Assembly (NCBI RefSeq): GCF_042453785.1
Contig: NC_091665.1
Coordinates: 28,506,501 to 28,570,500 of the forward strand
DNA: 64,000 nucleotides
Source: Malus domestica
Lineage: Eukaryota; Streptophyta; Magnoliopsida; Rosales; Rosaceae
Reading direction: 5' to 3'
Shown: piece after piece, positions 1-64,000 of the stretch
How positions within the stretch are numbered: the stretch's first letter is position 1
How the letters are laid out: each line of letters opens with the position of its first letter
The notes under the pieces: generated by a model
The model's database searches: none
What the model was told of the DNA's origin: nothing
Seen by the model: only the letters and a program-made list of their open reading frames with translations
Program-made: the position numbers and the translations under genes

Positions 1-269
1 ATAAAATAGTGGGTGGTGCATGATTTAATAAAAAATAATAATAAATATAAAAAAAGGGGGATGGTGCGGATTGCACCATCTGAAAAGAAAAAATATAACA
101 AAAAATAATATAGTAGGTGGTGCATAAAAAAAAATAAATAAAATAAAATGCATTGAGAGAAGTAAAATCCATTTTATTTATTTCTCTGGAAAGATTACAT
201 AAAATTGCATTCTACATGTAAACAAAAAAAAAATTTACAAATGTGCAAGCAGCAAATATGAGGGGGCCT

Positions 270-935
270 TCATTGATCAGATGGCGCCTTATCACTCGGC
301 GGAACTCCGGGAAGAAGAGGAGTCGGAGGTTGATCATTGGGAGCTTCATTACGCGGTACAGCCCTAGAAGATGAAGGCAAATGCTGTTGGAACAAACCCA
401 CAAACCTCTGATGATCAAGTAAAATCTGACCATCGAATTTTTGCATCTGGTCAATCTTCCTCTTCATGTTTGTAGCATAGTTATGTGCAAGCCTGTGTAA
501 TTGTTTATTCTCATGCTTGAGCCCTCTAATCTCCTGTTTGAGACTCATCACTTCAGCCGCCAATGATTCAACTTGACGAGTTCGAGCAAATAGGCGTTGG
601 GCCATATTAGACACAGAACCTGCACACTGCACACTGAGAGCCAGAGAATCCTTAACAGCCAACTCATCAGACCGTTTGGAAAGCAGTTTGTTAACTTTGG
701 GAGTGACAAGGTTCTGGGCCACCACCGCAGCGGTCATATCATTCTTCATCACCGAGTCCCCGACGATAAGAGGACCAGTAGGGGATATGAAGGATGGGCG
801 CCATATGTTGTCTGGAGAAGGCGGGACTGCCTCTTCACCAAGATTCAAGTAAAAACGACGGTCGGAGGGTCCATACATTTTCAAAGTGTTGAAGAAGTAC
901 AAGAAGGGAGTCTCTACAAGCAAAAAAAAATTCAA
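270..935 (-). CDS. Antisense ORF of LTR retrotransposon, coiled-coil protein
   Basis: This 221-codon open frame runs opposite to the retrotransposon that contains it. A start at 935 or at the internal Met near 878 (MYGPSDRRFY) is possible, and the latter fits better with sequences I remember. The middle of the protein (about residues 105-180) is a heptad-like coiled coil rich in Leu, Glu and Lys (VESLAAEVMSLKQEIRGLKH). The C-terminal 40 residues are Pro-rich and low in complexity. There is no signal peptide, membrane segment or catalytic motif. I recall near-identical 'uncharacterized proteins' in apple, pear and Prunus annotations, so this is a repeated element ORF rather than a host gene. 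Its function is unknown. Antisense ORFs between pol and the 3' LTR are known from Tat-lineage Gypsy elements. Confidence 0.6.
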   Translation of the reverse strand: MNFFLLVETPFLYFFNTLKMYGPSDRRFYLNLGEEAVPPSPDNIWRPSFISPTGPLIVGDSVMKNDMTAAVVAQNLVTPKVNKLLSKRSDELAVKDSLALSVQCAGSVSNMAQRLFARTRQVESLAAEVMSLKQEIRGLKHENKQLHRLAHNYATNMKRKIDQMQKFDGQILLDHQRFVGLFQQHLPSSSRAVPRNEAPNDQPPTPLLPGVPPSDKAPSDQ

Positions 936-2269
936 ATGTGCTTTGAAACGAACTACATGCCTCTATAAAAAATCAGCACTCGACGGGATTTCAGAGATCG
1001 AAGAGGCGAGCTCAGAATTCGAAGAGGCCAATTCAAAAATCGAAGAGGCAAGCTCAGAAATCGGAGAGGCATCTTGCTTTTCCAGACGCATGCACCCGTC
1101 ACACGCAAACTCAGCTTTGCAAAAATCACGGGCAATTTTTCGAAGCGCCGATCCCAGATATCGAAATGGCGCCAGTCTTTTTCAGCCTCGTGAACACATG
1201 TCACATGCACACTCAGCTTGGCGAAAATTATGGACAATTTGTCGAAGATTTCTGATAAAGAAGAAAGCACGTGAAGCCATACTGATCAATCACTCAATGG
1301 TTGCCGACACGAGTGAAAGAATAGTACCTCTATAGGGATTAAAGAACTTCTTATAACTGTCCACCTTCACCCTTCATAGCAAGGCAGACATACAGAACCT
1401 TTCTTCATCTAAAAAAAAATGCTTTCCCAACGAAGCCTCTCGAGTCACTCAGTGTTCCTTATTCCTTGGGGTACCTCTGCAAGCAAATGACTCCAAAGCA
1501 AAAGTATCTCATATCACTAGGGTAGAAAGTAAGAGTATCTCATATCATACTTTTTCCCTGTCCTTTCCTTTGTCCTTGTTCTTACCTACAAAGATAAGGA
1601 TAAAGAAAACAATATGCCGGAACCTCCACTCAAACTCGGGTAAGGAACCGACTGCTTGGAACCCTTCCCTGATTGCCTACCTAGCACTGCTCTCGAGTAC
1701 TCATCTCCCACTGCTGCTGTACTTCCAAAGAAGCTGCCACATCTGCCTGAAGAACAGATAAGGCAAGTGAAAATGATACCTTGCAGCACGTGGAGACAAC
1801 GTGCAGAAGAAACAAGCAGAGAAGAATGCAGCCTGCACAGTCAACTCAGCAGAAGGAGTCTGAGATGAGGAACTTGAGAAGATGCCACATATTCCTGAGG
1901 AACAGATAAAGGAAATGAAAATGATACCTTGAAGCATGTGGAGACAAGTGCAACAAAACACATGCTGATTCATCCGCTCCTTCTTCAAAATCAAAAGTAT
2001 CTCATATCATCAGGGTTGCAATCACTCTGGGTAGTGGACTCGTTTTGACCCTCAAATTCTTGGGTCGACTCGCTAGGCGTTATGGGCTGCACGTGCCGAT
2101 TCACCACCCTTGAATCAAATCCTTAAAGATCAAGTCACCAACTGGAAGAAGAGCCCATCAATCTTGAAGATCATACCGTTGATCAAACTGCTCAGGTGTG
2201 AATTAGAAAGATTGAACGAGGCAACATGTCGTCACCTTCACCTCGTGCCTGCTTGCCATGTGTTCGAGT

Positions 2270-2700
2270 CAACCTTCAAGAATCAAGCCTCGACGGCCCT
2301 TGAAGAAGCTTCCAGCCAAATTCAAGATCAAGCCTCGACGGCCCTTGAGAAAATCACAAGTCCGATTCAAGATCAAGCGTCCACCATATTTGAATCAAAT
2401 CCAGTTCAAGAATAAGCTGTGGAAAACCAACAATTGGAGGAATCCAGAAAATCCTCCAACCCAGTTCAAGATCAAAGCTGTGGAAAGTCAACAAGCGCAA
2501 CAAAATACGTGCCGATTCATCCACTACCAAAGCCAAAGATCATCTACCACATGAAGCTCCTTGTGGTCCAAATTTCAACCTTCAAGATCAAGTCTCGACG
2601 GCCCTTGAAGAAATCTCCAACCCAATTCAAGATCAAGCATCAACAGCCATTGAAGAAATTTCCACCCCAATTCAAGATCAAGCCCCAACGGCCCTTGGAT
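2270..2700 (+). repeat. Degenerate short tandem repeats, internal array
   Basis: At least seven imperfect copies of a unit built on TTCAAGATCAAGCCTCGACG followed by GCCCTTGAAGAA lie at irregular spacing just before the 3' LTR. The same unit recurs inside the LTR at 3125-3520. Confidence 0.75.
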
Positions 2701-2993
2701 CGACATCTACAATAAGGGACTTCAAAACACATCTCCTACACATGACAAGCACATGTATACGACGCGCCTTGAAGTGGGGGCATTTGTAGACATCGAAATT
2801 TCGGTAAATAAATGTTGACCGATAAATCAAAGTTTCAGCGCTCATGTATTACATAAATTTTACACGTAGCGTGTGTCTAAACAAAAAATCGAGAATCATC
2901 AGAAAAGTCATCAAACAGGACACGTGTCAACACCTGGCAGAAACGACTTATTTCATCTGGAATATTATATTCAAAATTAGGCCTTGGAAAATT

Positions 2994-3003
2994 CTATAAA
3001 TAG
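2994..3003 (+). promoter_or_regulatory. TATA box of the LTR promoter
   Basis: CTATAAATAG in U3 of the LTR, followed by A/T-poor leader sequence, as expected of an LTR pol II promoter. Confidence 0.5.
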
Positions 3004-3124
3004 AAGCCAATTTCATTCATTTGGGGGAGGAATTCATATTACACCTTGAAGCTCTGAAGCTCTGAAACTCCGAAGCTCTCAAGCAAATCCCGAAGGATCA
3101 AGAAAGCCATTTTCGTTCTTCATC

Positions 3125-3520
3125 AAATCTTCCTTCAAGATCAAGCCCCGACGGCCCCTTGGATCAACAATCATCCACCTTCAAGATCAAGCCCCGACGG
3201 CCCCTTGAAGAACTTCCACCAAATTCAAGATCAAGCCCCGACGGCCCTTGAAGAAAGTGTTCTTCGTTCTTCGTTCATCGTTCTTCTAAGATCAAGCCCC
3301 GACGGCCCCTTGGATCAACAACATCAACAAATCCACACGTCCAACCGTTCTTCAAGATCAAGCCCAAAAGCCCTTAGAGATCCGTTCATCACTGTTCTTC
3401 AAAGATCAAGCCCAAAAACCCCTTTGAAGATCCGCTCAAATCCACCTTCAAGATCAAGTCCACGACCCTTGAAGAACGTTCATCCTTAGATCAAGCCCAA
3501 CGGCCCTTTGGATCAATCGC
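3125..3520 (+). repeat. Tandem array inside the LTR
   Basis: Eight or so units with the core AAGATCAAGCCCCGACGGCC, spaced about 40-60 bp apart and alternating between TTGAAGAA and TTGGATCAA endings. It lies downstream of the TATA box, so it would be transcribed as R/U5. Confidence 0.8.
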
Positions 3521-4413
3521 ACATCCACAAATCAACACCTTACGGAGATTGAATCAGAGGATCAAATTTAAGAAAGATTGTAACCCAAAATCATCAAATA
3601 CAAATATTTGTTTGTGCACGTTGTTCTTGTCGCTTTCGTTTCAGGAAATTTTCGTGTTCACAGTCTCGCTCTTCAACCTTGCCGTCTCTCTCATAAATTA
3701 TCAACAACGGTGTTCTCTTGCCGGAAAAAGCACTCTGCAGCTAGAACTTTTTTTCGATTTTTCATTCGAATCGATTCAATTTTTTACCCAGAAAAGTTAG
3801 CGTTTACTGGTCAGTTTTTTCCGCCTTTCTCAGTATGGGTGTTTTGAATTTTTTTTTTTTTTTTTTTGGTGGTTTAGGATTTGCAGTTGGGTTTTGTGTT
3901 TAAGTTTGCTTTTTGTGATTTTGTTTGTAGGCTCGGATCCTCATCTTCTTCTTCTTCATCCAAACCAGTAGCTCCACCTTCGATTATTAACGACGGAAAC
4001 ACGACGGATTAAGGTGCAGCACCAATATGTAACACGTGTAAGAAAAGAGCTCCATACTCGCAAAGGTATTCTTTTTTTCTTTTTCTTTTTTTTTTTTGTT
4101 CTGGGCTTTGAGCTGTTTAGATGTTGAGAATAAGTTTTTCATTTTTTTTTTCGTTACTTTGTTACTGGGTTCGCTCCAATTAAGACAATTAGGAAATGGT
4201 TTTAGTGTGAATTTAAATTATGGGATATCCCTTCAGGAAAATCTTAGAATTTTTTTATTTTTGTGAATATATTTGTATTGAATCACTGACCTCTTTTTTA
4301 TTTAGTAGGGAAAAGGGGAGTGATGCGATTGAATAAGCCAATATGGATGAATTTCTTTAGTTCTTGCCATGATAATCTATTATTTTACTCTTTCACTTTA
4401 TTCTACAGATTCG

Positions 4414-5260
4414 TTCGAACACTTGCAGTTGCATGAAGAAATAATGAGGCGGTTGAAGTGTAGAACGAAGGTTTACTTTGATGTCAAGGTTATGAAAAAA
4501 GAGTTTGTACAGTAGCTAAGTACATATACGTATATATCTCTGCGTATGTGTTTGTATCATTTGTTTTGATTGCGATTCTTGGTTTTGCGATTAGGATTTT
4601 TGGAAGGAGGCTTCGATTCAATTGTTGGAACAGATAATATTTATCGAAACTTCAATGCGTCAGTAGAAGCTGGCTGCTTGCAAAGACAAGAACATCAATA
4701 TATATGCATTGGAATTTGTTGCGCTGTAAGTAGCTTTATAGGCATTCTATGCCATTGTCAATACATCAGTTTATATAGCAGCAAAATTGTTTCTTATTAA
4801 CTACTTTTTTGTCCCTTTTTTTGCTGAGGCTTTGTATCATGTGGACTTCAATTGGTGAGTATCACTTCGATGTTGATATAGTTTATTTTGTTGCAGAGGA
4901 TATGAAGAAGTGGAAAGGTCCCTGATAGAATGGGAGTTTTGCTGCTTAAGACAAAGAATGGTAACTTAGTTATTTCGTTTGCTTTTTAGCTGTTTCATTT
5001 GCTTCGTACAATGCATTTCAGTTTTTTCAACTCCTTGCAAAAGGTGAAACTGAATATATACAACAATTTTCTATTTGTGCATCAATAGATTATTGTGACT
5101 AATTTAAAGAAATTGTTGCAATTTGGTATCAATTGTGTTCAGTTGTTTGGAAGCATGACTATGTCTGCAAGAGATTTACTGAGGATCCAGATTGCATCAT
5201 GTTCTTAATGAGCTTGAAAGAGGAGTTGCTCTTCACCTGACAATTGCATCGCATGTGAGT
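4414..5260 (+). pseudogene. Unidentified decayed exons
   Basis: Three short coding-like blocks lie here: 4414-4492, 4896-4960 and 5153-5235. The last reads WKHDYVCKRFTEDPDCIMFL in one frame. They are bounded by GT/AG-like signals and separated by T-rich sequence, which suggests exons of one host gene caught with their introns. There is no continuous open frame. I do not recognise the protein. Confidence 0.3.
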
Positions 5261-6839
5261 AATGTCTTCTGTTACATTTTTTAAATTGTGTTTTCATGTC
5301 TAAATTATTGAGAATTAAGTTATACAGAAGGGGATTAAGTGATTTAAAGACGTTGCATTTTAGAATAGGTTTTCTTAATCGACCCGTGGTGGAACCTAGC
5401 TGTTGAGAGGCAACCATAAGATAGAATCCACCGGATAGGGCAGTACAAACAGATCAAGTACACATTTTTCTTCAGTTATACAAAGTTTTCTCAACTATAC
5501 ATTCCAAAAAATCTATGTTAATATCTCTAATATTTTCTTCTCCATTGCAGATTTATGAGATTGGTTTGGAATTTGATTATTTCAATTCTTTTTTTTCTAG
5601 ATTATATTTCAAGGTTAGTCGCTAAACTCTCTCCTTTTTTATTGGTTTTTGTTATTAGATTATTCTTTGTTGCTTTGGATTTAAGCTATTGTTCAATGTC
5701 TTTTCGTATGAGTTCTGCTTTTTGCATCGTTCTTTTTTGTTATTAATGTTGGATTGTTGGCTTATAAATTTAGAGTGGGTTGCTTTAGATTTTACTTTAA
5801 GTGGCTTTCGAATTGATTGCTGGGTTTTAATTTAGAGCACTATCTAATCAAATGAAAGGCCAAGAGTTTCTATTTGAATGATGGTCCTAGATCATTTCAT
5901 TCGTTCCAGAAATGTTAATGAATTTGAAGACTTAAAATCCAAACTAAAGAGTAGCATTATCTTGGATTGCCTATCTTAGCATGATGATTTTAAATTACAA
6001 CTTTGAAATTTACATTTGGAGTGTATTTTCATGTACAGGACAAGGTGTGGATTAGATAGCAGTATCTGGTTGGAAGACAAGATTTTGTAAAAGAAAGGGT
6101 AAGAAAATGCTGATGAATTGTCTTTGTTGATCTGTGCATGTAAGAGCTCTTACTGATTATTTTGTTTTCTTTTGGCCATGTAAAAGCTCTGTACATAGAG
6201 TTCACAATACGTGCATAGTTTTTCATTGTTCTAAAATTTTTAAGTTCCTATAAATCTTTTCCTGCATTTATGAATTCTAAATAAATGCAAATCATACAAA
6301 TAATCAGAGTGGATAAAATTATTGGCTTATATGCATTTTTGCAGCTGGAAATTTTTGGTAAATACTTAACCTCTTAATCAAAGCCTATATATGCCAATTG
6401 GTTTTGTAAGTAGCATCAAATAATTAATTGTTTTTTTCTTGGTAAGTGCCTAAATGTTTACACTTTTAGTTTAACAGAAAATGATAAATTGAGACAAAGT
6501 TGGAACCTAATAAATCAATATTAGCAAACCCATGAACTTATTTCGTGATTATCACGATATTGTTTCAATATTCTACTTTTGCTTGCAATTCTGTTCTCTC
6601 TAGGACATTAAGGTGCATTTTTGGTTTTTAAGTTTCTCCGCCACATAACAGCTGTTTGATTGTGATTTCTTTGTGAGATTGGATATATGATTTAAAAATT
6701 TGTTAACAAATTTTAATTGTGATTCAATTGTTTTTTCAATCATGTAAGAAGATGCAATCTAAGCGACTATAAAAGATGTTGACTATGCTTTGGTTGATCA
6801 AAAAATAGAAACATCACGTCTGTATTGTGAAGAGGAAAT

Positions 6840-7200
6840 GGAGAGCAATCTGTCTCAGTTTTGGAATGTACTGGAATCAAAGAAGCTAACTCAAGGTGCT
6901 AACTTTGAATTTCCCCGAAATATCTTTTTTTTTATTAATTATTTAGACGTAGAAATTCTCCATGTTATTTTTATTAATTATTTATTTGGGAGTGAAGTGA
7001 AAATCTGTAAATGCGGATTTGTGTTTGTTTGCCCAACTGCTATTTCAAAGCTGGAGGAGGCATTGTTGATTAATCCTAGGAAATATGATGCTCTATGGTG
7101 CTGAGAAATGCTTAAACTGCTTGCACATTATGCACTATGGACCAGAATGAGGCCAAGGTTCCAAAAAGTGTTGTACTGCTTCCAGAAGGCTTTCAATGAG
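6840..7200 (+). pseudogene. TOM20 gene fragment, disrupted
   Basis: Two blocks match the plant mitochondrial import receptor TOM20. The first is at about 6845-6896 (LSQFWNVLESKKLTQ). After an intron-like gap comes 7040-7200, beginning AISKLEEALLINPRKYDALW, the well conserved TPR helix of plant TOM20. The reading frame then meets TGA at 7102, and the following sequence can be aligned to the family (EAKV and YCFQKAFNE segments) only by shifting frame. Neither the N-terminal start nor the C-terminal membrane anchor is present. It is a partial, non-functional copy, most likely carried by the surrounding Helitron-like element. Confidence 0.65.
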
Positions 7201-7884
7201 GTACTGCCACTTACAAATTTGTTATTCTTGGAATTTGATGTATACCTTAATATATATTCGAGTTGCTCCATTTCTTTCAAAGTTTATTTCCTTAAAGGTG
7301 TATGAAACAGCAAGTTATTATGGTTCTGATGCTTCTAAAATTTATGAATACATGTTTCATTTGGCTGTTTGTTTTGCAGGTTTCATTTTTGCACAGTAAA
7401 GGACATATGCAACACCTTCCACAATTTTAGAACACTTGAAGGTGGGACCTAAGAAATAAAATAGCGGTTTGAAACGTTGTGATGGCATTTTAATTTCCTT
7501 TTTTGTGAACTGATTTTAAAGCATATTTACCTATTTATTTTTCCATATTTTGTTTACATTTGATTTATGATAGATTACGCACATACTTAACGAGTTTGCA
7601 TAAATTTAATGCCTTAAGCTTGCACCTTAACAAATGCCTATGAAATCTGCAGTATTATCTAATTGAATTGGTTAGTTTTGATTTGCATTTTGTTAATTTA
7701 TATATTTGTAATAGTTGACTCTGTTGAAATTTTAGTGTATCACTTTCTGTCAACACTCTACTTCTTTTTCTTATTACGTTTTGTGTTTAAATAGCATGAA
7801 CATGCTAAAAACCTGTTAATTACAAACTATCCATTACAAGTTTGTACTACCTGTTTTCTTCTTTTACGTCCAGTAGTTTTAAGA

Positions 7885-7915
7885 CCCGCAACAATGCGCG
7901 GGCATTATAGCTAGT
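7885..7915 (+). other. Helitron-like 3' terminus
   Basis: A hairpin CCCGC(8 nt)GCGGG, then CATTATAG, CTAG and a host T. This is the CTRR-T arrangement of plant Helitrons. Confidence 0.5.
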
Positions 7916-7942
7916 TAGTCATTATATAAGTATGTAACAAGA

Positions 7943-8376
7943 AAAGCTAATAAAAGGTTTGTTTGGAAATGCTTTGAAAATGAATGAAAGTGCTTTTGAA
8001 AAAGATGATTTTGGGTTCCAAAAGGACTTGAAATGCTTCATACAAGATGTACCATTTATGTACTTCATGCAAGAAGCATTTCAAGTACTCTTCCAAGATT
8101 CACTTGCCTTATTACTAAGGATTAGTACCAGAAATATTTTCACCAAAAGCTTTAGCCATTTTAAAAGCTAATAAAAGATGGTTTGTTTGGAAATGCTTTT
8201 AAAATAATTGAAAGGGCTTTAAAAAAAATGTATTTGGGCTCTAAAAGCACTTGAAATGTTTCATGCAAGAAGTGCTTTTCTAATATCATCACTTGCATTT
8301 TTGCTAAAGGATTAGTAACAAAATATTTTCACCAAAAGCTTTAGCTATTTTAAAAGTTCTTCCAAATAATCTCATA
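7943..8376. repeat. MITE-like element in two tandem copies
   Basis: Two direct copies of about 215 bp (7943-8162 and 8163-8376). Each begins AAAAGCTAATAAAAG with a TTTGTTTGGAAATGCTTT motif, and ends CACCAAAAGCTTTAGCYATTTTAAAAG. The copies differ by many point changes, so the duplication is old or two insertions abut. Confidence 0.7.
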
Positions 8377-8554
8377 GTTAATAACATTAAAAAACTTCCA
8401 TATGACAAAAAAAAAAAAAATTCCACAATTGTAATAGCTTAGCAACCTCTAATCTGTTGAATCTTTATCCTTCCATGTCGTAGCATAAAAACCTCGATCA
8501 GGTCGGATGATAGTAAACCATAACCGCTCCATATTTGCCTTGGGGTATAAAAAA

Positions 8555-8750
8555 AATAAGAAAAAACTAACGGAAAGTTCAGAAACATATTAGTTTTAAT
8601 GAAGAATGACAAATAAATGTGTAGTGAATGGTATTTGGGAAAAGTAAAAATGTTGTTTTTCGTTAAAAATAAATAATACCTGGAGTGTTTTGTTAAAATT
8701 TCCTGAAAAAAAATCTCAAACCCGCCCCATACCCATTTACACTCCTCCAT
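8555..8750. repeat. MITE, TAACGGAAAG / CGTTAAAA family
   Basis: The short AT-rich element begins near AACTAACGGAAAG and contains TTTTTCGTTAAAAATAAATA and TGGAGTGTTTTGTTAAAA at its far end. A second, related copy is at 62680-62825. I recall this family as very abundant in Maleae and Prunus. Confidence 0.5.
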
Positions 8751-8767
8751 AACTGCCCCATTGGTAT

Positions 8768-9000
8768 CACTACAAGACAAAAGCTCATGTACCACGTTTG
8801 ATGCCCATGGTAGATTGCAAGCTACCACAGACACTGTGTCCATTAGGAATCTAGATGTGATAAAAAGTCTCATTTCTTTAACACATAAAATGCCAATTAT
8901 TATATACTATGTAACCATGGGTTGTGTTTGTGATAGATTGAGATCTAACACCACGTGCTATGGTTGTTGTAGATGACTAATTGACCACGGCCGTCGGCCA
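8768..9000. repeat. Possible CACTA transposon remnant
   Basis: The sequence CACTACAAGACAAAAG at 8768, followed by ACCACGTTTGATGCCCATGG-type subterminal motifs, resembles a CACTA terminus. No matching far end was found nearby, so this is weak. Confidence 0.25.
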
Positions 9001-9413
9001 ATGCCCGTCATAAAAAAAGTTCCACAAATAAAAAAAACTATTTAAGAAAAAAAATATTTAAATATAAAATATAAAATAATCAATAAACTTGCACATTTTA
9101 TAATAATATAATAATCACATAAAAAATCACAGATTCAAATATCACAAGTTGTATATTAAAGTTAACAACAAATTTAAAACCAATGAGTTATACTAAGAAA
9201 TACCAAATTATCCATGAAGTACCAAATAGGCCTCCAGTAACAAGGACACTCTCACTTAAAGGCTTCACATTTATGTGGATACCTCCAACCAAAGGACTTT
9301 GAGACTAAAATAATGCCCCAAATGCTTGAGCTTCAGAAATTGATGAATTCTCCTTCCCTTACCTCATCAAAAACCAAATGATGTTCCTGGAGTTTTGCAT
9401 CGAATGACGTTCT
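9001..9413. other. Intergenic AT-rich DNA
   Basis: No gene, repeat boundary or RNA gene that I can support. Confidence 0.6.
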
Positions 9414-9690
9414 TGTTAACTACATTGGAGAAGTAGCAGAGATGAACAATTATAAAACCAAGAAATGAAGTTTTACAAAGAGAAGAGAAATGTGAGAAAG
9501 AATGAATGAAGATTTTGTATTGAACTCGATGAATTAAACTTAACAATCTGTTTACAATAGCTATATATAGCTTACTAGAGGACTAGCTCATAAGCTTTGA
9601 GTAACCTTTCAACTAACTATTACATCATCCAATCCTTTGCAACTGTTTTGATGAGCTGGGAGTGATGAGTTGGTAGTGATATATTCAACA
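9414..9690 (-). repeat. LTR (3' copy on the minus strand)
   Basis: A 277-bp direct repeat partner of 11267-11544. It differs mainly at the outer end (TTCAACA here, TTAATCA in the partner) and by scattered substitutions. Confidence 0.8.
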
Positions 9691-11266
9691 TACCCCCTCA
9701 ATCTTAACTGGATATCCCTGTTTGAGATTGCATGAGTGCTTTGAGAAATGCAGAATTATGAAAGAGAGAAATCGCAGCAAAATCTCAAATACCAAACATT
9801 GAAATATGGACAAATGGACTCACTGCAGGGTGTTCTTGTTCCATTAAAATCTTGCATAGGTACTGGAATGAGGAAGGAACATATGAGAAAGAGAGAAATC
9901 GCATCTTTGGTGATACTTTTTGATTGAAAAAGGTTTTTGTGCCATGAGATTGCAACAATTTAAGCTTGCTTTGGCTCCTCATTTTCTTCTCAACTGCGGT
10001 CTTCCAGATGTCAGACCCCAAACCAACCTCGTGGCCAAAGTTCTGCTCATTGTTAACACTTGGTGATAAAATGTATAGATGCTACTTGCTCATAGTTAAA
10101 AAACAGAAGTTCTAGAAAATTGAACCCATAAACATGAAAGCTACATGAGCTTGAAGAGGTACCACCCAGAAATTCACTAAACTGATAGGTATCCAGAACC
10201 TAAATCCATACTCAAGAACGGTGCAATTTCATATTGGTTCTTCCCAAAGAATTTCAGCCCTTCAAACTGATGTCTACACCTCTATAGCTATTGCAAACCA
10301 AATAGAAATTTGCACCCCTTGTAGATACAATCTTCTTTGCCTCTCACAAGAGCTTCAATCAAAGAACAACCTCTTATAAAGTTGTAACACCCTCATGCCG
10401 GTTATAACAATTTCTTGGGGGATTACCCTTCGTGAGATTTACCATCAACAACTTCATTTAACATTGGTTTTGGCCTTTAAAACAGAAAATTAGCAAACTA
10501 TAGTGTGGCATTGGCCTTAACTATAGTATCACGGGATCACCCTTTGTAGATTTTACCAAAAACAACTACTCTTAACAAAGGCATCGGCCTTCACAATTTC
10601 AACAACAAAAAATCAACATCTATGTAGGATTACCTACTCACATCACGAAATTACCCTTTCATGGGATTTACAACTTCTTCTACCCTTCATGGGATTTACA
10701 TACTCACATCACGGAATTACCCTTCGTGGGATTTAACATTAACAACTTCTTCAAACTTCATCATATAACCGGACTTACAGTAGATACATGCTAACAATTG
10801 AGCTGGTTAGACTCGATATTGTAGGCTATAATAAGGAAAATATTGCACCACTCCTCAGTTAGCTCCTGAACAATCTTCTCAGACATTACACTTGTCATTT
10901 TGGTACAAACCATAAACTTGTATATGCCAGAATGCAAGATTTCACACCCATTTCTCCAAACATATCATGAGTTGTAAAAAAATCAAACCCAACAAAAGAA
11001 ACAGAGCAGAATTTCAGTGAAGTAGAGAAACAAGAATAAAAACCCATCTTCAAAACCATCAAAACCCATCGCACCTTTCATTCACATTTCACTACAATTC
11101 ACCTTGTAGAACCGTAATTCTTAACCAGCAACAAAAAACTTGAAAAACCCAAAAAATATCCATTCTAATTGTTCAAGTAATATCCATTCTAATTGTTCAA
11201 GTATTCAGAGAAAATGGACTGAAAACATAACCTTCAAATGAAACTTTTAACCTGGCTCAGATACCA

Positions 11267-11544
11267 TGTTAACTACATTGGAGAAATAGCAGAGATGAAC
11301 AATTATAAAACCAATAAATGAAGTTTTACAGAGAGAAGAGAAATGTGAGAAAGAATGAATGAAGATTTTGTATTGAACTCAATGATCTAAACTTTACAAT
11401 CTGTTTACAATAGCTATATATAGCTGACTAGATGACTAGTTCATAAGTTTTGAGTAACAAACTCTTTCAACTAACACATTATCCAATCCTTCACAACTGT
11501 TTTGATGAGCTGGCAGTGATGAGTTGGTAGTGATATATTAATCA
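11267..11544 (-). repeat. LTR (5' copy on the minus strand)
   Basis: The direct repeat partner of 9414-9690, adjoining the tRNA-Met type primer-binding site. Confidence 0.8.
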
Positions 11545-12589
11545 ATAGTTATGAGAACGTGCTTTTACGTTTCGATTGATCCATATTAAGGCTCTTTATA
11601 GAGCTCTTCATGTTTCTCCCTCGCCCTCCTCCTTTGTGCACTACAAAGAAACTGTAAATGACGGGAGTTGACAACTTTTTTGGAAACGAAGAGAATAGCG
11701 TCCTCCACAGCTTCCCCTAGCAACATGATACTGACGCGGGTTGCAGTGGGAGAAAAGGGTATTGTGATTTATAATTTTTAATTTTAACTAGTAACTATAA
11801 CATATGCGATGCATGTGCAATCAAATTTACTTTTTAATTTCAAAAGTATCGTCACATCCACAAAACTACAACACAATTTATAAAGAAAGAAAAAAGAGGA
11901 TTTTTTTTTTTTTTGGAGAGGAAGAGGAGAGAAGTGAGATTAACGTAAAAATCAATAAATTTTGGGTTTATGTAATTACTAAATGCCCATTATTTTTATT
12001 TTTGTTCAGTTTTGATTTGAGGGTTAAAATGTTATTTTTTTGAAATTTTGGTTGACAATCAAGGCTCTATTAACATGTAATTTAGATTAGGTATGGTATT
12101 TGATTAATTTGTCCCTAAATTATTTGATCAATTGTTCAGTGAATTTTCAATAAGCAGAGACATTTTAGGGAATTCAAAATTTTAACCTCGAGCAGTTAAG
12201 TTTTGCCATGCTCCCTTTATATTTATAGAATAAACTAACCTCTTGTTGCAAGCTTACACGTATAGCAATTGACTTTTCTTTTTGTTTAATTGTATTTATT
12301 TTTGATATTATTGTTTTTTATTAAAGTAAATTTTGAAAAATAATAAACTTACTAATCACCTTACATATGTTTATAACTTTTTTTTTTAAATTTTAATGGG
12401 AAAAGGGCAATTTGAGTATCATGAAAGTTTATTTTTTGCCTTGTCGTTATATATATATATATATACATCCGACTGGTTGAACTAAAAATTAAATTGCAAC
12501 TATAATACTTACAGCCCGTGATAGATTTAGAAACGTGCTGCAAGTAAAATTCTTGCAATAGCATGCTTGGCTCGTGGTAGTATTAGCCA
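11545..12589. other. Intergenic DNA, no gene seen
   Basis: AT-rich sequence with a (TA) run at 12449-12464. No coding signal or defined repeat end was found. Confidence 0.6.
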
Positions 12590-12770
12590 ACTACAACGGA
12601 CTTACGTGCGCGTGGTTAATTTGACTTGTTCTACCACAGGCCAGTTTGTGCCCATTATTAAACAGTTAATTTATAACGGACTTCGAATGTCTGTGGTGAA
12701 ACTGAACCTTCTACAACCGGTTTTACGCTCGTGATAAATCAATCGTGGTTGATTAGGTGCTGTCTTGTCG
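12590..12770. repeat. Degenerate subterminal-type repeats
   Basis: Three loosely repeated phrases of the type CTACAACGGACTTACG...GTGGT are spaced about 60 bp apart. Such arrays occur near the ends of CACTA elements. No terminus was found. Confidence 0.25.
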
Positions 12771-13640
12771 TTATCAGGTATCTGCGGCGAACCAAACTCG
12801 TTGGACTTTTTGCCATCCTATATGTCAGACATTGTTCCAGTTTTATATTTTGAAAGGAATGAGATTTTGAGTTTGCAAATCAGAAGCGTGGTGACAAATC
12901 TTCACCCTAGAGAGCAATTCTGCAGTGTACACAAATTGTGTGGTTTACACAAAAAGAATTTACCCTACAATACCAGCATCAGGGTTTCCAGGTCCCAGCA
13001 CCATTAGAAATCCTCCACACAAATATAAATAAATAAATAAAAAGGTTCAGACTTGGCAAATGACGCTTCTGGATTTTGCTTCTTGCATAAACTTTTTTTC
13101 TCATGAATAAAAAAATAGTCATTTGTAAGTGTAAACTCTTAGATTTACTCTCGTATAAATGATGAGTTTGATACTAAATTGTCATTGAATAAATTGTGTG
13201 GTTTAACCCAACCTCAATATTAATGTTGTGTATCAAAAACAACAACATCCCTATTTTTTTGTTGTCCCATTTTAGAAGCCACATTTTTGCTAGTTTGTTG
13301 GTTCATTCACCAAGTAACGTGGTATCTATTATCTGTAATATATAGGTATTAATGTTGTGCATAAGAGAGAATCTTGTCTGGAAAAAAAAAAGAAATGAGA
13401 ATAGTATGAAAACTTTCTCTTGTCAAAACAAAGTACAATGAAGAATCGAACCAAAATGTGTTATGCACAGTAAATTGAGCACCCGACAAATGGAAATTTA
13501 TTGACGCGAAAGGATTGCAAAACAGTATAATTGACACCACAAAGTACATGTATGCATGTAGCATTACATCACTTTGCATCATCATGCATGGGAGGTAGAT
13601 ATCTACATAGCTTTTGGAAGATGAGACCTTTCATTATTTC
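12771..13640. other. Intergenic, one unexplained open stretch
   Basis: An open frame of about 75 codons on the plus strand (12776-13007) has reasonable composition (SGICGEPNSLDFLPSYMSDI) but no recognised homology. It could be one exon of a decayed gene. The rest is AT-rich with no feature. Confidence 0.3.
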
Positions 13641-14440
13641 GGGTGTTTATCATGTAACTTTCGAAATAGACACTTTGGATGCGGTCCCTATCTATCAATA
13701 TTCTTTGATTGAAATCTTGTTAGTTTTTAGTTTTTTATTGAGGTCCCTGATATTAATGTAATAATGTAAGTTACTATATTTTTTTAATTAAAAATTAAAA
13801 ATTGAAAATTTTAATTGTTTATATTAATGAGATTTTAAATAAAACCCATAATTTATGGGATTAAAAATAATAAAATATAAATTATTCTCTCTATTATATT
13901 GTGTGTGTGTATACATATATGTATGGGTACATTAACCAAAATTAACAAAAAAAGTTATTGTACCAAAACATGGATACATTCTCAAATCAACGAAAAAGAA
14001 TGTACCCATATAAGTTTAAACATGGATTAAAAAATTTGAATGGATTTTATATTAAAAAAGGGTACATTTTACATATAACAAATTGATATATTTGAGAATG
14101 GGTACATTTAAGATTAAAAAAATTGAAAAATTATATGAATGGGTACATTTAAGATTAAAAAATTGAGAATCTTTTTATATATAAAAAAAAACTAATAGGT
14201 ACAAACTTAATTTAATTTAATTTTTTATTATTTTGGAAATGTTTGAATTGAAAATTAATTAGAAGTTTAATAGAGATGTGAGTATTAAACCCTAAATTAA
14301 TTACTAATTTTTATATTAAAAAAATTATATAATAAACATGTAAATTCATTATCACATTAATGCTAAGGACTTGAATCAAAATTTGAAAACTAATAAGGTG
14401 TTAGTCAATGAACAATAAAAACTAGGGACCAGATACTAAT
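13641..14440. repeat. AT-rich transposon remnant with GGTCCCTA ends
   Basis: Inverted end motifs GGTCCCTAT (near 13685) and CTAGGGACC (near 14428) enclose sequence with repeated GGGTACATTTAAGATTAAAAA units. No coding capacity. It is probably a non-autonomous DNA element. Confidence 0.4.
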
Positions 14441-14989
14441 TTTTCCCTTTCGAAAATCTCAAATAATGATAATAATAAGGATATGATTATTTGGTCTAGT
14501 AACACTTAGTTTTCATTTAATTAAAGTAAATTTTGAATTCAAATATCTTGAATGACATTTCTTAATAGAAACTATTAAAAATGAGAAAATCATATAGCTT
14601 AGATATTAGGTTAAATCTTGTGGCATTAGGAATCAAATAAACAGATGTGCCTTTCAACATAGGTTTCCTTTTCCAACAAGAGACCAAAAATTTGGAAAAA
14701 CGGCTAAAGTCGGTTATATCAGGCTTGAAAATTCCCGCGAATGCCCAACTTTGAAGAATACCAAACCTTGCCTCCCACACCTATCCAATGTCTTCTGAAC
14801 AAAAACTTCCCAGAAACAATCCCTTTCCTTCATCCCAACATCTCCCAAAACCCGAAATCTCAGACTCTCTCCTATCCCAAGCAAAGCATTTAACCCTCTT
14901 ATATCAACCCAGCAAACAATGTCCCAATCACATCTTCACCATTATTCTAATCTTATTTCATTCTTCAACTCTCGTTTCTCCATCTCGAA
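14441..14989. promoter_or_regulatory. Upstream region of the NS2-like gene
   Basis: This stretch precedes the start codon at 14990. The last 200 bp turn C-rich, as is usual for a plant leader, and CTTATATCAAC near 14898 is a candidate TATA element. No other feature is seen. Confidence 0.35.
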
Positions 14990-17744
14990 ATGGAATCCAA
15001 ACAAACAGCGGCAGCAGCTAGTACCACCCGATTGAGCCCCTTCAAGTACTCGAAACGGGTGCTCTTGAAAACCATCTTGGAGAGAAGGGATGGTGGTTTG
15101 GAGTTAATTGGTGAGAGGGTTGTGATTGGAGGGTGGGTGAAGTCCTCCAAGGAGGTCAGGAAAGAGCCTGTGCCACGTATAGATGGTGATCATGTGCCGG
15201 GTGAACCCGAACCAAGGTCAGACGTCAGCTGCGTCGAAATTCTTCAGTCTCGGATACCTTTTTTACGAACAATTGTCAAGGTTTTGGGAGGAGGAAGTGG
15301 TGGCAATTATCCTCTTAAGGACAAGTTGGAGGCGGCGCTTCATAAGCCTCCGCCACCTTCCACTGTCTTCTTGAAAGTTGGGGATGGTTCTTGCGTTGCA
15401 AGCCTTCAGGTAAATACGAGCACTACTATTTATACCATCTCAACTGATGATATTTTGTACCATATGCGACACACAAATTTAGAGATGGTACAAATAATTT
15501 TGTTACTTGGAGTAATTATCCAAGTTTTTAAATGAATTTTTATAGGCAATGATGAAAGTTGTATTTGATGTTTCTCAGGTTGTCGTTGAATCCTCCCTGG
15601 CTCCCCCAGGCCAGCTCTTGCATACTGGAACTTGCGTCATAGTGGAAGGCTTGCTGCAGAAACCTTCGGTACTACAGGGCAAACATGTTATCGAGCTGAA
15701 AGTGGATCATGTCCATCACATCGGAATAGTAGAATATAGCACGTATCCATTATCCAAAAAACGTGTGCCTCTAGATAAACTAAGGGAATTTTGCCACATT
15801 AGGCAGCGGACAACTACGGTAATTTGCATCTCCCATTGTTATTTGGTTGCGCTTCTTCAACTTTTTTATATCTGTTGTGAAATTAAGTGTTTGACATAAT
15901 GCAATTAAATTTTGATCATGACAAAGGGTGCATATGATTGATGTACACTCTGGTTTATTTCCTAACAGCTTACGTTTTTTACGTCTAGTGATTCCTTAAT
16001 ACGATATTACATATTCTACTTACTTATTTAGGTGCAATCTGTTATGCGAATCCGCAATGCCTTGGAGTTTGCAGCTCACACATTTTGTCAAAACAATGGT
16101 TTTCTTTCGGTGCAAGTACCCATTATAACAACTACAGACGGCAAAGGATCCAGCGAAAAGTTCCATGTCACTAGCCTTTTCACCGAAGCAGGTGAAAAGG
16201 AGGAGCCTAAGAAAGCTGTTGCTGAAATTGATGGTGTTAGTCTAGATGTTATCAAGGCTGCAGTAAAAGAGAAAAGTAACTTACTAGAGGAACTCAAGAG
16301 GACAGACAGCAATAAGGAAGCAGTAGCTGCTGCAATGCAGGACTTAAACAAAACAAATGAGTTAGCATCACAACTGGAAGCAAGAGAGAAATCAAAGCCG
16401 AAAACTTCTCAGAAGGTTGACAATGTTAAATCTTCTGAGGGTTACTTCTCTAGCCCAACTTATCTAACCGCTTCTGGCCGGATGCATCTGGAGAGCTACG
16501 CTTGTGCCCTTGGAAATGTGTACTCATTTGGGCCAAGATTTCGAGCAGAGAAAGGAGAGTCCCCAAAACATGCTGCAGAAATGTGGATGCTTGAAGTTGA
16601 ATTGGCCTTTTCAGAATTAGAGGTATAAGTTTATGTTTTTGGCATGAGTAGGTGTGTTATCTCTTTCTTTGTCACATCTAACAATTACCTTCTCGAGCTT
16701 TCAGGAAGCAATCAATTGTGCTGATGACTTTTTCAAGTTCCTCTGCAAATGGGTAGTGGAAAATTGTTCCGAAGATATGAAATTTGTTTCTCAACGAATC
16801 GACAAAACCAGAATTGATCGCCTTCAGTCGATCATTTCAAGTTCATTTGAAAGAGTTTCCTACAGTGAAGCATTAGATGCATTAAAGAAGGTTTTACTAT
16901 ATAACATTGTCCTTGAGTATAATTCTGACAATCATTTCTTTCTCCAGCTATATTATTTACGAAAGTTAATCGATTTTAAATTGCCAGGTTACAGACAAGA
17001 AAATTGAGACAAAAATTGAGTGGGGTGCTTCACTAACTGAAGCAGATCTAAGGTATGCAAATGAACATTGTGGTAATAACTAAATTAACCAGTATCTCAG
17101 TTGAGGTTCTTAACATTTTTTTTTTTCATGCATTACAGTTATTTGGCTGATGAGATATACAAGAAGCCTGTAATTATATACAATTATCCAAAAGAAACCA
17201 AGCCATTTTATGTCCGGTTGAACGATGATGGAAAAACAGTTGCAGCATTTGATATGGTTGTTCCAAAGGTAAGCTCATACTTGCACTTTAAGAAACCATG
17301 AGAAACATTTTATCAAAGCTTCCCCATCCCTACAAAAGTGCAAATTAATTGAAAACTACTGAAAAATGCTTATTTTTCTCAGGCTGGGAGATTATTTTCT
17401 GGTAGCCAAAATGAGGAGCGCATCAACATTCTAACTGCAAGGTACTCACTTGCATTAATAATCTTATATAATAGCCAAAAACTCAAAAGGTTGTTCTTTC
17501 TTTCTTGTGACCAATGAAACTAATAAATAAATCTCAAATTTTGGTGTTTCTTGTTTGCAGGATTAAGGAGTTGGGATTGGCAGCGCAGCAGTATGAATGG
17601 TACTTGGATCTTCGCCGGCATGGAACGGTTAAGCACTCGGGATTCAATCTTGAGTTTGATCATATCGTTCTGTTTGCTACTGGCCTGAATGATGTAAGGG
17701 ATGTCATCCCCTTTCCCAGAAGCCATGGCAAAGCCAACTACTAG
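14990..17744 (+). CDS. NS2: Asparaginyl-tRNA synthetase-like protein, NS2/SYNC2 type
   Basis: A class II aminoacyl-tRNA synthetase-like protein of 624 aa by my splicing. The exons are 14990-15409, 15579-15818, 16032-16622, 16705-16890, 16988-17052, 17139-17268, 17383-17441 and 17561-17744; all introns are GT-AG and phases agree. The N-terminal part (about 40-220) matches the OB-fold anticodon-binding domain. The catalytic core starts near 221 (VQSVMRIRNA). A WHEP-like helical insert occupies about 285-340, which marks the plant NS2 branch rather than the ordinary cytosolic enzyme. Motif 2 is present (GPRFRAEKGE, 387-396). Motif 3, normally G-x-G-x-G-x-E-R, reads GFNLEFDH (591-598), so the ATP-binding Arg is absent. 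The tail FPRSHGKANY is typical of the family. It could charge tRNA-Asn poorly or not at all. It is convergent with the DUF26 gene 336 bp downstream. Confidence 0.9.
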
Positions 17745-18080
17745 TCTACTTTGGGTACAAATTAACATGTAAAGGGCCTAATGGGTGAAAAATTGTGTAC
17801 ATACATTGATGGAAAACATATGATTTCATACATGTGAACGAATAAGGAGATTTGTGATTGGGATGCAAACCTTGTAAATTTGTTTGTAATTGGGGATGCA
17901 AGCCTTGTAAAAATTTGTCCGTTCTTTCTTTGAAATTTGAATCATTTGGCACCAAAATATGGAATTCCATTAGCTTTAAGGACAACTTAACAAACAGATA
18001 ATAAAACACGGTTCAGTGCCCCTCTTTATTGCACTTTGTACATCTTCTTTTCGGAATATCGTATACTAGACGTACAAATT
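17745..18080. other. Convergent intergenic spacer
   Basis: The 3' regions of the NS2-like gene and the minus-strand DUF26 gene share this 336-bp spacer. It contains AATAAAA (about 17998-18004), a possible poly(A) signal for NS2, and a short near-repeat GGGATGCAARCCTTGTAAA (17859 and 17894). Confidence 0.5.
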
Positions 18081-18881
18081 TTATGGATAAGCTATAGCCA
18101 TTACATTATTATCATCCACGGCATGCAGGGTATTGTTTGAATCAAGAGGGTAGAAAAATGGATAGAGCTCATATCTAACGTAGCAGCTACTATACAAAAC
18201 TCTACATCCCTTTCTGTTGTTACAAAAAGTTGGGAAATTTCCCACTGCAATAGCTAGGCACTGAGAGCAGCCTAGCTTAGACAAGTCCCTTGTGCACTGC
18301 ACCAAAGCATAGAGTGTCACAAATGGTGATAGCTTTGTCTCACCTTTCCCGAGCCCTCCACTCTCCGGCACAACAGCTTGTTTCCTAATCTTATCTGTCA
18401 GAGCTCCTAATTCCTCATTAAACTTCTCGGGGTCGGTCACATTGTAAACATTATAGTAAAATATACCATATGATGTGTCAACTTCCCCAATGAAGCTCTT
18501 GTCACTGTACCTCAAGAAGCAATAGTCATACCAAATTCGCGCGTCTGCTTGGTTCGGACAGCGCTGGCGGATTTGCTTCGCAGCGTCTTGGATGCAACTT
18601 GAGCAGTCTTTGGTGCCCACAACGTCACCTCTGCACTGAGCCAGGCCATAAACTTGGTCTTGCTTTTCCCCATAGGTGGTAGCCAAAAAGCCGGTTGAGG
18701 CAGTTTTCGGAACCAATTCAGCCAACAAGCTATCAATATTTTGTGATATTTGAGTGCCATTACTTATTTTAGTGCTATCTTTGTTGCAGAAATCTCCCAA
18801 AGGATCTTGAGATTCTGCACTGCAATTGCTTAAAACTAGCAAATAGAGAAGAATGTGGTATGAAAAGTTCATAATCTTCAT
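18081..18881 (-). CDS. Cysteine-rich repeat secretory protein (two DUF26/Gnk2 domains)
   Basis: An intronless gene for a 266-aa secreted protein of the plant CRRSP family, as in Arabidopsis CRRSP38 and ginkbilobin-2 relatives. Such proteins sit in the apoplast, and some bind mannose or have antifungal activity; no activity is shown here. I chose the start at 18881 (MKIMNFSYHILLYLLVLSNC) because it gives a clean signal peptide and a TATA-like TATATAAAC lies about 50 bp upstream; an in-frame ATG at 18983 would add 34 poorly hydrophobic residues. Domain 1 has its cysteine motif as C-x9-C-x2-C (CRGDVVGTKDCSSC), one residue longer than the usual C-x8-C-x2-C. Domain 2 has the standard spacing (CTRDLSKLGCSQC). 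There is no transmembrane or kinase part, so it is not a CRK receptor kinase. Confidence 0.88.
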   Translation of the reverse strand: MKIMNFSYHILLYLLVLSNCSAESQDPLGDFCNKDSTKISNGTQISQNIDSLLAELVPKTASTGFLATTYGEKQDQVYGLAQCRGDVVGTKDCSSCIQDAAKQIRQRCPNQADARIWYDYCFLRYSDKSFIGEVDTSYGIFYYNVYNVTDPEKFNEELGALTDKIRKQAVVPESGGLGKGETKLSPFVTLYALVQCTRDLSKLGCSQCLAIAVGNFPTFCNNRKGCRVLYSSCYVRYELYPFFYPLDSNNTLHAVDDNNVMAIAYP

Positions 18882-18930
18882 ATTTTGACTCACTTCAAAG
18901 CATAGCTGAAGATAGATTTTGTGAGGTGGT

Positions 18931-18940
18931 TGTTTATATG
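18931..18940 (-). promoter_or_regulatory. TATA box of the DUF26 gene
   Basis: CATATAAACA on the minus strand, about 50 bp before the chosen ATG. It supports the downstream start. Confidence 0.4.
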
Positions 18941-19761
18941 ACAAGCAGTGAAGTGGAGATGGAAGTGGAAGTGGGGAAGCCATTACAAATTAAGCACACA
19001 TTTTTGACTTTGTTGGCTCACTACATTATATCACCAAAGACTGGAAAAAGGAAAGTAAAGGCTTCCAGTAGGAGATTAGATTCCTTGGCTCCCCTCTTGT
19101 TCAAGTCAACAGATTCAAACCTAGAGTAAAATTGGCCATTCCAGAACGATTTGAGTTTGTAATATCTTAGGCTAGTGCTTCTTTTAATCATAACTACTTT
19201 AGTCTAAGCTTATCTCTCGTGCTTTCTATCACTAAAGCAGTAAGCGTTTCAGAAAAAAAAAACTCATTCAAGTAAGTTTGGCACACATATACATTCATAT
19301 AATCTAAGTTTGTGTTTAATGGCCTAATTTGGATTAGTTTATTAATATTTAAAAAACCATGATTTAGTACTGACTTGGTACTGATGTACTTTTATAAAAA
19401 GTGGGTATAAAAAAAACTGAACTAAAAAATGTGTTTGGTAAATACTTAAAAACAGCTTATTTTCATAGTTTTTGATGAAAAAAATCTGAAAACGTGAAGC
19501 AGCAAAAATAAGCTTATTCTCACAGCACAGCAGAAGCAATTTTTTTTCAAAACACAACAATACCAAATCAATCGGCATAAAAACCCTAGCATATACGGTA
19601 TCGGTCCTCACCGCATGATTGATAATATCTAGTGGGTTTTCACCCTCATCAATAAACATGGTTATATCATAACGCAATTGTTTTCGTGATTAGGATTTAT
19701 CTTAAATTAACCCACCTTTTTTATTGTTTTTTTCTTTGCATGCTTATCTAATGTAACTTTA
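18941..19761. other. Upstream DNA of the DUF26 gene
   Basis: AT-rich sequence with no further gene or defined element. Confidence 0.5.
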
Positions 19762-20899
19762 TATAAACTTAGGTTTTTATCACAAATAGTTCTTGAAATT
19801 GACTCTCACCATCAAGATGATCCTTAAAATTGAAAATCAATCAATGTAGTCCTTGAAAATAGGTGTCACAAATCAATGTGGTCCTTCTGTCACAATTCTG
19901 TTAAAAATTTCGTTAAGTAACAATGTGGCACATAAATGGGTTTCATAAGTCCTATTTTCTCACAAATTGTTTTTGAAATTGACCCGCGATATCAAAATGG
20001 TCCATGAAATTGACCTGTGACATCAAAATGGTCCTTGAAATTAACATGTGACATCAAAGTGATCCCTGAAATTAAAATTTGATCAATGTAGTCCCGTAAA
20101 TAAGGGTCCCCAATCAATGTAGTCATTCCATCACAATTATGTCAAAAATTCTGTTATGTGCTGATGTGACACAGAAATGGATCACACAAGCCTAACTAAA
20201 TTAAAAAAAAATTACAAATAGGCTTAATAATTTAATTGTTAATAAAAAATTGTGAACCCAAAAACCCAGTCCTACAATCACCTCTAATCCCAATCCACAT
20301 TCCTCTACCTTCTTCGCTGTCTATTCTCTAAAAAAACCTCAATACATCCAACTTTACACACTTCGACACCTTCACCAAATTGAACCTGGATCAAGATCAC
20401 CTTTGATGACGACTTGGCTGATTGGCAACGACTTTTGGGACATCACCGTTAACATTTAGGTGATCAATATCTTCACAACATTAATATTGGAGAGCTTGTT
20501 CGGCGCTTCTGTAACGACCCATCCCTAAATATTATGGTTTTTATAATTTTAAAATGAGATATTACGAAAATGCCCTTTGAGGCAAAAACGTTAATTTTTG
20601 TTGACCACCTTGTCGTGTCACATAAGATTCATTTTCTTGGCATATCCTTGTAGCACTCGTCACTACGAGGGTGTGGGCGCAAGCGGAATCGAAATTGGAG
20701 TTATGATGAACGTTTTATGGAGCTATGAAGTTAAGGGGTAAAATAGTCATTTCACTATTCTAGATATTTTTGTTAATTTATAAAAATCTGTCACTTAGGG
20801 CTACACCCCACTTCCCCTTGTGCCACATGTCTTCCCCTCCCCCAATCTCTGGGACTCTCTCGATCTCTCTCTCCCTCATTTTTCTATCACCCTTCCCCT

Positions 20900-20910
20900 C
20901 CCCCCCCCCA

Positions 20911-20939
<29 letters not shown>
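20900..20939. repeat. Poly-C tract
   Basis: Two C runs separated by one A, the longer being 29 C. It is prone to length change and assembly error. Confidence 0.95.
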
Positions 20940-20941
<2 letters not shown>

Positions 20942-23900
20942 AGCACACCCACGGACCCCTTACTCACCATTTTCACCTCAAACCAACCACCACCTCGCCA
21001 CCCTTCCTTCGGCAAACCGCCCAGACCACCATCACTTCCCCTAACTTGCTTTGGTCGCCAGGTGGATGGTTCGAAACGCACAGTGGCCATTGCCACTATT
21101 CTTGATTTTCCTGGCGATTCCTCGATTTTCCGATGATGATGAGTCTCGGGACTTCCTTAATCTTCCTTATCTAGATATCCTAACTTTAATTGTTAGGTTA
21201 GACATGCATATTTATGAAATTCTGGTGCAGATCAATTGGAGGAAAAATTCCCCAAATTTCGGCGAATATCCGACGGCTTCGAACCCTTTTTCGGCCAACT
21301 CCAACCACAGCTGAGGAAACCAAAGGTATAATCTTCTTCGTTGTTCCTTGGGCTTCATTTTGGTATGTAGAAGGACTAGGTTTAGTTGAGATTCGAGGTT
21401 GATCAAAGCTTTGGAACCTCCAACTTTCTTTTTCGTGGAGTCCACCCAACCTACGATGTGGAATCGGGTTGACTCGACCTGCAACTCAAAACCAGGCACA
21501 AACCTTTGGGCCATGTATCAAGCCCAACTCATTGACCCTAACATATTTATCTTAACCCAGGCCCAACCCACTTACCGTAACCCGGATCCAATCCAATGAC
21601 CAGGACCCCATCTCAGTTCCATGGTCTGCGTGTGGGTGTGCGTCATGGCCGATGCACGTCTCTACTGGAGGTACTGTGCTGTAATATCCTCAAAATTTTA
21701 GGTAATGATTAAGAGTGAATTGCTTGCGGCCATTAAAAGTTCTCTTACTTTTGAGACCAAGCTTTGGCTTGAAAAGAGAAGAACTAAAAGAAAAGAATTC
21801 ATGTAAAATTAAAAAAAAAAGGGAAAAGGGGATGGGGTTTCTAGAAAACCCCCTCATATTGCTGTTTTCCCTTTCAGCCGAAAGGAATGAAAGGATTTAT
21901 CCCTTTTATCCCTTAAATTGTCAAAACAAAAATTGAAGGAGGAGGAAATTAGCTTTCCTTTCCTCTATTTGTAAAGATTAGAACAAGTGAGGATCTTTCC
22001 TTTGTCTCCATTTAAGGTATCTATTTCTTACCCTTGGAATCTAATTGTTATTTGGTTTGATAACCCATGAATTAGTTTGGGTGGGAGTAGGAAACAGGAA
22101 AGTATCATAGTTCATGCTATAGTTTTAGAGTTGAGCATCAAGTGTTTGATTAAAGCCCCCAATTAATCTTGAATTAGGGTTCGTTGTCTGATATTTTGTA
22201 TAAGTGGTGTGTGATGATTTTTCTTTTTATAGATAAGGAGGAGAAGACCAAGGTGACTATGGAACAAGTTGACGAACACCCTGGGAGTTGAATATCAAGA
22301 AATTGTGTTGAGGTAGGGGAGTTTTAATCAAAAAGAAATATTTTGGATTTTCATTTTTACTTGATCAAGGATTGTTGGCATTTGAGCACTATTTGAAGCT
22401 TACCTAAAGTGTTTTTCTTTTTTCGATTATATGAAAGAAGTGAAGAAAATATTTCTCTATGGTTTGATCTTAATGATTCGAATTCCGTTGCTACAACTTT
22501 GGTGAGTTTAAAATGATTGAAATGATTTTTCAAGATTTTGTTTTGATGTGCATGCCTCTTATTTTACTCAATATCGAATTTTGAAGCATTTTGATACGAA
22601 TGTTCAAATTGTGAAAGAATATGGAAAGTAGTATAATACCTGTGCACAATGACTCGTGATGTTGTTGATTATGGGCACAATGACCCAATGTTCCCCGGGA
22701 AGAGCTCCATGTATGGAATGTGAGAATGAGTTATCAAAGTGATAAATACGTGTGATATGTAAATTGGCCAGTTATTACTATTGTTCGTTCCAATCTGCTA
22801 GTCACTTGTTTGGGATAATAGAAAATCTTTGAGATTAGTTGTGTTTGTGTTTCTTTAAATGATAATGGCTTTATTATTCTTATGACAAAGGAAGTGACTT
22901 CTGAACCAGTGTGTTGTACCGTTGTTAACAAAGCTACTAATGTTCTAAAACTTTGGTTTTTCTGTCATATGTTACCTCCAAGCATTTTTGGAGCATATTT
23001 AAGATTGTTGGATTTTGTGGTAATGAATATAAATGTTTTCGAATTACTTTTATTATTTTCTGGCATGCACCATAAATTTTAAATGACTACAGACTTACTG
23101 AAAGCCCCCTACTGGGCATTTTATGCTCACCCGTTTTTCTAAACATGTACTTTCAAGTGTGTAGAGTCGGCTAGCTAATTTTCAAGTGGCAGCTCTAGTG
23201 TGGGATAGTAGAAGGGAGTCCAGACGTACACTTCCTTTGGGTGAGCTGCCAAAGTGTTTGTATAGTTAGTCTCTATCTGTAAATGATCCTTTTGTGCGTA
23301 GTAGACTAAAATGATGTCGACCTCGGTGGGTTTAAGTTTCTACTTACCTGGGCTATGAAAACCATGTATATGTAATTACTCGTCTTTTGGCTTATATAGT
23401 TTTGCACATGTACATTTTCCTCAAATGGCCTGAATATGTTTCCTTGTAAGAAGCCTTGAAAGCCTTTTGTGAACTCATTATAATCTATAAGGTTTTATGA
23501 ATGACTTTTGAAGAACCACTATGAACTTGGTTATGTTTAAAACTGAGGGTGTGTTTCTACTACCTAAGTGGTATTTTGCAAAATTTCAGATTTTTGTTCT
23601 TTGGAATATAGACAGTTTATTTACAAAGTAATTTGGTGCTGCTGAAATTGTTTTTACAGGAAAACAGCAGCATGCCTGTTTTAGATTTAAATTTTCCTAT
23701 AATTCTCGAACTCGAAAATCAATGAAATTTTGACACAACTTAGATTCATGTGTCTACTTTGGATCTGGAAATTTTCACTCGTTTTGGTTGAACGAGCTAT
23801 TTTCGGTGAATTTTACGGTTCAGGTCGTTTTTGTAGTTTGTATATTATCATGAGATCTTTAATTTTTTTTCTCAAAAATTGACTTTTGTAGTTTGATTTA

Positions 23901-24772
23901 ATGGAATTGTGGAATTTAAATTTTCGTTGAGATAATCTTAAAATGAGATATGTTTTACACCCTTGAACAACCACTTTGTCTAGTTATTCTCTTAATCTCA
24001 CACCTCGAGTTTTGGGATGTGGCATGTGCTCTACTGCAGTGGACGGTGGTGACCACGGCGGCGCCGGCGACCTTTCTGGCGACCCACATCAACATGTGGC
24101 CTTCCAGGCCACCGCCTTGTGGCAGCGTATGGAAGAACCCGAGGTCCCTCCTAGGTTTTTCGACTTGCCGAATCCGAATCAGCTATCCGTTTTCTGAAAT
24201 TCGATCGTTTTAATAGAGTTTTACTAAATGACCTCTATATGTGGTTAGGTGCATCAGTTGGAAGTGATACCACCTCGCTAGTTCGAGTGGCTCTCGGGCA
24301 ATGAAATACTTGTGAGTGGACCCCTTCTTAATTGCATGTTTTTATAAAATATTAGGTTTGCATGCATTTCATATTTCATGATTTGAGTATGTTTTATATT
24401 ATATTTTTACGGATTTCTATAATTATGACTTGAGGAGAATTTATGAATTATTTAAATTGTAAGGAAATATTAATGATTTATTGAATTGACATTTTACTAA
24501 CGGTTATGAATATTTGGATTTACGTATTTGAAATTCTCTGGATTTACGGATATGAATTATCATGGATTTTTATGTTGAGACTTTGAGCTTTTGAGCTCTG
24601 GTGATTGCATATGAGTTTTGAGGTATGTTTTCGGTGCTTATCTAGCGGGTATTGATGATATACCCGGTATGTAGACGTCTATGGTCATAGGATACAGTTT
24701 ATGATATTGATGATATGCCCCCAGCTTCACTAGCCCGGGGTTAGTGTCGGTATGATATGTTATATGTATAGG

Positions 24773-25020
24773 TTTCTTCTCCGGTGTAACCTGGAGTCGT
24801 ACAACTTCACCTTCGAGTGATAGAGCCCCCATTTCTTCTCTGGCATAACTTGGAGTTGTACAGCTTCACCTTCGGGTGATGGACCCACTGCATATACATA
24901 TATATGTTATATCCTCTTTTCTGGCGCAACCCAGAGTCGTACAAATTCACCTTTGGGTGATGGACCATGGTTTCTTCACTGGCGTAACCTAGTGTCATAT
25001 AGCTTCACCTCTAGTGATGG
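24773..25020 (+). repeat. Four-copy tandem repeat, 50-80 bp units
   Basis: The units run TTCTTCTCYGGYRTAACCTGGAG-like, then TCGTACAACTTCACCTTCGG, then GTGATGG, at about 24773, 24833, 24915 and 24971. Related GCCTTCGGGCCACTATGATA and GCCCTCGGGCAGCTATAGCA motifs follow. Confidence 0.75.
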
Positions 25021-26299
25021 TTATGCCTTCGGGCCACTATGATACCCCTAGTGAGTACAATATTGATGAGATTTACAGATTTGCCCTCGGGCAGCTATAG
25101 CACCATTATTGAGCATTGTTTTACATGTACATGTTTTACGAACGTTTTCATGGCATGCTACAGTTTTCAGAAAACCTATTATGTAGTATTATATGTGTTT
25201 TCAAAACAGGAGATTAATATGTTCATAAAAAATGGTTTTCTTAGTATTAGTACTATTATTATAAACATTGGTCCACTCACTCTTTTGGTTTTACGCCCCC
25301 TTAAGGATTTAGATTCGAGGCACACGATCCCGGCGTCACGGCACTTCTGCTTAAGCATCTTCGAGTCTACTTTGTGTATGATCCATTCCTCAGTTCGTAT
25401 CTTTTTATAATAATTCTTTCACATTATTCTTGATTAGTTATATGCTCTGACCACGGTTCTGCTTTAGTATATTGTTTCTAATCACATATTTCATCTGTAT
25501 GCATGTTTAAAATGGCTTCGTCACACTCGGGTGTTGGCATCACATGTCTATCCTGGTATTTGGGGATATTAGGATCGGGGCATGTCATTTCCCTGGTGAT
25601 CTGGTGACTCAAAGAATGGCGAGGTCTACCTTGAGATAATGAGGTTATAATTGAGGTGCATCAATTTTTTGTTGAAAACTATTTCCAAACCCCCTCTTAG
25701 ACCTTGGTTAAGTCTTGTGCCTTTGAGAATTTATGTAAGGGATCTCTCTTCGGAGTAGGTCCTACTATAAGAAAAAAATTCTATTGTGCAAAAAGGTATC
25801 TAGACAACTTTTTAATTAATTATTGTACCCACATCAGCACATAACAAATTTTTTACAGAATTGTGGCGAAATGATCATATTGATTTGCAACACTTATTTT
25901 CAAGGACTACATTCATCGATTTTCAATTTTAGGGACCATCTTGATGGTGTGGGTCAATTTCAGGGATAATCTTGATGGTGTGAGTCAATTTCAAGGACCA
26001 TTTGTGATAAAAACCCGTAAATCTTGTGGGGCCTATTTATGTGCCACATCAACATTTAACAGAATTTTTAACAGAATTGTGACGGAATGATCATATTGAT
26101 TTGCGACACTTATTTCCAGGGACTACATTAATTGGTTTTCAATTTCAAGGACCATCTTGATGGTGAGAGTCAGTTTTAGAAACCATTTGTGATAAAAACC
26201 CTATAAACTCTATAAATAAATTATGCATTAGAATATGGTTTGTCCTTTAAAGAAGAAAGGAAAAAGGCTGCGGCTGCTACCATTAGTTTTGAAATACAA

Positions 26300-27482
26300 A
26301 AAGGGGTACCAAAAACCACCTCAATTATAGGTCCAACCATAATCTCATACCTCATGTTTGAAAAATTACAATGTCATACCTTATCCTACAAATTCGTTTC
26401 AATGTCAGACATCCGTTAGTTTTTCTGTTAAATGATGACGTGGCTTGAGATTGGCCCTACTCTTTAGTCCAAATGCATTAAAAAATTAAATCATAAATTT
26501 ATTTAAATATTTTTATTAACAAAGTGGGACCCACCCCTACAAACTCATCAACCTCACCAAATTAATCTTTGAAACCAAACTCCCCCATAATCTTCCTCTT
26601 CTTCATCTCCACTTTACACTTTTCTGTTTCCTTTCTCATCTCCACTCTACACCATCGTCGTCCGCCACCGCCTCTCTCCCTCTCTTTAACTGATGTTGCC
26701 GCCAGTCCTTACAAAAACGAGGCATTTTCGAAAAATCTCTCCATCTCTTCTTCTTCTTGCTGATGTGGCATCTCCTCCATGGGCATAGCAAAGATGGGCA
26801 TGGCTCGAGGCGCTCTGGTTCTCTGGTTCTCAAAGAAAGGCCACCCATAATTAGTTCTCTGTCTGAGGCACTTTTTCACAGCGCGGTGTCTCTACAAGAA
26901 ATTCTTCATCTTGCGGCGACATTGCATGTGGATTTCGATGACTCGCCGAACTCGTAGTTGCACCTGGTCGCCACGATCACCACCAACTCTTTCCACTGAC
27001 TCGAGTTCTGATGGCCCCTCCTTGGCTGCACCGTCTCCTCTTAGGTTCACGGCAATGGCTGGGGCTTCCTAGTAGAGGTTGTGGGCGACGACAATGATGG
27101 TGCAGACATTGATGTGGGGGTGATTAGGGCTAACAATTTGAAATTAGGGTTAGGGTTTGGGTTTGGGGGAAATTAGGGTTTTTTTGTTTGAAATTGGCAT
27201 GGAGATTGTGGGTGTTTGGTTACAGATAAATTTGGTGAGAGTGGGTCCCACTTATTTTATAAAAATATTAAATTAATTTGTTATTTAATTAATTTTTTAA
27301 TCTAGTTGGACTAGGGAGTGAAGCCCACGTTAGCATTTAACAGAAAAATTAATAGAAAAATTGACGAATGTTTGACTTTGCAACAAATTTGAAAGATGAG
27401 GTATGACATTGTAATTTTTCAAACATAAGGTATGAGATTATAGTTCAATCCATAATTGAGGTAATTTTTTGTAATTTACTCT
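26300..27482. mobile_element. Mutator-like element with a captured GC-rich segment
   Basis: The ends are inverted copies of about 150 bp: CACCTCAATTATAGG near 26325 against CCATAATTGAGGTA near 27452, followed inward by matching CTCATACCT / AGGTATGAGA and TTTGAAAAATTACAATG / CATTGTAATTTTTCAAA. The interior (26560-27180) changes to C/G-rich sequence with CTTCTTCATCTCC-type leader and coding-like composition, unlike its surroundings. That is the look of a Pack-MULE carrying part of a host gene. No long open frame survives, and I do not recognise the source. Confidence 0.6.
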
Positions 27483-27598
27483 AAAAAAATAACGCCGCTT
27501 CCGTTGCATTTTAGTGCGTAGCAAATTTAATCACCGGTTTTCAACGAATGTTTTTGCAAGAGTTTTTCTTTTTGAAAAATGAATGTCAGATTGTCCAA

Positions 27599-29004
27599 GG
27601 CTTATTATATTAACACCCCACAAATTGTTGAATAAACCCCACATACTTAATACATCCCACATTTACTTTTTCACTTAAAAATTATCTTAATACACCCCAC
27701 ATACTTTTCCATAATACCCTCATACCCCACATTCTCAATATACACCTTATATTTTGTACATACACCCCACATCTTCTATACACCCCACACTCAACCTCCA
27801 ATTTCCATTCATCTCCTTCTCCAACATTGACTCCTTTCAACATAAATGGACATCCGCATTTTTTAGTACCAATATTCCTGGGTTCTTTTTTCTTCTTATT
27901 ATTTGCATCAGAATTTTGGTCATTAATATCAGACTTCCTCAATATGGATCGATACTCACCATGTCTCTCACAAGCAAATGTTATTCGAGCTCTCTTCCTC
28001 CTTCGGTCAACCCCTCCCGCATTATACCTCTTAATGACAATAACCATATTATTCTTTTTTCCTTGTGCGCGAGTCCAATCAAGCAAATCATTTTTACTTT
28101 TGAACACCTGTACATACAAGATCATTGCCATTTTCCACTAACAAAATGTTTGTAGACATGCTAAGATTCCAACCCATATGTTATTCCCTATTATGAACCT
28201 AATGCACTGTGCTGCATAAAAGAATGCAAGAGTTTCCATGAAAGTCACAGATGCACATTCAATATACTAAAAATAGTTACCTTGTCAGTTTTAAATGCGT
28301 TTGTGTAATCAACAACGCTCGTTGTTGCAACCTCACTATCCCCTATAGAGGTATTGCCTTGTATGCTATCCTATTTAAATACACCAAAAATTATTATCAA
28401 ATCCTCATTTATTTACTAAGAATCATACACCTCAATTATTTGTTAAGAACCATACAACTCAATATCAATAGGCAGAGTGGTACATGCCAACAAACTTGTG
28501 ATGCATTTTTAGGTCCAACCTCCAAAATATTTTGTCGCTTTCCAATGTTCATTTCAAGGGACATAACCAAACCTTCTCTAAGAGGATCACTGGCTGGATT
28601 TGTAACCTGCAAAGAAGAAAATGAATAACCAATGGAAGAAAAAAAAAAGGAATATGAAATTAACCAAACCACCGATGAAACATAGTTGAGGCCATAAGGG
28701 ATATGAAAAAGGCATATGAAGTCTTACCTCATGTGAAGGTTCCGAATTTTTTTTCTCAATCAACATGTTTATAGTTTCATTGATTAGGGTTTTGTTCAAC
28801 AATGGAGGGTGGGAGGGTTTTGATAGTTGAGAAGATAAATAATAGGGTTTAGTGATTTGGGGTGTATTTTGAGATTTTTATTTCATTTTTTTAAAACCTA
28901 ATAAGGTCAAAATTGTCATTGCATAGTGGGGTAAATAAGTCATTTAATATTAAATTTTAATGTGAGGTGCATTCAACATTTTGTGGGGTGCTAATAAAAA
29001 AAGC
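27599..29004 (-). mobile_element. Mutator-like element (MULE) with 9-bp target duplication
   Basis: A 1406-bp element with inverted ends: GGCTTATTATATTAACACCCC at left, and a right end that reads GCTTTTTTTATTAGCACCCC on the minus strand. The flanks are ATTGTCCAA (27590-27598) and ATTGTCTAA (29005-29013), a 9-bp duplication with one change, as expected for Mutator-type insertion. CCCCACA motifs are scattered in the left end. It encodes only the N-terminal part of a FAR1-type protein, so it is non-autonomous. Confidence 0.75.
27781..28131 (-). pseudogene. FAR1/MudrA-like transposase N-terminal fragment
   Basis: About 117 codons resemble the FAR1 DNA-binding region found in FHY3/FAR1 proteins and in Jittery/MudrA-type transposases: an RARITFACERHGEY stretch, then KKCGCPFMLKG and EWKLEVECGV. 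The zinc-chelating Cys residues at 54, 92 and 94 are present. The protein should continue with the last His pair and a long DDE transposase domain. Instead the frame runs into the element's terminal repeat (27682-27780) after ECGV. It is a broken piece with no catalytic part. Confidence 0.65.
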
Positions 29005-29033
29005 ATTGTCTAAATATTATTTTTGAAAGCAAG

Positions 29034-29052
29034 TTTGACGGCAGCCGTCAAA
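29034..29052. repeat. Perfect 19-nt palindrome
   Basis: TTTGACGGC-A-GCCGTCAAA. It lies in the flank of the Mutator-like element. No function is assigned. Confidence 0.9.
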
Positions 29053-29124
29053 CGGAGTTGGTTGGTCTTTAAAAATTATATTATTTTATATATTTGCATG
29101 ATCATGTTATTTGAAGAAAATTAA

Positions 29125-29400
29125 GGTTCCACCATAAAATAAATTGGTCATATAAGGAGTAGTCCAACGTCTTATAAGCCTTTACAAAGTTTCTCTTTTC
29201 ACCAATGTGGGACTATTTTACCTTCATATTCTCACACGCTTTCTCACGCATGGTGAATTTTCAAGCCAAACATGTGGACAACACGAATTGGGTGAAGAAA
29301 GTTGACCTTCCACCATAAAAGAAATTGGCAATATGGGAGTAGCCCAACCTCTTATAAGCCCTTGCAAGGTTTTTCCTTTCATTATTATCCTATAGAGTTC
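29125..29400. repeat. Two TRIM/LTR-like fragments in direct repeat
   Basis: CCACCATAAAAKAAATTGG...AGTAGTCCAACSTCTTATAAGCC occurs at about 29130 and again at about 29310. The first is followed by CACCAATGTGGGACTATTTTACC, a widespread plant TRIM LTR phrase. The boundaries are not resolved. Confidence 0.5.
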
Positions 29401-29514
29401 GGGAAGAATGTGACTAACAACCACGTTAGTATCTTGCAAAGTTTAAAAAGAAAGTTATTAACGACCACGTTAGTGTCGTGCCACTTTCACTCAAATGCTG
29501 AAGAGGGATCGAGT

Positions 29515-30263
29515 TGTTGAAATATCCCATATCGACCATATCTCTGAGAAAAGAAGGGTTTAAATGTCCTAACATCGCTCCAACTAATACCGAGGTCTTT
29601 TATGACAAATGTTAAAATCCCACATCGGCTAGAGAAAGAAAGAAAGAAAGAAAAGTTTAAATATCATAATCCCACTCCAACTAATAACGAGGCATTTTGT
29701 GATAAAACTGCACACCTAACGAATTTTGCAGGTGGTATTACCAAGTTGGGGACAGTATCAGTGTTGTTGGTAATGAGCCTTTTGCCTGTCTCTCTAATAA
29801 TTCTACATGGTATCAGAACCAGGGAGCGGGCCAGTATTGTATTGTCACATGATGGGTGGGTTCCCTTCGCCCCGCATGTAAGCTGAGTCCTATTGACTTC
29901 ACGTGGTTGCCGATGTGTGGATCTTCTATGTGTGACCCACTAATTAGGTCTCACGTGAGGAGATGTGTTGAAATCCCACATCAGCTAGAGAAAGAAAAAA
30001 GAGTTTAAATATCTTAAACCCACTACAACTAATACCGAGGTTTTTTGTGATAAAACCTCACACATGATGGATTGTGCAGGTGGTAATTACCAAGTTGGGA
30101 ACAATATCAATGTTGTTGGTAATGAGTCCTTGGCCCATCTCTCTGATAATTTTATAATAAAACCCCACACCTGACAGATTATGTAAGTGATAATTACCAA
30201 AGTAGAGACAATATCAGTGTTGTTGGAAGTTGGCTTATGACCCGCCTCTTTGATAATTCTACA
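29515..30263 (+). mobile_element. TRIM element nested in an LTR of its own family
   Basis: The outer LTR is split into 29515-29609 and 30157-30263. Inside it sits a complete small element: LTR 29610-29807 (198 bp, TG...CA), primer-binding site TGGTATCAGAACC (29808-29820), about 145 bp of interior, a purine-rich GTGAGGAGA, and LTR 29966-30156. The split point is flanked by ACAAA and ATAAA, a possible target duplication with one change. There is no coding capacity. Confidence 0.75.
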
Positions 30264-31930
30264 TGAGTAGCAAAGCGTGAAGACAAAACTGCCTACTAAT
30301 AGGTGTGTCTAGTTGAATGAGTTTTGTAAGTCTTTCTATACTCATTTCTCTTAGCGTGTGTATTGGCTTGGGAGCCGAGGAATTTCTCAGTAGTGGGTTT
30401 TGCCTCGTTAAATCCTACATACTATGTGAATATTTTATTTATCTTTTTTACTGCATATGTGTATGATAAGTTGATATGTATTGTTAATGTGAAAATTAAA
30501 TTGAAAATTGATTTTGAATTTTTAAGTTGTAACCTATTCATCCTTCCAGATTAACCTAGTACCCATCTGAGAACTTTTACTTACTACACATATAGTAGGC
30601 TTAATCCCCCTTAACTTAAGCATGGCATATTTTCTTACTACAAATGGAGGTTTTGTAGGGAAGGACTCCTTCAGAGAATTGATTCTTTTTTTTCTTTTTC
30701 TTTTTTCCTTCTGGTTTTTTATTTATTTTTGGACTAAGGTCTGTTGAGAGGACTGAAATTTGGACTTGGGCTTAAGGAAGTTAACGGAATGGGCTGACGG
30801 AGAAATACTTTTGTCAGGGGCACATGTTGGAATTAAAGTAATTGGTGCACTCTGGGCCTTTTATTCTGCGTGCTGGGCTTTAGTTTCTAAGCCTAGCTCC
30901 CGTTAATTTTGTCCTTATCATTACTAAAAAGTGATTTAACTATTTTTTTTATTATAAAAAATAATAATACTGAAGTACTCACTTGTGTACCATAACAAAA
31001 TGCGAAACAAGAAAACTAGCATAAGCATGGTAGAGCATGCTTTATGGGAACGCATGCCGTCATGTGGTGTGTTTATAAACTCATCAATTACTATATACGA
31101 ATTTGAAACGTCGCGTGACGATTTAATTGTAACATTCATGTCATGATTGAAATGGTGATCGATGTTCTTGTTATCATCAAATGAAACCACATGCTATCAT
31201 AACGTCCAAATAATTTTTTTTTTCCAATAAATATTGTCACAAATCGCTGTCCGGCTTGCTTTCAATATGAGTACCCACTTAACCGACACAACCATATCGA
31301 TTAATTATAGCTTAATTTGTATCTGCATGCAAATAAAAGCCATTTATGGTCACCACACACCCATAAAGGGTAGGATATACTTTGTGTTAATGAATTTCGT
31401 TATTTTTCTTTTAAAAAAATATTATAATTGGAGAATTCTATTTTCTTAATAATTATTTAAAAATACTTTAACAAAAAATTAATTAAATTAGATATTTGTA
31501 GCAATTAATATGTAAAGAATACATGGATGGTTTTTCTTGAGGATTTTTGTAATTAAAATTGTTGATTAGTTCAATAAATGGCTAAATGGTTATGCAAATG
31601 AACAATTACGATTATAAAAAAAATGAACAATTACGATTATGATTTTTATTTTAATAGTGAAAAAACATTAATTATAACTGAATGGACAAAATGTGCGCTT
31701 AATGATGAACACAGTTATTGTCTCAAGAAACATTCACGTGAGTGAGATACTACGGTGACGACACCTAAATTTATTAACGCGTTTTTATATGAATAAATTG
31801 AGACACATACCACTATGTAATTGATTTGTAATTGTGCTTGTGATGGACAAAAGCATGTCATTAGAATTAAGTGTGGTTTCCTTAATATCCCACTCGCAAG
31901 TCAAAGGCCAAACCCCAAAACTCAACGGAT
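30264..31930. other. Intergenic DNA, no gene seen
   Basis: Moderately AT-rich. No convincing exon, element boundary or RNA gene was found on either strand. Confidence 0.55.
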
Positions 31931-31936
31931 AAAAAA

Positions 31937-31947
31937 GTATATATAAC
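31937..31947 (+). promoter_or_regulatory. TATA box of the RABA5 gene
   Basis: GTATATATAAC about 235 bp before the ATG, giving a leader of about 200 nt. Confidence 0.45.
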
Positions 31948-32141
31948 AACAAAAAGAAATATTAAGAAAATCACCAAAATTTGATTAACCCGCCAATTAC
32001 GCAGCATTGTCCTAAGCTAATTTCAATCTCTACAAAACTAACCCGAACTTCCTCGCATGCACACACACGCGCACAAAACGCCTTTCCTTTCCATAAAAAG
32101 TCCAAGCAAGTCAGTGTCTCGAAGAAAACTCACGGAGAGAA

Positions 32142-32144
<3 letters not shown>

Positions 32145-32172
<28 letters not shown>
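32145..32172 (+). repeat. (GA)n microsatellite in the 5' leader
   Basis: About 14 GA units end five bases before the RABA5 start codon. Similar GA tracts are frequent in plant leaders and are variable between individuals. Confidence 0.9.
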
Positions 32173-32173
<1 letters not shown>

Positions 32174-32176
32174 CCA

Positions 32177-34127
32177 ATGGAGGAAGGGCTCGGAGGAGAG
32201 GAGTACTTGTTCAAGGTGGTGCTAATAGGCGACTCGGCGGTGGGCAAGTCCAACCTCCTCTCGCGGTTCGCCCGCAACGAGTTCGACCCCAACAACAAGG
32301 CCACAATCGGGGTCGAGTTTCTGACCCAAGAATTGGAAATCGACGGCAAAATGATCAAAGCCCAGATCTGGGACACCGCCGGCCAAGAGCGCTTCAGGGC
32401 CGTCACCTCTGCTTACTACAGAGGCGCTGTTGGCGCCCTGATTGTCTACGATATCAGTAGGAAGACCACCTTCGAGAGCGTCAAGCGCTGGCTCGATGAG
32501 CTTACCAGTAAGTTTTTGCATGATCCTTTTGTTAAAGATTGGTTTTTTCTGTTTGGTTGGTGAGAAAATGCGGGAAAATGAAGAATTTTTGTGGGTTTTG
32601 GATGATATCAAGTTTTGGTTAGCAGAGGGTGATTGTTTTAGCTGTATTTTTCTTTACCAGTAAGTTTTTGCCTACCCAGATTGATTTTTCCGTTTGGTTT
32701 GTGAGAAAATGTAGGAACAATGAAGAGATTATTTGGTTAATGAAATTAGGGGTGGTTCGGTATGAGATTCCAAATCGAAAATGGAATCTCAAATCGCAAA
32801 CCGAAAATTTTCAGGACGGGAATTTGAAGACTATTCCTAAACCAAAATTTTGGTATTCCTAATTTTTGGAATTCTTGAATTATTTTCGGTATTTTAGGAT
32901 GGTTTGGTATTCATAAATTTATACAAATTGAAATAGCAATCATTCGTACAAGTTAAATTAACATGTAACCCAAATAAAATAAGTAATAAAATCCAAAAGC
33001 AAAAAAATAAGTTACAAACCTAATATGTTAAAAAACTAACAACACAATTTTTTTATTCGTATCGGCAAATGTGGTGATAAATGGTTATGGTTACTACTTG
33101 TAGACCATACAAATTATATTGCTACTAGTAGTTAGCAACCGTTCGAATGTATAAGATATATATATAAAATGGAATCTTTAAGGGAATGGATATTCATTTT
33201 TTTATAAAAATAAGAATTAGTTGTAGGGTTCACACTACATCGACTATTAACGATTTGAACCGTTTATTTTTCAATTGTACCTCATAGATCATCTTTGCAA
33301 AATATTAGCTAAATTGGAAATGTTTAAGACATCTAATTGGGTTCAAAGAAATTAAAAAATACTTTGTTATATAAGAAATAATGAAATTTTATCTTGATAA
33401 TTAAATAGGTTTTGCTTATAGTTTTCCTTTCGTTTCCAATGGTATATGGTTTTGCTTATGTTTCTAAATTCCTCAAATTGTGCAATGTGCTTGACATGAT
33501 TTAGTGAAAGCGTAAGAAATTGATCGTGAATGCTTATTATATTCTGTTCCGCAGCCGAAGTTTCTTCCAGAAATATCCCGTCTAACAAATACGAACCTTA
33601 GTATTTTTGTGTGTTTACAAATAGCTGCAACTTAGAGTAATTCAGTGGCTAATACTTTGGATTCATTAAGATGCTTATAGAACTTGTTGGTATTACCCCT
33701 TAATTAGTTTGCAGGTTTTGTTTTAACTTTCTGATCATTTTGACATTCATATTCGTATTTCTAATTTATCGAGGGTCAGACAGTTAACGCTTAATTGAAT
33801 GATTACGCAGCTCATTGTGAAACAACGGTAGCACGGATGCTGGTAGGAAACAAGTGTGATTTGGAGGACATTAGGGCTGTGAGCTTGGAAGAAGGCAAAA
33901 ACCTTGCTGAGGAAGAAGGGCTATTCTTCATGGAGACTTCTGCACTGAATTCCACCAACGTTCAAACGGCTTTTGAGATAGTAATCCGGGAGATTTACAA
34001 CAACGTCAGCCGCAAAGTCCTAAATTCTGATTCCTACAAGGCCGAGTTGTCTGTGAACCGAGTAAGCCTGATGAAAAACGGGGCAGACTCGAAAAGCCGG
34101 ATGAATCTCTCTTGTTGCGGTGGATGA
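32177..34127 (+). CDS. RABA5: Ras-related small GTPase, RABA5 group
   Basis: A 215-aa Rab11-type GTPase of the plant RABA5 clade, acting in trafficking from the trans-Golgi/recycling endosome to the plasma membrane. Exons are 32177-32507 and 33811-34127, with a 1303-bp GT-AG intron that splits a Thr codon (LDELT|THCET). All G motifs are present: P-loop GDSAVGKS (18-25), switch I Thr in KATIG, WDTAGQE with Gln70, NKCD (124-127) and ETSA (152-155). The effector region [17 protein letters not shown] is RABA-like. The C-terminus is CCGG, a CCXX-type signal for double geranylgeranylation. The position next to the lipase and NS2 genes matches Arabidopsis RABA5b (At3g07410). The intron holds a degenerate hAT/MITE-like stretch beginning GGGGTGGTTCGGTA (32749). 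It is convergent with the lipase gene, 575 bp apart. Confidence 0.95.
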
Positions 34128-34702
34128 TCCCTATTCCTTGGGTTTTACGTTTCCATTCAGAGTGTTCCTTCACCCCCAGCAGTCATTCATAAATCTTTAA
34201 TTGCACATCCACAATCTGATTTTGAACAGTTTTGAATTCTTTGGAGGTTTTATTTTCAGCTTTGGTTGGGTTTTATTATTAATTATTTGGAAATTAAACT
34301 TTTTTAGTTGCAAACAAGAGTGCAGAATAGAAAAATCATTATCGGGGGAGTGAGAATTCGAACTCGAGATATCTGGTGCATAGGTAAATGTTCTTAAGCA
34401 GCTAAATTACAAACCCTTTCAACTTTTTTTGGACCAACAAAGCCTTACAATTGATCAATGATTTTTTGGTATAAGAAACAAAGGTGCACAAGGATACATT
34501 AACTATGTATCTATCAAAATAAATTTATATGTACAGTAAATTAAAAATTATTCGGAAGAACATTTACCATTACAAGAAGACCTATTTTGTTAACTCAAAT
34601 CACTTTTAAGAGCAACAAAAATGAAAAAATGGCCTGTAACTACAACTACGAACATGAAACAACTGCTGATTGCGCCGCATAAATTACGGAGATGTGAGTT
34701 CT
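34128..34702. other. Convergent spacer between RABA5 and the lipase gene
   Basis: The 3' flanks of both genes. It holds ordinary AT-rich DNA. Confidence 0.5.
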
Positions 34703-37700
34703 CTAAGGCTTCCTCAAGGCGGATGCTGCACCCATGACAACAGCCAAGACAATGCCAAGACCGGCTCCGAGGGAAGCACCCACAGCTGCAGAAGTAAGAG
34801 AATTTGACTTGGCTTGAGAATCACGTCCCATGGCGATTGCACGCTCTCTTGCCACTTCCACCAACAGCCTATCTCTTGCAAGTTCCTTCAAATCGAAAAA
34901 CATTTAGAAGACGTGAATAATTTTGGTAGATAAAATGGTATTTATACCACTACCACCCCCGTCGACAAGCATATATGACAGTGAAACAGTAAGCAACAAA
35001 TCTTGAGAGCAGAAAAACCCTATTGCAACATAAGATCTATGAAACATTTGTTCACCTGCAACGCAGCTTCCTCATGGCTCCGCAGTACATGATGGACTAC
35101 TTGACGAAGAGAGTTGACACCCTCAACTGGGAGAATAATTTCTTTCTTCTGGAAAGGCCGCTTAACAAAATTGATGGGAGCAAAAAATAAGCTTTGAGCA
35201 CCCATCCTTCCATCAGCATCTCCGGTGGTTGCACCCCATGACAAATTAGTGCTTGCAGCACTTGGCGTGACATATGGACAGGAATTGATAACGCCAGTGG
35301 TCCTTGGAGATGCTTGGTATGACTGGACAACAGCATCAATTGCTGCCTTCTGCTGATGAGCACTTACAGAAAATTTGTTTGTTACGGCAAGGACCCAAGG
35401 AATTCCCAAAGATTTCGCCTCATCCAGCAGAAGTGTAAGGGCTGGCTTTTGTTGCGATCCATTTGAGTGATTGAAGTGTGGTATTCTATGAGACAGGTTA
35501 TGAACAAGAACAATCAAGTCGGTCTTCCGATTAAGATCACGAATTCCTGTCCATAGTTCATCTCTGAAACGAGTAGCCTCCAAATTCAGCTCCTGCAACA
35601 AAAATTCGAGAAATATGACAATAAATCATGAGAAAGTATAAAATAATCCATGCCAACAGGGACATTCTTTATCATGGAAGGAGGAAATACCTGCAAATTT
35701 ACCCCTGCTGAATCACAGAAGCATACACCAAGGGAAATACCTTCTTGGGCGTCAGTTTCTGGAAGCAGATTCTCAATATTTGTAATATGGGTAATTCTGC
35801 CTTGGGATAGTATTGCCTTAAAAAGGGAAGTCTTTCCGGCTCCCTACATGGGCAATAAATCATGTGAGTAACTACATGAAATAAAATATATAAGACAAGT
35901 TTTTATTACCAAGAATTCAAGCATCAATACCTCAAGACCGAGTAACCGCACCCTACGAGTTCTCACATGCACCTCTTTAGAAACTGTGGTGAAGTCACTG
36001 GTACAAAATATGAAAAATTCACTTAACCCTTCAGGACGCATGGACTTTTCCTCATGAAATGGTCCTGAAGTGTGCTCCCTATTAAGATTAGCTGTGTTGG
36101 AATCAATAGCAGAATACACATGCATCATTGAATCTGCTTCCATCTGATGCTTTGGTGGCTGTTTCAATGGGGCTCCAATTAAGACTCGCATTTTTTGTAG
36201 TTCCAGATTTTCTCCATAATTTGAAGAATAAGCTGGGGTTGAAGGAAACGATTCTACTGTTGTTGAACACCTAATTGAAGATACAATGTTAAAATAATTG
36301 ACTGCATATAGAGTAGAATCATTGGTGAAGGTTGTAATACAGTTGCACAGAACAGTACCAGTTACCATTCACTTGGGCATGCACAAGTGTACAAAGATGC
36401 AGTCCATAACCAGTGATATCAACTTTTACAGGATCTCCGTTCTTCTCACCAGGTATGCCATTCCACCCAAGAGGAGCAACTGAAGTAGCTGTCCGAATAA
36501 CTGGAGACTCAACAATATGCCCAAGCTCCACAGTTCCTGCAACTGCAAGACCAAGCCACTGCTGTAGATGTGGAAACTGCTGTAGTTGTTCTATGGCTGA
36601 AAAAGGTGACGTATCATCTTTCATGCACAGGTCATAGATTCTGCAGAGGCAACAAGGTCCCGTCAAGTAAGAAATGGAAGAAAAGTTACAACAAGGTCCA
36701 AATGAAGACATGAGATTGCATTTTCCAACTACATACCGAATTCCAGGTACAAGGTGCAAGAAATTCAAATTAGATGCCCTAACTAGATTACACTGCACCT
36801 TGTCTCATTCCTGGATATAGATTTAGATCATCCGTTGTATTCATATGTTAAATGCTTGGTCACTGACATAGGTCCAAATGTGATTTGATATTTGTAAAGA
36901 TTATTTGTAAGGAAAACAGGATGAAAAGAAAGCAACAAATAAGATAAACCAAAAGGCAAACATAGTCCTTCAAAACAGTGTCACACCAATTTGGGAAGAA
37001 AGGATATTGCAGCAGGTCAACAAATAATCGGATAAACAGGAGATATATTTTTGTAAGGTAGAATCATTATTACCTCTGGAAGCGAAACCTATATGACTTC
37101 ATTGAATGTGATTGAAATCGTTCCCTCAGCTCCGCAATCACAGACCTGACCTGAAAATGCCTTTGCCAGAAGAAAGCAAATAAAATGAGATATTCCAGAC
37201 ACTATGACAACTAATAACTACGTGTAAACAAGAAAAAATGTCAACAAAAACCCTTAAACAGCAGAACTAATATTTTTTTTTTGAGAAGAAACAGCAGAAC
37301 TAATATAATCCAAAAGAAAAAAGAAAAAGAAATAACTGATGGTCAAGCAAAGGAAGTGCCTACCGATGTCAACTTTGAGTACTCTGCATCTGATAGTGAC
37401 TTCACTGACGAATTGTCCAAGAGATAAAGCTGGCACAACATAAAAGAATTTCAGACGAGTTCAGTTGACAACTGTAAACCAAGTTAAAAATTAGCATTTT
37501 AGGCATACAAAAGCACCAAGATAAAATCACAATGTCATCAGCAAAGAGAGCAAATAATGCCTTCATGCCGGAAACAAAAAAAATTAAATAAAGCATAACA
37601 AAAATCACTTTGAAGTACAAAGCAAGAAGGCATCAAATATGTTTCCTAACAGGTAAACCGAGACGGTATTTGCTAAAAATGTTTTATCCAAGCATATAGG

Positions 37701-40085
37701 TTGGGTAACGGCATAGAAGACAAATCTTGTTGACTAAATCAAGAATGCATAGCTACTGAGGACTGGCAATTAAGTACTTTAGCTTACAGCTCATTGCAGA
37801 CAAACGGAAAATGTACAAAATACCATAAGCAACTTAACAATTGCAACGCCAATCTAAGATTATAGAGATCTCAGGGAGTAGAAGACACAACAAGAAAAAT
37901 ACTGATAGCAACCATCACACATTCAATAGTTTGGACTACTTTACAAGCCCACATACATGCACCTAAGCTTGAAGAAGATTATACAAGGGCTTCCAGTTTG
38001 TAATATAATACCTCCCCAAATGGTACATATGAAGGTAAATAAGGGACTCTGCGCCATGTGCGGCTATCCCCATTTTTTGTGGAGCTTTTTTTAGCTAACT
38101 TCCCACTTGGTGCTACACCCGGTGGCTCTTTACCAGTTTCTGAGATAGGCTTAAGAGAGATACCATCAGAACCTTCTTGTATTTCAAGAGACTGTGGTTC
38201 TACCATGTCATCATCTACTACAGTTGTCGCAACAGAATCTGATTGAGAAGATGTCTCCACAGAATCAACTTTCTTTCCTCTGTATTTGTTAAATTGTCTT
38301 CTTATGCCTTCTAAGGGAACAAGCTTCGAAAGTCTCCACATAGAAGTCTGCACAGGTCCCAAACCCAGAACCAACTGTTCGCCACCATTCTCTTTGCGTT
38401 GTCCTACTACTTCCTCGCTTTTTAACATGGATATCCTGGTAGTTCCGGTTTCAGCAGGCACTGAAGGAGATTGTGCGTTATAATGATGAAAATAAGCAGG
38501 AGACAGGATGCGAGGCACCAGATCTTCAGGAATGCAGTAACTCTTGAAGTAATGCTGCCATCCCTCTCTACTAACATAACTACAAGAAAATAGATGATAA
38601 AAAACGGAGATTTAGTTACGCTGGAATAAGAGAATAGAGACATGAATAATCTTTGCTAACTATGAAATACCAGAAAAAGACAGTTGAAAAGGGGCAAGAA
38701 ACCTACTCTCTTAAAGCTGCATTCCCAACAGGGGGCTGGGAAAATGTGATGCATTTGACTTTAACATTTCCGTTCTCCTTTAATGAAGAAGAAGAAGAAG
38801 CGACCACCCTCAAAATAGCAAGGGTAGCTAATACTGCTACCTACATCGTCCAAAGAGCGAAGATAGTATGAGTTCGAACCAATAACAAGCAAAGCGATCA
38901 CTAACAAGTAAACTGTCAAGCAAAACAGCTAACGGACTTACTGCTCCACCAAGTGAGTGACCACATAACACAAGGTTCCGTTTTTTCTTTTGAGCAAGCC
39001 TGTACAACTCCAACGCAGGTATCCCTTTAGCACGAGCCAAGAACCCCTAAAGATAACATTTTGAAAAGATAGCATGTTAGAAAATCATATTGGCGCATTA
39101 CACAAGAGCGCGTGATTTCGTGGGTGGGACTGCAATGATACCCGATGTGCGGCAGGTTTAGCTTTATTTGCTTTTGATTCAAGAGGATTCCACAAATTTT
39201 CTCCATTTCCCTTTCCTTTTTCAGGTGGATTACATTTAGTAGTTTCAGTCCCATTAGTATCCTCCACTACATCCTCATGAAATATAGCACCTTGAAATAT
39301 GTTTGCATCCGCCATCACATCCCTTCGCCAAATAACAAACAAACAAATAAACAATAATTATCGACGTAACAAATAGAAATTCTGGATGAATTAATCGAAT
39401 TCAAATGATTCTTACTTGTACTGCTTGGTTCCAATGAAAGAAGCAAACAATGTATCACCGGATTCCGCCAACAAATAACTGCATACACCCAAACGCAAAA
39501 CAGCTAAAACAATCGACCCCAAGAAGCAAACTTTCAAATCAAACAATCCAAGCAACGAAAAAAATCAAACACCTGTGAGGAACGTGATCCGAAGAAGGTT
39601 GAACACGCTCGAGAGAAACAATTTGTCCTCCGAAGTCGGACTTAAACTTATTCACAGCCCAAACCAAGTCCGAAGCAGGTCTCTATCCGAAGCATTGCAT
39701 CAAAACATTAAGATTGCACACAAGGTGTTTGAATCTTTGATCAAATGCGAGAGAGAGGGAGAGAGAGGGAGAGAGAGAGAGAGAGAGAGATTGAAAGCTT
39801 TTCACTTTTTTCACTGACCTTGTAAACGCACTCGGAGAGAACCATGCAGCAGAGGATGTCCTGGAGGTCGGAGACGGAGTCGGCCTTGACGGCGGCGCAG
39901 AGATCGTGGAGCTGCTTGCGGCGGCGCTCGTACTCCTGGTGGATCCTGCGGCGGTGCTCACGGCCGCCCTCCTTGCCGAGCCAGGGCCACTTCATCCTCC
40001 ACTGCAGAGGGCCCCAGGAGACCTTGAGGAGCTTGGCTCGCTGCTCCTTGATCCATGCCTCCACTCTGCTTTGTATCGACTCCAT
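34703..40085 (-). CDS. Class 3 lipase-like protein with C-terminal P-loop GTPase-like domain
   Basis: A 1021-aa protein matching the At3g07400 family. Fourteen exons, all GT-AG and phase-consistent: 39819-40085, 39573-39682, 39416-39478, 39142-39322, 38942-39046, 38707-38840, 38012-38579, 37364-37429, 37074-37150, 36359-36640, 35931-36270, 35691-35843, 35056-35592, 34703-34885. The lipase part has the nucleophile elbow GHSLGG (Ser238), directly followed by an intron, and a likely catalytic Asp306 in PEDLVPRIL. About residues 320-460 are low in complexity. A Walker A motif GLEGAGKT (729-736) spans an intron, and a DxxG-type DSAG (775-778) follows. TNKF (853-856) stands where G4 [NT]KxD is expected. 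A hydrophobic Gly/Ala-rich segment ends the protein, suggesting a membrane anchor. Substrate and nucleotide are unknown; lipase activity is inferred from motifs only. Confidence 0.9.
39750..39790 (-). repeat. (GA)n tract in lipase intron 1
   Basis: GA/GGGA simple repeat within the first intron, close to its 5' splice site on the minus strand. Confidence 0.9.
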
Positions 40086-41745
40086 TGGCGATTTGCTAAT
40101 TTGTTGGTTCGGGATAAACGCCGGCGAAGATCACGAAGCGCGGCGACAGGGATTGTTCCTGTTCGCCTGCCTTGAGTTTTATTTTCAAATTTTATAATTT
40201 AATTTTAATTACCAAAATTAGAGATTGAGATAAAAGAGAGGGAATCGTGTGCGGGTTGTAAAGGCATATGCCAGGGAATCGGATGCATCGAATTAGTAAC
40301 GTAGCATCGTTGCTCTGCTCGTTATAAATATCTTCTCATTCTTATGAAAGTGAATCCAACTAAAAACATTTTCCAACTAAATGAAAGATTGAATATTGTC
40401 GTACCAATTAATCACCAACAAGCTTTTACTTACTCAATTTTGAGTCATCAAACCGCCAAAATTTTATTTTAAATGGTCAAATCTAGATAAACACATCTTT
40501 GACAGATTTTATAAAAGACTATTATAGTAAAATGAATAGTCACTCTTTAATTTACAGATCAACTGTTCATCTGTTGACTATTAAAAAAATGTAACAGTAG
40601 ATCATTGAACAAGGAGAAAAGAAAGAGAATGTTGTTTTAGAAAATGAGTGGGTTGAGTTTGGATTGTTAATAATAGAGTATTGAAAAATTGTTAAAACAA
40701 AATGTCCGTTTGGAGATAAAAAGTGAAACTGAGTAATTAAAAGGGAACTGTTATTAGCACTCCAAAAATCTCAATATACACTCCTCACAAATGTATATTT
40801 CTTTCTAAGTTTGACGCACTTCACGTATAACTTTCATAATATTGTTCATTGTTCATTGTTTCATTCTTCCAACAAAAAACACTTCAACTTTAATAGTTTA
40901 AAATGGGCCTGCAGGTTTATTCCATATCAAACCGGGCACGGATAAATAGGCCTATCTTTTGGTCCTACAATTCACCGTCTCATTCTCCTTTCGGGCCTAA
41001 AATTCACCATCTCATTTTCCTTTGGATCTCATTTTGGACCTCGAAAGTACACATTCAAAACATTTAACGATAGTATTGATATCGCAGATGCTTTACAACA
41101 ATAACAGAAAACAAGCATGCTTATGCGCTTTGGTGAAGGTTTGATCTCCACCGATCACCTTCTAATCATCCTCTTCTCAAACAACTAATAATTTAACCCA
41201 TTGACGCTATTGTTTGTAATAAATAAATAAAATAACACTAAAATATCAATATTGATGCATTAACAAATACTCTCAATGAGAATGATACTTTATTGGTATT
41301 CTTCTCTACTTTTAAGGAAATCTTAAGTTCGACTCTTGTTGATAGCGAATTTGATACCAAATTCTTATAGCATATTCATTATGTGACTTGGCACAATTCC
41401 TTCACTGTAAATATATCGTTGTAAACTTATCAAAGTGTTATTCAACTTGCGAAGTATATTGGACCAGCTAATACATAGACATGATTTTAGGTGGATTTAG
41501 TCAACCAAGTTTGTAATAATAGTAATTTGCACTTCTTACGCATTGCTCGAAATGTCAGGTGCGAGTGTTCTCCAGCCCACTCCAAATTAGAATTCTTTTT
41601 TATCAAATAGCCAAAGCTCTATCTCACTCTGCTCCCAAACAAGATGGCTCAGTCTATCCCAATTTTAACGACTGCATCCGTTTAAAATAAACCCAAAAGT
41701 TTCTCTAATTGAAAGTAATTGCATATTACAAATTTGAATTATGTC
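40086..41745. other. Upstream region of the lipase gene, no gene seen
   Basis: The first 150 bp are G/C-richer (leader/promoter). The rest is AT-rich with no supported feature; ACTCCAAAAATCTCAATATACACTCC near 40760 resembles an element end but has no partner. Confidence 0.5.
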
Positions 41746-42110
41746 TGTTTGTACCATACTTAGAGCCTCCGTATTTAGATCTCGTATAAATACTCGGGGG
41801 ACTCAAATATAATTATGTAATTAATGAAGGAGTAAATATGTAATAAGTAATGAGTCATTCTTCTATATAAGGGGGCCAAGTTTTAGGCCAAGATTGAGGC
41901 CAAGGCTTAGGCCACAGAAAATAAGCTAGAGAGCACACTGTCTTTAGCCTTCTTGTATATTCACCATTCAGAGTGAAACGATATCAACATCAGTGTGGAC
42001 GTAGCCCAAACATTTGGGTGAACCACGATACATCTTGTGTTCTTTACTTTCTTGCAGATTCACGGTCGAATTTACGTTGTTTCAAGACCTTCCGGTTTTG
42101 TGCATCAACA
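41746..42110 (+). mobile_element. Solo LTR
   Basis: A 365-bp TGTTTGTACC...GCATCAACA unit with a TATA box (CTATATAAGG, about 41863-41872) and no internal domain on either side. The flanks are ATGTC (41741-41745) and ATATC (42111-42115), a 5-bp target duplication with one change. It arose by recombination between the two LTRs of a lost element. Confidence 0.7.
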
Positions 42111-43379
42111 ATATCAGTTGACTAGAACAATGTATCTGCTCTCTTACATCAAGTTCGTATCCTCGTCCACATAAAGGCTTTGTATATCTTTGTATGGGTT
42201 CTCTCTGCCAGCCGTGAAGTTAAGGGCCAAGGTTGTTTGTACATAGGAAAGATGTGCCAAAATGCATGCGCTAGGCTGTGGCATGGGTTGAAAGATATGT
42301 ATGCACTGTATACCATTTAGTGGCACGAGCACACCTACAAGTCCCATTCTTAGAAAGCCCCACTAAACAATTTGTGAAGGGACCATTGTATCCAAAAGAG
42401 ATTTTCACAAACCTCATCTGAAAGAGATTTTCACGATTACTCGGTTTGAAGAGAATCTACCTTACAATTAGAGAATTTATTATGGGACAAAAGATTTTTT
42501 TTTTTTTATTAATCATTTACGGCTTGTGATGAATACAATTCTAAATAATAAACATAATAATAACACTTATCTTAACAAAAACATAAATCGCTCCACTAAT
42601 TACACACAACAATCATATACTCGATGACACATCAGATTTTCTCGTCCGCTCAAGTAATAACATTTAACTCGCTTCGTATATAAATTCTATTACACTCTAT
42701 TCAATAGTTGTGTTAAATGACAAATTGAGATGGAGTACAAATTCAACAACCGATAATCACATATTTGTACCGAAGCAAGAACCACAATGTAAAAGGTGCC
42801 TACGAAAAAACTATTTTATTATTTGGATTCATAAACTCTACTAAACTGTATATTCAATATTATACTAAAAATACCCATCTTTTGCAGGTTAGCAGCTCAC
42901 TGACATCTTGAAAGAAGTTGTATAGTTTTTCTCTTTATTTTAATTTTTAATTTTTCTATTTATAATCAGCATTGCATCACTATGACATGGCCCATGCAGA
43001 ATTGACCACTTTTCCACAATTGCTAGATTTGAATATTAGGTGGTCGGCAGTCCAGATGACGAAGGTGAGGTGACTGATATTTAAATCGCCAGATAGCTTC
43101 GAATTTTCTTCAACTGGAAATATAAATCTCAGTGAAAGCGAAACATGTCAATCACATTACTATTAATTTATTACGAGTTTAACTACATTTTTTTCATTTT
43201 TAATATAAATAATAGTGTTTTTTTTTAAAGATATATATATATATATATATATATTGTTTGGGTTAAGAAATCTTTGCCTGAACATATATAACAAAATGTT
43301 ATTGGCGTTTAAAAAAAAGTTGCATGCATTTCGTTATGTGCTTAATAAAATTCTCGCGTTCTTATAAAATGGAAAGGGT
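42111..43379. other. Intergenic DNA, no gene seen
   Basis: AT-rich, with a (TA)n run at about 43218-43252. A 67-codon minus-strand frame at 42144-42347 (with ENPYKDIQSLYVDEDTNLM) is not recognised. Confidence 0.5.
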
Positions 43380-43557
43380 CGGATCCCCTTCACCAAATCT
43401 TCCTTCTCAAACAATTCGGATTCTTGGAATTTGATCGAACAGCTAAAGTTATTATAATTTTTAAAGTGGGTTCCTGTTTGTAGTCGTTTGATCAAATTTC
43501 AAGGATATTAGTTGATGAGCAGGATTTGGTGGAAAGGATCCGGAGAGGATCCCTTTC
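43380..43557. repeat. MITE-like inverted repeat with GGATCC ends
   Basis: GGATCCCCTTCACCAAATC at the left matches, inverted, GATTTGGTGGAAAGGATCC at the right. No coding content. Confidence 0.6.
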
Positions 43558-43855
43558 CTTATAAAATGAATGTTTGATCATTTTTGTTTGGGTGTTAATA
43601 AATTGTAGCAATGGTCCCTCAATTTTAATCAAATTAGAGCAATGGTCCCTCAACTAAAAATTCATTACCATTGATTCCTCATCTCATCAAAATGTGTAGA
43701 TATGACTCTTTTTGTCAACTTCGTCAGAATTTTGTGAGAATAAGAATAAGTTACGTTAGAATAACTATTGCTACAACTATGTATATCACTCGATAGTATA
43801 ATTTTAATACAAAATTTAACCGTTACAAATAGGATTTAACTACTAATTTTTTGAA

Positions 43856-44945
43856 AGATTTTTATCACAAATGGTCCATGAGATTGACCAAACTCATCAT
43901 TTTAGTCTCTCACTTTCAAAATCAATCAATGTCGTCCCTAACATTCACCACCTCACATCAATTTGGTCATTCCGTTAAGATTCTGTCAACAATTCTATTA
44001 GTTTGTATGTACAACCCACAAATCCAATCAAATGGTGACACGTGGATTACACAAAATAAGGGTTTTTATCGCTAATGGTTCCTGACATTGATCCAACTCC
44101 TTATTTTAGTCTCTAAGTTTCAAAAATCGATAAATTTTGTCCCTGACTTTCACTACTGTGCATCAATTTATTCACTCCGTTAATATGGTCCCACTAATCC
44201 AATTATATAGCTCAACGTGGATTAACTATAAGAAACTATTTTTTCAAGAGTAACCAAAACAAGAGTATTCCACGTTGACATTTTTCTCGCATCCCACAAC
44301 CCCAATTGGAAAAAAAAAATCAATCTAAATTCGATAAAATCAAATCCAAATTCAATTCAAATTTATTAGGATTAAGGATTATAACCAACTAGAGAGATGA
44401 AGAGTAAGTTTAGGAGGCCAAGTACTTTAGTAATGTCATAGTGCCTTCCTTTTCCTTTTGAGCGTACCCTGATGAAGACGACGATGACTTTGTTTTCTTT
44501 TAGTTTTGGTTTTTAGTATCTTATTTTACTTTTAGTTTTAAATCTTAAAAAAAAAAATTCTTATAGTTAATTCATGTGATGCCATATGATTTGATTAGTG
44601 GGAGAAATTTTTTTGACAAAATGTTAACGGAATGATTAAATTGATTTGCAGTATTGAAAGTCAAAGACCAAATTTATCAATTTTTGAAACTAAGGGACCA
44701 AAATGAGGAGTTGGATTAATGTCAGAGACAATTTGCGATAAAAACTGTTATTTTGTGTAATCTACGTGTCACAGTTTCATTGGATTTGTGGGGCCCACAT
44801 ATAAACTAACAGAATAGTTGACGAAATATTAACAGAATGACCAAATTGATGTGTGGTAGTAAATGTTAGGGATAAAATTGATTGATTTTGAAAGTGAGGG
44901 ATCAAAATGATGAGTTTGATCAATCTTAAAGACTGTGATAAAAAC
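43856..44945. mobile_element. Short Mutator-like element with doubled terminal repeats
   Basis: The outer inverted repeats run 43856-44055 against 44735-44945 (TTTTTATCACAAATGGTCC core), and a second related pair lies inside (44056-44200 against 44585-44735). The flanks TTTTTTGAA and TTTTTTGGA are consistent with an imperfect 9-bp duplication. It is the same architecture as 19770-26201 but without cargo. The centre (44280-44560) has no open frame. Confidence 0.65.
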
Positions 44946-45017
44946 TTTTTTTGGAATTACTCAATGTTACGTACTATTTGATAATTGTTTATCTAAGGCT
45001 GATGGTTTCACAATAGG

Positions 45018-45218
45018 ACAAGGATTGTCTGGCCTCCACTTTCGGTGCCCTCCTGTTTGTGTGATCACAGTTAAGCCACGTTAACATTTTATATTATTTT
45101 TTTATAGATATAATAATATAAAAATAATATAAAATATTAACGTGGCTTAACAGTGACCACACAAAATAAAATGGCATGGAAAGAACACCGAAAATGAAGG
45201 GCAGACAATCCTTATCCT
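45018..45218. repeat. MITE forming a long hairpin
   Basis: AAGGATTGTCTGGCCTCCA at the left pairs with GGGCAGACAATCCTT at the right. Internal arms GTTAAGCCACGTTAACATTT and AAATATTAACGTGGCTTAAC also pair, so most of the 200 bp folds on itself. Confidence 0.75.
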
Positions 45219-46488
45219 TCACAATATCCTTCTATTGTACAATATCCTTCTCTTGTACACCTGCTCATTGACTCTGTGTAAAGACTTTGAGACGTGTCAT
45301 GTGTGGGTCGCTGGTCATCACTAAAGATTGCTTTTGAGAAAAAGCTCAAAAGCAGGAAAAGCACTTTTGCGTTGCAGTTGCTTTATCTACGACTAGCCAG
45401 AGGCCTAGCGTGGTGGAAGTAGTAGCTACGTTTCTTTTTACTTTTCTATTTTTTTTTTAACGAGAAAATTAATGACAAGCTATGATTATTCTTTTTTTTT
45501 TTAATTTAAAGAGATTAAGAAAAATTTTACTCTGTTTATAGCCACTGTCAAATAAACTTACCAATTTGAAACCTCAAACTTAAAGATAAATCCTATTCCT
45601 ACCTACCTTTCACCTTGCTTGTGGATCTTGAGTGTTAACTGCCTTTCTAAAACCACAATGATAGTCCTTTTTATTATATAATATTGTGAAAATATATTAA
45701 ACCTTTTAGTTTGTAGTTCTTTGGCGTTTATATTCAAGAGACAATAAAAATGAAAATGGGTTTACTACACATGTATTTTTTGAGGTTTCTCGAGTTTTCA
45801 TAGAGTCTTCTCATGTTTTAAAAGTAAAACAAGCATTCTTTTTGACGTTTCAAAATCATTTCACAACTCCCCTTCATGACAAAAAAATACCTACGTGAAA
45901 GAAGTGGTGAAAATACCAAAAAAAACCTTTATGGTCGTAAAAAGAGTGTTTGGCTACAAGTTTTAGTTAGCCCTATGGTCCTTGGTTACAAACTTACAAG
46001 TGGGATGTCCTATTTCCAATAGGGATCGCTATATGGTTACTTTTGTCATATTAAAATTATTTATCACTAAGTTTCCAAAAAAAAAAAAAAAATTATCGTA
46101 AATGTCAACATAAAATTACTAAAACCCTAGAAGAGGGAGGGGAGGGCGAGGGGGAAATGATTTTGAAACATCAAAGGATGTTTTTGTTACTTTCACAACC
46201 TAAGAGATTTTTGTGAAAACTCAAAAATTCCAAAAAAGTGTTGTGTAATTAAATTAACCAGATAAAAGTATGAATATACACAACTACTAAAACTTTTCGG
46301 AGAAAAAAAAACTTAATTTGTAAAGACACAACAAAAGCCCCAATAAACTTCCATTAATAGCTTTAATAAATCCTTTTTTAAGCTCATGTTCAATTCTCTT
46401 AATAATGCCTTTTTGATACAATACACACATCACAATTAAATCTTTCTTCTCTCTTGTTGCCGCCAGCCTCTCTCCCTCTTTAGTCTTA
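45219..46488. other. Intergenic DNA, no gene seen
   Basis: AT-rich sequence without supported features. Confidence 0.5.
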
Positions 46489-47019
46489 GGTCATCTCCAA
46501 CCGAAGGGTCCAAAGGGCCAGATGGCCGAAAATAGCCCTAAAACCGTCTCCAACCGAGGGCTAGGTCAGAGGGCTCTGGAATCTGGGAGGGCTCCATTTA
46601 AACTTCTTTTTTTTTTTTTTTTTAATGAATGTAAACTTCTTTTTTTCTCCTTTTTTTTCCTTTTCATATGAATCAAATTTTGTTTCATATTTTTTTCCTA
46701 TAACTTTTATTTCACAAAATTTGTTTTATAGTTTTTTTCAATTCTATTTTTTTCGTATAACTTCCTAGGCCATTTATACAACATTAAATTGTAGTTTTTA
46801 AATAATAAATTATGTTTGGCCTTATGGCCCTTTGGCCCTCGGTTGGAGACGGTTTTTTGTGACAGGGCTAAAACAAGCCCTTTGGCCCTCTGGCCCTCGG
46901 TTGGAGACGGAGGCAAATATGACCTTGTACTGTTCATTAAAATATTAATATCTTGGGGAATCTTGGAGGGCTAGAGGGCTCAAACGAGCCATCTGGCCAG
47001 CCTTCGGTTGGAGATGGCC
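46489..47019. repeat. Tourist/PIF-Harbinger-like MITE, TTA target duplication
   Basis: A 531-bp element. It starts GGTCATCTCCAACCGAAGG and ends CCTTCGGTTGGAGATGGCC, nearly perfect inverted ends, with TTA on both sides (46486-46488 and 47020-47022). Internal copies of GTCTCCAACCGAGGG / CCCTCGGTTGGAGAC make it partly self-repeating, and GGGCC-rich phrases recur. No transposase. Confidence 0.8.
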
Positions 47020-48465
47020 TTAAATACAGTTCGGTCAAATAGTCCTACAACACTTTTGAATTTATCTCATCTCCTTCCTAAAATAAATTCCACATATCTT
47101 TCACCTTGCTTAAAATTATGATAGTATAAAATTGATTACTTTTAAAACTTTCTCCGACACAGCTTAAATCTGTTTAAACCTGTAGAAACTCGAAAAAAAC
47201 CCTTTCACTAATGACTTTAATAAAACATATTTTTAATCCACTTTTTAATTCTCATAATAATGTCTAGTTAGTGAGGAGACAACTGTCCCTGCAAAAGGTT
47301 GGCATCTCATCTCCTTCCAAGTAGTGAGGGAGAGATAAAGAACCCATGCATCACATGGGAATCAATCAAATACACAAAGTAAAAACATGCATTAGAGAGC
47401 AAATTAGCGTGTAGTGTTATCTACACATATATTTTTATCTTTCTTATACATTCTGTTCATTTATGTCATTCGATCCTCTACAATTTATTTGATTCAACGA
47501 CCAAAAATTAAAAAAAATGTGTGAAAAATATAAATAAGTGTTTGAATAGCACCGCCCACAAATTAAAGCAAAGATTAATAATTGAGGTGATGAATCAGTA
47601 GGAACTAGTAGCTGTACTGCATGGGGTGGGGGGCCTAGATAAAGTCAAGTAGATAATTGATAATTTGATTCCCAATTGAAATTAGCTTTCGTTTGCTTTG
47701 GTGAATATTGAATAATGCATTGAGACTGACATGGTGACTTTAATCCTCAATTGTTAATTGTTAAATAAAAAGATTAATCTAGCTAATCAGCTAGTCCCAC
47801 ATCTAATAGCTATCCGACAAGATTGAGAAATTTCCTACTAATAAGTTGGCAATTTACATCACGTAAGTGTTCCTTCCGTTGTTTGTTTCCTATCTCAGAT
47901 CTGATAAAATACAATTATTATCAAGCACTCTAGAGACTAGGGTGATTAGTCATCTAAGCATGATCAGCTATTACATTATGGAAGTCTTTATCAAGGAAGG
48001 TATTAGGCGTCCGAAACTGTGTCTACGTGTCGAGCAACTTAGGTGATCAAAATTTTTAATATTAGTAACACTACGTGAAAATGACGGTCATACAAAAAAA
48101 ACCTTTTCAGGATGATTAGCTGCACTTGTTAAGTTCATATTTTCAAACGATACGGCCTCAGTTAGGAATCTAGAAGAGATGTGCAGAAGGTGAATGCAAT
48201 TAGGGGTTTTAGATGAATGAGAAAAGTAGGAGTCTGAAGAGCACTAACATAAGAGACAATAAATCAACAAACCGGGGAGGTCAACACTCTTAACACGCTG
48301 TATGTATATACTATACAAGAAACCTAAATAAATCTCTACATTATACAAGCAAGAGAAGAAAGAGGATGTGAGGGCTGCTCTGATATTACAAAATCAGTAT
48401 CTGGCATGGGAGAATCTGCCGCAGTTTGGTATGATTATACGTCAAGGCGCGCTGCGCGCCGCGTA
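47020..48465. other. Intergenic DNA, no gene seen
   Basis: AT-rich. It lies downstream of the DOMON-b561 gene, and the region next to 48465 is its 3' flank. Confidence 0.5.
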
Positions 48466-50529
48466 TCAGCCTTGTCCGTTGTTCAATCCATCATACGGCT
48501 TGGTGGCCTTTCTTGACTTTCTCTTCAAGACTACAATCCAAGTGATTGCTTCCAATAACAATGCAAGTGCACCCAACGTAATAATCACAATTATGTAAGT
48601 AGATCTCCAATGCTTAGCAGGATTTAGTATGTCTAAGCCCTTAAACACATTTATAATGCCGAGGACAAGAATCGTGTATCCGAGAGTGTGGTGGTAGATG
48701 TTCCAGTAGAACCTGAACTTGTGCTCCTTCTTTGGCCTCAAGAACAATGCGAATATCTGTAAGTTCAGAGAAGGAAATTCCAATTAGATGAAAACAGTCC
48801 AAAATTAAGTACCACAAACATATTAATCAGCCTTGATTCGACAAAATGCTGCCTTCAGCAGCTGTGAACACAGACTAATCTATGCGAAATTGAGTTAAGA
48901 TTGCATCAGAAAACCGAGATGTTCTAAATCCAAATCTTCAATGGTAGTTTACATACATAACATGGATTCATGGAAGGTAGGGGAATGCATAAAATCGAAA
49001 AATGCCAGTTACCCTTTATCACTTAGCACTTAAACAGCATTATAAATTTGTAAACTAAGTTGTATGAACTACATTAAGTTAGTGTAGGTAAAATTAGAAT
49101 GGAATTTGCAGACATAGGCGCAACCACATTGGCAAGAGTAGATGTACTCCCCTACATATCAGAGTTCCGATCTCCTTCTCGCAGTTTATATTAGTTTAGA
49201 GTAACATATCGCTTGTATCAGAAGAAAACAAAGAATGGATCTTACCTGCAGAGTTGCTAAGGCAAACAGGACAATTCCAATGTTGCGATGATTAGTGTAA
49301 ACCACCCCTTTGGACTCACTTCCGAGCTTAATTCCGGTAGCCCAGCCGGCGACACCAATGGCATAACCAGATACCTGGCAGAATATATGAAGATAAAACC
49401 AAGCTGGATCCGCAGACGGAAAAGACCTCAAGTATCTTGCTACGATGATTCCAATTGGAAACATCAATCCCCAACTCACAGCATTCAAAATTCCATGTAT
49501 CTGAATCACACAAAAACACAAAAAAGGATTTAACTTTATCAACTTTGATCAAAACCCATCTCAAATCTAGCTCAGATTTCTACAACTTGCCAAAATTAAA
49601 GCCAAATCTTCATTAGAGCACAATTTCCCTTTACTCAAAGTTTCAAGCTTTATGCACTCCAAATAAAGCAACTTTCTTTTCCTTCTAAAAATTTACAACT
49701 TATTTTTACCGTTTGCGATTCAAATGGTTAAGAGAGTTTACTCTACGCGTGAGTGATTAACAACGTTTAACAATATCTACGAGTGGTTAAGAGTGTTTAT
49801 CCTGCAAGTAAAATCCCCACTCTAAATCATCTTCTTATTAAAGTTTGTATAAAAATAGTAACAAAAGAATCCCAAAACATTAAAATGGAAATTTAGAGAG
49901 ATTCAACTCACATTTCTCTTCTTCATCTTGGACCCCCCGCTAGCGGTGGTGGTGGTGGTGCCGCCGGTCAAGCTCAGTGTCCCTTTCGAGTTAAGATTCG
50001 GCGTCAGGAAGTCGTGTTTAGCCGGAAACCCATCGGAAACAGATGGCCCCACCTGCCAAACCTGGTTCACCGTCTCCTTCTCCACCTTCAACTTCGCAAA
50101 CAGCCTAAAAACGCCGCCGGACGACTCGGCCGCAGTGTCCCACACGTCGAACGACAGCTTCGACTCAAGAATATCCTTGTACGAGCTGATGTTGAAGGTT
50201 TTAACGGCCATTGAGCCGTCGGCCTTCTTGTAGGCGAGGAGGGTCTGGGACCCAGGCATCCCGGTGGACGTCGGGTTGATGGCCCAGGCGATCCAGCCGT
50301 CGGATTTGGAGGGTGGCGAGATGAAGGCGATAGAGAGAGTGGAGTTGGCGGGGTCGTAGGTCCAGTGGAGGAAGGAGCTGAGGACGGGGAGGTCGGCGCA
50401 TTTCGAGTAGAGCTTGTTGTTGGCGAAGGTTTGGGAGGTGCAGGTGAGGGAAAGCGCGGGTGAGATAAGCAAAAGGAGGGTGAGCGGTAGAAATATTGAG
50501 AGAGAAGAGGAGGAGGAAGAAGAAGCCAT
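48466..50529 (-). CDS. Cytochrome b561 and DOMON domain-containing protein
   Basis: A 387-aa CYBDOM protein, a plasma-membrane b-type cytochrome thought to move electrons between cytosolic ascorbate and apoplastic acceptors. Exons: 49912-50529, 49246-49500, 48466-48756 (GT-AG, phase 0 joins). A signal peptide fills about residues 1-28, then the DOMON domain follows, with likely haem ligands Met91 (MPGSQ) and His172 (PAKHDF). Exons 2 and 3 encode the b561 core. His208 (IHGILN), His244 (FYLH), His277 (NHRNIG) and His313/314 (YHHTLGY) sit at the family's four haem-binding positions in the transmembrane helices. The tail is basic ([10 protein letters not shown]), consistent with a cytosolic end. 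A TATA box lies about 60 bp before the ATG (CTATAAATTC on the minus strand). The AIR12-like gene 9.4 kb away on the same strand is a paralogue of the first exon. Confidence 0.93.
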
Positions 50530-50586
50530 GGATGAGTAAACTGCTAATGGTGGTTGATGAATAAAGGCTTACTACTAATTTTGGCA

Positions 50587-50596
50587 GAATTTATAG
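50587..50596 (-). promoter_or_regulatory. TATA box of the DOMON-b561 gene
   Basis: CTATAAATTC on the minus strand, about 60 bp upstream of the start codon. Confidence 0.45.
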
Positions 50597-50626
50597 TGAC
50601 AGTTACGACAGTGAGAAATCCTCTAT

Positions 50627-50864
50627 GGGGAAATTTTTTATTTTGACGGGACATGGATGGTAAATCACGTATTTTATGTAAGTGGTAAGAAATTTTACTT
50701 TTTAAGTGTGACCAATATACGAGGTAGTATACCACATGTCATTATACAAATGGTGAAATGTGTGTGTTAAAATGTTAATAACTTAAAAAGTAAAATTTTC
50801 TACCACTTACATAAAAACACGTAATTACTACCCATGTTCCTGTCATAATAAAAAATTTCTCCCC
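50627..50864. repeat. MITE family A, copy 1
   Basis: Inverted ends GGGGAAATTTTTTATTTTGA and, at the other side, the complement of GGGGAGAAATTTTTTATTAT. Internal arms around TAAGTGGTAAGAAATTTTAC also pair. It lies immediately upstream of the DOMON-b561 promoter. Confidence 0.75.
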
Positions 50865-51001
50865 TGTGATGCTTTCAAAAAAATGAAAACAACCACCTGA
50901 AAGTCGACACGTGGGCAAAACTGAATAAATAGTTATTTAGAAAATTGGCCAAAATAATGGTATTTCAAATTTCGATACCCTAGCTGAAATGATCAAATTT
51001 T

Positions 51002-51114
51002 CAATATGTTGTATATATATGATTGTTGTATCATCACCCTCTGTTCTTTATGCTGTCCAATATGTTGTATATATATGATTGTTGTATCATCACCCTTTGT
51101 TCTTTATGCTGTCG
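51002..51114. repeat. 57-bp tandem duplication
   Basis: Two near-identical copies of CAATATGTTGTATATATATG...TTCTTTATGCTGTC, differing by one C/T. A recent duplication. Confidence 0.9.
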
Positions 51115-51648
51115 ATATTTAAATTTGGTCAGTCCAACAATTTATAATTTGATTTTGATTCATTTTAGCTAATTTTATTTATTATTTATTTGGATTTTCA
51201 CCTTTTTTTCTTCGATTTAGTTCATATATTTTCATTTAGTATTGCCAGTCTAATATGGCAAAATTTCGGCCACGTTGGCTTTTCGAATGAGAGCGTAATG
51301 AATAGGAAAATCAACTTAGCTGAATGGAGTAGCTCAAGTAAAAACATGACGAAATTATAAGGACGAAATTGAAATTCAGATAAATTTATCGGGAATATTG
51401 TTGAAATTTAACAAAGAATAAATAGGAAGCATGTGTGCGATGCTTGAAAGTTGAAACAGAACTAATGTCCTTAAAAAAATAGTGAGGGGAATGAGAGAGC
51501 CAAATAACAATTAACGTAAACTTGTACGAACCTAATTAATTAAATAAAGATCCAAGAATCCTGCTTTTCTTCTTCTCTTTTCTGTCTTTTTTGTTTTAAA
51601 TTGCTGAAATCAATGGATTCTGTTTTAGACGTCGCTTAAATTCAGTAA
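51115..51648. other. Intergenic DNA, no gene seen
   Basis: AT-rich sequence without supported features. Confidence 0.5.
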
Positions 51649-51797
51649 GAGAAATGCTAATGATACTCTCTCAAAAGTGAGATTCTTTATGAACTCTTCG
51701 TCATCTTATATTTTTTACACAAAAAATTGTGTCAAAAATGTGAGATGGTAAAGAGTCCATAAAATCCTACTTTAAAAGTGTCTATTTAGCCTTTCTC
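51649..51797. repeat. Small MITE with GAGAAATGCTAA ends
   Basis: Inverted ends GAGAAATGCTAA and TTAGCCTTTCTC. The interior is a hairpin (AGATTCTTTATGAACTCTT against AAGAGTCCATAAAATCCTA). Confidence 0.7.
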
Positions 51798-52732
51798 ATT
51801 CAGCAAACTTGTCAACTCTTCAATGTGCATTAATTTTGTGGTGAGTGTAAGAGGAAAATAATTTATTTGTAATGGATAATAGAGTAAAATTAGGGGAATA
51901 AATAAACCCAAAAATGAAGAGAACCAACTTTATGGAGTAAAGGAGAATGGACTGTAGCGTCAAGCAACTGCATTTTTGAACATTTTGTTTTATTATTAGA
52001 AAAGAATCTGGTCTATTTAATTGGGAATTTTGGGATTATATGCCAACTACTTTAGCGATTTTTAGCCTACCAGATGTGACTGTGAGCTGATGCAAGGTTT
52101 AGGTCATGGTGATATCAATATTCCTCTATATTTCACATATTTTTAGGAAAATCCAAGTTGTATATAAGAAAATAAGATTGTGATATTTCTTTTTATTTTT
52201 CCCATACAAATTGTTCTAGGAGTTGTGGTGAATAACAAATTAAAATTATTTGGCTAGTAGATCGGGGGCATCAGGAACGTAGATGTTTTTCTTTCGAAGG
52301 TAAGAAAATTCGCTCCGAAGTAGACTTCTCAGAGACATTTTGGGCTGTAGCTCGCAGGGGGCACATATTTTCAGAGTTGCACAATTTCTGGCAAAGCTTT
52401 CCCCCTAATGGTCAATCATTGCCTTTGGCGCCACTGTATGGAAGAGATGCACAAACTTGAATAACTGTAAAAGAATAAACGATCGTATGACCACCTTGTA
52501 TTGTATCGTTGGGGTACCGGCCAAAGACTCACTAACCGTCAAGTTAGTAAGCAATTTATGAGACTCAAACAGTATGCAAGAAAATAGAGTATGCGATAAT
52601 TGCGTTAACCCTAGCAAGGTGTATTAATATTTAATACTAGTCGAGAGAGAGTCCTTTCAGGATATAAAATCAGCATTAAACCAAGAGAATGCTAAAGGAT
52701 ATCTAGAAGTAAATATTGCATCATCTTAAAAG
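51798..52732. other. Intergenic DNA, no gene seen
   Basis: No coding signal. The sequence around 52240-52600 is less AT-rich, but I could not relate it to a known family. Confidence 0.45.
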
Positions 52733-52895
52733 TGAGAAATTTTTAGTTATGACGGGAACACAAGTGGTACATCACGTGTTTTAATAGGAGTGGTGAAAAA
52801 TTTTATTTTTTAAGTTATTAACTTTTTAGCACACATATCCCATCATTTGTATAGTGACACATGGTGTTGTACCGATCACATTGAAAAATCTCTCC
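52733..52895. repeat. MITE family A, copy 2 (uninterrupted)
   Basis: About 163 bp containing GGTACATCACGTGTTTTAAT, TTTTTAAGTTATTAACTTTT and CACATATCCCATCATTTGTA. It serves as the intact reference for the copy split by Cassandra at 55465. Confidence 0.75.
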
Positions 52896-53130
52896 TTAAA
52901 AGTATGATTACTTACCGCGCACATCAATCATTTGACAATAAAAAATTAAGCAATTGAATGGTTTCAATTTACTAGACAACAAATTGTCCAAGTCCAACGA
53001 TCTACAAAAACGATAACTCTATAGCTACAAAAACAAAACCAGTAGAAAAAAGAAATGAAGAAAGACAACGAACCTTGATGCCTGCAAGGTTGTTCCTGTG
53101 ATTCGATGATCTAGGCTTCATAATAATCTA

Positions 53131-54055
53131 AGGGTGTGTTTGTTTGGCCTTACTAACTTTCACTAGACTAGATTGGATTAGCTAATAGTGAAATTCCGTG
53201 TTTGTTGCGTGCACAGACTAAAGTTAATGAAACTAAAGGGGATTTGCTCCAACTATCTCCCTCGCTACAAGGTCTTAGCGAGAGCCCCCCAAGCGCATGG
53301 GACTGCTAAGCCCTTCATTTGGTATGTCCTTGTCTCCTCTCATCCACTATTTGTTCTTTGTTTTCTTGAGCACCGACAACCACCATGACACCACCACTTC
53401 CAACTTTAGTGAGATACACCGCTAGCCTAACACCACTTTCTCTCTCTCACCTCGAACCCAGAATTTCGAACGAGGAAAATCCCGCTCTAGCAGTCCTCCG
53501 ATTCACCTTCGAGGAATATCTCACTCTAGCACTCCTTGATTCAATTCCTCCGAGTTTCTAGAGGTTAATCCCTTGATTTCCTGTAAAAAAAAAAAAAAAA
53601 TTGGGGGGGGGGGGGTGGTTAATTTTGTTTGGTTAGTAGGAAAGCTGAGAAATTGGTTTCTATCGAGATCCAAGGAAAGCAAGCATCCTTGGCAATTTTT
53701 GGTAGAATTGTAGATGAAGAAGAAACAAAACGAAAAGGCTTGAATTTGTTGCAAGCATTGATGGACAAAAAGGGAAAATTGGTGGTCTGGGATTTATTTA
53801 GGGAAATATGGAGATCATGCAGTTTATGGAACTCTCTAGATAGAGCCCGTGAAAATATCTGAATCAAAAGTAATAAAATAATTAAAAAGTAGTAAAAAAA
53901 TATTTAGATTCTAAAAATAATTTAGTCCGTGACTTGGTTCGACATTGCACCAAACGTTTCACTATTCTTGTCCTGCTTAGTCCATGCCAAGCCAGTCCAG
54001 CTTAATTCCTTAAGCTAGTCCAGTTCGAAATAGTCCATTGCAACAAATGCACCCT
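53131..54055. mobile_element. Non-autonomous hAT-like element
   Basis: Inverted ends AGGGTGTGTTTG (53131) and CAAATGCACCCT (ending 54055). Subterminal ACTAGACTAGATTGGATTAG and GTCCAGCTTAATTCC motifs resemble those of plant hAT elements. The interior has C-rich sequence (53240-53540), perhaps captured, and a poly-A/poly-G junction at 53586-53616. The 77-codon open frames at 53629-53862 have no recognised homology. Confidence 0.5.
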
Positions 54056-55464
54056 AAAAGATAATTTTTAATTCTTTGTAGGGCTTTTAAACCTCGTGCG
54101 GAATGCAAAGAAATTATATATTGGATGTTGGAATCCCGAAAATTAAATAAAAACTAAAAACTACTGATTAAAGCATATTAGGGAAAGGAAAGAAGAGAGC
54201 CACTTAAGGACTAGGATGGGCATGGCCCGTCCTGATTTTTTTTTTTAAAATTGATTCACATATAACCAGATGGAGAGTACCAATTGGTAACTTGATCTTC
54301 CAATGATTATCACTGACCCTCTAACAATTGCATGTCATGATTGATCAATTTTTAGTTGTGACGGGCAGGGGCGAAGCTAGGATTTCTCGGGGGAGGGGCA
54401 AACCTAAAAGAGTGAAAGGTTAAAGAAAAATGGAAACAACTAAATCTTTTTATATGGTAATATCTTCCATAATTAATCAAAATGTTTGAAGAAGGATTTA
54501 AGCATTGTTTCTTATAGTATCGTTCCATTACGTAACTGTAAAATGGAAAGAAAAAAAAATCTTAGAATCTTAATCCTAGAGTACACTATACTAATATGCA
54601 TAATAACTAGTCCAACTAACTATTCAACCAATCCAACCAATTGCATAAACTCCAAATAATTAACCCTAATATGCATAATAACTAATCCAACCAACAATTC
54701 AATTAATCAATACCAATAACTCAATAAGCATACAAATTATTCAATAAATAAAAATTCAATTCAACTAAACATATGAATAAGAATAATTGTATACATTATG
54801 GAATAATTCAATTAATTAATTAAGAATCAAGAATTCAAATTTTAATTTTCACCCTAAAAAATAATTTCATATCAATAATCATAGAATCATATCAATAATC
54901 AATAATCAATAACCAATAACCATATTATTAGTGCATTACCATATGATTTTATACGAATTAAAACTCATTTGTATTAAATAATTAATTAGGGTTAGGGATT
55001 ATAAATTTAGGAATTAAAAAATTTACCTAAAGAATGGCTTTAATGCTGCAAGCCGCGGCTGGAGATTGACTGGAGTGGCTGGCTGCGGCTGGTTTTCCGT
55101 CCATTGGCTGCCAAATTGTTGCGCAACTGCTGGGAATTTGGGGGCAAGCTTTGTTCTCTGATTGACAAGGGCAAAGTTGAAAAAGAAAAGGGGGATAAGC
55201 ACGGGTCTGAGGAGAGAAGAGGGACACGCGGTCCCTCCATATTTTTTTTCTTTTTCAAACTTATCAAAACGACGCCGTTTGGTTTTTTTTTATTTTTTTT
55301 AACCAGGTCTAAAACAACGTCGTTTTGGCCTAAACCAGCCCTTCAGGATGGGCTAAACCAGTTGAGTTTCCGACAAGATGATGGGCTAAACCAGCCCTTC
55401 AGGCTTATTTTTCCGGCGATGGCAGTGGCGGCAACCACTCATCGCCCCCACGTGGCTTCACCAC
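54056..55464. other. Intergenic DNA with degenerate repeats
   Basis: 54590-54960 repeats loosely the phrase AATATGCATAATAACTAATCCAACCAAC. At 55330-55410, GATGGGCTAAACCAG-type phrases are duplicated, and AACGACGCCGTTT / AACGTCGTTTT occur (55267 and 55315). No gene. Confidence 0.4.
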
Positions 55465-55567
55465 TGGTGACAGGAACACAAGTGGTACACCACGTGTTTC
55501 AATAAAAGTGGTGGGAGATTTTATTTTTTAAGTTATTAACTTTTTAGCACACATATCCCATCATTTG

Positions 55568-56209
55568 TGTCACATCCCGACCCGGACTCGACTCCGCTGT
55601 AGCACGATATTGTCTACTTTGGGCCTCGACCACGCCCTCACGGTTTTGTTTCTAGGAACTCACGCGAGTAGAATTTCCCAGTGGGTCACCCATACTAGGA
55701 TGTTCTGGCCCATTCTCGCTTAATTTCAGAGTTCCTATGGAACCCTAAGCCAGTGAGCTCCCAAAAAGCCTCATGTTATATGAAGCTAAACATGTACATA
55801 TAAGACATAGAGGATCCACTCCCTGGGCGATGTGGGATCTCACAATCCACCCCCTTAGGGGCCCGACGTCCTCATTAGCACACTTCCGGCCAAGGATTGG
55901 CTCTGATACCAAATCGTCACATCCTGTCCTGGGCTTCACTACATCCTGGGATCGACTTCTCTGTAGCACAATATTGTCCGCTTTGGGCTTTGACCACGCC
56001 CTCACAGTTTTGTTTTTGGGAACTCACATTAGCAGAATTTCCTAGTGGGTCACCCATCTTGGGATGCTCAAGCCCATTCTCGCTTAACTTCGGAGTTCCT
56101 ACGAAACCCAAAGCCAGTGAACTCCCAAAAGACCTTGTTCTATATGGAGGTGGACATGTACATATAAGGCATAGAGGATCCACTCCCCTGGGCAATATGG
56201 GATCTTATA
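55568..56209 (-). mobile_element. Cassandra TRIM retrotransposon, minus orientation
   Basis: LTRs at 55568-55844 and about 55915-56209 flank a 70-bp interior. The interior holds, on the minus strand, TGGTATCAGAGCC (tRNA-Met primer site, near 55899-55911) and a purine tract (complement of CCACCCCCTTAGGGG). Each LTR contains a 5S-rRNA-like block (for example the complement of GAAGTTAAGCGAG and of GGGTGACCCACTGGGAA), the hallmark of Cassandra. There is no coding capacity. The inner LTR has lost its terminal bases where it meets the next element. Confidence 0.85.
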
Positions 56210-56809
56210 TCGATCAACGGAGAGGGGGTGATGTGCCTTATATGTACATGCCCACCTCCATATAGCACGAGACCTTTTAGGAACTCACTGGCTTCAGATT
56301 CTATTGGAACTCCGAAGTTAAGCGAGTTTAGGTGATAGCATTCCCAGGATAGAAGACCCACTGGGAAGTTCTCATGTGAGTTCTCAGAAACAAAATCGTG
56401 ACGACATGGTTGGGGCCCAAAGCGGACAAATCGTGCTACAGCGGAGCCGGTCTGGGATGTGACAGAATGGTATCAGAGCCACTTTGCCGTGTGGTGCGAG
56501 TGTGCTGACGAGGACGTCGAGCCCCTAAAGGGGGTGGATTGTAACATCCCACATCGACCAACAGAAAGGGGGTGATGTGCCTTATATGTACATGCCCACC
56601 TCCATATAGCACAAGGCCTTTTGGGAACTCACTGGCTTCGGATTCTATTGGAACTCTGAAGTTAAGCGAGTTCGGGTGAGAGCACTCCCAGGATGGGTGA
56701 TCCACTGGGAAGTTCTCGTGTGAGTTCCCAGAAACAAAATCGTGAAGGCGTGGTCGAGGCCCAAAGCGGACAATATTGTGTTACGACGGAGCCGGTCTGG
56801 GATGTGACA
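56210..56809 (+). mobile_element. Cassandra TRIM retrotransposon, plus orientation
   Basis: The left LTR, truncated at its first bases, runs 56210-56464. The primer-binding site TGGTATCAGAGCC is at 56468-56480. The interior ends in AAAGGGGGTGGA, and the complete right LTR (TGTAACATCCCACATCGACC ... GGGATGTGACA) is 56540-56809. The 5S-like block in the right LTR (about 56630-56725) keeps GGAACTCTGAAGTTAAGCGA and CAGGATGGGTGATCCACTGG. Confidence 0.88.
56630..56725 (+). other. 5S rRNA-derived segment within the Cassandra LTR
   Basis: This block corresponds to the 3' two-thirds of plant 5S rRNA, including the internal promoter boxes. It is part of the mobile element and not a 5S gene. Confidence 0.75.
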
Positions 56810-56876
56810 TGACACGTGGTGTACCACCTCGTGTACTGATCACACTGAAAAATTTCTCGTCATGATGTCCCAAATA

Positions 56877-57049
56877 GGAGAATTTTTTTTTTTGTGATTA
56901 GAATACGGGTGGTATACCACGTGTTTTTATGTAAGTTGTGAGAAATTTTATTTTTTAAGTTCTTAACTTTTTAACACACATATGCCACTATTTATAGAGT
57001 GACACGTAATGTATCATCCCATGTTTTAGTCACATTGAAAAATCTCTCC
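56877..57049. repeat. MITE family A, copy 4
   Basis: Same internal phrases as copies 2 and 3 (GGTATACCACGTGTTTTTAT, TTTTTAAGTTCTTAACTTTT), with GGAGAATTTTT and AAAATCTCTCC ends. Confidence 0.75.
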
Positions 57050-57634
57050 TGGAGTGCCGTGCATCTTTCTTTCTCATGTCGTTATTCTATTTAAAAAGTC
57101 TTGTCTGGTTTGGCCTGTAATTGTTGTTACCTATAGCATTTATTGGATTCGTGGAGTTCGATATCCCAAATAGAACTCTCAGTTTAGCTAAGTAATATGG
57201 ATGAACCAAATCACTCAAAGACTAGTCACTTCCACAATTTTGTTCAAACATGTTGGACATCAATCTTCCCTCCCTTCTCTGTATTTTTTTCTAATTTTCA
57301 TTCATCAGTAATTTTTAGGCTCATGAATCTAGAACTAAAATAGATATATATTGTTCCAATGAGCAAAAACAAAATCAAAACATTTTTCTCTCGCTTCTAA
57401 GACCCACTACTAAGAGAGGGAAGATAAAGTTTACTTATTAGGTTTACTTTTTTTCATTATGTCGCCATTTTGTTGTCAATAAATGCCTACCGAGAAGAAG
57501 AAAGCATTGAAATTGATTGTGTTAAATTGAAGTTATTATGAACTGTGAAATTGTAAAGAATTCTTCATTTTACTCCGAGACCTTTATTTTTAACTCATCG
57601 AAACTCAAAAAACTAGGAGATCAATCAGAAGGGT
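57050..57634. other. Intergenic DNA, no gene seen
   Basis: AT-rich DNA up to the proteasome pseudogene. Confidence 0.5.
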
Positions 57635-58220
57635 ATGGAATTCATCTTCGGTTTGGTAGGCGATGGCTTTGCCGTCATGGCAACGGACACGTTGCCCGTG
57701 CACGGCATACAGAATCATGGTGCTCTCCCACAAGCTTATTGAAGCCAGCGCGTGCCTGGCGACAGGGTTCAGTTCAAGGAGTACATACAGAATAACGTGG
57801 CTTTGTATCAGTTCCGTAATGGGATCCCATTGACCACCGGTGCTGCTGCGTGCTGCTGCCAATTTCACGTGGCAAGCTCGCCACTGCCCTGCGAAAGAAC
57901 CCATGCATGGTGAACATCTTGATGGCTGGTTTCGAAAAGGAGGCGGGGGCAACCCTTTACTACGTCGACTACATTGCCTCACTTCACAAGGTTGAGAAGG
58001 GAGCGTTGGGTCATATAAATTTTGCACCCTCATTAATGGATGGGCACTACCACAGTGGCATGCCTGTGGAGAAAGCAATTGACTCGATCGACAAGTGCAT
58101 TGTTTAAGGTCCGGTCACAGCTGGTGGTTGCTCTGCCAAACTTTGTCATCAAGATAGTTGACAAGGATGGGGCGAGGGAGCAGAGGGGGACCGACTTAGG
58201 GGCAAGGGGGTCAGCTGACC
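57635..58220 (+). pseudogene. Retrocopy of 20S proteasome beta subunit (PBD, beta type-2)
   Basis: An intronless, frameshifted copy of the PBD1/PBD2 gene for the beta4-position subunit of the 20S proteasome. The start reads MEFIFGLVGDGFAVMATDT as in the family. Then about a dozen residues are missing before a NKIMVLSHKL-like part, the frame shifts, and it returns for GKLATALRKNPCMVNILMAG and YYVDYIASLHKVEKGALGH (near 57867-58014). A TAA at 58105 follows KCIV, and the remainder (PNFVIKIVDKDGAREQ) lies in another frame. Plant PBD genes have introns, so this is a processed copy. There is no clear poly(A) tail at its 3' side. G+C content is higher than the surroundings. Confidence 0.85.
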
Positions 58221-59090
58221 CTTCAACTGCTTTATAAAATGCGTTAGAAATGTGTTGCATCTTTACAGTCTAGTCCTCATATTATTTACCTTTGACTTGT
58301 TTGTTGGTTGTGATTACAATTGCAGGCAGAAAAAATGAACCAAGTAAAAAACTATCCAGAAATGCAAAGTAAATGAAATAATGATCTCAGATAATAACAA
58401 AACATCATCATTCTTGGACAAACATATTAATGAGATGTAATGATATTAAACATTGTTAGTGTGTTTAAGATAAGTGTGTTTCTTTGTTAAGCATTCATAT
58501 GGGAGCAGTCTTGGAATATGTTAGTTACCCACGCAAATGAGGCATTAACAAGTGTGCAGTATGCATTTCCAAATGACTTCAGGCCTACTCGATGAAATGA
58601 CAATATGCATGCTATTTCAGTTAAAAAAAAATTTGCACTCTGCGCACGCTATTCTTACTAACCCCTTAATATTATTTCCTGAATCCACTACCGACTGAGA
58701 GTATGCGTGGCGGGAATCCATTAGGGATGCCGGTGTTGTTACTGGTGCTGCATGCTTTAGTAATTAATTAATTTTATGTAATACTGGATTATTCATTTTA
58801 TAAGTGGACACTGTTTTCTGAAAAAAAAACAAACAGAGAGAAAATAAAATGTTGTTTTGGTGCGTTCCAGTTGTTATATACGAAAGGGGCCAAGAACTAG
58901 TGGCACTAGCTATCCGACTTCCAACTAGAGGTCGCCTCGTTTATTTGATACGGTAAATAGTGTGGGGTACGTGAAGGACACAAAAGCAAAAGCAATGGGA
59001 CTAGTGGACGACCCCGGACAAGTCCTTATTAATGATCCAAAACACTTTACTGTTATTTTATACTAATTTATACTAAGCCAGCTGAGGAAG
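58221..59090. other. Intergenic DNA, no gene seen
   Basis: No coding signal or defined repeat. Confidence 0.5.
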
Positions 59091-59430
59091 AGTGTGAACC
59101 CTAGAAACTTCACATTATGACCATTAGGTCATTTGAAATGTATGTAAACCCTAGCATTCTCACATTACGACCATGTAATATATAAACATTGCATCCAACA
59201 TGTGATAAATTGGTTATGTTCTTTTTTCACTTCTCACGCGAATGTCTAGCTACTTCTAGTTCATTTTTCTTTAACTGATTGACTAAATAAAATAAGTATT
59301 ATTAGTTGGTTTTAAAAAAACATATACCTTAGCATATCCTCACATTGTGACTGTGGTATGTAGACTTTCGGGTCGAACGTGTGGTAATTGGCCATGTTCC
59401 TTTCTCGCTCGTCAAGCGATTATCTCGTTC
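59091..59430. repeat. Degenerate direct repeats
   Basis: A phrase of the form ACCCTAGCATTCTCACATTACGACCATG...GTGATAAATTGGTTATGTTC recurs two to three times at about 59100, 59145 and 59325, always followed by CACTTCTCACGCGA-like sequence. Probably fragments of one older element. Confidence 0.45.
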
Positions 59431-59880
59431 TGATTATACACATTTACCTTTCACTTTCAGATTCAATTGACCCTTTTCGTTTGCTAAATGTCGTTATCTT
59501 ATTTCTTCAAAGAGTGAAGCTAGTACAAGCCGCTAAAATTGAAAATATAGGAAAAATCTAAACCTAAAGATCACCACATATTAAAATAGCAGCATAAACT
59601 AAATCAAGCAGCATCTCTCTACTCACAAACTACCGATTTTAATTAATGTTCTGTTCTCTCATCGATCCAGAAAAAAATACAGATAAGGAGCAGATAATTC
59701 AATCAAAGTGGGATTCATAAATATCATGGAATATAATAACAAATATTCTTCCACCTAAATAAGTGCGAAAAGCCTGAAACCTCCATCTCTTCTTCGATCG
59801 ATACAATCAACCCCAATGATTTCAATCAAGTTAATATTAAGCACGGAAAGAGGGGGGGAAAAAAACTAAATTTACCAAAT
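59431..59880. other. 3' flank of the AIR12-like gene
   Basis: AT-rich, with no further feature. Confidence 0.5.
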
Positions 59881-60609
59881 TTAGAAAGCAATGAGAGCTC
59901 CAAGAACCAAAAGCGAAATGGAAAACAAACCCATGTTTCCTCCACTCCCAGTCCTCAAAGCCCCACTACCGCCGCCAGTGGTGTTAGTGGTGGAGCCACC
60001 GCCCGTGGTGGTGTTGGTAGTGGAATTAGCTACCAAGGGCAAGGTCTCATAGGACCTGAGATTGGCGGGGGAGAAGTCATGCTTTTCAGGGAAACCGGTG
60101 GTGGTGTTGACTCCGGGGCCCACCTGCCAGACGTGGTTGACGGACACGGCGTCTTTTTTGACCTTGACGGTGGCGAAGATCATGAAGGTGCCGCTGGAGA
60201 ACTCGGCGCTGACGTCCCAGACGTCGAACGAGAGCTTTCCGGGAATGATGGAGGCGTAGGAGCTGATGTTGTAGGTTGTGACGGTCGGGGTGCCGTTAGC
60301 AGTTAGGTGGGCCAGTAGGGCCTGGGACCCGGCCATTCTTTCGGCTGTGGGGTTGATGGCCCAGGCGACCCAGCCGTCGGTCTTGGCGGGGGCGGCGACG
60401 AAGGCAATGGAGAGGGAGGAGTTGGAGCGGTCGTACGTCCAGTGGAGGTAGGAGCTGAGGACGGGGAGGTCGGAGCAGTTGGAGTATAACTTGTTTTTGA
60501 ATGTCTGTGAGTTGCAGGTGGCTGCTTGTACGGCCGGCGAGATTAGCAGAGCCAATAGGAGGGAAATGCATGAAATCTGGAGGAGAGAGAGAGGGAGAGA
60601 GGAAGCCAT
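59881..60609 (-). CDS. AIR12: AIR12-like DOMON protein, predicted GPI-anchored
   Basis: An intronless gene for a 242-aa protein of the auxin-induced-in-root-cultures-12 family, an extracellular b-type cytochrome on the outer face of the plasma membrane. A signal peptide covers about 1-29 (ending SPAVQA). The DOMON domain has likely haem ligands Met92 (RMAGSQ) and His177 (PEKHDF), as described for AIR12. A low-complexity Thr/Asn/Gly linker (about 195-222) follows, and the protein ends in a hydrophobic tail, LFSISLLVLGALIAF, without a basic end, which is a GPI-attachment pattern. It lacks the b561 core. A TATA box (ATATAAATC, minus strand) lies about 95 bp upstream, and GA-rich leader sequence sits just before the ATG. 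It corresponds to Arabidopsis At3g07390 by family and by position. Confidence 0.93.
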   Translation of the reverse strand: MASSLPLSLLQISCISLLLALLISPAVQAATCNSQTFKNKLYSNCSDLPVLSSYLHWTYDRSNSSLSIAFVAAPAKTDGWVAWAINPTAERMAGSQALLAHLTANGTPTVTTYNISSYASIIPGKLSFDVWDVSAEFSSGTFMIFATVKVKKDAVSVNHVWQVGPGVNTTTGFPEKHDFSPANLRSYETLPLVANSTTNTTTGGGSTTNTTGGGSGALRTGSGGNMGLFSISLLVLGALIAF

Positions 60610-60701
60610 TGGAGAGAGATGAGGGCTTTGTGGAAAGAAAGAAAAAAGAGGGAGAGAGAGTGTGATTGTGTGTGTGCTATGCCGAATGCAAAGCTTGTGG
60701 G

Positions 60702-60711
60702 GATTTATATT
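60702..60711 (-). promoter_or_regulatory. TATA box of the AIR12-like gene
   Basis: ATATAAATCC on the minus strand, about 95 bp before the ATG. Confidence 0.45.
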
Positions 60712-60970
60712 GGTAAAAGATTGTTAGAAGTGCATCCGATACATCACGTGACATACTGAAGATATGCATACAAGATTATTTATCTTTGTATTTGAGGGGA
60801 AGATACTAGTGGAGTGAGATGTGGGGTGTGGCGTACTTCGGTAGGGTGCTTCGAACTAATTCACTTGTATATATTGACTTTGATTCCAAGATTATTGACC
60901 TTGAGATAATAAAATCTTGTGTAATCTAAACAGGACACAACTGGTGATAGATAAGTTTTTACTAAAGAGA

Positions 60971-61260
60971 AATATTATTTATATCATGTTTTTGTACTAC
61001 ATTTTCATATCACCTTAGGTGACATTTGATGTGATAGCCACATCATTTGAATTAATCAGATTTTTAAATTTAGTTCATTATTTAATAAACTAATAATTAA
61101 GAAAAACTAGTTAATCAAATGATGATTGTGGTATACGAGGAATCTTTCTCCTTCATTTCCTTGGGTTTTGCAAAATTTTCAAATGATGTGACTGTCTACA
61201 TCAAATGCCACCTAAAATGATATGGAAATGTGGTATAAAAACATGGTATGAATAACATTA
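60971..61260. repeat. MITE with long inverted ends upstream of AIR12
   Basis: AATATTATTTATATCATGTTTTTGTACTAC at the left matches, inverted, the right end GTGGTATAAAAACATGGTATGAATAAC. CATATCACCTTAGGTGRCATTTGATGT also pairs with its complement near 61195. About 290 bp. Confidence 0.75.
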
Positions 61261-61603
61261 CTCTTTGCTAAATGATGATTAAAATTTGAAATTGAAAATA
61301 AAAAAATGTGAGTAGCACGTGGGCAACTTGGACCATGCAACGGGTGCCGTTAGATGGCCGCTAACCATGGAGCTGTGAGTGAATGTGAACTGCACATATG
61401 GTCCTCTTTTTCTTTTAGGTTGGTGAATGGGGATTGGAGAATTTGTGAAATGAACGACTTTACTGAGTCTTCTCGCTTTGTTTCCACTTTGTGCTTTACA
61501 TCCATGAAGACAAAAAAGAAGGCTTGGAATTGGAATTTGATTCCTTTCCCTTTGTGAAATTTTCACTGGCCACACATCGCTGGAGGTTTTCTGAGAAAAG
61601 GGG

Positions 61604-62416
61604 TGGCACGGTCGGATTCGGTATGGTTTTGGAGTGAAATCCAAATTTATTTTGGTTTAAATTGATGCTGTTTTGAAGTTTGAATCGAAATGAAACTAAA
61701 CCATTTGATTTTGATTCGGTTCGTTTGAAACGTTTTGGTTTCATTTATGCCTCGCTTGTAGGCCTGTTAAAAATGTGGCACTAATACAAGTATTCAACAT
61801 TCAAATAAACTCAAAAGTTTAAAACCTAACATTTGCAAACTAAATGCTTTATAATACAACTATTTGATTGTGTAAATTAGAAGTTTGAGATTGCCTTAGA
61901 GCTTATTGTTGCGGTTGTGGATTAATAAGAAGAGATGCGATGCTTGAATTGAATTGACAATACGAAGAGGAAGGATTCACGATTTGTAGTGGATTAATAA
62001 GAAGAGATGCGATGCTTGAATTGAATTGACAATATGAAGAGGAAGGATTCACGATTTGTAGTGTGAAAATCATGTCAACAGAGTGTAAAAGTCAAAGAGG
62101 AGACTCGATGTTAGTATGTTACAATTTAGCAAATGCCATTCTATGGTGTGATGTATGGACTCAACCAAATAATCAAATAACCAATTAGAACTCAACACCT
62201 AATATTGGGCATTAACTTAAATATGTTCTTAATTTATGCAGTGCAGTTTGATTTCAGTTCAGTCCAAGAAGTTCAAAACCAAAATAAAACATTTTTTTAG
62301 CTTACGGTTCGTTTTCAAACCAAAACCATTTCAAAATCACAAAAACAGAACCATTCGGTGTGGTCAATTTAATTCATGTTTCAATTTCGATTTTCAGTTA
62401 AAAGTGCCTACCCCTA
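61604..62416. repeat. Non-autonomous hAT-like element with GGGGTGGCAC ends
   Basis: The left end is GGGGTGGCACGGTCGG and the right end GTGCCTACCCC, with subterminal TTCGGTATGG / CCATTCGGTGTGG and AAACCAAAACCATTT phrases inverted to each other. The interior contains a 72-bp tandem duplication. Confidence 0.55.
61918..62061. repeat. 72-bp tandem duplication
   Basis: Two copies (61918-61989 and 61990-62061) of TGGATTAATAAGAAGAGATG...CACGATTTGTAG, differing at one site (ATACGAAG against ATATGAAG). Confidence 0.92.
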
Positions 62417-62679
62417 TGTCACAGTCCCAACTCCTAAAGAATGGAATGGAATGAACAAATGTTGTGGCAAATAATTATGATATGTCCTAAGTTTAAAATT
62501 TATTATAGAAATCGAAGCTTTTCTCAAGCGATTCTTACTTATGTGTTATATGCTCTTGCCTTTTTGTTCTTTAAATTGTTGAAAATGTGACATCATACGG
62601 ATTATTCCGATGAATGTCATTTACGTGCTGAGCTTTCATTTTTTTTTTAAGAAAGTGCAATATTCTGTTAATTAAATAA

Positions 62680-62825
62680 AAGGAAAACTAACGAAAAGTA
62701 AAAAAAAAAAATTTAATGAAAAAATACAAATAAATGGTCAATGAATAGTACCAAGAAATGGTAAAAATATGGATTTTCGTTAAAAATGAACAGTATTGAA
62801 AGTGTTTCATTAAAACTCTCTTAAA
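62680..62825. repeat. MITE, AACGAAAAG / CGTTAAAA family, second copy
   Basis: It begins GGAAAACTAACGAAAAG and contains GATTTTCGTTAAAAATGAACAG and GAAAGTGTTTCATTAAAACTC. Related to 8555-8750. Confidence 0.6.
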
Positions 62826-63943
62826 TAAAAGCATTATAAATACATATTATGAATAACTCAACTTCAAAAGAGTCATTTCAAACCAAATCTAAAATTATTA
62901 TAATAAAACATCACCAGTCACAAAACAATGAGTAGACATTATGTTTTATATTTTCATTTTTTTTCTTTTGAAAGTGAGAGTAATCATTTATCTCAAACGA
63001 ATAGTTTTAGAGCTTATTTGGAAGTGATTTTAAAATGGCTGAGCCTTCGATAAAAGTACATTTGAAATCAATTCTTAGTAAAAATGTAAGTAAATCTTGA
63101 AAGACACCTAAAGTGCACTATGGAAGAAGCACATAATTGGTGTTTATTGTAGAAAACACTTATGTAATTTTAGAATCTAAAAATATTTTCTCTAAAAACG
63201 GGTTCAGTTTTTTGTACTTGATATATATTCCGATCTATTGGTGTTGAATTGACTAATACCAAATGCATAATGCTAGGGAGACTATAGACAACATTTGGCA
63301 AATTAAATAACATGAAAGTTGATGATTGAATTATAATTTAAGTGTTGGTAAACGTACTTATTTATATTAATGATATTTTATTTAGTTTGTAAATTTTATC
63401 TCTTTATCATTACTCTAATAAAAAATATCACATTCAAATAACTTACCCAAGTTTGGTACGCGTATTCCAAAACTAGCCTTACACCACGTGTATCTCAAGT
63501 CGTGTATTTTATTTTCACCTACTCCCACTATCGCTTGTATTGACGCCGACAAAGGCGAGTAGTTAGGGTCTCCTAGCCTTTTTAATACGTTTTTTAACTT
63601 GATTTCTGCATTTTCAACTGTTTTTGTTCCGACTCTTCTTTTTGTTCGGTTCAAATAAACAGAGTATAATTTTTTCCTTTTTTTTTTCTCTCTTATTTGA
63701 ACGATCAAGGTTTAGTTATGTTAATATCTTATATTAATTTTTTATATAAAAAAACAAAATAGAAAATATAAGAGAAGATGATGGAAATAAATGAAAAGAG
63801 AAGATAAAAGAATTCTAATCCCAAATAAACTATCTTCCTTTTTGTCCAAAAAAACTATCTTCCTTAATTTCTTCAATTTTTTTTTTTTAAATTCAAGTAA
63901 TTTAGTACGTTATGGTCAAAACAACAGTAATTAAGTTACTAAA
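62826..63943. other. Intergenic DNA, no gene seen
   Basis: AT-rich sequence with no supported feature. Confidence 0.5.
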
Positions 63944-63961
63944 ACTAGCCTGCGCGGCAGG
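63944..63961 (-). other. Possible Helitron-like terminus
   Basis: Read on the minus strand, the palindrome CCTGCCGCGCAGG is followed at once by CTAGT. It resembles a Helitron 3' end but lacks the usual spacer, and the window ends 40 bp later. Confidence 0.25.
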
Positions 63962-64000
63962 CCAAGAAGCTTCTGTTTTAATTTTATGATATGACTTTGC

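Follow-up and report, generated by a model that had tools for sequence, protein, structure and literature searches.

The EDS1-type lipase fold is central to plant immunity, and the immune role of the EDS1 family is not known to need lipase activity. In Toc34 and GIMAP, which are membrane-anchored GTPases, a G domain is followed by a C-terminal hydrophobic segment and, to our knowledge, proteins of this type have no lipase half. Elements of both arrangements meet in a single gene in the 64,000-nucleotide stretch of Malus domestica DNA analysed here (the window). The encoded architecture, a class 3 (EDS1-like) alpha/beta-hydrolase followed by a middle region, a GTPase-like P-loop domain that is degenerate, and a tail at the C-terminus, is real and unusual.

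Gene structure and neighbourhood

Splicing of the minus-strand gene from its ATG at 40085 to its TAG at 34703 joins 14 exons into one protein of 1021 aa without an internal stop; all 14 exons are in frame and all 13 introns are of the GT-AG type. The coordinates, protein length and residue numbers given in the original prediction were reproduced by this splicing, and the motifs that it had named were found, namely GHSLGG at 236-241 (S238), GLEGAGKT at 729-736 (K735), DSAG at 775-778 and TNKF at 853-856. The splicing, together with Pfam, hydropathy and sequence shuffles, supports its proposal that one gene unites a lipase fold with a GTPase-like P-loop domain and a hydrophobic segment at the C-terminus.

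Exon 1 (39819..40085, minus strand, as are all those that follow) encodes aa 1-89, an N-terminal region that by eye is basic and contains Trp. The lipase half begins in exon 2 (39573..39682) and continues through exon 3 (39416..39478), in which FIGTKQ at residue 140 occupies what, placed by eye, we take to be the position of the RGT strand in class 3 lipases. Beyond exon 4 (39142..39322 in the spliced gene model), exon 5 (38942..39046) carries the GHSLGG nucleophile elbow with Ser238, exon 6 (38707..38840) the core of the lipase, and exon 7 (38012..38579) the candidate catalytic Asp D306 (within PEDLVPRI), a long insert and a PFG motif at aa 473-475. Exon 8 (37364..37429 in the spliced gene model) leads to exon 9 (37074..37150), where the lipase half ends and where the candidate catalytic His, H513, is located (within QSHSMKSY). 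The middle region, for which no family match above cut-off was obtained, occupies exon 10 (36359..36640) and continues into exon 11 (35931..36270), which also encodes a probable first beta strand and ends in ...LLGLE, the start of the P-loop. The P-loop is therefore split by the exon junction at intron 11 (GLE / GAGKT), with GAGKT (K735) and DSAG (D775) encoded by exon 12 (35691..35843) and the remainder of the G-like domain, including VTNKFS (G4-like, without the Asp) and PSA (G5-like), by exon 13 (35056..35592). Neither the split P-loop nor the PSA had been pointed out in the original prediction. Exon 14 (34703..34885) contributes a Gly/Ala-rich hydrophobic C-terminal segment at about aa 992-1017 and the stop.

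The window holds, in order, a class II tRNA synthetase gene (tRNA-synt_2, D/K/N group; 16032), a Rab gene (Ras; 32174-34127), the lipase/P-loop gene and two DUF568 genes (49906 and 59884). At3g07390 of Arabidopsis is described as AIR12 and as a DUF568 member, At3g07410 as RABA5b and At3g07420 as the cytosolic AsnRS SYNC2 (PMC7003101, PMC7564348, PMC6471938, PMC10500787). All four of the consecutively numbered genes At3g07390-07420, whose adjacency is taken from the locus numbers, have same-order counterparts in the window, where other genes intervene. Because the neighbours of the lipase/P-loop gene match this series, its Arabidopsis orthologue is very probably At3g07400, which encodes a protein of about 1003 aa. 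PMC4634795 pairs At3g07400 with sweet orange orange1.1g001709m under the catalogue name ‘lipase class 3 family protein’, which conceals half of the protein. In the passages of PMC4634795, PMC4143287 and PMC9858106 that name it, At3g07400 is each time a table entry, and genes like it are named in Arabidopsis, sweet orange and sesame; the locus is also named in PMC4041134 and PMC4778066. The suggestion that the family is little studied agrees with the literature searched, outside which most subscription papers lie. A search of the same scope for the pairing of a lipase with a GTPase-like domain found no related paper, as judged by titles and the openings of abstracts, and none was found for the clone name F21O3.11.

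The two halves and the tail

The assignment of the lipase half to its class is secure at the level of sequence. Pfam Lipase_3 (PF01764) matches aa 196-311 of the spliced protein at 3.6e-16 (59.8 bits against a cut-off of 22), and the GxSxG elbow (GHSLGG, S238) and catalytic Asp column (D306) of class 3 lipases are both present. Among 33 distinct PDB sequences matching the lipase half at E ≤ 1, the best are EDS1 (5e-11) and PAD4 (4.3e-10), behind which fungal lipases rank at 1e-4 and weaker. The apple genome searched comprises 651 Mb in 19 contigs, with the gene on contig 5, and an exon-wise search of it with the lipase half returned 32 matches at E ≤ 1. The top eight belong to the gene itself and to a second copy on contig 10. 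The best match outside these two copies is C6:30927640 (E 3.2e-9, 39%), a gene that carries an EDS1_EP domain, followed by genes on contigs 14, 15, 9 and 2. Of these genes, three were tested (loci L024, L030 and L033), and in each case the downstream open frames carry EDS1_EP (PF18117); the assignment of the names EDS1, PAD4 and SAG101 to individual genes of the family in this genome is our assumption. Membership of the EDS1 family proper was rejected for the lipase/P-loop protein, from which the EP domain is absent at E ≤ 1 while present in all three tested relatives. The gene is also missing from the 70 matches of an exon-wise scan of the genome with Lipase_3, because its domain is split over exons.

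When aligned with three EDS1-family genes using MAFFT, S238 and D306 fall on the Ser and Asp of all three, and YVPFGELY is aligned with YKPFGTYI, YCPFGSYL and YKPFGTFL, so that the lipase fold probably extends to about aa 515. The stretch from the Asp region to the PFG motif, some 160 residues, is longer than in the three relatives, judging the alignment by eye. H513, the sole His between residues 319 and 548, is aligned with K, P and C of the three relatives and lies a few columns off the EHL/DHL of two of them; it is a candidate catalytic His, as yet unproven. The PDB was also searched with the closing stretch of the lipase half in order to place this His; none of the eight sequences returned at E ≤ 10 is a lipase. 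A match to eIF3c (0.14) at the end of the lipase half was rejected as chance.

The C-terminal half appears to be GTPase-like, on weaker evidence than that for the lipase half. For the last 304 aa, the Pfam matches at E ≤ 1 are MMR_HSR1 (0.002), ABC_tran (0.0082), AAA_21 (0.04) and Arf (0.15), with MMR_HSR1 scoring 18.6 bits, under its cut-off of 21.9, and E = 0.014 when the whole protein is used. The NCBIfam model small_GTP matches the P-loop half at 0.1 (12.4 bits against a cut-off of 42.5), and none of the GTPase or other NTPase models of Pfam and NCBIfam reaches its cut-off there. All eight PDB sequences found with the P-loop half at E ≤ 10 are Arl3 (0.02-0.083), the matches covering about 48 residues around the P-loop. 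Matches to MotP (0.067, ahead of small_GTP in NCBIfam) and phrog_594 (0.21) were rejected as chance. No Pfam match at 0.1 was obtained with exon 13 of the contig 10 copy alone, and the six matches of the last 304 aa to the apple genome at E ≤ 1 all come from the two copies. Scans of prokaryote and viral sequences with exon 13, a single-protein query that reaches close relatives only, confirmed no relative among the 53 prokaryote and 5 viral stretches that matched the pattern.

As the profile and PDB matches are weak, the class of the P-loop half depends chiefly on its motifs. Their order is G1 (GLEGAGKT), G3 (hydrophobic-DSAG, at K+40), a G4-like hydrophobic-TNKFS (N at K+119) and a G5-like PSA at 892-894 (S at K+158), and the same order of G motifs is seen in the neighbouring Rab gene. 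Of the motifs that define TRAFAC GTPases, G1 (GxxxxGK[ST], 729-736) and G3 (DxxG, 775-778) are found, above the level in shuffles, and G4 ([NT]KxD) is not, NKFS standing at 854-857. The description of this G4 as weak was right; with NKFS in place of NKxD the base-reading Asp is missing, which makes the GTP specificity of the P-loop half doubtful. By itself the P-loop says little, since it is common in composition-keeping shuffles of the whole protein (5,141 of 60,000). A P-loop followed at plausible spacings by hydrophobic-DxxG and hydrophobic-[NT]K arose in 46 of 60,000 whole-protein shuffles and, when the last 304 aa alone were shuffled, in 29 of 200,000; GHS[LFMY]GG arose in 9 of 60,000. 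All of these patterns were chosen after the sequence was seen, and the counts are guides and not strict probabilities.

Between the two halves, a 241-aa query containing the middle region (from exon 8 until shortly ahead of the P-loop) matched only fn2 in Pfam (0.15), which was rejected as chance, and all five matches of aa 524-731 to the apple genome come from the two copies. At the other end of the P-loop half, the Gly/Ala-rich hydrophobic C-terminus of the original prediction is present at about aa 992-1017. The most hydrophobic 19 consecutive residues of the protein are 994-1012 (Kyte-Doolittle mean 2.17), nine residues from the end, and the second-highest value (2.04) belongs to residues 239-257, inside the lipase core. 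Gly and Ala recur in the tail at four-residue spacings, and the segment, a predicted anchor, resembles tail-anchored or glycine-zipper segments.

A second copy on contig 10

The copy on contig 10 (L015) has counterparts of all 14 exons in the same order and is close to the contig 5 gene, exon 13 being 94% identical. In exon 7 a short tandem duplication close to the end adds 38 bases. Exon 11, with the end chosen, is 31 bases longer, an in-frame duplication being set against a two-base shortfall near the end. As read, the frame is lost beyond the lipase core, at the end of exon 7, and is regained only in exon 11. This break may reflect decay of the copy, a different splicing pattern or a mistake in the assembly, and because of such frame-breaking differences one of the two copies may be dispensable.

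When codons of the two copies were compared exon by exon, Ka/Ks was 0.25 overall (1008 codons; Ks 0.16), with values of 0.25 for exons 1-9 (516 codons) and 0.28 for exons 11-14 (399 codons); that for exons 8-10 was 0.12, for exon 13 0.20 and for exon 12, with 51 codons, 0.37. This one close comparison suggests that, for most of the period since the duplication, purifying selection has acted on the two halves to a similar degree. The copies share GHSLGG, PEDLVPRI, QSHSMKSY, GAGKT, DSAG, TNKF and PSA unchanged, and a single A-to-S replacement distinguishes their tails; the presence of the G1 Glu before the exon 11 junction in the contig 10 copy depends on the exon end chosen. The original prediction had made conservation of Ser238 and Lys735 in orthologues a test of its claim; both residues are kept in the contig 10 copy, which extends that test to one close copy only.

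Possible functions and relationship to known systems

We tentatively favour, at somewhat under even probability, an active and regulated enzyme in which an EDS1-like hydrolase of class 3 is tethered to a membrane and paired with a degenerate G domain. In such a protein the tail would provide the attachment and leave most of the chain in the cytosol, the P-loop domain would bind nucleotide, and nucleotide binding or domain pairing would control the access of the hydrolase to membrane acyl lipids. The nucleotide-gated lipid hydrolase of the original prediction is thus a hypothesis, and several findings speak against it: H513 does not align with the His of the relatives, the nearest of these are EDS1-family lipase-like proteins, G4 is degenerate, no NTPase model reaches its cut-off on the P-loop half, where ABC_tran ranks close behind MMR_HSR1, and the contig 10 copy has a broken frame. 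It is rather unlikely, but conceivable, that the gene represents a sister line of EDS1-type proteins, conserved in flowering plants, in which a GTPase-like switch and a membrane anchor replace the EP domain; the result would be a membrane-tethered acyl hydrolase, or a lipid sensor, that a nucleotide switches on and off. Both domains could instead be scaffolds, a silent EDS1-like interaction module joined to a pseudo-GTPase that merely holds its fold or dimerises. This possibility deserves serious consideration even if on the whole it is doubtful: the nearest relatives are EDS1-family proteins, the catalytic His is unproven, with H513 lying off the His of the relatives in the alignment, and the Asp of G4 is missing. 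However, two members of the triad, Ser and Asp, are present, and GHSLGG, GAGKT and DSAG are unchanged in the contig 10 copy although a pure scaffold does not need K735; as the two copies are close, this constancy is a weak argument.

The C-terminal half might also be another type of P-loop NTPase, one that uses ATP or does not discriminate between bases; it would power the remodelling of membranes or the assembly of complexes, and the lipase would be its effector. The Pfam ranking of ABC_tran (0.0082) and AAA_21 (0.04) next after MMR_HSR1 is compatible with this, as is a G4 without Asp, but the positions of DSAG (K+40), NK (K+119) and PSA (K+158) are those of a G domain, and we consider it improbable. 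A false join of two adjoining genes, or a wrong gene model, is very improbable indeed. The frame of the contig 10 copy is broken between the halves, from the end of exon 7 to exon 11, as such a join might lead one to expect; against this, the 14 exons are in frame with GT-AG introns throughout, exon 11 spans the middle region and enters the P-loop strand, and the contig 10 copy has the identical exon order. Two separate genes were accordingly rejected, given one open frame across 14 exons and the same exon order in the second copy. Control of the hydrolase half by the P-loop half, if real, would make the protein a lipid hydrolase with a built-in switch, in which the EDS1-type lipase fold is tied to nucleotide control; if both halves are silent, it would be an unusual scaffold all the same.

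Among described systems, the P-loop half resembles the TRAFAC-type GTPases (MMR_HSR1, Arf/Arl) in its G1, G3, partial G4 and G5-like order and in its weak matches to them, but differs in scoring below curated cut-offs, in having NKFS for NKxD and in being placed behind a lipase. Although it has no match to the AIG1 family at E ≤ 1 in Pfam, the lipase/P-loop protein likewise has, as in Toc34 and GIMAP, a G-like domain before a C-terminal hydrophobic segment. The lipase half is like EDS1, PAD4 and SAG101 in PDB rank, own-genome matches, the PFG motif and the Ser and Asp columns. Whereas the EDS1 family has its own EP domain, the lipase/P-loop protein, without an EDS1_EP match at E ≤ 1 in Pfam, has a longer stretch from the Asp to the PFG motif and carries a P-loop domain and a hydrophobic tail instead.

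Second copy of the lipase gene

A second copy of the lipase gene is carried on the minus strand of L015, a locus on contig 10 of the same genome (G000:C10:26299000-26308500), and counterparts to all 14 lipase-gene exons can be detected in it. Exons 7 and 11 of this copy differ in length, both differences breaking the frame. The L015 copy could possibly represent a young pseudogene or an assembly error.

Neighbouring open frames

The lipase gene is convergent (tail to tail) with a plus-strand Rab gene (window 32174-34127), which is RABA5-like as judged by its neighbourhood, and ~575 bases separate the coding ends. Located between this Rab gene and the tRNA synthetase gene is a 300-aa minus-strand open frame (18081-18983) with a Stress-antifung match (1.1e-38). 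A 149-aa open frame, likewise on the minus strand (27682-28131), by eye resembles a FAR1/MULE-type DNA-binding fragment; a Pfam search at 0.001 returned no match for it.

DUF568 open frames

Two minus-strand DUF568 (AIR12-like) open frames (49903-50529 and 59881-60609), spaced ~9 kb apart in the window, probably constitute a tandem pair.
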